The notes beneath the pieces are model-generated. The model saw only the letters and a list, made by a program, of their open reading frames with translations, was not told the DNA's origin and ran no database searches. Source: Parafrankia irregularis (GTDB taxonomy: Bacteria; Actinomycetota; Actinomycetes; Frankiales; Frankiaceae). From it: a stretch of DNA of 43,700 bases. The DNA is taken from the NCBI RefSeq assembly GCF_001536285.1, contig NZ_FAOZ01000048.1, forward strand, positions 1 through 43,700, given 5' to 3'. Positions 1 to 43,700 of this stretch are shown here, piece by piece (the stretch's first letter is position 1; each line of letters starts with the position of its first letter). A program made the position numbers and the translations under genes.

Positions 1-20
1 GCAGGGGGTGCAGGGGGTGC
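1..20. repeat. Terminal 20-bp overlap (left copy; right copy 43681-43700)
   Basis: The first and last 20 bases are identical and are themselves two tandem copies of GCAGGGGGT plus GC. Merging them keeps the gene starting at 43625 in frame with 8-1180. Joining the ends without merging shifts the frame. The window is therefore best read as a circular molecule written out with a short assembly overlap. Confidence 0.9.
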
Positions 21-1180
21 TGCCGTGCCAGTGGTGTGGCCGTGACGTGCCGCAGCGGTCCGGCGGCGCCGGCCGTAAGCGCCGGTACTGCGACCCGGTC
101 GAGACCGGCCGGACGTGCCAGGACGAGGCGAAGCGGGCCCGGGCGGCCCGGCGCGCCGCCGGCGGGGTCGGCGGGGACGTCGCCGCGGTGGAGGAGGTGA
201 TGGACCGCCTCGGGATGTACGTGGACCGGCTCGCGGACGGTCTGGCCGCCGAGCTGACCCCGGCCGGGATCCAGGCCGCGGTGGCGGCTGCCGAGGCGAC
301 GGCCGCCACCCGGATCGCGGCGGCGACCGCGGAGGCGCAGGAGGTCCGCCGGGTCGCGGCCGACCAGGTCGCCGCCGCCACCGCCGAGGCCCAGGCCGCG
401 CGGGAGGCGGCCGTCGCGGCGAGCACCGCCCGGGACGCCGCGGTCGCGCAGGCCGCCGCCGCCACCGAGGACGCGGCGCGGGCCGAGGCGCAGGCCGCCA
501 CGGCGCGGGAGACCGCGGCCGCCGCGACCACCGCCGCCCAGGAGGCACGGGCCGCCGCCGCGGCGGCGGTCGCAGACCGCGACCAGGCCCAGGCGGCGGC
601 CACCGCCGCCGAGACCGCCCGTGCCGCCGCGGTCGCCGACGCGGAGGACTCCCGGCGCCGCGCCCAGGCCGCGGACGACGCCCGCGCCGACGCGCAGGCC
701 CGGGCCGCCCAGGCCGCCGCCGAGGCCTCCGCGGCCCGGGACACGGCCACCGCGGCGGAGACCCGGGCCGCGGCCGCCGAACAGGCCTGGCGCACCGAGG
801 CCACCACCGCCGCCCGCGCCACCGCGGCCGCGGAGACCGCCCGCGCCCAGGCCGCCGCGGCCGAGGACCGGGCGGCGGCCGCCACCGCCCGCGCCGAGAG
901 CGAGATCGAGGCCCGCCTGGGCGCCGAGGACACCGCCCGCGCCGCCCAGGCCGCGGTGCTCACCCTCACTCGCGAGCGCGACGGCCTCGCCACCGACCTC
1001 ACCGCCCTGCGGGCGGCCACCACCGCCGAGCTCGCCGCGCTGCGCGACCAGCTCGACCAGGCCCGCGAACGCGCCGTGCGCGCCGAGACCGAACGCGACG
1101 CCCTCCAGGCTGAGCAGACCTCCCGGCCCGCGGCCCGCCGCCGGACACCCAGGACCCCGCCGGCCGACCCGGACCGCTGA
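1..1180 (+). CDS. KfrA-like zinc-knuckle, Ala-rich coiled-coil protein (3' part of origin-spanning gene)
   Basis: This is the larger part of a gene that begins at ATG 43625 and crosses the end of the window. With the 20-bp overlap collapsed it encodes about 411 residues. Near the N-terminus is a Cys cluster (CQWCGRDV, then a basic stretch with YCD and a further C), which looks like a small zinc knuckle. It is followed by about 300 residues of Ala/Glu/Arg/Thr-rich heptad sequence with almost no Pro or Gly, a long coiled coil. The C-terminus is Pro/Arg-rich. KfrA-type plasmid proteins pair a DNA-binding head with a long coiled coil and often repress their own promoter; the assignment here rests on architecture, not on recognised sequence. 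A hairpin follows at 1201. The palindrome upstream of its start (43559) is a candidate self-operator. Confidence 0.75.
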   Translation, partial: QGVQGVLPCQWCGRDVPQRSGGAGRKRRYCDPVETGRTCQDEAKRARAARRAAGGVGGDVAAVEEVMDRLGMYVDRLADGLAAELTPAGIQAAVAAAEATAATRIAAATAEAQEVRRVAADQVAAATAEAQAAREAAVAASTARDAAVAQAAAATEDAARAEAQAATARETAAAATTAAQEARAAAAAAVADRDQAQAAATAAETARAAAVADAEDSRRRAQAADDARADAQARAAQAAAEASAARDTATAAETRAAAAEQAWRTEATTAARATAAAETARAQAAAAEDRAAAATARAESEIEARLGAEDTARAAQAAVLTLTRERDGLATDLTALRAATTAELAALRDQLDQARERAVRAETERDALQAEQTSRPAARRRTPRTPPADPDR

Positions 1181-1200
1181 CCAGCACCGTCAGCACCACA

Positions 1201-1232
1201 GGGTTCCTCCGGCCCGCGAGCCGGAGGAACCC
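1201..1232 (+). terminator. Intrinsic terminator hairpin after the coiled-coil gene
   Basis: Perfect 13-bp arms (1201-1213 and 1220-1232) enclose a 6-nt loop, 20 bp after the stop codon at 1180. There is no T-run, as is usual in high-GC actinobacteria. Just downstream the sequence CCGGGTCGTCA is repeated (1285-1308). Confidence 0.7.
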
Positions 1233-1322
1233 GGAATCCTCCACGGAGACAGCGCAGGAAGACCCGTGGCACCCGCTCCTCAGCCCGGGTCGTCAGTCCG
1301 GGTCGTCACAGATCCGAGCGTT

Positions 1323-1365
1323 AAAAACGTTCGTTTTTGACTTCATGGTCATGATCGGTTAGCGT
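1323..1365 (+). promoter_or_regulatory. Promoter with overlapping AAAAACG-TT-CGTTTTT operator (site A)
   Basis: A perfect 7-bp-arm palindrome (1323-1338) runs into a -35 element TTGACT (1337-1342). A 17-nt spacer leads to TAGCGT (1360-1365), a good actinobacterial -10. The MoxR start codon is 60 bp further on. The operator overlaps the -35, so a bound protein should repress. The same palindrome recurs at 5016, 12593, 20788 and 37179. GGTTAGCGT at the -10 also occurs, in reverse orientation, near 39359. Confidence 0.75.
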
Positions 1366-1424
1366 CGGGGGTGCGCCACACGGCGTGTGCCCCCGCCAGG
1401 TGAACGTCGTTGGGAGACAGGCGA

Positions 1425-2669
1425 ATGCACCAGATACAGGGCCAGCGGCCGGCAGGGACCGCGGCCGGGCTGCGGGCCGGGCTGGAGGCGGTGATGGCCG
1501 AGGTCGGCGCGCTGTTCCAGGAACGCGACACGGAGATCCAGATGATCGTGACCGGGTTGCTGGCGGGGCAGCACACGCTGCTGCTGGGCCCGCCCGGCAC
1601 CGGCAAGTCCGCGATCGTGCGGGAGCTGACCGGCCGGCTCACCGACGCCACCTACTGGGAGATCCTGCTGCACAAGTTCATCGCACCCAGCGCGATCTTC
1701 GGGCCGGTAGACCTGGCCGCGTTGACCGCCCGCGGTGAGCACCGCCAAGTGCTGGACGGGCACGCGACCCGCGCGCATGTGGCGTTCCTGGACGAGATCT
1801 TCAAATGCTCCGCGGCGGCGCTGAACAGCATGCTGGCGTTCCTGAACGAGCGGATCTACCACCCGGAGTCCGGCGGTGCGCCGATCGGCTGCCCGCTGGT
1901 CAGCGCGGTGTGCGCGTCGAACGAGCTGGCCGAGGACGAGACCACCGCCGCGTTGTACGACCGGCTGCTGATCCGGATGGAGGTCGACTACCTGTCCGAA
2001 CCGGACTCGTTCGACGCGCTGCTGCGCTCCGCGGTCACGACCGGCCCGCCGGCGGCGCGGACCACCGTGGCCTTGGCCGACGTGCAGCACGCCGTTGCCG
2101 CTCTGGTGCCGGCGGTGGCCCTGCCCGGCGAGGTGATCGTCGCGGTGCGGGACCTGCGCGCGGACCTGCGCGGCCGGGAGATCACCAGCTCGGACCGGCG
2201 GTGGAAGCAGGCCGTCCGGCTGTTGCAGGGCGCGGCCTGGCTCGCCGGCCGCGACCAGGTGGCCGTCGACGACCTGGCGGTGCTCGCGCATGTGCTGTGG
2301 GACTCCCCGGCGCACCGCGGCACGGTCGACCGGGTGGTGCGCGGCTACCTGTCGCCGGACGACCGGGACCTGGCCGACCTCGCCGATGAGGTGGACCGGA
2401 TCGCCGCCGAGCTCGACAAGCTCGTGGCCGCCGGCGACGACGGCAAGCTGATGGACTGGGCGGTCGGGCAGAACACGAAGCTGGCCGGCGCGGCGAAGCG
2501 GCTGTTCTCGATCCGGGACGCGGCCGCGCGGGCCGGGCGGACCCTGGGCCCGTACCAGCGGGCGGCGGACCGGGCCCAGCACGTCTACACCCGGCTGCTG
2601 TCCGAGGCCCTCGGTGTCGACGCGGACAAGATCCCCAGCCTGGAGGGTCGGGCGGGGGGCCGGCGGTGA
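1425..2669 (+). CDS. MoxR-family AAA+ ATPase
   Basis: A 414-residue MoxR/RavA-type AAA+ ATPase. Walker A is GPPGTGKS (residues 55-62), Walker B is VAFLDE (119-124), and the sensor-1 region is CASNEL with Asn166. A C-terminal helical lid and Asp/Glu-rich helices follow. MoxR ATPases are hexameric chaperones that nearly always work with a VWA-domain partner, and here the next gene is exactly that, overlapping by 4 bp (GTGA). The start is ATG 1425 with GGGAG 8 nt upstream; an in-frame GTG 15 bp earlier has no ribosome site. The promoter with operator A lies at 1323-1365. Client and purpose are unknown. Confidence 0.92.
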   Translation: MHQIQGQRPAGTAAGLRAGLEAVMAEVGALFQERDTEIQMIVTGLLAGQHTLLLGPPGTGKSAIVRELTGRLTDATYWEILLHKFIAPSAIFGPVDLAALTARGEHRQVLDGHATRAHVAFLDEIFKCSAAALNSMLAFLNERIYHPESGGAPIGCPLVSAVCASNELAEDETTAALYDRLLIRMEVDYLSEPDSFDALLRSAVTTGPPAARTTVALADVQHAVAALVPAVALPGEVIVAVRDLRADLRGREITSSDRRWKQAVRLLQGAAWLAGRDQVAVDDLAVLAHVLWDSPAHRGTVDRVVRGYLSPDDRDLADLADEVDRIAAELDKLVAAGDDGKLMDWAVGQNTKLAGAAKRLFSIRDAAARAGRTLGPYQRAADRAQHVYTRLLSEALGVDADKIPSLEGRAGGRR

Positions 2670-4291
2670 CCCGGCTTGGCGAGCTGCAGGCCGCGGCCGC
2701 GCCGTGGACGCGGCGGCCGGCGCCGCTGGTGCACACCGACGATCAGGCGGACCTGGCGGTCTGGGAGCAGATCGCCGACGAGTGCACCGCGCTGGGCGAC
2801 GTCGACACCGCGCTGACCGCCCGGTTCGGCATCCCCGGGGTGGCGCGGGATCTGTGGCTGGCCGCCTACGCCCGCAGCCCGCAGCTGCTCGACGCCGGCG
2901 AGGTGGAGGACGCCCGCCGGCCGGCGCGGGCGATCCTGGCCGCCCAGCTGGGCAGCCCGGAACACCGCGACCTGCGCCGGCTGTCGACCGGGGACCCGTA
3001 CCTGGCGGCGATGGCCGTGCTGGCGCAGGCCGCCGTGGTCCGGGCAATGATCGAGAAGCTGGATAAGGCCCCGCAGGGCACGGCGGGGCAGCGGGCACGG
3101 GCGAAGCTGCGCCAAGCCCGCCGGGAGGAGACCGCCACCGCGGCGGCGCTGCGCCGGGCACTCGACGCCGCCGCCGACAGCGTCGACGGGGACCCCGACG
3201 GTGAGGTGGACCAGCCCCAGGTCGTCGATGTGCAGCGTGCGATCGCCGACGCTGACGGTGCGGCGGCGGACGCGGCCGCCGCCGCCCAGGCCGCGCAGGA
3301 AGCGGACGCCGGGGAGGACAGTGACGGCCTGGACGGTGCCCGGGTCCGGGCCGCCGCCCGGGCCGCGGCCGCCCAGGCGGAGACCGAGCTGGTCGCGCAG
3401 GCCGCGGCGGCGACCCGGTGGGGGGTGGAACCCGGCCAGCTCGAACGACTGGACGCCAATGAGCGGATGCGCCTGGCGAGGAAGCTGCGCAGCGGGAAAC
3501 TCGCCGAGTTCGCGCAGCTCATCGGCCGGTTCCGGCAGATGGCCACCGCGCAGCGATCCCGCCGGGTCGAACACGCCAAAGGCGAGTACGTCGGCGTGAC
3601 GTTGGGCGACGACCTGGCCAGCCTGGTCCCCGACGAGCTGGTGGCCCTCGCCGTACCGGCGCTGCGGGCGCAGTTCGCGATCCGCTACGCCGACCGGCAG
3701 CTGATGGTCTACGACCAGCGCGGTGTCGAACACGACGCCCAGGGTGCGATCATCGCCGTGATCGACTGCTCGGTTTCGATGACCAACGACGACGCCCACG
3801 GCATCACCGGGGAGGCCTACGCCAAGGCCCTCGCGCTCGCGCTGCTGGACTCCGCCCGCGCCGCCACCCCACCCCGCGCGTTCGCCGCCGTCCTGTTCTC
3901 CACCGAGCCGTGCGAGCCGATCGTGTTCCCCGCCGACCGGCCGGTGGACCTGGCCGACCAGATCCAGCTCGCCGAGCTGTTCCCCGGCGGCGGCACCGTG
4001 TTCCCCCCGGCGTTGGACGCCGCGGCCGAGCTGCTGGACGCCGAGTTCAACGCCACCGGCCGCGGACGGGCCGACATTGTGATCATCACCGACGGGGCCG
4101 CGGAGCTGCACCCCACCTGGATCGCCTCCTGGAAGCAGCGCCGGCACCGGCTCGGGTTTCGGGTGTTCGCGGTCACCGTCGGGGACTGGGCCGACGACCC
4201 CGCCGACCTCGACGCGATCTGCGACGACGTCCGCCGCATCGAGGACCTCCACGACACCCACGCCACCGCCGACCTGTTCCGCACCATCTGA
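2666..4291 (+). CDS. VWA-domain protein, MoxR partner (ViaA-like)
   Basis: A 541-residue protein. The N-terminal two thirds are helical and Ala-rich, with a long Ala/Asp/Glu segment at about 160-260. The C-terminal third is a von Willebrand A domain with a complete MIDAS metal site: DCSVS (Asp367, Ser369, Ser371), Thr444 in GGGT, and Asp476 in ITDG. This order, helical domain then C-terminal VWA, is that of ViaA-like partners of MoxR/RavA. It starts at GTG 2666 inside the stop of the moxR gene, so the two are translationally coupled. It probably forms a metal-dependent client-recruiting complex with the ATPase; the client cannot be read from sequence. Confidence 0.9.
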   Translation: MTRLGELQAAAAPWTRRPAPLVHTDDQADLAVWEQIADECTALGDVDTALTARFGIPGVARDLWLAAYARSPQLLDAGEVEDARRPARAILAAQLGSPEHRDLRRLSTGDPYLAAMAVLAQAAVVRAMIEKLDKAPQGTAGQRARAKLRQARREETATAAALRRALDAAADSVDGDPDGEVDQPQVVDVQRAIADADGAAADAAAAAQAAQEADAGEDSDGLDGARVRAAARAAAAQAETELVAQAAAATRWGVEPGQLERLDANERMRLARKLRSGKLAEFAQLIGRFRQMATAQRSRRVEHAKGEYVGVTLGDDLASLVPDELVALAVPALRAQFAIRYADRQLMVYDQRGVEHDAQGAIIAVIDCSVSMTNDDAHGITGEAYAKALALALLDSARAATPPRAFAAVLFSTEPCEPIVFPADRPVDLADQIQLAELFPGGGTVFPPALDAAAELLDAEFNATGRGRADIVIITDGAAELHPTWIASWKQRRHRLGFRVFAVTVGDWADDPADLDAICDDVRRIEDLHDTHATADLFRTI

Positions 4292-4339
4292 CCAGCCCGT
4301 CCGGCCCCGCACACCCCATCACGTCCGAGGAGGACTGAC

Positions 4340-4969
4340 ATGACCCTGACCACCAGCCTGGACCTGCCCACCAGCCCGCAGGTGCCGATCGGGCACACCG
4401 CCGACGGGCAGCTGCTCACCGTCGACGGGCGGATCCTGCTCGCCGGCGACGCCGGCACCGGCAAGACCGTCCTGGCCGCCCGCATCACCGCAGCCGACAC
4501 GGCCCGCTGGGTCATCCACGACCGCCACCGCGACCGCACCTACCCCGTCGCGGACTGGCGGACCACCTACCCCGCCGGGGCCACCAAGATGCTCGACACC
4601 GCCTGGTGGCTCGCGCAGACCCCCGACCAGCCGCGGGGCTCCCGCATCCGGCTCACCATCGACGACACCTACCTGCTCGACACCCTCACCCATCCGGTCC
4701 TGGGCGGCACCACCCCCGAGGACCTGGCCATGGTCGACGCCGCCGGCATCGACGTGACCTTCGTCGTCACCCAGCCCGACCCGCCACGTCAGCTCCTCGA
4801 CTCCTTCCCCACCCAGGTCCTGTTCCGCCACCGCGGCCGCTGCCCGTGGCCCGACCTCGCCGACACCCTGTCCGGTCTGCCCGACCACACCGCTCTGCTC
4901 GTCCGCCCCACCACCGCCCCGATCGTCGTCACGATCCCCGCCGAGTCCCTCCTCACCTGGCAGGCCTGA
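4340..4969 (+). CDS. P-loop ATP-binding protein
   Basis: A 209-residue protein with Walker A GDAGTGKT at residues 36-43 and a Walker-B-like hydrophobic strand ending in Asp-Asp (RLTIDDTYLL, about 109-118). It is short for an AAA domain and resembles stand-alone nucleotide-binding proteins that read or gate a larger machine. The ribosome site GAGGAGG is 7 nt before ATG 4340. It is the third gene of the MoxR-VWA operon, 48 bp after the VWA gene. A strong hairpin (4979-5013) follows, so most transcripts may end here. Its specific role is unassigned. Confidence 0.82.
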   Translation: MTLTTSLDLPTSPQVPIGHTADGQLLTVDGRILLAGDAGTGKTVLAARITAADTARWVIHDRHRDRTYPVADWRTTYPAGATKMLDTAWWLAQTPDQPRGSRIRLTIDDTYLLDTLTHPVLGGTTPEDLAMVDAAGIDVTFVVTQPDPPRQLLDSFPTQVLFRHRGRCPWPDLADTLSGLPDHTALLVRPTTAPIVVTIPAESLLTWQA

Positions 4970-4978
4970 CCGGACCAC

Positions 4979-5013
4979 CAGCTCGTCCGGCCCGGCCCGG
5001 GCCGGACGAGCTG
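4979..5013 (+). terminator. Intrinsic terminator after the P-loop gene
   Basis: Perfect 15-bp arms (4979-4993 and 4999-5013) with a 5-nt loop, beginning 10 bp after the stop codon. It separates the MoxR-VWA-P-loop genes from the next pair, which have their own operator-like site at 5016. Confidence 0.85.
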
Positions 5014-5015
5014 AC

Positions 5016-5031
5016 AAGAACGAGTGTTTTC
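5016..5031 (+). promoter_or_regulatory. Degenerate copy of the plasmid-wide operator (site B)
   Basis: Read in reverse the site is GAAAACA-CT-CGTTCTT, matching GAAAACG-NN-CGTTTTC at most positions. It lies between the terminator at 4979-5013 and the start codon at 5051, where a promoter is expected. The mismatches make it weaker than sites A and C. Confidence 0.45.
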
Positions 5032-5050
5032 GACACCACGGGAGCTGACC

Positions 5051-6130
5051 GTGACCACGCCGACCTCCGAACCGCCCGACCTCACCACCAGCAACGCCGA
5101 CCTGAACCGCTACCTGGCCGCCACCGCCGGCGGCCAGGACGGCGAGGGGCTGCTGGGCCATCTGGTCATCTACAACGTCACCGACGTGGAGCAATGCGGC
5201 GAGACCGAGCTGCGGGAGTGGTTCACCGAGCTCGGACTGGACGTCGGGTTCCTGCCGGGCCCGCCGCGCCAGGACGCCGCGTTCGAGAAGGCCACGTCCG
5301 CGGCGAAGGCGCGATACGCCCCCGACGGGCACCGCGGCCGCGCCCACGCCAGCCAGGGCCGCACCGTCACCCTGATGATGCGCAACGTGGCCCGCGATGA
5401 GGCCCGGGTCGTACGCCACCTCGTGCGCGAGCTCGCCGACCACGGCGACGAAGCCCTCTCTTACGAGGTCCGGGTCGCCACCGCCGAGTTCGTCCGCGCC
5501 ACCGACCCGAGCCTGCCCGAGGGCTCCGGGACGATGACACTGGCCACCGACCAGGACACCGTCGACACGTTCGACCCCGCCGAACGCGACACCATCAACG
5601 AGCTGATCATGCGGGTGGCGGAGGACTACCGGACCCGCAGCCAGTACGTCTCCGCCGACCGGCTCCGCAAGATGCTCCGCGACTACGTCGAACGTGTGCT
5701 CGCCGCGGTGCGGATCCACCCCGGGGTGTACTTCGTGCACCGCCGCCACGCCGCCGCGCTCGCCGACCTACGGACCCTCGCCGCCCGCTTCGGCGCCGAA
5801 CTCACCCGCGTCCCCCTCGCCGACGCCACCGAGACGCGCAGCATGGTCGACGGCGCGTTCGCCGCCAAAGCCCAGGCCGACCTCGAATCGTTGGCCCGTG
5901 ACATCGCCCGGGTCCAGGCCGACGGCCCCAAGCCGTACCAGGTCCGACTGCTCCACCAGCGCTACACCGCCGTCAAGCAGGCGGCCGAGCAGTACCAGGC
6001 CGACCTCGACACCCACCTCACCACCACCGACGCGACCCTCGGGCTCATCCAGGCCCAGATGGCCACTCTCATGATCAGCGCCGCCGACACCGAGACCACC
6101 CCGGCCGACCAGCTCCAGGAGCAGCCGTGA
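5051..6130 (+). CDS. Unknown 359-aa protein of the MoxR-VWA cluster
   Basis: A 359-residue soluble protein without a motif I can name with certainty; it resembles uncharacterised families found on actinobacterial plasmids and phages. The middle is charged and helical (about 165-235). The C-terminal third contains Ala/Gln-rich helices that may form a coiled coil, and it ends in an acidic, Pro-containing tail. The start is GTG 5051, preceded at 6 nt by GGGAG; an upstream in-frame GTG at 5024 lies inside operator site B and is rejected. Its stop overlaps the next start (GTGA, 6127-6130). Confidence 0.8.
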   Translation: MTTPTSEPPDLTTSNADLNRYLAATAGGQDGEGLLGHLVIYNVTDVEQCGETELREWFTELGLDVGFLPGPPRQDAAFEKATSAAKARYAPDGHRGRAHASQGRTVTLMMRNVARDEARVVRHLVRELADHGDEALSYEVRVATAEFVRATDPSLPEGSGTMTLATDQDTVDTFDPAERDTINELIMRVAEDYRTRSQYVSADRLRKMLRDYVERVLAAVRIHPGVYFVHRRHAAALADLRTLAARFGAELTRVPLADATETRSMVDGAFAAKAQADLESLARDIARVQADGPKPYQVRLLHQRYTAVKQAAEQYQADLDTHLTTTDATLGLIQAQMATLMISAADTETTPADQLQEQP

Positions 6131-6504
6131 CCCCCGACGCCCCGCCCGCTGTGCACCCCCACCACGTCGTGGTCGCCGGCCGCCGCCGGCGGTGGCCGGT
6201 CTGCGCGTTCCACGCCGGCGACTGGGAGGCGAACCCGATGAGCGGCCTCGCCGGCACCGACCGGATCGACGGGCTGTGTGGCCAGCCGATCCGCTACGAG
6301 ATCGTCTACACCGACGGCTCCCGCGCCGGCCTGTGTGCACCCCACACCGCCCACGTCCGCGCCTGCGCCGACTGCGGCGGGCCGGCCCTCACCACGGTCC
6401 GCGACGCCACCGACCTGACCACCCGCCCAGACCCGAGGAGAAGCCGCTCATGGCCAGGACCGCGAGCTGCAGGCCTCCCCGACCCGGACGACTCCGACCA
6501 CTGA
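6127..6504 (+). CDS. Small Cys-rich, probable zinc-binding protein
   Basis: A 125-residue protein with Cys residues at VCAFHAGDW, LCGQP, LCAPH and ACADCGG. The CxxC and paired Cys/His suggest one or two zinc ribbons. The C-terminal 25 residues are Arg/Pro/Asp-rich. The GTG start overlaps the previous stop, so it is coupled to the 359-aa protein. The strong bidirectional terminator at 6511 ends the cluster. Function unknown; zinc ribbons in such clusters often bind DNA or a partner protein. Confidence 0.75.
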   Translation: MTPDAPPAVHPHHVVVAGRRRRWPVCAFHAGDWEANPMSGLAGTDRIDGLCGQPIRYEIVYTDGSRAGLCAPHTAHVRACADCGGPALTTVRDATDLTTRPDPRRSRSWPGPRAAGLPDPDDSDH

Positions 6505-6510
6505 TCCTGG

Positions 6511-6564
6511 TCACGCTGGGCCGCCCGTCCCGTGCCGATACACGGGACGGGCGGCCCAGCGTGA
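6511..6564. terminator. Very strong bidirectional terminator
   Basis: Perfect 24-bp arms (6511-6534 and 6541-6564) with a 6-nt loop lie between two converging genes (stop at 6504 on plus, stop at 6580 on minus). It can stop transcription from both sides and marks the end of the MoxR-VWA cluster. Confidence 0.92.
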
Positions 6565-6579
6565 CGCATGTACGGAGTA

Positions 6580-6891
6580 CTACCGGTTACGGCTGGCGCT
6601 CCGGATCGTGATCGTGACCGTGACCTCTTCGATGTGCTCGCCACCGACCCGCTGGGTCGGTGGCGAGTGGACGGGCCTCCGGGGGGCGGGGATGTGGGCA
6701 CGCTTGGCCCTATTGCGTCGTTTTTCCACCCACGCGACGAGGATCCCGCGGCCCAGCTCGACGAGCAGCGCCGTGAGCGGGACGACGAAACCGTCCGTCA
6801 CGACAAGGTAGGTCGCGACAGCAGCCAGTACTGTCAGCGACGAGATGCGGGTCCACCACCGTCTAGGAGGACCCGTCTGGTCATCGTGCAT
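6580..6891 (-). CDS. Small single-span membrane protein
   Basis: A 103-residue protein with a hydrophobic segment (LTVLAAVATYLVVTDGFVV and on) at about residues 18-50, then a basic linker KRRNRAKR and a cytoplasmic tail rich in Val/Thr/Ile. The start ATG 6891 has GGAGAAG 4 nt upstream. Basic residues on both sides make topology uncertain. No family recognised. Confidence 0.65.
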   Translation of the reverse strand: MHDDQTGPPRRWWTRISSLTVLAAVATYLVVTDGFVVPLTALLVELGRGILVAWVEKRRNRAKRAHIPAPRRPVHSPPTQRVGGEHIEEVTVTITIRSASRNR

Positions 6892-7904
6892 GGTGCTTCT
6901 CCCTAAACACTCTTCCGGTCTTCTTCCCCGTACTGGTTGCGCCCGAGGACACCCAGGACGCAACCAGCCGGGCCTACCCAGGGGACTGCGCGTTACTTGT
7001 GCCCTTCGGTCGCTCTCTCCTTCCCCTCATACGAGAGAACGGAGCGCAACGAGCGGCCTGACGGACAGTCCACACTCTACCGGCCCACCGCGTGGAAGCC
7101 GATTCGCAAAGTTTTCCGGAGAATGCACAAACTAACCTGTTATTGGAAATGAAAATCTAGCAGATTAGCACAGTCGGTGCGTCGATGCAAGAACCTGCGA
7201 CGGCGTGTCGCGTAAAATTTGAAGAGCTTTCACGTTGCTTCGGTTAAATGAGAACAACCGTGCTATAGGAGAGCTCTAGGGTTGGCCGCACCATTATGGT
7301 TGAGACTCTATATAGCAAACAAGGGTTCGTGAGAGCTTTGTAAAACCGGCTCGCGGTTGCTATCCTCTACCACTGAGAGGGGTGCTTCTCCCTCTCTGGG
7401 CTTCTCGGTACCCTACCCAGGGGCGAAGCCAAAGACCACGGCCCCCGGTCGCAACCTGGGGGCCGTGGCAGCCCTGGTGATCTTGCGTGAGCAGCTTGCT
7501 AGCGATCACCTCACAGGGTCGAACGGCTCCGCATCGGGGCCCGCCCCGCTACCAGAGCAAAAAACAACCAACGCTCAACCGTTGAGCAACGCTCGAACAA
7601 GAGCTGTGGCGTTATTCGCGGGATAGTTGGCCCCGCATGTGGCTCTTCCTGGGAACATCGGCGTGCGACCCCACCAAAGTGGGGGTCTTGGTGGGCCACC
7701 ATTTCTGATGATGAAATTTACGATAGCTATGGGAGTAACGCCCAATTCACGGGCGGAGGATAGATATCCATTCTGCTTTTAATTCCCGCCGCTAATGGCC
7801 GTGTCGGCATCGCTGTTTTCGCGGCCGGGAATTAGTGTCTACCCATTCCCGGAGTCGGCGAGAGGTGTAGTGGAAGAGGCCCCTTGGGGTGCTGGAACCA
7901 ATCG
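6892..7904. other. AT-richer intergenic stretch with hairpins
   Basis: About 1 kb with no convincing gene. From about 7085 to 7350 and 7690 to 7830 the base composition is visibly more AT-rich than anywhere else in the plasmid. Hairpins seen: CTGGTTGCG/CGCAACCAG (6933-6967), possibly a leader for the gene at 6891; an 11-bp-arm hairpin at 7436-7468; a GACCCCAC/GTGGGGGTC hairpin at 7669-7689; and long near-perfect arms TAATTCCCG...CGGGAATTA at 7779-7836. This may be imported or decayed DNA, or an unwinding region. Confidence 0.5.
7436..7468. terminator. Hairpin resembling an intrinsic terminator
   Basis: Perfect 11-bp arms (7436-7446, 7458-7468) with an 11-nt loop in an otherwise non-coding region. 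No intact gene ends near it, so it may belong to a lost gene or a non-coding transcript. Confidence 0.4.
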
Positions 7905-8395
7905 CGGAAGTCAGATTCTCGGTCTCTCGAAGGAAGGCCGCTTGCGGGTTAGCTGAAGGTACTCGCGCACATCCATACCGGTCTCGAACTACAGTGCACC
8001 CGGCCTGCTCCAGCGCCAGCGGCAGGTCCCCCATCGCCTCGGCGAGGTTGTTCGCGTCGGCTCGCCGAGGTCGGGCACCCGGCGGTCCAGGAACTCCAGG
8101 CTCTCCCGACGATCGAACACGTCGACCTCGATCATGTCGACGATGCTCTGCCACCTGCGGTTGCGCGAGGTGACGAGCACCTGGCCCGGCCCGTGCGGCA
8201 TCAGGTTGCGGATCAGCTCGGGCCAGTCGGCGGGAATCCACCAGATCGGGTCGTAGTGGGCCTGGCAGCGGTATGCGTACTCGATGGCGAGGTGCGTCTT
8301 ACCGATACCGCCCAGCCCCTGCAGGACATGCGGGAGGACCGCTCGGTCACTTCCACCACGCCATCCAGCGCCGCCGGACCAGTCGCAGCGCCACG
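7905..8395 (-). pseudogene. Decayed NB-ARC-type ATPase fragment
   Basis: Minus-strand translation in shifting frames gives a recognisable NB-ARC P-loop core. A Walker A stretch VLQGLGGIGKTHLAIEYAYR is followed by a WWIPAD-like segment, then HGPGQVLVTSRNRRW. In another frame come MGDLPLALEQAG and, after an in-frame stop, FETGMDVREYLQL. A section between the WWIPAD part and the VTSRN part is missing, and at least two frameshifts and a stop are present. The upstream end stops at the recombinase gene (stop at 8397). Such ATPases are signalling or defence-type proteins in actinobacteria; this one is dead. Confidence 0.75.
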
Positions 8396-8396
8396 C

Positions 8397-9062
8397 TCAC
8401 CGCGCGCCCGCCGGCGGGCGAATCTGGGTGCCGCGGTTGGCGAGCTCGGGCACGTGGGTGTACAGCGTGGACCGGCTCACGCCCAGCAGCCGCGCGATCG
8501 AGGAGACCGTGGCGTCCGGCTGGGCCAGCAGCGCGCGGGCGTGGTGGATCTGCTCGGTGGACAGGGCGGGTGGCCGGCCGAGGCGCTGCCCGCGGGCCCG
8601 CGCGGCGTCCAGGCCCTCGCGGGTGCCCTCCACGATCAGCTCCCGGATGAACTCCGCCAGCGCGGCGAAGACGTGGAACACCAGCCGACCGCCGGGGGTC
8701 GTCGTGTCCAGCGCCTCGTGCAGCGACCGGAACCCGACCCCGCGCCGGCGGAGCTCGGTGACCAGGGTGATCAGGTCCTGCAGGGACCGGGAGAGCCGGT
8801 CCAGGCTCGGGACCACCAGGACGTCCCCGGGACGTAGGTAGTCCAGGCACGCGGTCAGCTCGGGTCGGTCGGCGCTGCGACCGGACAGTTTGTCGGCGAA
8901 GACGCGGATGCAGCCGGCGTCGGCCAGGGCTCGGGTCTGGCGGTCCAGGTTCTGCCCGGCGGTCGACACCCGTGCGTAGCCGACGAGCGCGCCGGCGAGG
9001 GCGGGTTCAGGGGCGAGCGGGTCGTCCAGGCCCTCGAGTTCAGACCCACCGATCATCGTCAT
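8397..9062 (-). CDS. Serine recombinase (resolvase/invertase family)
   Basis: A 221-residue small serine recombinase. The catalytic motif is VGYARVSTAGQ with Ser33, followed by the conserved FADKLSG, PGDVLVVPSLDRLSRS and FHVFAALAEFIRELI segments, and a C-terminal helix-turn-helix (IARLLGVSRSTLYTHV). It is a paralogue of the transposon resolvase at 17171, with very similar spacing and motifs, but is not inside the Tn3 ends. The start is taken at ATG 9062, six bases before a second ATG (9056). Neither has a clear ribosome site, and the ORF could extend to 9122. Its recombination site is unknown; the 39-bp repeats nearby are candidates. Confidence 0.9.
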   Translation of the reverse strand: MTMIGGSELEGLDDPLAPEPALAGALVGYARVSTAGQNLDRQTRALADAGCIRVFADKLSGRSADRPELTACLDYLRPGDVLVVPSLDRLSRSLQDLITLVTELRRRGVGFRSLHEALDTTTPGGRLVFHVFAALAEFIRELIVEGTREGLDAARARGQRLGRPPALSTEQIHHARALLAQPDATVSSIARLLGVSRSTLYTHVPELANRGTQIRPPAGAR

Positions 9063-9171
9063 GATCGAAGTGTACGAAAAACGGTCCAAGAACCGTTGTC
9101 CGACACGGAGACTTTCTGACACGTTTTTCAGTCAAGAATCCGGACCGTGGCCGCATGGCGGCAAACTCATC

Positions 9172-9210
9172 TGATCTTGTCCAAGAAACGATCCATACCC
9201 GACAAGATCA
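9172..9210. repeat. Dispersed 39-bp palindromic repeat, copy 1
   Basis: Arms TGATCTTGTC and GACAAGATCA surround a conserved centre (CAAGAAACGATCCATACCC). It lies in the divergent region between the recombinase (8397-9062) and the SepF-like gene (9302). Other copies are at 9633, 10262 and 11481. Confidence 0.8.
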
Positions 9211-9301
9211 CAGAGCGGGCGCGGTGGTGATCGGAGAGCAGCACCGACTCGGTCAGCCAGACGAAGCCGGCCAACCCCACCCGCCGGCCGACAATCTGTG
9301 C

Positions 9302-9598
9302 ATGAGACCCACCGCGGTGACCACACCCGACGAGCCGAGAGAACCCGACACGGTCCTGGCCGAGGACCTCTCCGACTGCGGCCGGATCGTGGAGACCTTC
9401 CGCGACCAGGGCGCAGTCATCATGGACCTACGCGCCATCGACACCGCGACCGCGCAGCGGGTCCACGACTACGCGGTAGGCGCGGCGTTCGCGTTGCGCG
9501 CCAACGCCCAGAAGCTCGGCGCCGGCGTCTTCCTGGTCACCACCCGAGACCTGCCTCCCGAGCAGGAACGCCAGCTCCGCCACCGCTACGGATCCTGA
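9302..9598 (+). CDS. SepF-like small protein
   Basis: A 98-residue protein whose core, about residues 30-88, follows the SepF pattern: a strand ending in AVIMDLRAID, then TAQRVHDYAVGAAFALRANAQKL, then GVFLVTT. SepF anchors FtsZ to the membrane during division in actinobacteria. Here the N-terminal membrane-binding helix of full SepF is replaced by a short acidic stretch, so this may be a soluble homologue that interferes with or modulates the host protein. ATG 9302 has no clear ribosome site. The gene is bracketed by 39-bp repeat copies 1 and 2. Confidence 0.7.
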   Translation: MRPTAVTTPDEPREPDTVLAEDLSDCGRIVETFRDQGAVIMDLRAIDTATAQRVHDYAVGAAFALRANAQKLGAGVFLVTTRDLPPEQERQLRHRYGS

Positions 9599-9632
9599 CC
9601 AGGACACCGACCCACACCCGCCACCCCTCGCC

Positions 9633-9671
9633 TGATCTTGTCCAGGAAGCGTTCCATACCCGACAAGATCA
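9633..9671. repeat. Dispersed 39-bp palindromic repeat, copy 2
   Basis: Same arms as copy 1 (TGATCTTGTC, GACAAGATCA) with centre CAGGAAGCGTTCCATACCC. It sits between the 3' ends of the SepF-like gene and the membrane-protein gene on the other strand. Confidence 0.8.
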
Positions 9672-9684
9672 GAACGCGTGTCGA

Positions 9685-10212
9685 TCAGGAACTCCCCGCC
9701 GGCGGGTCTTCCCCCTCGCCGCTGTCCGAGGTCACGGGCCGGTGACGCTGCGACCACTTCGTGAGCGACTGCAGCAGCACAGCGGTCGCTCCGATCAGCC
9801 CTACCGAGACTCCGCCGATCGCGGTGATCACCCCTGTGGTGCTGTCTCCCCCCGAGGACTCCCCCGGCGGATAGTTGTTGATCACAATCGGCGGGACGGC
9901 TGCCGCGGTCGGACGGTCCGACCCTCCTCCCAGAGGCGGCCTCGGCATCTCTGTAGACCCCGTCGTATCCGGCGAATGACTAGTCGACGGTGCTGTAGGC
10001 GACCGACTCACCGCCGGTGAGTCAGTCGCCGGCGACTGCATGACCCGTATGACTCGCTGCGCTTCGTCGGCCGACTGAAGCGCGAACAGCGAGGCCAGCA
10101 GCCCCGCGAGCAGCCCCATCAGCGTGACCGCAAGAGCCCCCACCAGCAGCAAATCCCCCCGCCGGTCTGGGCCTTCCTGCCTCCGCTGACGATCTCCCCC
10201 GTTGTCGGTCAT
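9685..10212 (-). CDS. Membrane protein with two spans and a Ser/Thr/Pro linker
   Basis: A 175-residue protein. A charged N-terminus (about 18 residues) precedes a hydrophobic span at about 20-45. Then comes a low-complexity Ser/Thr/Pro linker (60-110), a GESSGG segment, a second hydrophobic span at about 126-148 (GVITAIGGVSVGLIGATAVL), and a Lys/Arg-containing tail. The start is ATG 10212; no ribosome site is visible, so the message may be leaderless. It lies between 39-bp repeat copies 2 and 3. Function unknown. Confidence 0.7.
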   Translation of the reverse strand: MTDNGGDRQRRQEGPDRRGDLLLVGALAVTLMGLLAGLLASLFALQSADEAQRVIRVMQSPATDSPAVSRSPTAPSTSHSPDTTGSTEMPRPPLGGGSDRPTAAAVPPIVINNYPPGESSGGDSTTGVITAIGGVSVGLIGATAVLLQSLTKWSQRHRPVTSDSGEGEDPPAGSS

Positions 10213-10261
10213 GGAGGAGGTTGTACGCCACCGTCACGAACAGGCCGCGAACCGCGTCACT

Positions 10262-10300
10262 TCGATCTCAAGGGGAATCGTTCCGTTCCCGACAAGATCG
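10262..10300. repeat. Dispersed 39-bp palindromic repeat, copy 3 (diverged)
   Basis: The right arm CCCGACAAGATCG and centre ATCGTTCC are conserved, but the left arm is degraded (CGATCTCAAG). It lies between two minus-strand genes. Confidence 0.65.
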
Positions 10301-10331
10301 TGAGTGGTGGTGCGGCGCTCGCGCCGTCGGG

Positions 10332-10769
10332 TCAGCGCACGGGGTAAGGCGGCCAGGGGTCGTCCGGGGGTTCGTCGTGGCGGGCCTGGTGGACGGCGAT
10401 GCGTGCGGAAAGCGCCGCGCTGGGAAGTTCGGGCCAGCTCCCGCCGGGAGGCGGACGCAGATCCCACGGGCGGGGCAGGGCGAGCTCGTCCTCGGCGGGA
10501 GGTGCGAACACCACCGGATCCGGGGTCTCAGCCAGCGCGGGCGGGGCGACGAGGCGGATCCAGCGCTGCCGGGCGCCTTGACGGGTCCGGCCGGTGACCC
10601 GTCCGATCTCCCCCCAGCTCGCCCCCGCCTCCACCGCGGCCAGGACGGTGCGGTCCACCGCGGCGACCAACACCCGCTGGGCCTCGGCCATCGCGGCCAG
10701 CCGGACCAGCGGATCGGTGGCCTGCGGAGGCAGAGCGAGCAGCCGCCAGACCGCATCGAGATCGTCCAC
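10332..10769 (-). CDS. Helix-turn-helix protein
   Basis: A 145-residue protein. Residues about 20-70 are helical and contain LAAVEAGASWGEIGRVTGRT followed by RQGARQRW, a typical helix-turn-helix of the kind found in sigma-factor-like or transposon-associated regulators. The C-terminal half is Pro-rich and probably disordered (ending in DDPWPPYPVR). The start is GTG 10769. Immediately upstream begins the palindrome field (10792-11190), so this protein may bind there; that link is positional only. Confidence 0.72.
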   Translation of the reverse strand: MDDLDAVWRLLALPPQATDPLVRLAAMAEAQRVLVAAVDRTVLAAVEAGASWGEIGRVTGRTRQGARQRWIRLVAPPALAETPDPVVFAPPAEDELALPRPWDLRPPPGGSWPELPSAALSARIAVHQARHDEPPDDPWPPYPVR

Positions 10770-10791
10770 AGCCCGACGCTAGCCAGCACCA

Positions 10792-10880
10792 CCTCGGCGG
10801 CAACACTCGTTGCCGAAGTCCGGGAGAGACGTTGTCACCACGTCGTGGTTGGCATGCGGCAACGACTGTTGCCGCCGAGG
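10792..10880. repeat. Inverted repeat built from two GGCAAC-NNNN-GTTGCC dyads
   Basis: The 23-bp segments at 10792-10814 and 10858-10880 are reverse complements with one mismatch. Each contains a dyad GGCAAC-4 nt-GTTGCC (10799-10814, 10858-10873). Related dyads recur at 11026-11041 and 11156-11171. A smaller palindrome CCACG-T-CGTGG lies in the middle. Confidence 0.85.
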
Positions 10881-10937
10881 ACGAGCCGACCTCCAGCTGC
10901 ACCCCCGTACACCGGTGTACAGACCCGGCTGTGTGAA

Positions 10938-10993
10938 TGGCCACCAGAAATGACCCGTCCCCACTAGTGGGGACGGGTCATTTCTGGTGGCCA
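10938..10993. repeat. Perfect 56-bp palindrome
   Basis: Every base from 10938 to 10993 pairs with its mirror; the centre is ACTAGT. The outer stem carries CACCAGAAAT/ATTTCTGGTG, which is shared with the palindrome at 11057. The inner stem sequence differs from that copy. A 14-bp palindrome GTACACCGGTGTAC precedes it (10907-10920). Confidence 0.93.
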
Positions 10994-11056
10994 GACTGTC
11001 GACCGTCCGGGGAGCCGCGCGATGCGACAACGAGCATTGCCGGCACGGAGAGACCA

Positions 11057-11110
11057 CCTCACCAGAAATTGGCCGCTCCCATGCATGGGAGCGGCCAATT
11101 TCTGGTGAGG
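11057..11110. repeat. Perfect 54-bp palindrome, sister of the 56-bp one
   Basis: Perfect from 11057 to 11110, centred on ATGCAT. The outer stem CACCAGAAAT is identical to the sister at 10938. The inner stem has different bases that still pair fully, which is covariation supporting a selected cruciform or RNA hairpin. It is followed by the hairpins AGCGCCG/CGGCGCT (11115-11147) and GGATGC/GCATCC (11175-11190). Confidence 0.93.
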
Positions 11111-11264
11111 CCACAGCGCCGAGGCAACCGTGCCAGCACCCCGGCGCTTCCCGACGACAACAGTCGTTGCCACCGGGATGCGAGGGCATCCGCGCCTTCC
11201 CTCCATGGCCGTGCCTGCTCACGCCGGCCGGAATGGTAGCGGCAGCGATGCGGAGGGCATCCCG

Positions 11265-11483
11265 ATGAGCGTCGTCGCCGCCTGCCTGACCGCAGCCTCG
11301 CTCCCGATCATCATCGGCATGCTCCTGCGCTATCTACCCGACGCCATCCTGACCCTGCTCGCCGGGATCATCGCGCTGTTCAGTCGCGATGCCACCCGCG
11401 TTCGCCGCGCCATGACACTCCTACGCGTCCTGCGAGGCACCCCACCCCAGTCCCGGGACCCCTCCCCACCCACCCAGCAATGA
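11265..11483 (+). CDS. Small membrane protein downstream of the palindrome field
   Basis: A 72-residue protein, mostly one hydrophobic hairpin (residues about 3-42, including PIIIGMLLRYLPDAILTLLAG), then a basic stretch RDATRVRRAM and a Pro/Ser tail. ATG 11265 has GGAGGG 8 nt upstream. Its leader would include the structured region 10792-11190 if transcription starts upstream of it. Its stop codon lies at the edge of 39-bp repeat copy 4. Confidence 0.65.
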   Translation: MSVVAACLTAASLPIIIGMLLRYLPDAILTLLAGIIALFSRDATRVRRAMTLLRVLRGTPPQSRDPSPPTQQ

Positions 11484-11518
11484 TCTTGTCGAGAAACATT
11501 CGATTCCTGACAAGATCA
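11481..11518. repeat. Dispersed palindromic repeat, copy 4 (38 bp)
   Basis: TGATCTTGTC and GACAAGATCA arms with centre GAGAAACATTCGATTCCT. It sits between converging genes (stop at 11483 on plus, stop at 11545 on minus). Confidence 0.8.
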
Positions 11519-11544
11519 GGCGAGGGGTGCTCGGCGGGACTCGC

Positions 11545-11781
11545 CTAGTTGACGACCTTGTACAGGCTGAAGCCGCCGTAGGCGACAGCGAAGAACAGGA
11601 TGGCGAGAAGGTCACCGCGGGCGATCAGCTGGAACCCGTGGTCGTGGCAGCGGCTGAGCAGCCCCCGGCGCCGCCGGTAGCACAGCCGGCCGGTCGAGCG
11701 GGTCGCCGCGCCACAGCGGGACAGCCAGTACAGCCCCGCGAACCCGGGCAGGAGCACGAGGAACACGAACAGCACGATCAT
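11545..11781 (-). CDS. Small two-span membrane protein coupled to the nuclease gene
   Basis: A 78-residue protein with a hydrophobic N-terminus (residues 1-20), a basic middle (RRRRGLLSRCHDHG) with Cys and His residues, and a second hydrophobic segment (LLAILFFAVAYGGFSLY). Its ATG (11781) overlaps the stop of the Mrr-like gene (ATGA), so the two are co-translated. It may be a membrane partner of the membrane-anchored nuclease. Confidence 0.65.
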   Translation of the reverse strand: MIVLFVFLVLLPGFAGLYWLSRCGAATRSTGRLCYRRRRGLLSRCHDHGFQLIARGDLLAILFFAVAYGGFSLYKVVN

Positions 11782-12548
11782 CGCGAGGCCTCTCCGGAGG
11801 TAGGCGAGACATCGACGGGCCCGCGCCGCGGTGCCGGGATGCCGGGCAGGATCCGCTCGCCGGCCATCCACCGTGTCAGCAGCTCCCGGTCGACCATCTG
11901 GATGCGGTGGCGCTGGCCGAAGGCCGCGGCCGCGTCGGTGAACCGGTTCGAGGTGACCAGCAGTGCGATGTCGGCCTGGTGGTCCGTCCACGCGCAGCCG
12001 TTGAAGTCCCGCACCTCGGACGGGCCCACCGGACGGCTGCGGTAGTGCTTGCACTGCACGGCGATCCGGGCCCCGCGTGGGGTGTGGGCGAGCACGTCCA
12101 CGCCGCCGTCTCCCCGGCCCCCGACCACCCGCACCCGCTGGCAGCCGTCCCGGGTCAGGAGATCCGCGACGTGCTGCTCGAACCTGGCCGGGCTCAACGT
12201 GTCGAGATGGGCGGCCGCGGCCCTCCGTCCGATCTCGCGGATCCGGCTGGCGCGCACCGCGCGCCAGACCCCGACGGCAGCCAGCGCCAGGAGCAGCCCG
12301 AGCGGAAGCATCCACCAGCCCAGCACCTGCACGAGCACCTGGACCATCACGACGACAGCCACGGCGCAGAACACCACAATTGTCGCCAGATCCCCCCACC
12401 CCGGCCCGGGTGATGGGCGCCCTCGCGCCCGGCGAGCACTCGGACGACGACGCGGCGACGAAGACCCCCGATAAGCCACCCATTCACTATTCGCGCACAA
12501 CACGTCGCATGAGGGTGCTTCGGCGACGTAGCGAGGACATCCGGTCAC
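11778..12548 (-). CDS. Membrane-anchored Mrr-like restriction endonuclease
   Basis: The C-terminal half has the Mrr/PD-(D/E)xK signature: FEQHVADLLTRDGC, then GGRGDGGVDVLAH with the catalytic Asp, then AVQCKHY with the QxK pair, and further conserved DIALLVTSNRFT. The N-terminal half has two hydrophobic spans (starting LATIVVFCAVAVVVMVQV), a layout known for membrane-tethered Mrr-like proteins. Mrr enzymes cleave modified or foreign DNA. The start is uncertain: GTG 12548 is given, GTG 12479 is possible, and the frame stays open to 12623 at the transposon edge. Operator site C (12593) overlaps the probable promoter. Confidence 0.8.
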   Translation of the reverse strand: MTGCPRYVAEAPSCDVLCANSEWVAYRGSSSPRRRPSARRARGRPSPGPGWGDLATIVVFCAVAVVVMVQVLVQVLGWWMLPLGLLLALAAVGVWRAVRASRIREIGRRAAAAHLDTLSPARFEQHVADLLTRDGCQRVRVVGGRGDGGVDVLAHTPRGARIAVQCKHYRSRPVGPSEVRDFNGCAWTDHQADIALLVTSNRFTDAAAAFGQRHRIQMVDRELLTRWMAGERILPGIPAPRRGPVDVSPTSGEASR

Positions 12549-12592
12549 GCAAACGGCACGAGAACCGGCCCGCGCCCGCCTGTTAGGACGAC

Positions 12593-12608
12593 GAAAACGT
12601 GCGTTTTC
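12593..12608 (-). promoter_or_regulatory. Plasmid-wide operator, perfect copy (site C)
   Basis: GAAAACG-TG-CGTTTTC is a perfect 7-bp-arm palindrome 45 bp upstream of the nuclease start used here. On the minus strand a TTGAAA -35-like element overlaps it, mirroring the arrangement at site A. The transposon inserted 18 bp beyond it. Confidence 0.7.
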
Positions 12609-12738
12609 AATCCTGCGCGCCAAGATGGGGTGCCGGTAAGAAACGTGTCACCAGGTGCAAACGCGGGTGATCTTTAGTTGTGCCTCCTTGTGGTGGTGGG
12701 CTGTTGGTGCCTGGCGGGCCGGGCCATGATGTTCGGGC

Positions 12739-15684
12739 GTGGCCCGGTCACTGGATCTCGATGAGCTCGTCGAGCATTGGATATTGGTGGATGACGAGCG
12801 GGAGCTGATCGCTGGCAAGCGTGGGCCGACGCGGCTCGGCTTCGCGGTGATGTTGAAGTTTTTCACGCAGATGGGTCGGTTCCCGCGGGGCCGCAGCGAG
12901 GTGCCGGACGAGGCTGTGGAGTACGTGGCCCGCCAAGTCGGTGTCGAACCGGGCGACATGGGCTTCTACGAGTGGACCGGCCGGACGATCAAGTACCACC
13001 GGGTGCAGATTCGTGAGCATCTGGGCTTCCGGGAGTGCTCGGTCGCCGACGCGGACCAGCTGGCCGAGTGGCTGGCCGGCCATGTGTGCGAGGCCGAGCG
13101 GCGCTCGGAGCTGGTCCGCGGCGAGCTGCTGGCGCGGTGCCGCGCTGAGCGGATCGAACCACCAGCCGCAGGCCGGATTGAGCGGATCGTGCGCTCGGCG
13201 CTGCATCAGGCGGAGCAGGCGCTGACTGCCCGGGTCGCCGGCCGGCTGTCCGTCGACGTCGCCGGCCGACTACGGGCGCTGGTCGCGGTCGATGTCCCGG
13301 ATGACGACACCGGTCAGGACTCGGTGCTGGCGCTGATCAAGTCGGTGCCTGGCAACGTCAGTCTGGACTCGATGCTCACCGAGATCCGTAAGCTGCGGGC
13401 GGTCCGCGCGGTCGAGCTGCCCGGCGGGCTGTTCGCGGATGTCGCCCCGCGGGTTGTGGCGTCTTGGCGGGCTCGCGCGGTGGTGGAGTCCCCGTCGCAC
13501 CTGCGTGACCATCCCGAGCCGCTGATGCTGGCGCTACTCGCGGCGTTGCTGCACCACCGGCTTCAGGAGATCACCGACACGCTCGTCGAGCTGCTGATCT
13601 CGACGGTGCACCGGATCGGCGCGCGGGCGGACAGGAAGGTCACCGACGAGCTGGTCAACGCGTTCAAGCGGGTGACTGGCAAGGAGAACATCCTGTTCGC
13701 GATCGCCGAGGCCTCGCTCGACAGCCCCGACGGGCAGGTCCGCGAGGTGGTGTTCCCGGCCGTGGCTGGCGGGGAGCAGACGCTGCGGGAGCTGGTGCAC
13801 GAGTTCAAGACCAAGGGGCCGGTGTACCGGCGCACCGTGCAGACCACGTTGAAGGCCTCCTACTCCAACCATTACCGGCGCGGGCTGATCGCGCTGCTCG
13901 GGGTGTTGGAGTTCCGGTCGAACAACGACACACATCGGCCGGTTCTCGACGCCCTCGACCTGATCCGTCGGTACGCCGACACCCGGCTGACCTACCTCCC
14001 GGCCGGCGAGTCCGTGCCGACCCACAAGGGGCTGCTCGGCGACTGGACGGAGCTGGTGTTCACCGACCCGGCCAAGGGCCCGAAGCGGGTCGTCCGCGGC
14101 GTGTATGAGATCTGCACCTTCCAGGCGCTGCGTGACAGTCTGCGGTGCAAGGAGATCTGGGTCGTCGGCGCGGAGAAGTGGCGCAACCCCGACGAGGACC
14201 TGCCGGCCGGATTCGAGGCCGACCGGGCCGGCCACTACGCCGCGCTGCGCAAGCCGCTGGACCCGACCGTGTTCATCGACCAGTTGCGTGAGGAGATGCG
14301 CGCCGAGCTGGCAGCGCTCGACCTCGCGGTGCCGAAGCTGCCCTGGCTGGAGATCGCCGAGCGGGGCAAGAACGGGCCGATCAAACTGAGCGACCTGGAT
14401 GCCGCGCCCGAGCCGCGCAACCTGCGCCGGCTGAAGGCCGAGGTGCGGTCCCGGTGGGGCACGGTGCCGCTGATCGACATGCTCAAGGAGGCGGTGCTGC
14501 GCACCGGCTGCCTCGCGGCCGCGACCACCGCGGCCGGCCGCGGTGACCTGCCCCCCAAGATCCTCGCCGAGCGGTTGATGCTCGCGATCTACGCCTACGG
14601 CACCAACACCGGCATCCGCGCGATCGCCGGCTCCGCGCAGAACGGCCACAGCGAGGACGACATCCGCTACGTCCGGCGCCGCTACCTGACCACCGAGCTC
14701 GCCCGCACGATCGCCATCGAGATCGCGAACGCCACCTTCGCCGCCCGCGAGCGGCAGGTCTGGGGCGCCGGTTCGACCGCCGTGGCCAGCGACTCGACGC
14801 ACTTCGGCGCGTTCGACCAGAACATCTTCACCGAGTGGCACTCCCGCTACGGCGGCCGCGGCGTGCTGATCTACTGGCACGTCGAGCGCAAGAGCATGGC
14901 CATCCACTCCCAGCTGCTCACCTGCTCGGCGTCCGAGGTCGCCGCCATGGTCGAAGGCGCGATGCGCCACGACACGGCGATGAAGGTCGAGGGCAACTAC
15001 GTCGACTCCCACGGCCAGTCCGAGATCGGCTTCGGCATCACCCGGCTCCTCGGCTTCGACCTGCTACCCCGCATCAAACGGATCAACAAGGTCCGCCTCT
15101 ATCGGCCCGCCGCCGGCGCACCCGACGCCTACCCCCAGCTCACGCCGGCGCTAACTCGGCCGATCCGCTGGGACCTGGTCGCCGAACAGTACGACCAGAT
15201 GATCAAATATGCGACCGCGATCCGGACCCGCACTGCCTCCGCCGAGGCAATCCTGCGCCGCTTCACCCGCACGAACGCGATCCACCCCACCTACCAGGCC
15301 ATGATCGAGGTCGGCCGAGCCCAGCGGACCCTGTTCGTCGCCCGCTACCTGCGCGACCGCGACCTGCAACGCGAGATCAACGAAGGCCTCAACGTCGTCG
15401 AGTCCTGGAACCGCGCCAACAGCGTCATCTTCTTCGGCAAGGGCGGCGACATCGCCACCAACCGCCGCGACGAACAAGAGCTGTCCGTGCTCTGCCTGCG
15501 GGTGCTGCAGGCCGCCCTGGTCTACGTCAACACGCTGATGGTCCAGGACGTCCTCGCCGACGACTGGACCGACCAGCTGACCGACGCCGACCGACGCGGC
15601 CTCACGCCCCTGTTCTGGACCCACGTCGCCCCGTACGGCGAGGTGAAGCTCGACATGACCAGCCGCCTGGTGCTCAGCGAGTGA
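12739..15684 (+). CDS. tnpA: Tn3-family transposase
   Basis: 981 residues, the usual Tn3 transposase length. The N-terminus has the family pattern LVDDERELIAGKRGPTRLGF followed by LKFF and GRFPRG. The C-terminal DDE catalytic core has Asp685 (ASDSTHFGAFDQN), Asp756 (YVDSHGQSE) and Glu888 (VVESWNRAN). It binds the terminal inverted repeats and carries out replicative transposition, leaving a cointegrate for TnpR to resolve. The start is GTG 12739. All catalytic residues are present, so it is predicted active. Confidence 0.97.
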   Translation: MARSLDLDELVEHWILVDDERELIAGKRGPTRLGFAVMLKFFTQMGRFPRGRSEVPDEAVEYVARQVGVEPGDMGFYEWTGRTIKYHRVQIREHLGFRECSVADADQLAEWLAGHVCEAERRSELVRGELLARCRAERIEPPAAGRIERIVRSALHQAEQALTARVAGRLSVDVAGRLRALVAVDVPDDDTGQDSVLALIKSVPGNVSLDSMLTEIRKLRAVRAVELPGGLFADVAPRVVASWRARAVVESPSHLRDHPEPLMLALLAALLHHRLQEITDTLVELLISTVHRIGARADRKVTDELVNAFKRVTGKENILFAIAEASLDSPDGQVREVVFPAVAGGEQTLRELVHEFKTKGPVYRRTVQTTLKASYSNHYRRGLIALLGVLEFRSNNDTHRPVLDALDLIRRYADTRLTYLPAGESVPTHKGLLGDWTELVFTDPAKGPKRVVRGVYEICTFQALRDSLRCKEIWVVGAEKWRNPDEDLPAGFEADRAGHYAALRKPLDPTVFIDQLREEMRAELAALDLAVPKLPWLEIAERGKNGPIKLSDLDAAPEPRNLRRLKAEVRSRWGTVPLIDMLKEAVLRTGCLAAATTAAGRGDLPPKILAERLMLAIYAYGTNTGIRAIAGSAQNGHSEDDIRYVRRRYLTTELARTIAIEIANATFAARERQVWGAGSTAVASDSTHFGAFDQNIFTEWHSRYGGRGVLIYWHVERKSMAIHSQLLTCSASEVAAMVEGAMRHDTAMKVEGNYVDSHGQSEIGFGITRLLGFDLLPRIKRINKVRLYRPAAGAPDAYPQLTPALTRPIRWDLVAEQYDQMIKYATAIRTRTASAEAILRRFTRTNAIHPTYQAMIEVGRAQRTLFVARYLRDRDLQREINEGLNVVESWNRANSVIFFGKGGDIATNRRDEQELSVLCLRVLQAALVYVNTLMVQDVLADDWTDQLTDADRRGLTPLFWTHVAPYGEVKLDMTSRLVLSE

Positions 15685-15730
15685 ACCCGCGCGAGGCCCA
15701 GTCGGAAAGGACCCGCGCCGTGGTCCCTTT

Positions 15731-16963
15731 CTAGGACGTCTGGTCACGGCTGGTCGCGCAGGCGGTGGCGAGGGGGCCTGGTCTGCCGAGCAGGTAGCCC
15801 TGTCCCAGCTCGATGCCGGCCGCGAGGACGGCGTCATGTTCCTCGACGGTCTCGATCCCTTCCGCGATCACCTTTGCGTGGATCTTTCCGGCGAGGACAA
15901 CCAGGCCTGCCGCGAGCGCGGCGCGCACGGGGTCGCGGTCGATGCCGCGGGTGATGGTGTGGTCGAGCTTGATGATGTCCGGTCGGAGCGCGATGAGCTG
16001 CTCGAGTCCGGAGTAGCCGGTGCCGGCGTCGTCGACGGCGATATGCACGCCGGTTCCACGCAGCAGCCTGACAGCCTCGATGGCGTCCGGAGTGTCCGCC
16101 CACCGCTCGTGCTCGGTCACCTCGACGATGAGGCGGCTGGGGTCGGGCAGGTCGAGTGTCAGGGGAAGTAGACCGTGGGCGACGGTGCTGGGCGAGGCGT
16201 TGACCGCGAGCTTCACTCCCGGAGGCAGGTCAGGGAGAGCGGCGAGGGCCCGTCTGATGGCGATCGTCTCCAGTTCAGAGTAGAGATCAACGGCGCGAGC
16301 GTCCGCGTACCAGCCCTCGGTGTCACGGGTACGGCCGAAGCAGTCGGCGGGGAAGCGGGACAACGCCTCGACCCCGGTCACCTGCCCGGTCGCCATCCGC
16401 ACGATCGGCTGGTAGACGATCCGTGGGCCGCCGGTGTCGATGAGACGGCTAATACAGCGCCACACGCCGCTGCGGGTCTCCCACAGCCTGCGCAGATCAA
16501 TCAGGAACTCCTGCAGGAACGACGCGATGAGGCCCAGGAAGCGGCCCTCACGGGGCGCCAGCCCCGGCCGAGGCCGGTGGGCCACGCAGGCGCGCAGGCC
16601 GTATGGCTCGCCCTGCGCGTCGGACAGGTCAGTGACCGCGTACGCCCCGATGTCGAGATCTTTGATGATGTTCGACTTGGCGGTCTGGGGCTCGCTGCGA
16701 GCGTCGCCGATGACCAGGGGGATTCTGGCGTCCTGAATCTCACGGGACAGCTGCCGTCCTCGCGTGACCGTCACCCCGGGAGCAAGACCGAAACTCGCGC
16801 CGTCCCCGCTCACAACCTGGGTGACGGCCAGATCGCCCTCCCAGATGCTCAGCGACACGGCATCCATGTCCAGATGCCGACGAAGTACGTCCAGAAGATC
16901 CAGCACCTTCTGGTCGGGCGCGAGCACCGCCTCGGTCGGCGGACCGAAGGTCTTCGTAGCCAT
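15731..16963 (-). CDS. GAF-EAL cyclic-di-GMP phosphodiesterase, transposon passenger
   Basis: A 410-residue protein. Residues about 15-170 resemble a GAF sensor domain; residues about 175-405 are an EAL domain. EAL signature residues are present: the EAL motif (GVEALSRF), the Asn of AVNAS, Glu in IVEVTEHE, the Asp-Asp pair in AVDDAGTGYSGLEQL, Lys in IIKLD, the catalytic-region KVIAEGIET, and Gln in LGQGYLLGRP. It is therefore predicted to hydrolyse c-di-GMP to pGpG. There is no GGDEF domain or membrane segment. ATG 16963 follows a GGGGGCGAG ribosome site. It faces away from tnpR across the presumed res region. c-di-GMP controls development in actinobacteria, so a transposon that lowers it may alter host behaviour; that is inference. 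Confidence 0.93.
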   Translation of the reverse strand: MATKTFGPPTEAVLAPDQKVLDLLDVLRRHLDMDAVSLSIWEGDLAVTQVVSGDGASFGLAPGVTVTRGRQLSREIQDARIPLVIGDARSEPQTAKSNIIKDLDIGAYAVTDLSDAQGEPYGLRACVAHRPRPGLAPREGRFLGLIASFLQEFLIDLRRLWETRSGVWRCISRLIDTGGPRIVYQPIVRMATGQVTGVEALSRFPADCFGRTRDTEGWYADARAVDLYSELETIAIRRALAALPDLPPGVKLAVNASPSTVAHGLLPLTLDLPDPSRLIVEVTEHERWADTPDAIEAVRLLRGTGVHIAVDDAGTGYSGLEQLIALRPDIIKLDHTITRGIDRDPVRAALAAGLVVLAGKIHAKVIAEGIETVEEHDAVLAAGIELGQGYLLGRPGPLATACATSRDQTS

Positions 16964-17170
16964 CGCTCTCGCCCCCTCGCGAGATCGACAAGCCAATGAC
17001 GGCCTGTCCTCTCCCCATACCCGCCCGCTGACAACAAACCTGAATTCGATCTTCAAGAAAGGATCGTTTCCTGAAGATCTGCCCGAGAAGATCGACAAGG
17101 GCCCCGGAGTCGTCAAAAACTCCTTCAAAAACTGGCACCGTCAAGAACCGTCGACAGACCGTTTCCTGAG
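16964..17170. promoter_or_regulatory. Candidate res / divergent promoter region of the transposon
   Basis: 207 bp between the divergent EAL and tnpR genes, the only sizeable gap next to tnpR and so the expected resolution site. It is more AT-rich than its surroundings, with repeated CAAAAACT (17115, 17129) and TCAAGAACCGT (17142-17152). The sequence CGGTTCTTG (reverse of the latter) also occurs upstream of the other recombinase, near 9073-9081. Sub-sites cannot be fixed by eye. Confidence 0.5.
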
Positions 17171-17854
17171 ATGATCGCGGTCGTGACCGCAGCTTTCGAG
17201 CCCACCGAGCTCCTCGCCGCCGAGCCGGCGGTGCTCACCCACATCCGCATCGGCTACGCCCGGGTGTCGACCGGCGGGCAGAACCTCGAACGCCAACTCG
17301 ACGCGCTCACCGCCGCCGGCTGCCGGCGGATCTTCGCCGAGAAGCAGTCCGGCCGCGACACCGACCGCCCCGAACTCGCCGCATGCCTCGCCTTCACCCA
17401 GCCCGGCGACACGCTCGTCGTCCCCGCGCTCGACCGGCTCTCCCGATCCCTCCAAGACCTGATCACGACCGTGGGCGACCTACGCCGCCGTGGCATCGGG
17501 TTCACCTCGCTGCACGAGAACCTCGACACCACCACCCCCGGCGGCCGGCTCGTCTTCCACGTCTTCGCCGCGCTGGCCGAGTTCATCCGCGAGCTCATCG
17601 TCGCCGGCACCCGCGAGGGCCTGGCCGCCGCCCGCGAACGCGGCCGCGTCGGCGGACGGCCCACCGTCGCCACACCGGAGATCATCCGCGCCGCCCGCGA
17701 CATGCTCCCCAACCCCGACGCCAGCGTCACCTCGATCGCGAAGCTCCTCGGTGTCAGCCCCGGCACCCTCTACAACCACATCCCGGACCTGCGCGAGCTA
17801 CGCGCCGCCGGCCGGACCCGCCACCAGCTCGCCGCTTCGCCGCAGGCCAGCTAG
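17171..17854 (+). CDS. tnpR: Transposon resolvase (serine recombinase)
   Basis: A 227-residue serine recombinase. The catalytic motif GYARVSTGGQNLERQ carries Ser33; IFAEKQSGRDTDRPEL, LDRLSRSLQDLI and FHVFAALAEFIREL follow, and a C-terminal helix-turn-helix (IAKLLGVSPGTLYNHI). It resolves the cointegrates formed by TnpA. It lies at the right end, with its stop 9 bp before the inverted repeat, separated from tnpA by the passenger gene; in most Tn3 elements the two are adjacent. The start is ATG 17171. Confidence 0.95.
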   Translation: MIAVVTAAFEPTELLAAEPAVLTHIRIGYARVSTGGQNLERQLDALTAAGCRRIFAEKQSGRDTDRPELAACLAFTQPGDTLVVPALDRLSRSLQDLITTVGDLRRRGIGFTSLHENLDTTTPGGRLVFHVFAALAEFIRELIVAGTREGLAAARERGRVGGRPTVATPEIIRAARDMLPNPDASVTSIAKLLGVSPGTLYNHIPDLRELRAAGRTRHQLAASPQAS

Positions 17855-17904
17855 ATCACCGCCGTTTGCACCTGGTGACGCGTTTCTTACCGACACCCCA
17901 AGAT

Positions 17905-17930
17905 GTCCGGCGTCCCTGGGGACGCCGGAC
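17905..17930 (-). terminator. Terminator of the toxin-antitoxin operon
   Basis: GTCCGGCGTCCC and its exact complement face each other with a 2-nt loop (4 nt in practice), directly after the PIN gene stop (17935). The transposon landed immediately beside this hairpin. Confidence 0.8.
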
Positions 17931-17934
17931 CAGC

Positions 17935-18315
17935 TCACGGAGTGAGATCCAACAGGCGCACCGGCTGGCCCACCCACCGGTCCGGCGCCGCCGTCGCGAT
18001 CACCGCACCCTCGGGACGCTCCGGGGTGGGCTCGGCCGCGTACCGGACATGCGCCGGCGCCCAGCCCTCATCACGGGCCACCGCGAGCGCGGCCGCCAGG
18101 TCCAGCTCCACGATCGTCACCGCAGGCAGCGCGGCGATGTGCTCGGCGGTCCCCGGCCTGGCCCGGTCCGCCTCCACCAGCGCACACGCCGGCGCGTACA
18201 GGAAATGCCCCGGCTCGGTGTGGGCGAGGTGAATCAGCTCGGAGGCCAACCTGTTGCCGTGCCCGGCCGAGACCATCGCGGTGTCATCCAGCACCACGTG
18301 CAGCGCGGCGCTCAC
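17935..18315 (-). CDS. PIN-domain-like toxin
   Basis: A 126-residue PIN-like protein. Acidic positions are at LDDTAM near the start, LVEADR in the middle and VELD further on. This resembles actinobacterial VapC-type proteins, which are Mg-dependent RNases. The classical final acidic patch is less clear, so activity is probable but not certain. The start GTG 18315 overlaps the antitoxin stop (GTGA), the usual antitoxin-first coupling. Confidence 0.78.
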   Translation of the reverse strand: MSAALHVVLDDTAMVSAGHGNRLASELIHLAHTEPGHFLYAPACALVEADRARPGTAEHIAALPAVTIVELDLAAALAVARDEGWAPAHVRYAAEPTPERPEGAVIATAAPDRWVGQPVRLLDLTP

Positions 18316-18569
18316 CGCCCCAGCGCCCGCGCCAGCCGACGGTCCAGCTCCGCCCGGGCCTGCGCGGCCTCCTCCTCCGTCGGGTCGTAGCCGCTCCACT
18401 CCCGCAGCACCACCCGCGCCCGCTCGGCACGCTCCGCACGTTCCGCCGGCGTCAGCAGCGTGCTCGCCAACCGGGCCAGATACGCCCGCAACGACAACCC
18501 CTCCGCTGCCGCCACCTCCGCCAGCCGATCCCGCGCCTCCGCCGGAATCCGCACATTCGCATCCGCCAC
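18312..18569 (-). CDS. Ribbon-helix-helix antitoxin
   Basis: About 85 residues. The N-terminal DNA-binding part is DANVRIPAEARDRLAEVAAA then EGLSLRAYLARLAST, a ribbon-helix-helix. The C-terminal acidic, Ala-rich helix (DPTEEEAAQARAELDRR) would wrap the toxin. The start is ambiguous among GTG 18569, 18572 and 18590; 18569 lies 5 nt after AGGAGG and is preferred. The palindrome at 18601 is its probable autoregulatory operator. Confidence 0.82.
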   Translation of the reverse strand: MADANVRIPAEARDRLAEVAAAEGLSLRAYLARLASTLLTPAERAERAERARVVLREWSGYDPTEEEAAQARAELDRRLARALGR

Positions 18570-18600
18570 CACGGCCTCCTCCCGATCCACTCCCCCGCAG

Positions 18601-18628
18601 GATACGGGTACGCGGACGTACCCGTATC
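18601..18628 (-). promoter_or_regulatory. Toxin-antitoxin operator
   Basis: GATACGGGTACG-CGGA-CGTACCCGTATC has perfect 12-bp arms, 30-60 bp before the antitoxin start. On the minus strand TATCCT at its end makes a plausible -10. Ribbon-helix-helix antitoxins bind such operators together with their toxin. Confidence 0.8.
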
Positions 18629-18637
18629 GGATCTCGG

Positions 18638-19039
18638 CTACCCGGCGGCGGCCGCGCTGCCGGGCGCCGGCAGCCAGGTGAGATGGAGGCGAGTAGGCGA
18701 CGCGGCCAGCCAGATCAGGGTTGCAGAACTCTCCTCCACGCGTCCCCGGCGCAGGCCCGGGATACCGCAGAGCTCTCCCTCAAAAACGGCTGGCATCAGA
18801 TAGTCGATGACGGCGGCAACCGTAGGACCGCCTGCCCACTCGAGACGGACCGTGTCCCCTACGCCGATCCATCCGTGAGTCCAGTCGGCCTTGGCGAGGA
18901 AGGTACCGAGCCCGTCAACAACCAGCCCCAGCAGTACAGCTGCCAGGTTGCCACGCCCGCACTTCCACTTGCTCGCCTCCAGCTCCGTCATGCAATCGCC
19001 AGCGATCACGGCAAGGGCAGGAAGCTCGACTTCGGTCAC
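18638..19039 (-). CDS. Hypothetical protein beside the partition locus
   Basis: A 133-residue protein starting at GTG 19039 (GAGG 8 nt upstream); ATG 18991 is an alternative. It is mixed alpha/beta in appearance, with segments such as NLAAVLLGLVVDGLGTFL, VGDTVRLEWAGGPTVAAVI and ATLIWLAASPTRLHLTWLP, and no transmembrane segment that is clearly long enough. It is divergent from parA. No family recognised. Confidence 0.55.
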   Translation of the reverse strand: MTEVELPALAVIAGDCMTELEASKWKCGRGNLAAVLLGLVVDGLGTFLAKADWTHGWIGVGDTVRLEWAGGPTVAAVIDYLMPAVFEGELCGIPGLRRGRVEESSATLIWLAASPTRLHLTWLPAPGSAAAAG

Positions 19040-19140
19040 TCCGACATCCTCGGTTCGACCGGTGCGCTGGTCATCGGTACGGCGCGCCGAAGGACCATCG
19101 CCAGGCCACGGCGAAGCCCGCCCTGGCGAGCAGAATTTTC

Positions 19141-19169
19141 GCTTGCGGATATGCAAGCAAGATGCTTGC
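19141..19169. promoter_or_regulatory. Alternating GCTTGC/GCAAGC hexamers upstream of parA
   Basis: GCTTGC (19141), GCAAGC (19153) and GCTTGC (19164) alternate in orientation with 6- and 5-bp gaps, in a short AT-richer patch 60 bp before parA. The position and form suit a par operator or part of the centromere. Confidence 0.5.
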
Positions 19170-19231
19170 CGCCGTGCTGGCCATGGCGCCAGACTCTGGC
19201 CAGACGATGTCCGGGTGGAGCAAGTAGGGAG

Positions 19232-20032
19232 ATGGCGTTGACGACGGTGGCGGTCTATAGCGAGAAGGGCGGCGTCGGGAAGACGGCGCTGGCGTCCGGG
19301 CTGGTGGCGGCTGCGGCCGCGCGTGGGATGCGGGTCCTAGCCGTCGATCTGGACCCGCGGCACACGCTGACGGATGAGCTCGGCGTCGACAGCCCGGCGT
19401 ACTCCGTCAACGACCTCCTGTTCATCGACCCCAACGACCCGGACCCGGCTGACGCGGCCGAGCTGGTTCAGGACGCCCTCTCCCCCGCCGGCGAAGCATG
19501 GCCAGATCTGGTGCGGGTCTTGGCCGCCGAGCGGGCTCTGTCCCACCGGGAGGTCGACGCCACCATCGGCCTCGAGCACCGGCTCGCCCGCGCCGTGCGA
19601 GGAGTCATCGACGTGGACCTGGTCGTCATCGACGTTCCCCCGCGAGCCGGCGGCCGGCTCGCGGGGGCTGCGCTGGTCACCGCAAACGTGGTGGTGATCC
19701 CCGCGACCCTGACCCTCGATGGGTACATCGGGGCCGGCGAGGCGATGACGACGGTCCGACACATCCAACGCGGCCCGAACCCCGATCTGCAGGTGGCGGG
19801 GATCGTACGGAGCATCACGCCTCGGCCGGTCCGGCAGATCCACCAAGAGTTGGACCGTCAACTCGCCGAGACCTACCCCGATCTGCTTCTCGACGCACGC
19901 ATCCCGCACTACGCGGTACGTGAGGAGGCCCGCACCGCGTCGGTGCCCATCACGAGCGCACCGGGCCGCGAGGCCCGGACCTTGGCATCCGCATACGGCT
20001 CTGTGCTCGACATCGTGATCAAGGGGGACTGA
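19232..20032 (+). CDS. parA: ParA-family partition ATPase
   Basis: A 266-residue ParA/MinD-type Walker ATPase. The deviant Walker A is SEKGGVGKT (residues 10-18) with the signature Lys. VLAVDLDPRHTLTDELG forms the A' motif, DLVVIDVPPRAG is Walker B, and a strand with NVVVIPATLTLDGYIGAGEA follows. It lacks the N-terminal helix-turn-helix of long ParA, so repression is probably done by the next gene. Start: ATG 19232 abuts the GGGAG site, and TTG 19238 would give better spacing. The stop overlaps the next ATG (TGATG). Confidence 0.93.
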   Translation: MALTTVAVYSEKGGVGKTALASGLVAAAAARGMRVLAVDLDPRHTLTDELGVDSPAYSVNDLLFIDPNDPDPADAAELVQDALSPAGEAWPDLVRVLAAERALSHREVDATIGLEHRLARAVRGVIDVDLVVIDVPPRAGGRLAGAALVTANVVVIPATLTLDGYIGAGEAMTTVRHIQRGPNPDLQVAGIVRSITPRPVRQIHQELDRQLAETYPDLLLDARIPHYAVREEARTASVPITSAPGREARTLASAYGSVLDIVIKGD

Positions 20033-20583
20033 TGGCCCGCTCGCTCATCCAGCAGGGCCGTGGCCGGCTACAGAAGGCGGGCGACGCCTACACAGATCCG
20101 GCCGTCATTCCTGCAGTTCCCACGTCGCGCCCTCGCCCAGAAGCATCCGAAGATGATGGCGAGAACGCCAGCAAATCTGCTAGCGAAAAAGCTAGCAATA
20201 AAGCTGGCTCGGATGCTGACTCTTCCGCTAGCGATACTGCCAGCGCTCACGCCAGCACGATAGACAGCAGGTCCGCCAGCTCTGGTGATGGCAACGAGAT
20301 AGCACCAGAGCTGGCAGAACAGCCAGCACCTAGGCCAGCGCGCCGGCGCGGCCGCCCCCCCGGTCCCCGGCGCGTAGCCCTCTCTGTCCGTATCAGGGCC
20401 GAGACAGACGCTCGCCTCACCGCTGCCGTGGAGACAGCGGGCATGGGACCGCAGGAGATCGTGGAGGAGGCTCTGGCGGCATGGTTCGACCGTCACGAGC
20501 GTCGCCAGCGCGGCAAAAGCGCCAGCATTTCCGCCAGCGGAAATGCTGGCTACTCTGCTATCGCTGCCGAAGGCCTGACATGA
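20032..20583 (+). CDS. Partition partner with ribbon-helix-helix domain
   Basis: A 183-residue protein. The N-terminus is basic. Residues 46-85 are a tetrapeptide repeat of the type A-S-x-x. Residues about 103-113 are Arg/Pro-rich. Residues about 118-160 (VALSVRIRAETDARLTAAVE, then GPQEIVEEALAAWFD) are a ribbon-helix-helix DNA-binding domain. The C-terminus has further A-S repeats. Being coupled to parA, it is the probable centromere-binding protein. The A-S repeats are produced by DNA hexamers spaced exactly 12 bp, so the gene itself may carry the binding sites. Classical ParB motifs are absent. Confidence 0.8.
   Translation: MARSLIQQGRGRLQKAGDAYTDPAVIPAVPTSRPRPEASEDDGENASKSASEKASNKAGSDADSSASDTASAHASTIDSRSASSGDGNEIAPELAEQPAPRPARRRGRPPGPRRVALSVRIRAETDARLTAAVETAGMGPQEIVEEALAAWFDRHERRQRGKSASISASGNAGYSAIAAEGLT
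20167..20562. repeat. 12-bp-spaced GCYRGC iterons inside the partition gene
   Basis: Hexamers of the GCTAGC/GCCAGC/GCTGGC type start at 20167, 20179, 20191, 20203, 20215, 20227, 20239, 20251, 20263 and 20275, then at 20310, 20322 and 20334, then at 20521, 20533, 20545 and 20557. Steps within each group are exactly 12 bp. The first and third groups are in the reading frame (Ala-Ser), but the middle group is in another frame and still keeps the motif and spacing, so the DNA pattern, not the peptide, is conserved. Confidence 0.85.
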
Positions 20584-20605
20584 CCTGTGGAGCCGCCTGG
20601 CCAGG

Positions 20606-20629
20606 GATGCGCGGCTCGGGCCGCGCATC
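20606..20629 (+). terminator. Terminator after the partition operon
   Basis: GATGCGCGGC-TCGG-GCCGCGCATC, perfect 10-bp arms with a 4-nt loop, 23 bp after the stop codon at 20583. Confidence 0.85.
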
Positions 20630-20787
20630 GGTCGTCCGAGCAGCATCGGTGCGGGCTGTGGTCAACCCGCTTGGACGATGCGTGGCCCGAGCCTGGCGGC
20701 TGCGGGCCGTGGGCGCGGTGCGCGTGCCGCGGCAGAGAGGCTGACATCAGATCTTGATTCGGCGATGATAATCGCGGTGGCGAGTTC

Positions 20788-20801
20788 AAAACGTTCGTTT
20801 T
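20788..20801. promoter_or_regulatory. Plasmid-wide palindrome (site D)
   Basis: AAAACG-TT-CGTTTT, perfect. Unlike sites A-C it lies between two converging genes, so it is not an obvious promoter operator. A centromere-like or boundary role is possible. A TTGAAC element beside it on the minus strand could start an antisense transcript into the partition gene. Confidence 0.6.
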
Positions 20802-20820
20802 TAACGACGCTCCGCCCAAA

Positions 20821-20842
20821 GGGTGGGGCTGGCGCCCCACCC
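20821..20842. terminator. Hairpin between converging genes
   Basis: GGGTGGGGC and GCCCCACCC with a 4-nt loop, located 49 bp after the GNAT gene stop on the minus strand. Probably its terminator. Confidence 0.7.
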
Positions 20843-20890
20843 CGATGAAGCTGGATCTTTCAGAACATCTTGGCCGTGAGCTCGCGACCT

Positions 20891-21445
20891 TCATGCCACT
20901 CGAACGTCGTCCGACTCCACGATGGGCAGATCCGGAGTGATCGTCGCGGGTGCCTCGAACAGGGCTCCGGAGTTGGTACCTGGAACAGTCCGGAGGTAGG
21001 TGAAACCAGCACGGCGGTAGTACTCCTGGAGCTGGTGGTTCGTTGACCAGACGTCGATACGAACGACATCAGCGCCCGCCTTGGCCGCCCGTGTCTGGGT
21101 CCAGGTGATGAGACATGCTCCGATTCCGCGGCCGCCGAGGCCTGGGGCAACGTTCGCTTTGAACACGTACCGGGCAGGGACCGCGAGTTCCTCAGGCGTC
21201 CACAAGGACGGATCGCCGTGTGGCGAGGTCGTGATCGTCCCGACGGCAGGGCCACCGGGCTCGAGCGCGGCCATGACGGTCGCACCTTGGTCGATCCAAG
21301 CGACGATCTTCTCCCGTGGAAACGGCGTCGACCACTGATCGGTGCCGTGCAACGTCATCAGCCGGGCCGCAGTCTCCCGACGCCAGCGGAGGATCGTGTC
21401 CGCGTCGTCCGGCACCGCCCCACGCAGGTAGAGCGTGGGGGTCAT
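20891..21445 (-). CDS. GNAT-family N-acetyltransferase
   Basis: A 184-residue GNAT acetyltransferase. The N-terminal LRGAVPDDADTILRWRRETA matches the family's first strand and helix. The acetyl-CoA loop is VAPGLGGRGIGACLI. The later strand ADVVRIDVWSTNHQLQEYYR and YYRRAGFTYLRTV match motif B. The substrate is unknown; relatives include antibiotic and small-molecule acetylases. Its ATG 21445 overlaps the stop of the GntR gene (ATGA), so the regulator and enzyme are one operon. Confidence 0.9.
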   Translation of the reverse strand: MTPTLYLRGAVPDDADTILRWRRETAARLMTLHGTDQWSTPFPREKIVAWIDQGATVMAALEPGGPAVGTITTSPHGDPSLWTPEELAVPARYVFKANVAPGLGGRGIGACLITWTQTRAAKAGADVVRIDVWSTNHQLQEYYRRAGFTYLRTVPGTNSGALFEAPATITPDLPIVESDDVRVA

Positions 21446-22233
21446 GGGTGACGCTCGTTGCCGCGGCCTGCGACGTCGTAGACGACTCGATGCATGTCCG
21501 AACGGTAGACGGTTTCGGTGACGCGGAGGACCCTGCCGCCAGGCGTCTCGTAGGACACCCGCTGCCTGATCAAGGCGAATACGCCAGCGGGGGCTTCGAA
21601 GAAGCCGGACTCCACTGCCGTCAGGGGACGCCCGGACAGGTAGTCCCGGTGCAGCCGCATCGGGTGCCCGCGCTCCGCCACGAACGATGTGGTGCCCTGG
21701 CTGATGTCGTGTGGTGAGGCCAGCTCGGGGATCTCATCTACCAGCCAGCGGGGGAAGATCGACGCCTCGATTGAGGCTGGGACGTCGTCGACTGAGCGCC
21801 AACAACGTCGCATTACCAGCGGAGCGTTCGGCTCAACATCGAGCAGAGTCGCCTGATCGGCAGTCGCGGGAACGTTCAGGCATTCAAAGCGCTGGCTCGG
21901 TCGACGCATCGCCTCCAGGACATCCGTCATCCATGAGTCCTGAGCGGTGATCCCCTCCCGACGATCAAGATCTTCGCTGTGAGTCGCGTAGATCGTCAGA
22001 AGTTGATGATCTATCACATACGTACCTGACCCGTGGATTGTCTCCACGATTCCAGCCGCCGCCAGCCTCTTCACCGCGTTGCGGGCAGTCGTCGACGACA
22101 CGCTGTACTGCTTCTGGAGCTGCGGCTCCGTTGGGAGACGGCCTGTCTCGCCGAACTCTCCCGCCTCGATCCGAGTGCGCAGGTCATCTGCGACCCGCTG
22201 GTACGCAGGCACGTGTCGCCGAGCCGGTGTCAT
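21442..22233 (-). CDS. GntR-family regulator, HutC subfamily
   Basis: A 263-residue regulator. The N-terminal winged helix begins PAYQRVADDLRTRIEAGEFG, with the recognition region LPTEPQLQKQYSVSSTTARN and wing GSGTYV. The C-terminal UTRA ligand domain includes PLVMRRCWRS, RWLVDEIPEL, and RVTETVYRSDMHRVVYDV. The start ATG 22233 has GGGAGGGG upstream. The frame stays open upstream to 22485, but that part overlaps palindromes and is rejected. HutC members sense small metabolites. Here it probably controls itself and the acetyltransferase; the palindrome at 37861 has a GntR-like form but is far away. Confidence 0.93.
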   Translation of the reverse strand: MTPARRHVPAYQRVADDLRTRIEAGEFGETGRLPTEPQLQKQYSVSSTTARNAVKRLAAAGIVETIHGSGTYVIDHQLLTIYATHSEDLDRREGITAQDSWMTDVLEAMRRPSQRFECLNVPATADQATLLDVEPNAPLVMRRCWRSVDDVPASIEASIFPRWLVDEIPELASPHDISQGTTSFVAERGHPMRLHRDYLSGRPLTAVESGFFEAPAGVFALIRQRVSYETPGGRVLRVTETVYRSDMHRVVYDVAGRGNERHP

Positions 22234-22306
22234 CGCCCCTCCCGAAAAGTCATGGCCATGAATGTACTCAGAGCCCTTGACCGGTTGGAGCTGACGGGTC
22301 ACGATG

Positions 22307-22338
22307 CTCATCACAGTCATTGCAATGACTGTGATGAG
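22307..22338. repeat. Perfect 32-bp palindrome between gntR and whiB-like genes
   Basis: CTCATCACAGTCATTG followed by its exact complement, without a spacer. It lies in the divergent region before the transfer block and is a candidate operator for either direction. Confidence 0.85.
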
Positions 22339-22340
22339 AG

Positions 22341-22371
22341 CTCCGGCCAGTGATCGCAACACTGGCCGGAG
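22341..22371. terminator. Hairpin upstream of the whiB-like gene
   Basis: CTCCGGCCAGTG and CACTGGCCGGAG (22341-22352, 22360-22371) with a 7-nt loop, three bases after the 32-bp palindrome. It could attenuate or isolate the transfer operon. Confidence 0.55.
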
Positions 22372-22470
22372 GGATCCGCCCCCGACTGCACCGGAGGTCA
22401 GACCCATGGGCAATCCTGCCCGATTCCCGACTCTCCGCCGTCCTGACCTGGCCGGGGGGGTGCGCTGATC

Positions 22471-22719
22471 ATGGATTGGCGTCACCGTGCCCTGTGCCGC
22501 GATGAGGACCCGGAACTCTTCTTCCCTGTTGGTACGACCGGCCCGGCCGAGCGCCAGGTCGAAGAGGCGAAGGCCGTCTGCAGGCGTTGCCCGGTCACGA
22601 GCGACTGCCTGAACTGGGCGTTGGACACCGGGCAGGACTCCGGTGTCTGGGGTGGTCTGTCCGAGGACGAGCGCCGGGCGCTGAAGCGCCGGGAGCGTCT
22701 GAGGGTCAGGACGTCATGA
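22471..22719 (+). CDS. WhiB-like iron-sulfur regulator
   Basis: An 82-residue Wbl protein. Four cysteines in the family arrangement (Cys9, then CRRCPVTSDC at 37, 40 and 46) would ligate a [4Fe-4S] cluster. The G-(V/I)-W-G-G turn is GVWGG, and a basic C-terminus (KRRERLRVRTS) follows. Wbl proteins regulate by binding sigma factor or DNA and are common on actinobacterial plasmids. It is the first gene of the long transfer block and overlaps the next gene (ATGA), so it may control the block. Confidence 0.95.
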   Translation: MDWRHRALCRDEDPELFFPVGTTGPAERQVEEAKAVCRRCPVTSDCLNWALDTGQDSGVWGGLSEDERRALKRRERLRVRTS

Positions 22720-23123
22720 CCGCCCCCATCACTGCCGCGGAGGAGCGGCTGGACCAAGCGCACAGCGTCTATCTCGCTGAGGTCGCGCGGTTGGACGAGA
22801 TCCTGCGCGTCACCGCCGACGCCATGCAGACCCCCCGGGCCAGGAATCTGCTTCGTCTGGCCGCGCGGGCGTTGTCCGAGGCGTCCGAGGCCACCGTGGC
22901 GTCGGCGGTGACGCTCGCGTCGCCCGCCGGCGGCGCGGAGAGCGAGACCGCGCTACGGGTCGCGACGCGGGCTATGGCCCTGTGCTCCAGGGCGTTCGCG
23001 GCGATGGGTCTGGCCTACCCGCCGTCCCGGCTGCGGACGGCCGACGCCCGGTTGATGGACATCGCCTGGGCGATTCGGCACGCCGACCACGACGCCGACC
23101 ACGGTCAGGCGGTGGCCTCATGA
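22716..23123 (+). CDS. Helical hypothetical protein of the transfer operon
   Basis: A 135-residue, almost wholly helical, Ala-rich protein starting MTAPITAAEERLDQAH. No membrane span and no recognised family. It is translationally coupled at both ends (overlaps the whiB-like stop and the next ATG), which supports it as a real operon member. Confidence 0.75.
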   Translation: MTAPITAAEERLDQAHSVYLAEVARLDEILRVTADAMQTPRARNLLRLAARALSEASEATVASAVTLASPAGGAESETALRVATRAMALCSRAFAAMGLAYPPSRLRTADARLMDIAWAIRHADHDADHGQAVAS

Positions 23124-23785
23124 TCGCGACGGCGTGGACGACGGTGTTCGAGGTCCGCCCCGAGCTGCTGGGCGCGGAGGACCTGTGGTGGCTCACGGCG
23201 TCCGGTCTCGATCTGGAGATCGACACCGTGGTGGCGGTGGACAGCCCGCGGCAGGGCTGGACGGGCCACGGCCTGGTCGGCCAGTGCCCGGTCGCGGTGG
23301 CGGTGTGGCCCCAGCCGGACGCCGGGGTGATGCAGGTCGAGTTCGCCACGGACGCGGTGGACGAGGCCGAGCACCAGGAGCTGGCGGCGGTGGTGAGGGA
23401 CTGGCTGGGGGACCGGCTGGTCACCTGCTGGGACCTGTCCGCGCTGGAGGCGTCGCGCCAGGGTGGGCTGCGGTCCGCCCTGGCCGTGGCGGCTGACTGG
23501 GTGTCGATCTGCGCGGCTTGGATGGCCTGCTGGGTCGCGGTTGTGCTGGCCGTGCCCGATGGGCTGGTGGCGACCTGGATGCCTCTGGCCGGCGGGGTGC
23601 CGGACGCGGTGGCGGTGGCGGCCGGGGGCTGGCTGGTCCGTGAGATCGGCCGGCCCACCGCCGATCTGCTGGACCCGACGGCCCCCGACCGCCTCCACGA
23701 CTGGCTGGACTACCTGCGTCGCCGGGCGATCCCGCTGCTGCTGGCGGTGGCGGTCGTGGTGCTGGGTGCGGGGTGGGTGGCATGA
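23120..23785 (+). CDS. Membrane protein of the transfer operon
   Basis: A 221-residue protein. A soluble N-terminal half (FEVRPELLGAEDLWWLTA on) is followed by hydrophobic spans at about 115-145 and near the C-terminus (IPLLLAVAVVVLGAGWV), with a further weaker one at about 150-170. The ATG overlaps the previous stop. Small membrane proteins beside TraB in actinobacterial plasmids are often spread (Spd) proteins; a direct match is not claimed. Confidence 0.75.
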   Translation: MIATAWTTVFEVRPELLGAEDLWWLTASGLDLEIDTVVAVDSPRQGWTGHGLVGQCPVAVAVWPQPDAGVMQVEFATDAVDEAEHQELAAVVRDWLGDRLVTCWDLSALEASRQGGLRSALAVAADWVSICAAWMACWVAVVLAVPDGLVATWMPLAGGVPDAVAVAAGGWLVREIGRPTADLLDPTAPDRLHDWLDYLRRRAIPLLLAVAVVVLGAGWVA

Positions 23786-24147
23786 CCGCCGGCCCGTACC
23801 TGCTGGTCACTGACACGGTGATGGATCTGGGCCGGGCGTGGGCGACCTGGCAGGAGACCCAGACCGAGCTCGCTGGGGCCGCCCGCGCGTACGCCGCGGC
23901 GATCGAGGCGGAGACGGAGGCGTTGGTCGCCTACGCGGCCGCTGTCGCCCGCGGCGACCTGATCGACGCCAGCGTGGCCCAGCAGGCCCGCGTCGCGCTG
24001 GCGGCCGCGCTGAGCGCGCGGGAGACCGCGGCGCGTGCGGTGGGTGCGGCCCGTTCGCTGGTGGCGGTTCGCGCGGCCCAGGTCGTGGTGGACCAGGCCC
24101 GCCGGGTCGCCGCCTCGCCGGTGGCGGATCCGGGGGTGTCCCGGTGA
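23782..24147 (+). CDS. Ala-rich helical protein
   Basis: A 121-residue helical protein (AWATWQETQTELAGAARAYA on), probably coiled coil, starting at ATG 23782 within the previous stop (ATGA). No family recognised. It sits just before the SpdB-like gene in the operon. Confidence 0.72.
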   Translation: MTAGPYLLVTDTVMDLGRAWATWQETQTELAGAARAYAAAIEAETEALVAYAAAVARGDLIDASVAQQARVALAAALSARETAARAVGAARSLVAVRAAQVVVDQARRVAASPVADPGVSR

Positions 24148-25172
24148 GCGCGGCGCCGGCGCGGTGGGAGCGGGCCGCGCTCACGGTGCTGCCCGCGGCG
24201 CTGGGCGCCGGGGTGTTCGCGGTCGCGTTCGTCCACGTGCACGACGTGGCGCGGTGGGCGGGTCAGCCGGAGTGGGCGTCGTGGATGCTCGCGTGCACCG
24301 GCGAGCTGATGGCGATCGCGGCCGGCGCGGCGATCCTGGCCTGCCGCCGGCACGGGGTGTCGATCTTCTGGCCGGTGGTCGTGCTGCTCGCGGCGATCGT
24401 GTTCTCCGGGGCGTGCAACCTGCAGGCCGCGGGCGCGGACGCCTTGCAGGACGATCCAGGCCAGTGGGTGCAGATCATGGCGATCTGGCCGGTGATCGCG
24501 TTCGGCCTGGTGTCGCTGCTGAAGGTCAGCACCCCGCACGGCGACCACGAGGACCAGGCGGACGTCGCCCAGGCCCCGCGGGCCGCCGCCGAGGCGGAAG
24601 CCCCGCAGCGGACCGCGGTCGCGTCGGCGGTCGTTCCCGCGGCGCCCCCGATCGTCCGCACGGTCGAGACGGCACCGCCGCCGGTCGTCTCGGTCAGCGA
24701 GACAACCAACGAGACGGTGACCGAGACGCCGGCCCCATCCGTGTCTCGGTCTCGCCCGGTGGCGTCTCGGTCGGATGTCTCGCCGTCGTCTCGGTCCCGG
24801 CGGGCCGGCGCGAACAAGACGCAGAAGGCCCCTGTCTCGCAGCGCGAGGCGATCGCCGCCTACATCAACGCGCAGTTGGACGCGGACCCCGAGGCGGAGC
24901 TCAGCGGCGCGGAGCTGGATCGCCGGTTCGGGACGAAGAACTACGGCGCTCGGGTGCTCCGCGAGGTGCGGGCCGCCCGCGCGGCGGAGGCCGCCCGGAT
25001 CGCCGGTGAGGCGGACGAGCTGACCGGCTGGGTGCCGGCCTCACCCGAACTGATCACCGTCCCGGCGGCACCGGCACTGGCGCCGGCGGATCCCGAGCGG
25101 GACCCGGTGCGGATCGCCGCGGCGTTGTCCGGGGGCACCGAGGACCTGGTGGGTGCCGGCCATGCGCACTGA
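24144..25172 (+). CDS. SpdB-like DUF2637 membrane protein
   Basis: A 342-residue protein. The N-terminal DUF2637 region has four hydrophobic helices: about 8-30, 38-60 (ASWMLACTGELMAIAAGAA), 68-92 and 105-125. A long Pro/Ala/Thr/Ser linker (130-225) follows, then a C-terminal helical domain with EAIAAYINAQL and GAELDRRFGTKNYGARVLRE, which looks like a helix-turn-helix. DUF2637 proteins are the SpdB-type factors that help plasmid spread between hyphal compartments. The GTG start overlaps the previous stop. Confidence 0.88.
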   Translation: MSAAPARWERAALTVLPAALGAGVFAVAFVHVHDVARWAGQPEWASWMLACTGELMAIAAGAAILACRRHGVSIFWPVVVLLAAIVFSGACNLQAAGADALQDDPGQWVQIMAIWPVIAFGLVSLLKVSTPHGDHEDQADVAQAPRAAAEAEAPQRTAVASAVVPAAPPIVRTVETAPPPVVSVSETTNETVTETPAPSVSRSRPVASRSDVSPSSRSRRAGANKTQKAPVSQREAIAAYINAQLDADPEAELSGAELDRRFGTKNYGARVLREVRAARAAEAARIAGEADELTGWVPASPELITVPAAPALAPADPERDPVRIAAALSGGTEDLVGAGHAH

Positions 25173-25437
25173 CCCGACCACGGCCCGGCGGCGGTCGTTG
25201 GCCAGCCGGTGGGAGCGCCGGCAGGTGCGGCTGGTGTCCCGGCAGACGGCGGCGACCACACCGGCCGAGGCGGCCGGGGCGGCGTGGGACTACCTGCGGG
25301 CCGGGCTCGCGGATCCGGCGGTGCCCCCGGCGCGGCGCGCCGAGGTCGCCCAGGCGGCGGCGCGGGTGCTGGTGGAGCTGGGCGACCAGCTCCACCAGGC
25401 CGCCACCGCCACCCCGGGGGGTGCTCACCGTGGGTGA
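25162..25437 (+). CDS. Small basic helical protein
   Basis: A 91-residue protein beginning MRTDPTTARRRSLASRWERR, basic at the N-terminus and helical Ala-rich after it. It overlaps the preceding gene by 11 bp in another frame. Third positions remain G/C-rich. Function unknown. Confidence 0.62.
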   Translation: MRTDPTTARRRSLASRWERRQVRLVSRQTAATTPAEAAGAAWDYLRAGLADPAVPPARRAEVAQAAARVLVELGDQLHQAATATPGGAHRG

Positions 25438-26029
25438 AAGTGCGGAAAGTGCGGAGAGTGCGATCGCCGCACTCGAGGCGGCCGCGGGGGAGGGGCAACA
25501 CGCGCCCGCGCGCGTGAGGGTACACCGCACTTCCCGCACTTTGCCGGCCCCCTGGACGGCCACGGTCCGTAGCCGGCTGTTGGAGTCCGAGGCGGTCGCC
25601 GCCCCGCCGGCGGAGGTCGCCGGGATGGCCCGGTACATCGCGACCGGGCCGTGGTGCGCGGGGTACGCGCTGCGGCTGCGGCGGGTCGCGGTGGTGTGGC
25701 TGATGGTCGTGGCGGTGCCGACCGCGGGGGCCGCCTACCGGCTGGCCTGGCTGCTGCACGGCGGCCTGGGTGCCCGGGTGCTGTGGACGGAGGGGACCGC
25801 CGGGCCGGGCGAGGGCCGGGTCCAGCGGTGGCTGGCCACCCATCACCGCCGGCCCCCGGCGCTGGCCGACGTCGCGGACGTCGCCGGCGAGCGCGGCACC
25901 CACCCGGCGGTCACGACGGCGGTGCTGGCCGCGACCGCCGCCTGCTACGGCGCCGCGTGGCTGGCCGCCCGTCCCGGCCGGGTCGGGGCGGTCCTGTTCC
26001 TCCTCCTCATCTTCGTGATCTTCCTGTGA
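25430..26029 (+). CDS. Membrane protein starting within a 9-bp repeat array
   Basis: About 199 residues. The N-terminal 40 residues are low-complexity (GESAESAESA is encoded by the repeats) and disordered. Then come two hydrophobic spans at about 85-110 and 160-198, the last ending at the C-terminus (GAVLFLLLIFVIFL). GTG 25430 has G-rich sequence upstream; GTG 25421 is also possible. It overlaps the preceding gene. Confidence 0.68.
   Translation: MGESAESAESAIAALEAAAGEGQHAPARVRVHRTSRTLPAPWTATVRSRLLESEAVAAPPAEVAGMARYIATGPWCAGYALRLRRVAVVWLMVVAVPTAGAAYRLAWLLHGGLGARVLWTEGTAGPGEGRVQRWLATHHRRPPALADVADVAGERGTHPAVTTAVLAATAACYGAAWLAARPGRVGAVLFLLLIFVIFL
25436..25542. repeat. 9-bp repeats AAAGTGCGG, direct and inverted (candidate clt)
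   Basis: Three tandem 9-bp units begin at 25436 (GAAAGTGCGG, AAAGTGCGG, AGAGTGCGA). A single inverted CCGCACTC lies at 25468, and two inverted tandem units (CCGCACTTC, CCGCACTTT) at 25525-25542. TraB translocases of actinobacteria recognise short tandem repeats called TRS within clt. This array lies in the transfer operon 2.2 kb before traB. Confidence 0.55.
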
Positions 26030-26073
26030 TTCGTGATCTTCCCGTGTCCCTGTGTTCAGAGAGGACCTGTCCC

Positions 26074-26352
26074 ATGACCCCCACGCCCACCACCCCGCAC
26101 ACCGAGCTGCTGGCCGCGACGACCCAGGCATCCGCGATCTCCGGTGGGGTCACCGGCGGCGTCGTGACGATGCTGGCGCTGATCGGCTTCGGCTGGCTCG
26201 TCTTCGTCCTGATCAAGAAGGACAAGCTGAAGGTCGCCCACGTCTTCGCGGTCGTGCTGGCCGCGTTCGTGTTCCAGCTGACCCCGATCGGTCAGCTCGC
26301 CTACGGCCAGGCCATGGCACTGCTGTCCGGCTTCTCCACCGTGGCGGCGTGA
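26074..26352 (+). CDS. Small two-span membrane protein
   Basis: A 92-residue protein with two hydrophobic spans, about 22-47 (GVTGGVVTMLALIGFGWLVF) and 55-75, separated by a KKDKLK cytoplasmic loop. ATG 26074 has GAGAGGA 8 nt upstream. Similar small membrane proteins precede TraB in related plasmids. Function inferred only by position. Confidence 0.72.
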   Translation: MTPTPTTPHTELLAATTQASAISGGVTGGVVTMLALIGFGWLVFVLIKKDKLKVAHVFAVVLAAFVFQLTPIGQLAYGQAMALLSGFSTVAA

Positions 26353-26353
26353 C

Positions 26354-27220
26354 ATGGAGGGCCTGATCGCGCTGTACCTGCTGTACGTGTTCTGGAAGAC
26401 GACGGTGGAGGCGGCGACGAACATCGTCGCCGCGGTGAAGGGCCGGCCGATCGTCGTCGGCTCCCGGGCCGGTGCGGAGGCGGAGGAGGTCGCCCGCTAC
26501 GCCACCCGCGGCGCGGGCACCACGCTGGGCCTGCTCGGCTGGCTGCTCGCCCAGGCGTTCCACGCCGGGCGGGAGGCCGCGGACGACCGGTACGGCGACC
26601 GGATCCACCTGGCCCGGGAACGCCGCCGCTACGCCCGTGCCGAGCGGCGCGCCACCCGGGTCCGGCGTCACACCGAACGCCGCGGCCACAACCCACAGGA
26701 CGCCGCGGGGACAGCACCAGACGGGGCCGCGCCGACCTGTCAGATCTGCGGCCAGCCCGGGACCGACACCGACCAGCTGGTCACCAACGGGGCGGTGACC
26801 GTGCACCAGTCCCACCTCGCCGACGACGAACTGCTGCCCCACTGCGACGTCTGCGGGAAGCGCGGCCAGGCGGACGACCCGCTGGTCACCAGCGAGCACG
26901 GGCAGACCGTCCACCGCTCCCACCTGCCCCCGCGCTGCACGGTCTGCGGCCACCGAGGCTTCGTCGACGACCCGCTGGTCACCACCGACAGCGGCGCCCG
27001 GATCCACCGCTCCCACCTGGACACCCCACCCGCCGAGCCGGTGGTCGAGGAGCCGGTGGTGGTGATCGTGATCGAGGACCCCGCGCCCACCACGACCACG
27101 CCGCCGGCGGGGAAGCCGATCGCCGCGGACGTGACCGACAGCACCGGTCAGCGGGTGGACGCGGTGTGGGAGCAGCCCGCGGCCGCCGCCTGGGCCTCGC
27201 TGCGCAAGCCCACCCCGTGA
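26354..27220 (+). CDS. Membrane-tethered protein with three Cys/His repeats
   Basis: A 288-residue protein. The N-terminus is hydrophobic (IALYLLYVFWKTTVEAATNI), with another hydrophobic stretch at about 55-72. After a basic region come three copies of a roughly 30-residue unit: CxxCG, 6-9 residues, LVT, then VHxSHL (the last has IHRSHL), at about 126-155, 160-192 and 196-224. Each offers two Cys and two His, enough for one metal ion. The tail is Pro/Thr-rich. I do not know this repeat as a named family. Confidence 0.78.
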   Translation: MEGLIALYLLYVFWKTTVEAATNIVAAVKGRPIVVGSRAGAEAEEVARYATRGAGTTLGLLGWLLAQAFHAGREAADDRYGDRIHLARERRRYARAERRATRVRRHTERRGHNPQDAAGTAPDGAAPTCQICGQPGTDTDQLVTNGAVTVHQSHLADDELLPHCDVCGKRGQADDPLVTSEHGQTVHRSHLPPRCTVCGHRGFVDDPLVTTDSGARIHRSHLDTPPAEPVVEEPVVVIVIEDPAPTTTTPPAGKPIAADVTDSTGQRVDAVWEQPAAAAWASLRKPTP

Positions 27221-27338
27221 CCCGCCGACAGGTCCTCCGCTGGCAGCCGCGGCCCGACCCGCCGCGCTGCCGCGGCCCTCCACAGCCCCGGCCGACCCCA
27301 TCCCCCGACCAGCCCCACACCCCCACCTGGAGGACGTC

Positions 27339-27656
27339 ATGACCGATCAGTCCGCGGAGATCATCGACCTGCCCGGCGCCATCGCCTACCTGCAGGCGCT
27401 CACCGGCAACATCAGCCACACCACCGACACCGAGCTCGAGGTCCTCCTCGCCGGCCTGGCCCAGGTCGAACTGAACGACGACGACGTGGTGGGCAACATC
27501 GCCGCCGCCCGCGACGGGCTGACCGCCGCCCACGGCCTGTTCACCCTCGCGCTGGACAGGTTGCTCGGCGAGCACCAGGCGGTCGCCGAGACCGTCGCGG
27601 CCGCCGGCGGCGCCGACGCGGTGGCGCGCGACAGCGCCTTCTACGGCCAGGGCTAG
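27339..27656 (+). CDS. Hypothetical acidic helical protein upstream of TraB
   Basis: A 105-residue acidic protein (MTDQSAEIIDLPGAIAYLQA start), wholly helical in appearance. ATG 27339 follows GGAGGAC. The 118 bp before it are GC-rich and non-coding. A terminator-like hairpin follows at 27678. Function unknown. Confidence 0.7.
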   Translation: MTDQSAEIIDLPGAIAYLQALTGNISHTTDTELEVLLAGLAQVELNDDDVVGNIAAARDGLTAAHGLFTLALDRLLGEHQAVAETVAAAGGADAVARDSAFYGQG

Positions 27657-27677
27657 TCCGGCCCGGCTGTGCCTGTG

Positions 27678-27707
27678 CGGCCCACCCCGATCCGTCGGGG
27701 TGGGCCG
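27678..27707 (+). terminator. Hairpin before traB
   Basis: CGGCCCACCCCGA and its exact complement (13-bp arms, 4-nt loop), 22 bp after a stop codon and 54 bp before the TraB start. It could reduce read-through into the translocase gene. Confidence 0.75.
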
Positions 27708-27760
27708 TGCGGAGACCGCCGGACCCCACCACCGCCCCGTCCGAGGAGAGGAGAGCCGCT

Positions 27761-30250
27761 GTGACGGCCACCAGCACCAGCACACGCCGGACCCGGTCCG
27801 CGCCGACCCCGGCGGCGATCCTCGCCGCGGCCGCCGCGACCGGCGACGCCGACACCGCCGCGGCGATGGTCGGCGCGGCGATCGACGCGGACACCGCCGC
27901 CCGGGCCGCGGCCCGGCTGGAGGCCGACACCGCCCGCGCCCAGAACGACCCGCTGGTCATGCGCCTGGTCAACGGCGCCGCCGAGGCCACCGCGAAGGCC
28001 CGCGCCGCGGCGGCGGCCGCCGCCGACGACCCGGACCGCGCCGCCGAGCTGCACGCCGTCGCCGACGCCCACCAGCGCCGCGCGGTCGCGCTACGCGCCG
28101 CGGCGCACGAGGCGTTGCACCGCCGCCGCGGCCGGGTGCTCCGCGTCCGCGCGCAGGCCGCCCCGTTCGCCGTGATCGGCCTGCTGTGGGCGGCCGCGGC
28201 CGCCGGCCAGATGGTCCCGAACGGCGGCTACACCCTGTCCGGGATCTACTTCGCCCTCGCGGTCGTGTGGTGGTGGGCCCGGGGCCGCACCGCCGGCTGG
28301 GCCGACCGGGCCCGGCGCTACCGGTACACCGTCCTGGTCACCACCGCCGGCGCCACCTGGACCGTCTGGGCGTGCATGACCGGCCCCGGCGGGTGGCGCG
28401 CCGCGGTGCTGTGGGCCGGCGGCTACGCCCTGGCCGCCCCCTACTGGAACCGGGTCCGGATCCCCGACCCGCCCGCCGAGATCCCCGCCCCGCCGGTCGA
28501 GGAGGAGACCCCGCCGGCACCGGTCGAGGTGGAAGACCAGCGGCCTCTGGTCGTGCAGCTGTGGGACGCCTGGATCGGCGGCCCCGGCGGGCTGTTCGAA
28601 GGCGCCGAACTGACCGGCCGCCAGGAGATCGCCCACGGGGAGAAGTACCTCGCCGTGCTGAACCGGGCCGCCGGCCAGAACCGCCTCATCCTGCAGGCCC
28701 GCGCCTACCAGGTCGCCGGCCGGATGGGCATGGCCCAGGGCCAGATCGACGTCGAGACCCATCCCGATGGGGAGCACCTGGCCTGGGTCACCTTCACCCT
28801 GGACCGCGGCGGCGCGATGGGCTCCCTGGACTACCCCGGCCCGCAGGCCTGCTACGACCCCGACACCGGCCTGATCCACTGGGGTCGCTGGCCCGACGGG
28901 CAGCTCATGCCCTGGGAAGCCATGCACCTCAAGCGCGGCGCCTACTCCGGAGTCCTGTTCGGCGCCTCCGGATCCGGCAAGAGCCGGCTGATCGAACAGC
29001 TGTGCCTCACGCTGCTGTCCACCGGCCTGGCCACCGTCTGGATGATCGACCCCCAGGACGGGTCCTCGCTGCCCACCCTGGCGAAGTACGCCGACTGGGC
29101 GGTCACCGGCACCGGCGGCGGGCGGATCACCGCGCTGCTCGAAGCCGTCGACATGGTCGGCGCCATCCGCACCGAGAACAACGGCCTGGTCGGCGGTGAC
29201 CGCGGCAAGGTCCACGCGATCTCCCCGCGGATGCCCGCCCTCTTCGTGATCATCGACGAATGTCACATGATCTTCGATCCGAAGATCGTCGGCAGGGAGA
29301 ACGCCGCCCGCAATGCGGAGATCGTCGACCGGATCGCCCGCGCCTACCGCAAGGCCGGCATCGGCGTGATCTTGGCCTCGCAGTACTCCGACATCAAGGT
29401 GTTCGGGGGCCTGGAGTCCATGCGCCTGAACATGATCAACGTCAACGCGGTCGTGATGCGCCTGCCCAGCAACATCGGCCAGAACATCATCGCCACGTTC
29501 TCCGGGGACGCCCGCAAGCTGCCCAAGGGCGGGTTCGCCTACTACGTCGGCGACGCCGCCGCCGGCCGGGACGGCTTCGGCCGCGCGTTCGACGCCGAAC
29601 CGGTGCTCGAGTCCTACTACCAGGCCCTGCCGGCACCGCTGCAGGTCGAGGCCTCCGTCCGCCACCAGCTGGAGAAGAAGTTCGGCAAGGTCTACACCGG
29701 CCGTCACGCCGCGGTGGAGGAAGCCGCCGCCGAAAGCCTCGCCGCCCGGTTCGGCGGGTTCGAGGTCGACCCGGCGCTGCTTGCCGAGATCGCCGCGGAC
29801 GACCCCGCCCTCGCCGCCCGCATGGCCACCATCGCCCAGCAGCGCCAGGGGCAGCTGTGGACCCCACCGGCCGCGCAGCTGCTCGACGCCACCGGCGCCC
29901 CGGTCCGCACGCCAGCGCAGCGCACCACCACCACCGGCACCACCCTGCGCACCGTCTGGCAGCCGCTCATCGGCAAACCCCGCCAGCAGCCCACACCGCC
30001 GCCGGCCGCCGTCCCGGCCCCGGCCGCGACCCGCACCCACGCGACCGCCGATCTGTCCCCCCACGCCCAGGCCGTCCTGGGCGCCATCCGCGACGGCGCC
30101 GCCGACAAGGCCTCCGTCATCGCCGCCACCGGCGTCTCCGCCCGCCACTTCCACGACGTCGTCGCGGTCCTCATCGACCGAGGCCTGATCGCCAAAGCCG
30201 GCCACGGCCGCTACGCCCCCACCACACGGCCCACCGTGGCCACCCACTGA
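27761..30250 (+). CDS. traB: TraB/FtsK-like conjugative DNA translocase
   Basis: A 829-residue septal translocase. The N-terminal Ala-rich helical part is followed by hydrophobic spans at about 127-145, 160-172 and 186-225. The FtsK-type motor has Walker A GASGSGKS (401-408), a MIDPQDGSSL strand, and Walker B VIIDECH (Asp499-Glu500). The C-terminal 60 residues (LSPHAQAVLGAIRDGAADKA then VIAATGVSARHFHDVVAVLI) form a winged helix like the gamma domain that reads clt repeats. In actinobacteria this single protein moves double-stranded plasmid DNA between cells. GTG 27761 has GAGGAGAGGAG upstream; an open frame to 27707 is ignored. Confidence 0.93.
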   Translation: MTATSTSTRRTRSAPTPAAILAAAAATGDADTAAAMVGAAIDADTAARAAARLEADTARAQNDPLVMRLVNGAAEATAKARAAAAAAADDPDRAAELHAVADAHQRRAVALRAAAHEALHRRRGRVLRVRAQAAPFAVIGLLWAAAAAGQMVPNGGYTLSGIYFALAVVWWWARGRTAGWADRARRYRYTVLVTTAGATWTVWACMTGPGGWRAAVLWAGGYALAAPYWNRVRIPDPPAEIPAPPVEEETPPAPVEVEDQRPLVVQLWDAWIGGPGGLFEGAELTGRQEIAHGEKYLAVLNRAAGQNRLILQARAYQVAGRMGMAQGQIDVETHPDGEHLAWVTFTLDRGGAMGSLDYPGPQACYDPDTGLIHWGRWPDGQLMPWEAMHLKRGAYSGVLFGASGSGKSRLIEQLCLTLLSTGLATVWMIDPQDGSSLPTLAKYADWAVTGTGGGRITALLEAVDMVGAIRTENNGLVGGDRGKVHAISPRMPALFVIIDECHMIFDPKIVGRENAARNAEIVDRIARAYRKAGIGVILASQYSDIKVFGGLESMRLNMINVNAVVMRLPSNIGQNIIATFSGDARKLPKGGFAYYVGDAAAGRDGFGRAFDAEPVLESYYQALPAPLQVEASVRHQLEKKFGKVYTGRHAAVEEAAAESLAARFGGFEVDPALLAEIAADDPALAARMATIAQQRQGQLWTPPAAQLLDATGAPVRTPAQRTTTTGTTLRTVWQPLIGKPRQQPTPPPAAVPAPAATRTHATADLSPHAQAVLGAIRDGAADKASVIAATGVSARHFHDVVAVLIDRGLIAKAGHGRYAPTTRPTVATH

Positions 30251-30291
30251 CCCGCCCGACCCCACCGCACCACCACCGAAAGGACACGACC

Positions 30292-31323
30292 GTGATCCCT
30301 CTGACCACGCTGCGGGACGCCACCCTCAGCATCGGCGCGGCCGCCGTCGCAGCCCTCGCCGTCGACGAGCTGACCGACAACGCCCTGCGCCCCCACCGCG
30401 CCCAGCCACCGACCCGCCACGGCTGGCTCTACACCCCCGCCATGTACGGGCGGGGCGTCCGCCGGCTGCGTCCCGCCACCGCGCAGGAAGACGCCGCCAG
30501 CGCCCGCTCCTGGGCCGACGGGCACGGCGGCTGGATCGGCCTCGGACCCGACGGCGCGATCTACTCCCTCACGGAGGGCGACACCAGCCCCCTCACCCCC
30601 GGCGCCACGGTTGTCTACGTCTCCGACCGGCCCGCGACGACATCCGACGGCCTGGGTGTCCTGGTACCGCGCCTGGCCCGGCAGGCCGCCGACCTGCTGC
30701 GCCACCGCACCCGCCTGTTCCTCACCCTGGCCTGGCAGGACCGCGCGGACCGCGCCTCGATCCAGGCCCGTGGGCCGATCCTGCGCGACGCGCTCGGTGA
30801 CACCACACCGGACGAGTCCGACATTCGGCTGACCGCCGACGTCGTCGCCCTGGCCCAGCTCGACGGGCAGACCCATGTGCTGCTCGTCCGTCGCGGCCAC
30901 GACCCGTACGCCGGCCTGTGGGCACTGCCCGGCGGCCACGTCGACCCAGGCGAGTCCATCCCCGCCGCCGCAGCCCGGGAGCTGGCGGAGGAGACCGGCA
31001 TCGTCGTCGCCGAGCGGCTGCTGGACGACGTCGGCACCTACGACGCCCCCGGCCGGGACCCCCGCGGCCACTACGTCACCCACGCGTTCCTGACCGAGCT
31101 CACCACCCCGGGCACCCCGACCGCCGGCGACGACGCGGCCGCCGCCCGCTGGGTGCCCATCACGCAGGCCCTCAGCGACGGGCTGGCGTTCGACCACGAG
31201 CGGATCCTGCGCGACGCGCTGGGCCTCGCTGGCTGCGTCACCCTGGCCGAGCTCCTCACCGACACCAGCGAGCACGAGCACGACGACGTCGGCACGGCCG
31301 ACGCGGACGCGACGGCCCGCTGA
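30292..31323 (+). CDS. Nudix hydrolase with N-terminal extension
   Basis: A 343-residue protein. The Nudix box spans 215-237 in the pattern G-x5-E-x7-REL-x-EE-x-G (GHVDPGESIP then AAAARELAEETGI), complete with the metal-binding glutamates. The N-terminal ~180 residues are an extra region with a short hydrophobic segment near 13-23 and a part with IGLGPDGAIYSL and VVYVSDRP. Nudix enzymes hydrolyse nucleoside diphosphates linked to other groups. It is downstream of traB with a GAAAGGACACGACC ribosome site. Substrate and role in transfer are unknown. Confidence 0.88.
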   Translation: MIPLTTLRDATLSIGAAAVAALAVDELTDNALRPHRAQPPTRHGWLYTPAMYGRGVRRLRPATAQEDAASARSWADGHGGWIGLGPDGAIYSLTEGDTSPLTPGATVVYVSDRPATTSDGLGVLVPRLARQAADLLRHRTRLFLTLAWQDRADRASIQARGPILRDALGDTTPDESDIRLTADVVALAQLDGQTHVLLVRRGHDPYAGLWALPGGHVDPGESIPAAAARELAEETGIVVAERLLDDVGTYDAPGRDPRGHYVTHAFLTELTTPGTPTAGDDAAAARWVPITQALSDGLAFDHERILRDALGLAGCVTLAELLTDTSEHEHDDVGTADADATAR

Positions 31324-31402
31324 GTGCGCCCCCGGCGCGGCGCAAAGCCTGGACAGCACCGCCGCGCCGGGGCCCTCACCCATCCCCATCAGGAGAGAGG
31401 CG

Positions 31403-31546
31403 ATGACACCCATCATCGCGCCGGCGGCCGCCGGCGACCAGAACCCAACCAACAGCTCGACCTGCCCGACCCACGGCCCCTACTCCGGGCTGATCTGCAC
31501 CCGCTGCGTCACCAGCCTGCCGACCCACCATCAGGGGGCCGTGTGA
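31403..31546 (+). CDS. Tiny Cys-rich protein
   Basis: A 47-residue protein with CPTHGPYSGLICTRC, giving Cys-x2-His and Cys-x2-Cys for one zinc. AGGAGAGAGG lies 2-11 nt before ATG 31403. The stop overlaps the next ATG (TGATG). Probably a zinc ribbon; function unknown. Confidence 0.7.
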   Translation: MTPIIAPAAAGDQNPTNSSTCPTHGPYSGLICTRCVTSLPTHHQGAV

Positions 31547-31698
31547 TGGCCAGCTGCACCTGCACCGACTGCGGGCTGACCTTGAAAGCCCCCACCGACG
31601 CGGCGCTCGCCCAGGCCCAGGCCACGCACGCCCAGGTCGTGCACGGCTCCCTCACCCGCAGCACCGCCCGCGGCAACGGCGGGACGGGCCGGCGGTGA
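31546..31698 (+). CDS. Tiny Cys/His protein
   Basis: A 50-residue protein, MASCTCTDCGLTL and a later QATHAQVVHG pair: Cys-x4-Cys (with Cys-x-Cys) and His-x4-His, a C2H2-like zinc finger. It is overlapped at both ends by neighbours, so co-translated. Confidence 0.7.
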   Translation: MASCTCTDCGLTLKAPTDAALAQAQATHAQVVHGSLTRSTARGNGGTGRR

Positions 31699-31925
31699 CC
31701 GCGACCGTGTCCTGCACCTGCGGCTGGACCGCCGACTACCCCACCGTCCTGGCGGCCGCCACCGCCCCGCACCAGTGCGGGGTGACCCCCCCGGCCGAGC
31801 CCGTCGCGGCCCCGGCACCGGCACCGGCACCAGCGCCGGTGGCTGTGCGCCGGCGGCCGCGGGTCGCCCTCGCCGGTGGGACCTCCACCGGCTACCCGAC
31901 CGCACGAGACATGGAGCTGGCATGA
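31695..31925 (+). CDS. Small protein with Cys motif and Pro/Ala linker
   Basis: A 76-residue protein. The N-terminal VSCTCGW and HQCG offer three Cys and a His; a Pro-Ala repeat (PAPAPAPAPV) and a basic tail follow. GTG 31695 overlaps the previous stop and its own stop overlaps the next ATG. Third in a run of tiny metal-binding genes. Confidence 0.65.
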   Translation: MTATVSCTCGWTADYPTVLAAATAPHQCGVTPPAEPVAAPAPAPAPAPVAVRRRPRVALAGGTSTGYPTARDMELA

Positions 31926-32500
31926 CCACCCAGACCACCACCAGCGCGGCCGCGCTCACCGACACCGACGCGGCCCGGCTGCTGGACCTCGCGCTGCACA
32001 CCCCGGCCGGGCTGACCGCGCCGGCGGCCGCGGCCGCGCTGGGCCACAGCGAGGCGTGGGTGTACGCCCAGCTGGACACCGGCATCGAGGACGGCACCGT
32101 GACTCGGCTGGGCCCGGACCTGCGTGCTGGTGCCGGGCTCTACCAGGCCACCCGGGTCACGGTCACCGCCGCGGCGCTGCTCGCCGGCGGCCTGGTCGCC
32201 CTCGCGGACCGGGGGTGGACGCCTGACGACGTGATTGACGACGCCGGCCGGGTGGACCTGTCCGGTTCGCTGCACCTCGCCGCCGGTGTCCACCCGCTGG
32301 AGCTGCCGGACGACGAGCGGCTGCTGCTCGCGCTGTACGACGCCGAGGACGCCCTCGCCGCCGCGCTCGGCGCCGACCCCACCGTCCACGACGCCGGCGA
32401 TCTGCTCACCCTGTGGCAGACCACCGCCGGTGTCACCCCGGACCACGTCGCCGAGCTGCTGCTCACCGCGGTGCGCTCGCTGGCGGGTGAGGTCCGGTGA
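31922..32500 (+). CDS. Hypothetical protein with helix-turn-helix-like start
   Basis: A 192-residue protein. Residues about 20-60 (LTAPAAAAALGHSEAWVYAQ then LDTGIEDGTVTRLG) look like a winged helix. The rest is helical and acidic (ELPDDERLLLALYDAEDAL). It starts at ATG 31922 and overlaps the next gene by 4 bp. Function unknown. Confidence 0.72.
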   Translation: MTTQTTTSAAALTDTDAARLLDLALHTPAGLTAPAAAAALGHSEAWVYAQLDTGIEDGTVTRLGPDLRAGAGLYQATRVTVTAAALLAGGLVALADRGWTPDDVIDDAGRVDLSGSLHLAAGVHPLELPDDERLLLALYDAEDALAAALGADPTVHDAGDLLTLWQTTAGVTPDHVAELLLTAVRSLAGEVR

Positions 32501-33408
32501 GTGACCGCAGCGGGATCGAGTGGACCGAGGCGACCTGGAACCCCACGACGGGCTGCGACCAGGTCTCGGCCGGGTGCGATCACTGCTACGCCCTGACGCT
32601 GGCTGGGCGGCTCAAGGCGATGGGCAGCCCGAAGTACCAGACCGACGGTGACCCGCGGACATCCGGGCCGGGGTTCGGGGTGGCGATGCACGCCGCCGCG
32701 CTGGACCTGCCGCACCGGTGGCGGCGCGGCAGGCGGGTGTTCGTCAACTCGATGAGCGACCTGTTCCACCGGGATGTCACCGATGAGTACATCGCCAGGG
32801 TTTTCGCCGTCATGGCCGCCACTCCCCAGCACACCTACCAGGTGCTGACCAAGCGGCCGGCCCGGGCGCGGACGCTGCTGTCTTGGCCGGGGTTCGCCGC
32901 GCTGGTCCAGGCCGTGCTCGACGCCGATGGGTGGCCCGGGCAGCTGGTGCTGCCGCTGCCGAACGTGTGGCTCGGCGTGAGCGCCGAGGACCAGCGGTGG
33001 GCCGACATCCGCCTGCCCCAGCTGCTGGACACCCCCGCCGCGGTGCGCTGGGTGTCGGCCGAGCCGCTGCTGGGCCCGGTGGACCTCACCCGCTGGCTGG
33101 GGCTCCCGGGCCGGCTGTGCGGTCCGGTCCCGGCCAGCCCCGGGGACCTGGCCGTCGTCCGGGACTGGCTGCGTCACCTCGGCGCGCGGCGTGGGATCGA
33201 CTGGGTCGTCGCCGGCGGCGAGTCCGGCCCCACCCCCAGGCCGGCCGATCCGGACTGGGCCCGTGCCCTGCGCGACCAGTGCACAGCCGCCGCTGTGCCG
33301 TTCCTGTTCAAGCAGTGGGGCGGCCGCACCCCCAAGTCCGGCGGCCGGGAGCTGGACGGCCGCATCTGGGAGCAGATGCCCTCCACCGCGCCGGCGGTGT
33401 CGCGGTGA
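32497..33408 (+). CDS. Phage Gp37/Gp68-like DUF5131 protein
   Basis: A 303-residue protein of the DUF5131 (phage Gp37/Gp68) family. The family start SGIEWTEATWNPTTGCDQVS is followed by AGCDHCYA, giving Cys-x6-Cys-x2-Cys as in radical-SAM-like enzymes. FVNSMSDLFH, YQVLTKRPARA, WLGVSAEDQ, VSAEPLLGPVDL and WVVAGGESGP are all family segments. It is common on phages and plasmids and its reaction is not settled. GTG 32497 overlaps the previous stop. Confidence 0.92.
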   Translation: MSDRSGIEWTEATWNPTTGCDQVSAGCDHCYALTLAGRLKAMGSPKYQTDGDPRTSGPGFGVAMHAAALDLPHRWRRGRRVFVNSMSDLFHRDVTDEYIARVFAVMAATPQHTYQVLTKRPARARTLLSWPGFAALVQAVLDADGWPGQLVLPLPNVWLGVSAEDQRWADIRLPQLLDTPAAVRWVSAEPLLGPVDLTRWLGLPGRLCGPVPASPGDLAVVRDWLRHLGARRGIDWVVAGGESGPTPRPADPDWARALRDQCTAAAVPFLFKQWGGRTPKSGGRELDGRIWEQMPSTAPAVSR

Positions 33409-33836
33409 TCGCCGCCGCGATGTTCGCCGCGTTGTTCGCGACCGGCTACGCCGCCCACCAGCTCGGCGACCATCTCACCGGCCAGACCGACTGGCTCGCC
33501 GAGCACAAAGCCGACCGCGGCCCGGTCGGCTGGGCCGCACTGGTTGGGCACCTGGCGGGCTACCACTTCACCCAGGTGGTCATGGTCGCCGTCGCGGTCG
33601 CCGTGCTGGACCTGCCGCTGGCACCGGCCGGCGCGGCCGCCGGGCTGGCGATCTCGGTGGCCAGCCACGGGCTGTGGGACCGGCGCGCACCGGTGCGCTG
33701 GCTCCTCGAGCGCACCGGCTCCCCAGGCCTCGCCGCGACGGCCAGCCACGGCATGAACGGCATGTACGTGGCCGACCAGGCACTGCACGTCGCCTGCCTG
33801 TGGGCCGCCGCCCTGGCCGCCACCGCCCTGTCCTGA
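33405..33836 (+). CDS. Membrane protein, DUF3307-like
   Basis: A 143-residue protein with about four hydrophobic helices (3-18, 45-65, 70-90, 120-140) and a conserved-looking AHQLGDHLTGQTDWLAEHKA after the first, with a His-x3-Asp-His arrangement resembling DUF3307. A second His-rich segment is SHGMNGMYVADQALHVACL. The GTG start overlaps the previous stop. Last gene of the transfer block; two terminators follow. Confidence 0.72.
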   Translation: MIAAAMFAALFATGYAAHQLGDHLTGQTDWLAEHKADRGPVGWAALVGHLAGYHFTQVVMVAVAVAVLDLPLAPAGAAAGLAISVASHGLWDRRAPVRWLLERTGSPGLAATASHGMNGMYVADQALHVACLWAAALAATALS

Positions 33837-33845
33837 CACACCCCC

Positions 33846-33882
33846 GGCCGGGCCCACCAGTGATCTGCCAGTGGGCCCGGCC
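33846..33882 (+). terminator. Terminator of the transfer block
   Basis: GGCCGGGCCCAC and its exact complement with a 13-nt loop, 10 bp after the stop codon at 33836. Confidence 0.85.
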
Positions 33883-33944
33883 CCTCCGACAGCACCTGTC
33901 CCGCCGACCCGTGAAGGGCGCATGAATCCCCCACGCCAGAACAA

Positions 33945-33985
33945 CTGTGGCCCGACCCCCGACGTAACCGGGGGTCGGGCCACAG
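33945..33985. terminator. Second, stronger terminator
   Basis: Perfect 16-bp arms (33945-33960, 33970-33985; CTGTGGCCCGACCCCC and complement) with a 9-nt loop. It isolates the transfer block from the replication region. Confidence 0.85.
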
Positions 33986-34069
33986 CCCTGTCCAGGCCCG
34001 ACACGCCCGACACGCCGCATGGGTACCCACGTTCACCACATGCCTTGCGGGATGCGATAGCAATGCCCG

Positions 34070-34294
34070 GTGGGCAACCATCCGACCACCAACCGCCGGT
34101 CACACCGCCGATCCGCGTTGATCAAAGCCCGGACATCACCCGAGGTGAAGGCGCGCGCCGAAGCGGCGGCCGCGGCCGCCGGCGTCACGTTCAACAGATG
34201 GTTGGAGGAGCTCGTGCTGCGCGAGGCTCCGCCCCTGCTCGACCTGGACACGACCTCCGTCAGCGACCAGGAGGACGTCCAGATGGCCAGCTAA
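34070..34294 (+). CDS. Ribbon-helix-helix (CopG-like) protein
   Basis: A 74-residue protein, basic N-terminus then LIKARTSPEVKARAEAAAAA and GVTFNRWLEELVLREA, a ribbon-helix-helix typical of copy-number or transfer regulators. The acidic tail ends in QMAS. GTG 34070 is the start. Located just upstream of the replication initiator, it is a candidate copy-number repressor; no adjacent toxin is visible. Confidence 0.78.
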   Translation: MGNHPTTNRRSHRRSALIKARTSPEVKARAEAAAAAAGVTFNRWLEELVLREAPPLLDLDTTSVSDQEDVQMAS

Positions 34295-34297
34295 CGC

Positions 34298-34331
34298 AAC
34301 GAGGACCACGCCAGCCAGCGTGGCCCTCGTT
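34298..34331 (+). terminator. Terminator after the ribbon-helix-helix gene
   Basis: AACGAGGACCACGC and GCGTGGCCCTCGTT pair along 14 bp with one G-T-type mismatch and a 6-nt loop, directly after the stop codon at 34294. Confidence 0.75.
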
Positions 34332-34407
34332 CACGTATGCGCGGGGCCCGAGTGCCACCTCGGGTGCCCCCGCTTGTCGCCCACTTCTCTCCCGCCAAGG
34401 AGTTCGT

Positions 34408-34569
34408 GTGCTCTTCCAGATTGCCATGCCTACGGGCGTGGTGGCGACTGCGTCCGAGGAATGGCTCGGACGTGTTACCGCCCATGCCAGACCCTCGGTA
34501 CACCCCGCATCAGACCCGACACCGATGGTCGTTTCTCCCGCCCTGGTCGCGGGCGGTGGTGTGCGATGA
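34408..34569 (+). CDS. Short leader ORF coupled to the initiator gene
   Basis: A 53-residue ORF (start VLFQIAMPTGVVATASEEWL). It has a well-placed AAGGAG ribosome site 5 nt before GTG 34408, and its stop overlaps the initiator start (ATGA, 34566-34569). It could be a regulatory leader peptide setting initiator translation, a known way to control plasmid copy number. A GC-rich hairpin lies upstream (34338-34373). Confidence 0.5.
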   Translation: MLFQIAMPTGVVATASEEWLGRVTAHARPSVHPASDPTPMVVSPALVAGGGVR

Positions 34570-35843
34570 GCGGCCCAGCGATCACGGACGCGACGCAGGC
34601 CGTGATGTTCCACGGCCGGGCCACCGAGGACCGGGACCCGGGCGCCGAGGTGATGCGGACGTGGCGAGCGGTGAGCCTGGCCGCCGCGGGGACGCGGCCA
34701 CGGCTGCCACCGATCGAGTACGCCGTCCTGCTGGCCGTGCACGGCCTGGTCGTGTCCTGGACCCGACTGTGGGATGAGGTCTACGTCGCCGACGTCGCGA
34801 TCGTCGCCGGGCTGACGACGGGGGACGGCCAGCCGGACGCCAAGGAGTGCGGCCGCCGGCTGCGCTCGCTGGGCCAGCGAGGCCTGATCGTCTACCTGCC
34901 GTCGACGGTCAAGGGCCAACCCAGCCGGGTCGGTCTGCCCATGGTGACCGCCGCCGGAACCCTCGTTGGGGGGGGCCGTGCGACCCCCCCGAACCCGGCC
35001 CCGAAACCGGCCCCGGCCGATGGCGTTGGGGGGGGTCAGGCCGCCCCCCCGAAACCCCGGAATCGGGGGGGTCAGGCGACCCCCCTCTATACGGGAAGGG
35101 AACGGGAAGATTCCTCCTCCGCCGGCCTGGCCGCGCAGCCGCCGCTGCCGCCGGTGTCCGTGGGAGGAGGAGGAACCCGCCTCAACGACGACACGACCCG
35201 GGTCGTCACCGAGATCACCCGGATGGTCCGGGGTGGCCCGCGCAGCGGGCTGGCGGTCCGCGGCCGCGTCGTGGAGCTGCTCGCCGCCGGCTACACCCCT
35301 GGCGAGATCACCCGGCACGTGCACGCCCGCACGGCCGCCGCCCGGGATCGCGGGACCATCACGTCCCCGGCCGGGCTGCTCCGGCATGTCCTCGACGCCG
35401 ACGACCTCCCGCCCGCGCTCGCCCAGGTCACCGCCGAACGCAACGCCGCCCGCCAGCGGGAGGCGATCGACCGCCACCAGGTCGCCACCGCGACCGGCAC
35501 CACCACCCGACGCGAAGCGATCGACGAGGCGCTCGGCCCGGTGCTGCGCGGCCGTCTGGTCGCGGCAGTCATCGCGACCAGCGAGGTCTACCAACGCTCA
35601 CGGCGTACCCCCGCCTTCATCGCCGGTCTGCTCGACACGACCTACGCCGCACACGATCATGATGTTGATCGAATCCGTATCCACGCCGAGACGCTGCCCC
35701 CGGTGGTCTCCGAGACCCCCATCCCGGCTCCTGAGACCCCCGTGGAGTCCGGACCCACCCCGACCCACCCCGACGGGACTGTCCGGCCGTCCCTGGCCGA
35801 TCTGGAGACCGCTGTGGCCCAACGTGTTGGAGGAGCCGCGTGA
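34566..35843 (+). CDS. Probable replication initiator (winged-helix, RepO-like)
   Basis: A 425-residue protein. Residues about 45-125 (PIEYAVLLAVHGLVVSWTRL, VADVAIVAGLT, ECGRRLRSLGQRGLIVYLPS) form a winged helix like the N-terminal domain of phage O-type replication initiators. Residues about 135-175 are a Gly/Pro-rich linker encoded by three G-tract/C-tract palindromes (34968-35085). The C-terminal half is helical with a second possible DNA- or helicase-binding part. Iterons inside the initiator gene recall lambda O. No rolling-circle or RepA motif is seen, so the assignment is moderate. Confidence 0.65.
   Translation: MSGPAITDATQAVMFHGRATEDRDPGAEVMRTWRAVSLAAAGTRPRLPPIEYAVLLAVHGLVVSWTRLWDEVYVADVAIVAGLTTGDGQPDAKECGRRLRSLGQRGLIVYLPSTVKGQPSRVGLPMVTAAGTLVGGGRATPPNPAPKPAPADGVGGGQAAPPKPRNRGGQATPLYTGREREDSSSAGLAAQPPLPPVSVGGGGTRLNDDTTRVVTEITRMVRGGPRSGLAVRGRVVELLAAGYTPGEITRHVHARTAAARDRGTITSPAGLLRHVLDADDLPPALAQVTAERNAARQREAIDRHQVATATGTTTRREAIDEALGPVLRGRLVAAVIATSEVYQRSRRTPAFIAGLLDTTYAAHDHDVDRIRIHAETLPPVVSETPIPAPETPVESGPTPTHPDGTVRPSLADLETAVAQRVGGAA
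34968..35085. repeat. Three G-tract/C-tract palindromes inside the initiator gene
   Basis: Hairpins of 8G-8 nt-7C (34968-34990), 8G-8 nt-7C (35028-35050) and 7G-8 nt-6C (35065-35085). The 8-nt spacers are similar (TCAGGCCG, TCAGGCGA). They encode the Gly/Pro linker. Possible internal origin iterons, also prone to slippage and G-quadruplex formation. Confidence 0.7.
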
Positions 35844-36238
35844 GCATGCGCGATGCGTCCCACCCCATCCCGCCCGCCGAGTACGTCCGCGTGGTCCAGG
35901 AACGCGACACGCTGCAGCGACGCGTCGACGAGCTGGAGGCACGGCTGTGCCAGGCGAAGGCGGCCGCCTACGGCGTGGCCGTGGCCGGGTGGGACTCGGC
36001 CCGCGCAGGACGACGGCGTAGCGCCTCCACCCCCGCCACGATCGAGGAGTCCCGCGAACTCGCCTGGGCCGTCTCCCAGGACCAGGCGCTGGCGATCGCG
36101 GTGTACTTCGCTACGGACCGACACCCCCCGAACTGCCTCTGTTCTGCGGCGGCCGCCTCAGACCCACCAGGCTGGGACGCAGCCCACGACTCGATCATTG
36201 ACTACTGGCCATCCCACACAAGTCCGGACAAGCCATGA
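35840..36238 (+). CDS. Hypothetical protein downstream of the initiator
   Basis: A 132-residue protein. An N-terminal coiled-coil segment (EYVRVVQERDTLQRRVDELE) precedes a region with AWAVSQDQALAIAVYFATD and NCLCSAA. GTG 35840 overlaps the initiator stop; ATG 35846 is a close alternative. No family recognised. Confidence 0.68.
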   Translation: MSMRDASHPIPPAEYVRVVQERDTLQRRVDELEARLCQAKAAAYGVAVAGWDSARAGRRRSASTPATIEESRELAWAVSQDQALAIAVYFATDRHPPNCLCSAAAASDPPGWDAAHDSIIDYWPSHTSPDKP

Positions 36239-36296
36239 GCACAGCCAGGCTCATGCACGCACCGGTCCGACTACGTCACGCCACGGGGGCATAACC

Positions 36297-36809
36297 GTGC
36301 CCCCGTACGCCACGCTGAGCGCCGATCACCCCCGCCCGGGTGTGCCGGGTAGGGCGGAACCGGCTGCGGCCCGCTCAGCGGCTCGCCGCGTCGCCGCACC
36401 GCCCGTGCAACTGGGCCTGTTCGACGACGGTGGCCAGACCGACGGCCCCGGCGGGCTGCGACCGACGGACGGGGTGCTCCTGGAGCGCCTGGCCGCCGGC
36501 GGCACGGTCGTGGTCCGGCTGCCCGGCCTGTTCCAGCCGTATGGCCCGCTGCTGCGCCATCTCGCCGACACCGGCCGTCTCGTCCGGATCGGCCGGGACA
36601 CGATCTGGGGCAACCCGCACCGGCTGCACCCCGGCGCCAGCAGCCAGGAACGCGCCGAGGCGATCGCCGCCTACGAGCGGCACCTGCAGACCCGCCCGGA
36701 CCTCCTCGCCCGCGTCGGGGAGCTGCGCGGCCGGGCGTTGGGCTGCTGGTGCGCCCCGGCCCCGTGCCACGGCGACGTGCTGGCCCGGCTCGCCCACCGG
36801 TCCGGGTAG
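36297..36809 (+). CDS. DUF4326 protein
   Basis: A 170-residue protein. The C-terminal ~95 residues match DUF4326: VVVRLPGLF, IGRDTIWGNPHRLH, RAEAIAAYERHLQTRPDLLA, then LRGRALGCWCAPAPCHGDVL with three Cys and a His likely to bind metal. The N-terminal 60 residues are Pro/Ala-rich. Reaction unknown; widespread on actinobacterial phages and plasmids. Its TAG stop lies inside the first GGTAGCG repeat of the iteron region. Confidence 0.85.
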   Translation: MPPYATLSADHPRPGVPGRAEPAAARSAARRVAAPPVQLGLFDDGGQTDGPGGLRPTDGVLLERLAAGGTVVVRLPGLFQPYGPLLRHLADTGRLVRIGRDTIWGNPHRLHPGASSQERAEAIAAYERHLQTRPDLLARVGELRGRALGCWCAPAPCHGDVLARLAHRSG

Positions 36810-36976
36810 CGCGCGGCGCCGGGCGGGTAGCGGCGCCGCTACCCGGACCGCAGTCGCCAACCCCAGCCCGAGCTGGGTGTCCACGAGCGGGTAGCGGTAG
36901 CCCCTCGGTGGCCGCGGTGACCCGATCTGGGCCGGCGGCGGGGGTGCGGGGTGCGCCAGGCCGCTACCGCTACCCG
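36803..36976. repeat. Iteron family A (CGGGTAGCGG)
   Basis: Copies: CGGGTAGCG (36803), a palindromic pair CGGGTAGCGG/CCGCTACCCG (36824-36845), a tandem CGGGTAGCGGTAGC (36888-36901) and the inverted CCGCTACCGCTACCCG (36961-36976). The core is GCTA followed by C when read CCGCTACC. Non-coding, GC-rich; part of the presumed replication origin. Confidence 0.75.
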
Positions 36977-37072
36977 CAAGGCGCGGCTGGGTGGTCCTGG
37001 CGGCTGCGTCGCGGGAGGGGCCGAGAGGCAGCCCAGCGCCGGTTTTCGGCGGGTTCGTCGAAGGGCCTCTAG

Positions 37073-37164
37073 GCTGCTAGAGCGCAGGTCAGAGCGGGTC
37101 TCGGCTGCTAGCCGGGCTGCTAGAACTAGCAGCTCACCCTGCTAGCGAGAACAGGCGTGCTAGC
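37073..37164. repeat. Iteron family B (GCTGCTAGC)
   Basis: Copies at 37073 (GCTGCTAGA), 37104 (GCTGCTAGC), 37116 (GCTGCTAGA), inverted 37127 (CTAGCAGC), 37140 (TGCTAGC) and 37158 (TGCTAGC). The core is GCTA followed by G. The 43 bp before the first copy align with the corresponding part of family C (from 37624), showing the two blocks are duplicates. Confidence 0.78.
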
Positions 37165-37178
37165 GATCTGAGGGTGTC

Positions 37179-37194
37179 GAAAACGCGCGTTCTC
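37179..37194. promoter_or_regulatory. Plasmid-wide palindrome (site E)
   Basis: GAAAACG-CG-CGTTCTC, one mismatch from a perfect dyad, 14 bp after the last family B iteron and upstream of the ORF at 37335. Confidence 0.6.
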
Positions 37195-37297
37195 AACATC
37201 TGGGGATCGGGACGCCCGGGATGGTCAGGGCACAGAGGGTCTACATCCACGGCCCCGGGCGCCGTGTCAGGGTGAGGTGCCGGGGGCGCCACGGTGA

Positions 37298-37331
37298 GGT
37301 GCCGGGGCCAGGTCGGCCTGGCCCCGGCACC
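37298..37331 (+). terminator. Hairpin upstream of the 86-aa ORF
   Basis: GGTGCCGGGGCCAG and its exact complement (14-bp arms, 6-nt loop). The segment GTGAGGTGCCGGGG just before is a direct repeat. It may block transcription leaving the iteron region. Confidence 0.75.
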
Positions 37332-37334
37332 AGA

Positions 37335-37595
37335 GTGGGTCAAGAACGGCCGCGGTCGCCGGTGGTGTTGCGCGCGGCGCTGGACTGCGCGCGGGAACCG
37401 AACCGGGTCTGGCCGGTGCGGCTGCTGGCCGGCCGCTGGTCGCCCGCGGACTGGATCCGTGATGCCGCCCGGGGGGTCATGGGGGTCGACCCACGCGAGC
37501 CCTTGCTGGACTTCCCTGACTTCGCCATGAGCCCAGCGTCGCGCTGGGCCGCTCTGCTGGCATCTCCGCCGACCACGGGTTGTCGATGGCGTTAG
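37335..37595 (+). CDS. Small ORF between iteron blocks
   Basis: About 86 residues (core VVLRAALDCAREPNRVWPVR, then LLDFPDFAMSPASRWAALL). Third codon positions from 37350 on are almost all G or C, favouring real coding. The frame is open from 37221, but the strong hairpin at 37298 makes GTG 37335 the more likely start. The stop TAG lies within the first GTTAGC of family C. No family recognised. Confidence 0.5.
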   Translation: MGQERPRSPVVLRAALDCAREPNRVWPVRLLAGRWSPADWIRDAARGVMGVDPREPLLDFPDFAMSPASRWAALLASPPTTGCRWR

Positions 37596-37726
37596 CGGCT
37601 GTACCCGGAGGGGGCCGGAAGACGCCCAGGGCCGGTTCTCGGGGGTTTCGGCCGGAAGGCCGCTAACACCCTGAAACCCAGGTCAGGAACGGTGTCAGCC
37701 GCTAACAGGGGTGCTAACAGTTAGCA
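37591..37726. repeat. Iteron family C (CCGCTAACA)
   Basis: Copies: GTTAGCGG (37591), CCGCTAACA (37660 and 37699) and a palindrome TGCTAACAGTTAGCA (37712-37726). The core is GCTA followed by A. The layout, including the paired inverted copy at the end and the flanks GCCCAG, GCCGGTT and CAGGTCAG, matches family B. Confidence 0.78.
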
Positions 37727-37762
37727 GGCTGCCGCCCGGACGGCCAACCGAACCGCCACTAT

Positions 37763-38006
37763 AAACGATCATGAAAACCGCCTCGCCTCGATGCGCTTTT
37801 GATCTTCGTAGTTGGAGGCGGGCGGGGGTGTGCTATTGGCGATCATGGGGCGCCGGGAGATAGTCAACAGTGTTGACTAGCGTGCGCGGCGCGCCGATGA
37901 TCCACCCCGTTCCGGCTCGCGGTTCATGGTGCGCTGGCGGGTGTCCGGTGGCGCTCGGCACGGGTCCAGAACGGGCATCGAGGCGGGGCAGTTTTCATGA
38001 TCGTTT
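37763..38006. repeat. 244-bp element with 32-bp inverted repeats
   Basis: Left arm 37763-37794 and right arm 37975-38006 are reverse complements with 2 mismatches in 32 (outer 16 bases AAACGATCATGAAAAC are exact). No gene lies inside; a 19-bp palindrome is near the centre. AT-richer ends beside the iterons suggest an origin part or a miniature mobile element. No target duplication is seen. Confidence 0.75.
37861..37879. promoter_or_regulatory. TAGTCAACA-G-TGTTGACTA palindrome
   Basis: A perfect 9-bp-arm dyad containing TTGACT/TTGACA-like -35 sequence. The form suits a GntR- or other winged-helix repressor site. No gene follows directly. Confidence 0.55.
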
Positions 38007-38021
38007 GGTGGTAGCAAGTTA

Positions 38022-38060
38022 TGCATCCGTCATACGGATGCAGTACGGACGATCGTCCGT
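38022..38060. repeat. Two adjacent small palindromes
   Basis: TGCATCCGT-CAT-ACGGATGCA (38022-38042) and the perfect 16-bp ACGGACGATCGTCCGT (38045-38060). They close the non-coding region and may be operators for the minus-strand genes or part of the origin. Confidence 0.55.
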
Positions 38061-38084
38061 GGCGGGTGCGGCCTGGACATGGGT

Positions 38085-38113
38085 GAGGGCCCCGGCGTGA
38101 CGCCGGGGCCCTC
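38085..38113 (-). terminator. Terminator after the 38381 gene
   Basis: GAGGGCCCCGGCG and its exact complement (13-bp arms, 3-nt loop), 14 bp beyond the minus-strand stop at 38127. Confidence 0.85.
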
Positions 38114-38126
38114 GGTGGTGGTCGGG

Positions 38127-38381
38127 TCAGTCGCCGGTGGCGCGGGTCGCGCGCTGGTCCGCGTCGCGGACCCGCTTGCTCAGGACGGCCACCACGTTGA
38201 TCGGGGTGCCCGCGGCCATCGCCTCGACCGTGGCGGTGCGGAGTTCGACGCGGGCCCTGTCCCGGGCGGCGGTGACCCGCGGGTCGGCGGGTTCGCCGGC
38301 GAGCGCGGCCTCGGTGGCCTCGTTGGCCAGGGTGGTCGCGGCCGAGGTGGCGCGCATCAGGCGGGCGAGTGTGGGCTTCAT
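38127..38381 (-). CDS. Small helical protein
   Basis: An 84-residue, helical, Ala/Arg-rich protein (MKPTLARLMRATSAATTLAN start). GAGAGGAAC lies upstream of ATG 38381. Last gene of a three-gene minus-strand group. Function unknown. Confidence 0.7.
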   Translation of the reverse strand: MKPTLARLMRATSAATTLANEATEAALAGEPADPRVTAARDRARVELRTATVEAMAAGTPINVVAVLSKRVRDADQRATRATGD

Positions 38382-38415
38382 GATCGTTCCTCTCGGTCCA
38401 GGGCTTGGGTGCGGG

Positions 38416-38850
38416 TCATCGCCGGGCGGCGGTGTCGACGAGGGTGCGTTCGGCGGCGAGGGCGGCCTCGCGGGCGGCGGTGAGCTGGGTGTGGTCGGCG
38501 GGGTGGCGTAGGGCGTAGGTGGCGGCCGCGGCGGCGCGGGCGGTGTCGGCGAGGTCGGGGGCGGTCAGGCACAGCTCGGTGAGCGGGACGGTGATCGCGG
38601 CGCGGGTGGTGTGGCTGGCGGCGCGCAGGCCGGCGAGGCCGGCCGGGTTGGCGCCGGTGAGGCGGGCGTCCTCGCGGACCCACATGGCCGTGCGGTGCGC
38701 GGCGAGCGCGGCGGTGAGGGTCGCGACCGCGGTGTGGCGGGCCTGGCGCTCGGCGGTGGTGCGGGTGGCGCGGGCGGCGGCCCACTGGGCCAGGCCGCCG
38801 GCGAGGGTGCCCAGCAGCGCGGCGCCCGCGCCGATGATCGCCTCCATCAT
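38416..38850 (-). CDS. Small protein with N-terminal membrane helix
   Basis: A 144-residue protein. Residues about 4-25 (AIIGAGAALLGTLAGGLAQW) are hydrophobic and followed by a long Ala/Arg/Thr helical region, probably a membrane-anchored coiled coil. ATG 38850 has AGGAGG 9 nt upstream; ATG 38847 is also possible. Confidence 0.7.
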   Translation of the reverse strand: MMEAIIGAGAALLGTLAGGLAQWAAARATRTTAERQARHTAVATLTAALAAHRTAMWVREDARLTGANPAGLAGLRAASHTTRAAITVPLTELCLTAPDLADTARAAAAATYALRHPADHTQLTAAREAALAAERTLVDTAARR

Positions 38851-38906
38851 CGTGATGATCCTCCTGGTGGTGGGTGGGAAAGGGTGGGTTCGTCGGGGCC
38901 GGGGGG

Positions 38907-39335
38907 TTACCGGCGGTGGTAGCGGGTGGGCAGGACGGTCAGGTACGGGCCGTAGGTGCCGACGGGGGTGGCCATGGCCAGCGAGCGGATCTCCACGTCC
39001 CACTCGCCGTAGACCGGATGCAGGCTGATCCCGACGGTCTGCGGCAGCCAGGTCCGGTCCGCCACCGCCTGGACCCGGTCGAGGCGGCCGGTGAGCAACG
39101 GGCGCAGCGCCTCGGTGACCGTGGCCAGCCCGGCCTCGGTCGGCCCGGCGGTGCGCTCGTAGGTCCAGGCGAGCCCGCGGTCGACGAGCACCCGCAGGGT
39201 GGCGGGGTGCAGCTGCCGGCGGGTGAGGGTGGCGCTGGGGCCGTCGGCGGTGAGCAGCGTGGTGGTGAGTCGGAGGAGGGTGTGCGCCTGCGGCCTGGTC
39301 AGTCCGCTGATCGTGATGTCCACCGGTACCCCCAT
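38907..39335 (-). CDS. Hypothetical protein under the 26-bp direct-repeat operator
   Basis: A 142-residue soluble protein (DITISGLTRPQAHTLLRLTT start, later VGISLHPVYGEWDVEIRSLA). The fold looks alpha/beta. ATG 39335 is used; GTG 39323 after a GGGGG run is an alternative. A promoter TTGACA-17-TAGCGT runs towards it through the direct repeats at 39341-39401, the same -10 as at site A. Confidence 0.72.
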   Translation of the reverse strand: MGVPVDITISGLTRPQAHTLLRLTTTLLTADGPSATLTRRQLHPATLRVLVDRGLAWTYERTAGPTEAGLATVTEALRPLLTGRLDRVQAVADRTWLPQTVGISLHPVYGEWDVEIRSLAMATPVGTYGPYLTVLPTRYHRR

Positions 39336-39340
39336 CCGAG

Positions 39341-39401
39341 TTGTCGTTTCAAAATGAAACGCTAACCGGGTGGGGTTGTCGTGTCAATATGAGCCGCTAA
39401 C
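39341..39401. promoter_or_regulatory. Tandem 26-bp operator between divergent genes
   Basis: Two direct copies (39341-39366 and 39376-39401) of a site starting TTGTCGTTTCAA and ending GCTAAC, with 4 mismatches in 26. The first has a perfect inner dyad CGTTTCA-AAA-TGAAACG. Both end in CGCTAAC, the family C iteron core. They cover promoters in both directions, so the small HTH protein at 39417 is the obvious candidate binder. Confidence 0.75.
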
Positions 39402-39416
39402 GGTAGGGTGTCGGGT

Positions 39417-39644
39417 ATGGCCCGACCGGTATGGACGTCCCGCACTCCCGAGGACCAGGCCGCGCTGGACGCGCTGGTGGCCGCGGTCCACCGCGCGGAC
39501 ACGGCGGAGGAGGAGATGTGGGTCGCGGCGCAGGCCGCGCGGGCCCAGGGAGTGCCGGCGGATCGGGTGGCCGCTCTGGTCAGGAGGGGACGCAGCACGG
39601 TCTACCGCGAGCTGGAGCGGCGGGCCGAGACCGACCCGGCCTGA
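39417..39644 (+). CDS. Small helix-turn-helix regulator
   Basis: A 75-residue protein. Residues 14-70 are helical (EDQAALDALVAAVHRADTAE; then QGVPADRVAALVRRGRSTVY), a Sigma70-region-4-like or Hin-like helix-turn-helix with ADRVAALVRRGRSTVYREL. TAGGGT lies 7 nt before ATG 39417, so the transcript may be nearly leaderless. It is divergent from 38907-39335 across the tandem operator. Confidence 0.8.
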   Translation: MARPVWTSRTPEDQAALDALVAAVHRADTAEEEMWVAAQAARAQGVPADRVAALVRRGRSTVYRELERRAETDPA

Positions 39645-40069
39645 CCGCCGGGCGGGTGCACAGCACGGGCTGTGTCACTCGTGGTCTTTCCACGGTGACA
39701 GCCTGTGGGTGACCCCAACCGCGGGCCCGTCCGCGTACCTGACCGGGGCCCTGCTTAGCGGGGCGTTGCCCGAGTGCACAGTGGGCTGGTCAGCGGGGGT
39801 GCGGGGTGTACCCGAGTGGGCCAAGACTCGTAGGCCCCCGCGCCCTGATCCCCCGCCCCCGGCCGTCCCCGTCGACATTCTCGGTCCTACGACAGGGGAG
39901 CCTGGCCAACGTGCGGAGGGGGCGGCAGGTCCCTGACCAGCACCGCTCGGCCCGTCCTGTCGGCCAGGCCCCCTCCGTCCCTAGTAGGAGGGGATACCGG
40001 CCCCCGAAGCGGAGGGACTAGCGGAGGGTATAGCGGAGCCCGGGGGGTGATCATCTCCCTGCATAACCG
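39645..40069. other. Intergenic region with 12-bp iterons
   Basis: About 425 bp without a supported gene. Contents: inverted GGAGGGGGC/GCCCCCTCC arms (39915-39977), CCCTCC/GGAGGG arms near 39970-39992, and three tandem 12-bp units AGCGGAGGG at 40008, 40020 and 40032. In reverse these read CCTCCGCTA, sharing CCGCTA with iteron families A and C. Confidence 0.6.
40008..40043. repeat. Three 12-bp iterons (family D, AGCGGAGG)
   Basis: AGCGGAGGGACT, AGCGGAGGGTAT and AGCGGAGCCCGG in exact tandem. The 12-bp period equals that in the partition gene, and the TAGCGG core equals that of families A and C. Confidence 0.65.
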
Positions 40070-40083
40070 TCACGTGACGATCG
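40067..40083. repeat. 17-bp direct repeat flanking 40070-40708 (copies 40067-40083, 40722-40738)
   Basis: CCGTCACGTGAYGATCG occurs at both ends of the gene, one mismatch in 17. It contains the palindrome TCACGTGA. The gene's stop codon is inside the first copy, and its start is 14 bp from the second. Confidence 0.65.
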
Positions 40084-40708
40084 TCGGGGGTGTTCGTCGC
40101 CGGCGGCGGGTGCGTCGGTGGGTGTCCACCGCGTCGAGGATGGCGGTCACCGCGGCGCCGCGGGTGCGGTGCGCCCGGGTCCGGTGCGGTACCGGGCCGG
40201 GGACCCAGCCGGTCCACCCGCGGTGGTCCCGGGTGACCGTGCCGCCGTAGACGCCGCCGGTCAGCAGCAGCCGGTACGTCCCCGCCGGCGCCCCGTCAGG
40301 CCGGCGCAGGGTGTGGCCGCGGCCGTGGCGGGCCAGGGTGGTCGCGGCGGTGTCCAGCAGCTGCTGGCCGCCGGCGAGCGTGGCCGTCAGGTCCGTCAGG
40401 CTCTCCCCCGGCCCGCCGGGGTCCTCTCCGGGGTCGGCCGCGGTGGGCAGTCGGGCCAGCAGCCCGGCTATCTCGTGGCGGAGGGTGGCCACCAGCTCCG
40501 GGTCGGGCACCGCGGCGTCCAGGGCCAGGCCCACGGCGCGGACCGCGTCCAGCAGTCCGGCCACGCTCGGGGGGTCGGCCGGTGTGCTGGCTCTGGCGGC
40601 GAGGCGGGTCCGGTAGGCACGCTGCTGGCAGGCCCGGGACGCGTACACCGCCGCCCGCCCCCGCTGGCCGGTGCGGGTGGGACCGGGCGGGGGCAGCCGC
40701 AGCCGCAA
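40070..40708 (-). CDS. Protein with a degraded Cys-knuckle start and helical core
   Basis: A 212-residue protein if TTG 40708 is the start. The N-terminal GRAAVYASRACQQRAYRTRL resembles the zinc-knuckle motif R-x-Y-C-S-x-x-C-x-x-x-A-Y-R of the coiled-coil protein at the origin, but one Cys is replaced by Ala and the upstream Cys pair (CRWLR) is outside the ORF start, so metal binding is doubtful. The middle is helical; residues about 130-170 look beta-rich (TYRLLLTGGVYGGTVTRDHR). The tail is very basic. Confidence 0.65.
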   Translation of the reverse strand: MRLRLPPPGPTRTGQRGRAAVYASRACQQRAYRTRLAARASTPADPPSVAGLLDAVRAVGLALDAAVPDPELVATLRHEIAGLLARLPTAADPGEDPGGPGESLTDLTATLAGGQQLLDTAATTLARHGRGHTLRRPDGAPAGTYRLLLTGGVYGGTVTRDHRGWTGWVPGPVPHRTRAHRTRGAAVTAILDAVDTHRRTRRRRRTPPTIVT

Positions 40709-40815
40709 CCAGCGGCACCGGCCGTCACGTGATGATCGGCCATGGTCGGCACGCTACCTCCCACTTCGGCGGAGGGGGTGGCTGCGGGGGTGCGGGAGGG
40801 GTGGCGGAGCCGGTG

Positions 40816-41358
40816 TCATCCGGCTCCGTCGTTGTCCGCTCGGGTGCCGGTGGGCTGGTCGGCGCGCCAGCCGCGGCCGCGCCGGCCGGTGTGCCAGGCC
40901 CGCACGGCGGCCGGGTCCCAGACCGGGGTCCGGCCGATGCGGCGGGCGGGGGCGGGGGCCTGGTCGCGGGAGACGTAGCCGGACCAGGTGTCGGCGCCGA
41001 CGGGGGCGCCGACGCTGTCCAGGTAGGCCAGGACGTCGTCGCGGGTCCACAGCCTCTCGGAGCCCGCGGTGGTGTCCGGGTGGGGCAGGGTTCCGCCGGG
41101 GATGGCGCACCAGTGCTCGGTGCCGGCGTAGGCGAGCCGGCGGACACCGGCGGTGTCGGCGTGGCGGATGGCCCACAGGTCGAGGTCCTCCACCGCGTCG
41201 CCGGCGACGCGGGCCAGGTTCCCGGCCTCGCCGGGGCCGTCGATGTCGACGCCGGCGGCCGCGGCCGCGGTGGCTGCGGCGCGCAGGTGCATCAGCGCGG
41301 CCTTGACGTGGCGGGAGAACATGACCGCCGCGGTGGTGGTCGGGTCGGTGTCGGCCAT
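40816..41358 (-). CDS. Helix-turn-helix (AlpA/excisionase-like) protein
   Basis: A 180-residue protein. The N-terminal part is helical (VMFSRHVKAALMHLRAAATA). The C-terminal part has WTRDDVLAYLDSVGAPVGAD then GYVSRDQAPAPARRIGRTPV and WDPAAVRAWHTGRRGRG, the winged-helix pattern of AlpA/excisionase-type DNA-binding proteins. ATG 41358 overlaps the stop of the preceding gene (TGATG), so the two form an operon. It could regulate transfer or copy number. Confidence 0.75.
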   Translation of the reverse strand: MADTDPTTTAAVMFSRHVKAALMHLRAAATAAAAAGVDIDGPGEAGNLARVAGDAVEDLDLWAIRHADTAGVRRLAYAGTEHWCAIPGGTLPHPDTTAGSERLWTRDDVLAYLDSVGAPVGADTWSGYVSRDQAPAPARRIGRTPVWDPAAVRAWHTGRRGRGWRADQPTGTRADNDGAG

Positions 41359-41645
41359 CACCGCGCCGCCGGCGCCGGGCGGGAGGTGCGCAGGGTGGTC
41401 AGCGCGGCGAGCGCGGTGGCCGCGGCCTGGGCGAGGGCGGCGTGCGTGGCCGCCGCAGTCTGGTGCTCGCCGGGGGACAGCGGGTCGTCCGGGTACGGCT
41501 CGCCGTCCTCGTCCACCTGCCCCGGCGTGATCGGGTCGGTCACGTCACGCAGGTGGGTCTCTGCGGCGGCGAGGTGGCGCTGGTAGTCGGTGTACGCCTC
41601 GGTGATCATGCCCAGCAGTGAGTCCGTGTCGGTGGTCGTCGCCAT
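41358..41645 (-). CDS. Small helical protein, leaderless
   Basis: A 95-residue protein (MATTTDTDSLLGMITEAYTD start) with two helical halves joined by an acidic loop DEDGEPYPDDPL. The promoter at 41653-41680 places the -10 only 7 nt from ATG 41645, so the mRNA is probably leaderless. Coupled to the excisionase-like gene. Confidence 0.75.
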   Translation of the reverse strand: MATTTDTDSLLGMITEAYTDYQRHLAAAETHLRDVTDPITPGQVDEDGEPYPDDPLSPGEHQTAAATHAALAQAAATALAALTTLRTSRPAPAAR

Positions 41646-41652
41646 ACCCACG

Positions 41653-41680
41653 ACGATACAAGGTCAGATTGTAACGTCAA
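41653..41680 (-). promoter_or_regulatory. Leaderless promoter with TACAA-TTGTA dyad
   Basis: On the minus strand TTGACG (-35), a 16-nt spacer and TATCGT (-10) directly precede the start codon at 41645. The spacer holds the dyad TACAA-7 nt-TTGTA (41657-41673), a likely repressor site. Confidence 0.7.
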
Positions 41681-41709
41681 GTGGATGGCCGTATCCGTCA
41701 CCGGCACAT

Positions 41710-41742
41710 GGGGAAGGTCCTCCCGGAACGGAGGACCTCCCC
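41710..41742. terminator. Hairpin between two minus-strand genes
   Basis: GGGGAAGGTCCTCC and GGAGGACCTCCCC pair over 13 bp with one bulged base and a 6-nt loop, 19 bp beyond the stop at 41761. Confidence 0.75.
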
Positions 41743-41760
41743 AGGGCGATCAGGCCGGCG

Positions 41761-41976
41761 TCACAGCCCGCGTGCGAGCACGCTGGCCAACGCGAGGGCG
41801 AGGGCCAGGGCGCCGGCGCCCGCGCCGCCGCCGGTGAGGACGGCGCCGGCGGGATCCGCGCCGTCGATCCAGTCGAGGAGGCCGGCGACCAGCCCGACGA
41901 GGGCACCCAGCGCGCTCGCGAGAGTGACCACGAGGACCCGCACGAGCAGCGATCCGCGGGCGGTGTCCAGGGGCAT
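41761..41976 (-). CDS. Small two-span membrane protein
   Basis: A 71-residue protein with hydrophobic helices at about 12-33 (VRVLVVTLASALGALVGLVA) and 45-68, separated by LDWIDGADPAG. The frame is open further upstream (to 42204), but composition there is not protein-like; ATG 41976 is the first good start. Ends just before a terminator. Confidence 0.65.
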   Translation of the reverse strand: MPLDTARGSLLVRVLVVTLASALGALVGLVAGLLDWIDGADPAGAVLTGGGAGAGALALALALASVLARGL

Positions 41977-42478
41977 GGCGTCATACCCGCGCGGTTTTTG
42001 TGGGTGGCGTGCGGTATGCAAGAGGCGTCTCCTAGTCGAGGCGAGCCCCGGCGACGTCGACCACTCCGCCAAGAGATAACGATCGGCGTCGCCGGGAGGG
42101 AACCCTTCCCGGATCAAGGGATATCGCAGGGGTCCGACACATCCGCACCCCACCCGTAGCGGGCGGTGCCTGGAATCTCTCCCTCCGTGGCCAACTGGAG
42201 TCACCTGGTGGCCGCCGAGTCGGTTTCCTCAACTCCAGCCCACCGTGTCCCGGGAAGTGTGGCGTAGATCACGGGCAGGGTGGGCCGGCGAGGACGAGTT
42301 CGGCCTGGCCGGTGGCCAACGAGAGGGCGGACGGGAGTTCTCCGTGGGGCCGGCGCGGGAACGCGCCGAACCTGAGGGCGACTGGTGGCTCGGGTGCACG
42401 CCGCCACGACCCTTCCCGCGCTTCCTCGCGGCGGGAAGGGTGGGAAATCGGTTGTCGTGGGTGGGAAGTTTTGTCCCA
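41977..42478. other. Intergenic region before the duplicated modules
   Basis: About 500 bp with no gene I would support. The open frame at 42245-42487 ends inside repeats and has no ribosome site. Contains the hairpin CCCTTCCCGC/GCGGGAAGGG (42410-42440) and the G-rich repeats GGGTGGGAA (42439, 42460) leading to GTCCCACCC. Confidence 0.5.
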
Positions 42479-42697
42479 CCCATGTAGGGATCGCGCGAAG
42501 ATGGCCACTCCGAGCTGGCAGGTCACGGTAGTTGGCCATCGCCGGTGCGCCGGCGACCGGCGGTGTTGGCCAGCGCTGGCGGTGCCAGCGCGATGCACAG
42601 CGGGGCCCTGACCAGCGGATTGGCCAAGTAGACCGAGTTCTGGCCACGCAGTGGCCAAGTAGCGCGGCGAGTGGCCAGGTAGATCCGATCCCTACAA
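42479..42697. repeat. Repeat module U1 with seven TGGCCA hexamers
   Basis: Begins CCCATGTAGGGATCG and ends ATCCCTACAA. TGGCCA starts at 42502, 42533, 42567, 42621, 42641, 42652 and 42672. Several copies are extended to TGGCCAAGTA. It contains no TGGCGA or TCGCCA. The shared framework with U2 includes GCTGGCAG/GCTGGCGG, TGCACAGCGGG and TGACCAGCGG. Confidence 0.9.
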
Positions 42698-42928
42698 CCC
42701 ATGTAGGGATCGGCCGGAGATGGCGAGCCCGTGCTGGCAGTTCTCGTTGTTGGCGAGCGCCGCGCGGGCGGGCATCGGGCCTGTTGGCGAGCGCTGGCAC
42801 CGCCAGCAGGTGCACAGCGGGAGGATCGCAGGGCCGTGACCAGCGGTTCGCCAAGTAGGCCGCGTCGCTCGCCATCCACGCGCCAACTGCGGTGGCGACT
42901 CGCCATCTTCCCGCGATCCCTACAACCC
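42698..42928. repeat. Repeat module U2 with seven TGGCGA/TCGCCA hexamers
   Basis: Begins with the same CCCATGTAGGGATCG and ends ATCCCTACAACCCA. TGGCGA starts at 42721, 42751, 42785 and 42893; TCGCCA at 42848, 42869 and 42900. It contains no TGGCCA. Sites line up in order with those of U1, including TCGCCAAGTA opposite TGGCCAAGTA. Confidence 0.9.
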
Positions 42929-43144
42929 ACGGGTCCACCCACCGGCCCGCTCACCAGACCCCCCACCGGCCCGCCCGTAAAGGTGGGCGGGTGGGCCGTG
43001 GGTGCCCAGCGGCTGGTCAACGCGGACGCGGGACCCACCCGAGCACTCCGTGACATAAGGACCGGCACGGTCTCGCTGTCATCGTCGGCGCTGCCGTGTC
43101 CAGCCCCGCCGGGGCTCGTGTGTCAGATCAGCGTCAGATCACTG
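42929..43144. other. Intergenic region after the duplicated modules
   Basis: About 215 bp without a gene. A hairpin GCCCGCCC/GGGCGGGT region lies at 42970-42995, and a direct repeat GTCAGATCA at 43123 and 43132 lies next to the stop of the 43145 gene. Nothing else identified. Confidence 0.5.
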
Positions 43145-43516
43145 TCAGGTGTCGGGGTCGTCATCGGTGTGCACGGTCCAGCCGGCCGGGGTGTGGGCAC
43201 GGGCCGCGGTGGCGGCGGCGTCCGCGACGGTGGCGGGGTCGCAGCCGTGGCCGGCGGGCCAGGACCAGCGGGTGTGTCGTTCCTCGAGTCGGCCGGAGGT
43301 GCCGACGGTGCCGCCGCCGCTATAGCCGGCGCGGTGCGCGGCCGTGTCGATGACGTCGCGCAGGTCGTTGGGCAGCCGGTCGGCGCCGGGGTGGCGCACG
43401 ACGAGCCGGCGGCCGCCGGAGGCGTAGAACTCGGCGTCGTGGACGGCGACCAGGCCGGTCATGCGCACGACCCACTCCTCGGTGGTCTCGCCGGGCCGGC
43501 GGCGTACATCGTCCAC
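43145..43516 (-). CDS. Hypothetical protein divergent from the coiled-coil gene
   Basis: A 123-residue protein. GTG 43516 has a perfect AGGAGG 6 nt upstream, so it is preferred over the open frame to 43564. It contains ETTEEWVVRMTGLVAVHDAE, RRLVVRHPGADRLPNDLRDV and TAARAHTPAGWTVHTDDDPD. No family recognised. It shares the palindromic control region at 43559 with the KfrA-like gene. Confidence 0.72.
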   Translation of the reverse strand: MDDVRRRPGETTEEWVVRMTGLVAVHDAEFYASGGRRLVVRHPGADRLPNDLRDVIDTAAHRAGYSGGGTVGTSGRLEERHTRWSWPAGHGCDPATVADAAATAARAHTPAGWTVHTDDDPDT

Positions 43517-43558
43517 AGGGGGCCTCCTCTCCCGGGCGGGCCGGCCGGCCCGCAACAC

Positions 43559-43621
43559 GATCACCCTACGATAAAACCAGATTTGTGTTTCCGGAAATCT
43601 AGTTTTACGGGTAGGGTGATC
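43559..43621. promoter_or_regulatory. 63-bp near-perfect palindromic control region
   Basis: GATCACCCTAC (43559-43569) mirrors GTAGGGTGATC (43611-43621). Inside, TAAAACCAGATTT (43572-43584) mirrors AAATCTAGTTTTA (43595-43607) with one mismatch. The centre holds TTTCCGGAAA. It is AT-rich for this plasmid and lies between two divergent starts (43516, 43625), as expected for an autoregulated KfrA-type operator. Confidence 0.85.
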
Positions 43622-43624
43622 AGC

Positions 43625-43700
43625 ATGACGGAGCTTCCGCTCGACGCCGAGCCTGCCGTGTCCCTCGAGTCCCCGGCCGCGCAGGGGGTGCAGGGGGTGC
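43625..43700 (+). CDS. KfrA-like gene, 5' part (continues at position 1)
   Basis: ATG 43625, 3 bp beyond the palindrome, begins MTELPLDAEPAVSLESPAAQ and continues through the terminal overlap into the coiled-coil gene at 1-1180. The ribosome site is weak (GGGTAGGGTGATC). See the entry at position 1 for the domain description. Confidence 0.85.
   Translation, partial: MTELPLDAEPAVSLESPAAQGVQGV

Follow-up and report, generated by a model that had tools for sequence, protein, structure and literature searches.

Two adjoining units, very probably Tn7-like miniature transposons, differ at one base of all seven repeated sites in Parafrankia irregularis

Near the end of the window (the whole stretch of 43,700 nucleotides from Parafrankia irregularis that was analysed), two similar units, U1 and U2, stand side by side. 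U1 contains TGGCCA seven times and neither TGGCGA nor TCGCCA; U2 contains seven TGGCGA or TCGCCA strings and no TGGCCA. What kind of element carries these sites, and why have they changed together? In a preliminary description, whose counts we reproduced, the pair was regarded as a locally duplicated module, an origin, centromere or incompatibility determinant. Our analysis indicates that U1 and U2 are very probably two miniature non-autonomous Tn7-like transposons (MITEs), apparently inserted in succession at one target.

Ends and site arrays of U1 and U2

Tn7 possesses TGT...ACA termini, generates a 5-bp duplication and places its right end toward the target at a fixed distance. TnsA and TnsB cut the ends of Tn7, and TnsC with a target selector places the element beside the target. 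As described in an excerpt of PMC8649781, Tn7 has three TnsB sites at the left end and four at the right end. The same layout is found in U1 and U2 (Table 1): each has three left and four right inward-facing putative TnsB sites. Both units start with TGTAGGGATCG and end with CGATCCCTACA, and these TGT...ACA termini include terminal inverted repeats. The order is ACCCA-U1-ACCCA-U2-ACCCA, with a perfect 5-bp target duplication on each unit. In U1, the inward TGGCCA sites are located 20, 51 and 85 bp from the left terminus and 20, 40, 51 and 71 bp from the right terminus. In U2, the left-end TGGCGA sites are located at 20, 50 and 84 bp; at the right end, the sites at 20, 51 and 72 bp are TGGCGA and that at 40 bp is TGGCGC. 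The spacings of 31, 20, 11 and 20 bp correspond closely to whole turns of the helix, and that of 34 bp does so less well. The central part of both units is short and without genes. The features of MITEs are present: a length below 500 bp, no transposase gene, inverted termini and multiple dispersed copies.

Table 1. Positions of the two units, their putative TnsB sites, the target duplications and the putative target unit in the window
Feature	Positions	Strand	Remark
Target-site duplication ACCCA (5 bp), left of U1	42478..42482	.	identical to 42697-42701 and 42925-42929
U1, very probable solo non-autonomous Tn7-like element (MITE), TGGCCA type, 214 bp	42483..42696	+	left end to right end
U1 left site L1, TGGCCA	42502..42507	+	
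U1 left site L2, TGGCCA	42533..42538	+	
U1 left site L3, TGGCCA	42567..42572	+	
U1 right site R4, TGGCCA	42621..42626	-	
U1 right site R3, TGGCCA	42641..42646	-	
U1 right site R2, TGGCCA	42652..42657	-	
U1 right site R1, TGGCCA	42672..42677	-	
Target-site duplication ACCCA (5 bp), common to U1 and U2	42697..42701	.	
U2, very probable solo non-autonomous Tn7-like element (MITE), TGGCGA type, 223 bp	42702..42924	+	
U2 left site L1, TGGCGA	42721..42726	+	
U2 left site L2, TGGCGA	42751..42756	+	
U2 left site L3, TGGCGA	42785..42790	+	
U2 right site R4, TGGCGA	42848..42853	-	
U2 right site R3, TGGCGA	42869..42874	-	
U2 right site R2, TGGCGC	42880..42885	-	sole deviating U2 site
U2 extra TGGCGA in spacer	42893..42898	+	opposite orientation; no homologous U1 site
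U2 right site R1, TGGCGA	42900..42905	-	
Target-site duplication ACCCA (5 bp), right of U2	42925..42929	.	
Putative target unit, outer limits approximate	42940..43058	+	cytosine-rich repeats, CCCGTAAA, core ending ACCCACCCGAGCACTCCGTGACATAA

U1 and U2 were compared by global alignment, and 15 gap columns were excluded from the counts. The fifth base of the inward hexamer is C in U1 and G in U2 at all seven homologous sites. The remaining hexamer bases differ at one of 35 positions and the terminal bases at none of 22. In contrast, 46 of the 147 other compared bases (31%) differ. Thus, the hexamers are more concerted than the background. The boundaries and internal landmarks that the preliminary description had reported as shared are seen in the alignment, although its unit limits (219 and 231 bp) had included parts of the ACCCA duplications. 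Its matching order of sites applies to six of the seven homologous sites, which read TGGCGA inward in U2; the seventh string (42893-42898) is the extra, non-homologous copy. The hexamer had been called directional; in fact, the arms are inverted, and the homologous sites face inward as TGGCGA on the left side of the unit and as TCGCCA on its right side.

Selection for one DNA-binding domain would agree with the near-helical register of the seven sites and with their identical change. We infer that the hexamer change tracks a different TnsB, and the set-wise change probably reflects a different transposase moving each unit. In this respect, the earlier idea of a protein-binding array whose sites changed together, toward a new specificity or for two proteins, still appears likely from the sequences. 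The two types are not mixed within one module at the homologous sites, decayed single sites excepted; this comparison covered the solo elements U1, U2, L068, L071b and, in part, C60, which were aligned, and L071a, which was printed beside them. At L180, a TGGCGA-like left end faces a TGGCCA right end. Because the flanking words at L180 match at only three of five positions, L180 is probably not one element.

Two further observations were made around the units. A central core, GCACAG..GGGCC.TGACCAGCGG, is kept across both site types (about 42580-42618 in U1 and about 42796-42846 in U2) and includes no recognised site. A stem-loop, GGGTGGGA-AGTTTTG-TCCCACCC, was read by eye at positions 42459-42481, overlapping the left ACCCA duplication.

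Relatives, cargo and transposase genes

Within its genus, U1 has relatives in five of the six genomes, its own genome included, and U2 has relatives in 17 of 35 family genomes; the matches include short ones. A search for TGTAGGGATCG-N(5-20)-TGGC gave 43 places, distributed over 22 of the 35 family genomes, and the reversed-pattern control gave 2. When a stricter pattern was used in a scan of named genomes, 31 stretches were obtained: 20 come from records of Frankia, Parafrankia or Pseudofrankia, and the other 11 are from unrelated organisms, with a single match in each. The TGGCCA type is represented, besides U1, by L068, L071a and a decayed copy on contig C60, and the TGGCGA type, besides U2, by L071b and L072, both decayed. 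Thus, each type is also found on its own, dispersed in other family genomes, and the pair is not the local duplication proposed earlier. By alignment or by eye, the central core is common to U1, L068, L071a, C60, U2, L071b and L072. Therefore, the two site types probably arose within one MITE lineage before it spread to several genomes.

The site geometry (20/51/85 and 20/40/51/71) is identical in U1 and L068, and L062, L064, L065 and L066 retain most of the U1-type site positions. Among the 19 end pairs listed as complete, 10 have perfect 5-bp duplications; the other nine are L071b, L064a, L064b, L063 (four of five bases), L177a, L177b, L061, L185 and L180. At L064, the two outermost flanking words agree (GTCAC), which suggests that this pair moved as one unit. 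The second element of L064 is also present alone in L190, where it is flanked by GGGCG duplications and differs at 10 of 831 bp.

U1, U2 and L068 are only 214-223 bp, and other relatives carry genes. Pfam searches revealed a bleomycin-resistance-like/glyoxalase gene in L065, an AHSA1-type gene in L066, Glyoxalase_6 and SnoaL_4 in L064, MarR and an NAD(P)H-binding protein in L063, a PemK-like gene with an adjoining ORF without a match in L062, and a methyltransferase in L061; in L067, Pfam named no clear gene. L062-L067 are Tn7-like-ended cassettes, mostly of one or two genes, and are reminiscent of gene cassettes. At L071 (G008, 5447-6951), an IS3-type element lies within the right end of a TGGCCA-type MITE. 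We considered IS3 as the mobilising transposase and rejected it: by eye, this element is nested in the MITE and has a 4-bp AGCT repeat of its own.

Transposase genes are present between such ends. In L061 (G008), TnsA (NCBIfam TnsA_like_Actin, 6.5e-72), a Mu-type TnsB, a TniB/AAA protein (TnsC) and TniQ are encoded between TGGCCA-type ends. This element is decayed: tnsB is split over two frames, tniQ is in pieces, and the flanking words mismatch. The genome of the window possesses its own 6746-bp Tn7-like element, which has the same sequence in C49, C50 and C60 and is interrupted by the contig ends; its flanks reveal two insertions, with the duplications GCTGA (C50/C49) and CCGAC (C54/C60). 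Its TnsA matches NCBIfam at 5.2e-64, and its TnsB, TnsC and TniQ comprise 733, 385 and 781 residues, respectively. The TnsB has 65% identity to the L061 TnsB and matches 7svw TnsB (2.8e-15) and 7pik Tn7 TnsB (3e-4) in the PDB. The termini, TGTAGGG...CCCTACA, are as in the family; the sites are TGTCCA, a hexamer type different from those of U1 and U2. It should be mentioned that the TniQ of this element bears a C-terminal LysR-type HTH domain.

The tnsA, tnsB, tnsC and tniQ genes are therefore found inside ends of the TGGCCA type (L061, decayed) and the TGTCCA type, but not of the TGGCGA type. Among the TnsB relatives in sets of 58, 35 and 393 genomes, neither a TGGCGA-type tnsB nor an intact TGGCCA-type tnsB was found. 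Matches were obtained in 14 of the 58 genomes at E 0.001, in 7 of the 35 at 1e-60 and in 12 of the 393 at 1e-100, where few candidates were scored per genome; in the 35 genomes, ends were sought by pattern and a part of the places found was read. In viral contigs, 31 stretches matched a pattern and none was confirmed as a TnsB relative.

Are distinct hexamers a general feature of these transposons? For the wider group, 23 tnsB loci were examined for ends. Fourteen right ends beginning with TGTAGG were picked by eye and compared at the fixed positions 20, 40 and 51; L159, a candidate without an array, was omitted from these 14 and added in a repeat test. The mean distance between hexamers within an end was 1.10, and that of shuffled sets was 3.35 (s.d. 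0.20), with none of 20000 as low. For 12 non-redundant right ends, the corresponding values were 1.28 and 3.54 (s.d. 0.23; 0/20000), and addition of L159 gave 1.59 versus 3.67 (0/20000). When the window of comparison was slid off the sites, the mean distance was 4.2-4.5. By a strict count of 13 ends including L159, the hexamers at 40 and 51 both have at most one mismatch to that at 20 in seven ends; one of the two fits in three (L167, L173 and L145) and neither in three (L159, L172 and L174, the last with its hexamers one base off). The cores by lineage, those of other actinobacterial relatives among them, include TGGCCA, TGGCGA, TGTCCA, TGTCCG, TGCGCA, TGTCGC, TGTCAT/C and TGGACA/TGGGCA, and they are located at near-equal distances behind the same TGTAGG terminus. 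Because the cores are alike within ends and different between lineages, the change between U1 and U2 is one case of a group-wide pattern.

Target unit and stacking of the elements

In the window, CCCGTAAA is located at 42974, 49 bp from the U2 terminus. In four sequences (the window, C60, L068 and L071), the right terminus is exactly 49 bp from CC(C/T)GTAAA of the conserved flank, and in two decayed or variant cases the distance to the target motif is 48 and 50 bp. However, C60, L068 and L071 have several neighbour genes in common and represent a single orthologous locus in three genomes; the number of separate loci with the 49-bp distance is therefore two and not four. At their right ends, C60, L068 and L071 have different flanking words, which favours, but does not prove, separate insertions at that locus. 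In L068, an older element ends 12 bp nearer, a shift by the length of one 12-bp repeat, and the distance of the newer element is once more 49 bp. Thus, a fixed distance and orientation to the target, as in Tn7, are observed at two separate loci.

The putative target unit is dispersed and about 100 bp long, with 12-bp ACCCCCCACCGG-like repeats followed by CCCGTAAAG..GGGTGGG..CACCCACCCAAGCACTCCGCGACTTAA; it is also seen at L195, L199, L206, L209 and other loci. Fifteen matches, the weakest of them doubtful, were obtained in 11 of the 35 family genomes. Of the three copies in G008, one is occupied, and the two others, L206 and L209, have no element end in the 70 bp upstream. The examined flanks of L062, L065 and L066 contain no target unit, and Rfam gave no match for five target-unit loci. 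A common neighbour gene of the target units was sought and rejected: among nine other loci, the window's included, only the gene of L196 and L198 recurs.

Neighbouring elements separated by exactly 5 bp are all arranged head to tail (6/6: the window, L061 with a remnant, L063, L064, L069 and L177), and the L074 junction of 7 bp has the same orientation. A target distance of 49 bp would explain this stacking and place U2 after U1; likewise, the right end facing the target suggests that U2 is the later insertion. At L177 (G029), two identical 371-bp TGTCCA-type MITEs (4015-4385 and 4391-4761) stand head to tail, 5 bp apart, and their outer duplications do not match.

We propose the following mechanism. 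An autonomous TnsABC-TniQ element would supply the TnsB that binds the hexamer-centred sites and pairs the left and right ends, and TnsA and TnsB, by homology to Tn7, would cut at the TGT/ACA ends. TniQ, to which we assign a putative role in target choice, would guide insertion together with TnsC, so that every element has the same orientation, 49 bp separate its right end from the target motif and 5 bp of the target are duplicated. U1 would have been inserted first, and U2 would then have entered the same ACCCA, adjoining the target. U1 and U2 would represent two subfamilies of one MITE lineage, in which the seven sites follow two TnsB specificities, TGGCCA and TGGCGA.

Target immunity is a trait of Tn7 according to an excerpt of PMC11406308. 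A broader scheme, which we consider doubtful, would be a Tn7-like cassette system with an end code in Frankiaceae: 3+4 elements, empty or with one or two genes, would be moved in trans by the TnsB that matches their hexamers and stacked head to tail at one target, and the seven-site switch would pass a MITE lineage on to another TnsB, so that it could settle next to an older copy which is immune for the old TnsB. The last step is weakened by neighbours of the same type, which are found at L063, L064 and L177, the L177 pair showing no differences. Because such neighbours exist, immunity escape is possible but not needed.

Other explanations and known systems

Could the hexamers be stems of a structured non-coding RNA or a single-stranded DNA hairpin, in which the change from TGGCCA to TGGCGA/TCGCCA is base-pair compensation between the arms? 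TGGCGA on the left can indeed pair with TCGCCA on the right, and U1 and U2 fold better than shuffled sequences (z -4.77 and -4.73). However, folding is just as good for the reverse strand of U1 (z -5.12), as expected of any inverted repeat, and the cargo-carrying relatives keep most site spacings with their arms 0.8-2.4 kb apart. The 5-bp duplications and dispersed copies are marks of a transposon, and Rfam at gathering scores gave no match in the window. After folds of U1 (both strands), U2 and the U1+U2 pair together with the Rfam search, structured RNA was rejected, and we judge it very improbable. A maintenance locus of a plasmid or ICE with two specificities (origin iterons, a partition site or an incompatibility array), as in the preliminary description, would agree with repeated sites in tandem and with the ParA-like, weakly FtsK-like and resolvase genes on the contig. 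Against this, the sites are inverted about each unit and are not one-direction iterons, the units recur elsewhere alone or around genes with target duplications, and U1 and U2 have no match at E 1e-3 in 72,556 plasmid records, a comparison that the preliminary description had suggested. Given the transposon termini and 5-bp duplications, with relatives that carry cargo or TnsABC/TniQ genes, this explanation is extremely improbable.

A closer alternative accepts the MITEs and supposes that TGGCGA drifted or was gene-converted and is used by the same TnsB as TGGCCA, with no change of specificity. The lack of a TGGCGA-type tnsB in the genomes searched and the central core common to U1 and U2 agree with this idea, and a lenient sequence requirement of TnsB sites is described in an excerpt of PMC10201428. 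On the other hand, the same base is changed at all seven sites while 34 of the 35 other hexamer bases are kept, TGGCGA ends are found in several genomes, and distinct TnsB lineages elsewhere repeat distinct cores. Moreover, the same excerpt reports that activity was lost in chimeric right ends of CASTs. A single cytidine, present in each of three sites, was the likely cause, also of the lost cross-mobilisation between two CASTs. We therefore regard a shared TnsB as unlikely, and prefer two MITE subfamilies with different TnsB specificities.

Like Tn7, the U1/U2 group has 3+4 sites, similar termini, a 5-bp duplication, a target-facing right end and, in the relatives, TnsA, TnsB, TnsC and TniQ genes. 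Unlike Tn7, U1 and U2 are gene-free, possess a lineage-specific hexamer core, occur as stacked solo copies and apparently use as target a dispersed repeat of about 100 bp instead of a single host gene. Mobile insertion cassettes, for example MIC231, carry genes between the ends of an autonomous element and are moved in trans. Integron gene cassettes are single-gene units that occur as head-to-tail neighbours. The Tn7-like family resembles the latter in its single-gene units and head-to-tail neighbours, but has Tn7-like ends and 5-bp duplications, and only two-unit arrays were seen. Like the bacterial MITEs treated in the excerpted review PMC10969869, U1 and U2 are short, have the ends of an autonomous element, would be moved in trans and show target duplications. 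They differ from other MITEs and mobile insertion cassettes in their parent, which is Tn7-like with seven-site ends; in the excerpt of that review, Tn7 appears solely as an example of targeting and within a reference. VchCAST and Tn7002 (PMC10201428, in excerpt) likewise have repeated TnsB sites, with a 10-bp period of site spacing in CASTs, and one repeated base can block a related TnsB. Integration there occurs 46-52 bp from the target according to that excerpt, as compared with 49 bp here. CASTs are guided by RNA, and VchCAST carries three sites at each end, as against three and four in U1 and U2. An Actinobacteria-dominated Tn7-like clade, with no experimentally characterised member, was described in 2021 according to the excerpt of PMC8649781, and the U1/U2 group probably belongs to it.

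Tn7-like transposons, MITEs and gene-carrying cassettes are already known kinds of element. In the openly licensed literature searched, we did not encounter solo MITEs of the Tn7-like kind that combine complete 3+4 arrays with a concerted switch of seven sites, an absence of little weight. Multi-site ends raise the question of how a transposase changes its specificity if seven sites must follow. Sites that are alike within an element and different between lineages form a natural panel, from which a TnsB recognition code may be read and tested. Our results also point to minimal natural mini-transposons of 214 bp and a likely dispersed target unit, and they may guide orthogonal insertion tools for actinomycetes.

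The contig of the window may be a plasmid or an integrated element. Genes for a Tn3-family transposase, a resolvase, a ParA-like protein and a weakly FtsK-like protein are located at positions 12739-15684, 8397-9122, 18254-20032 and 27707-30250, respectively.
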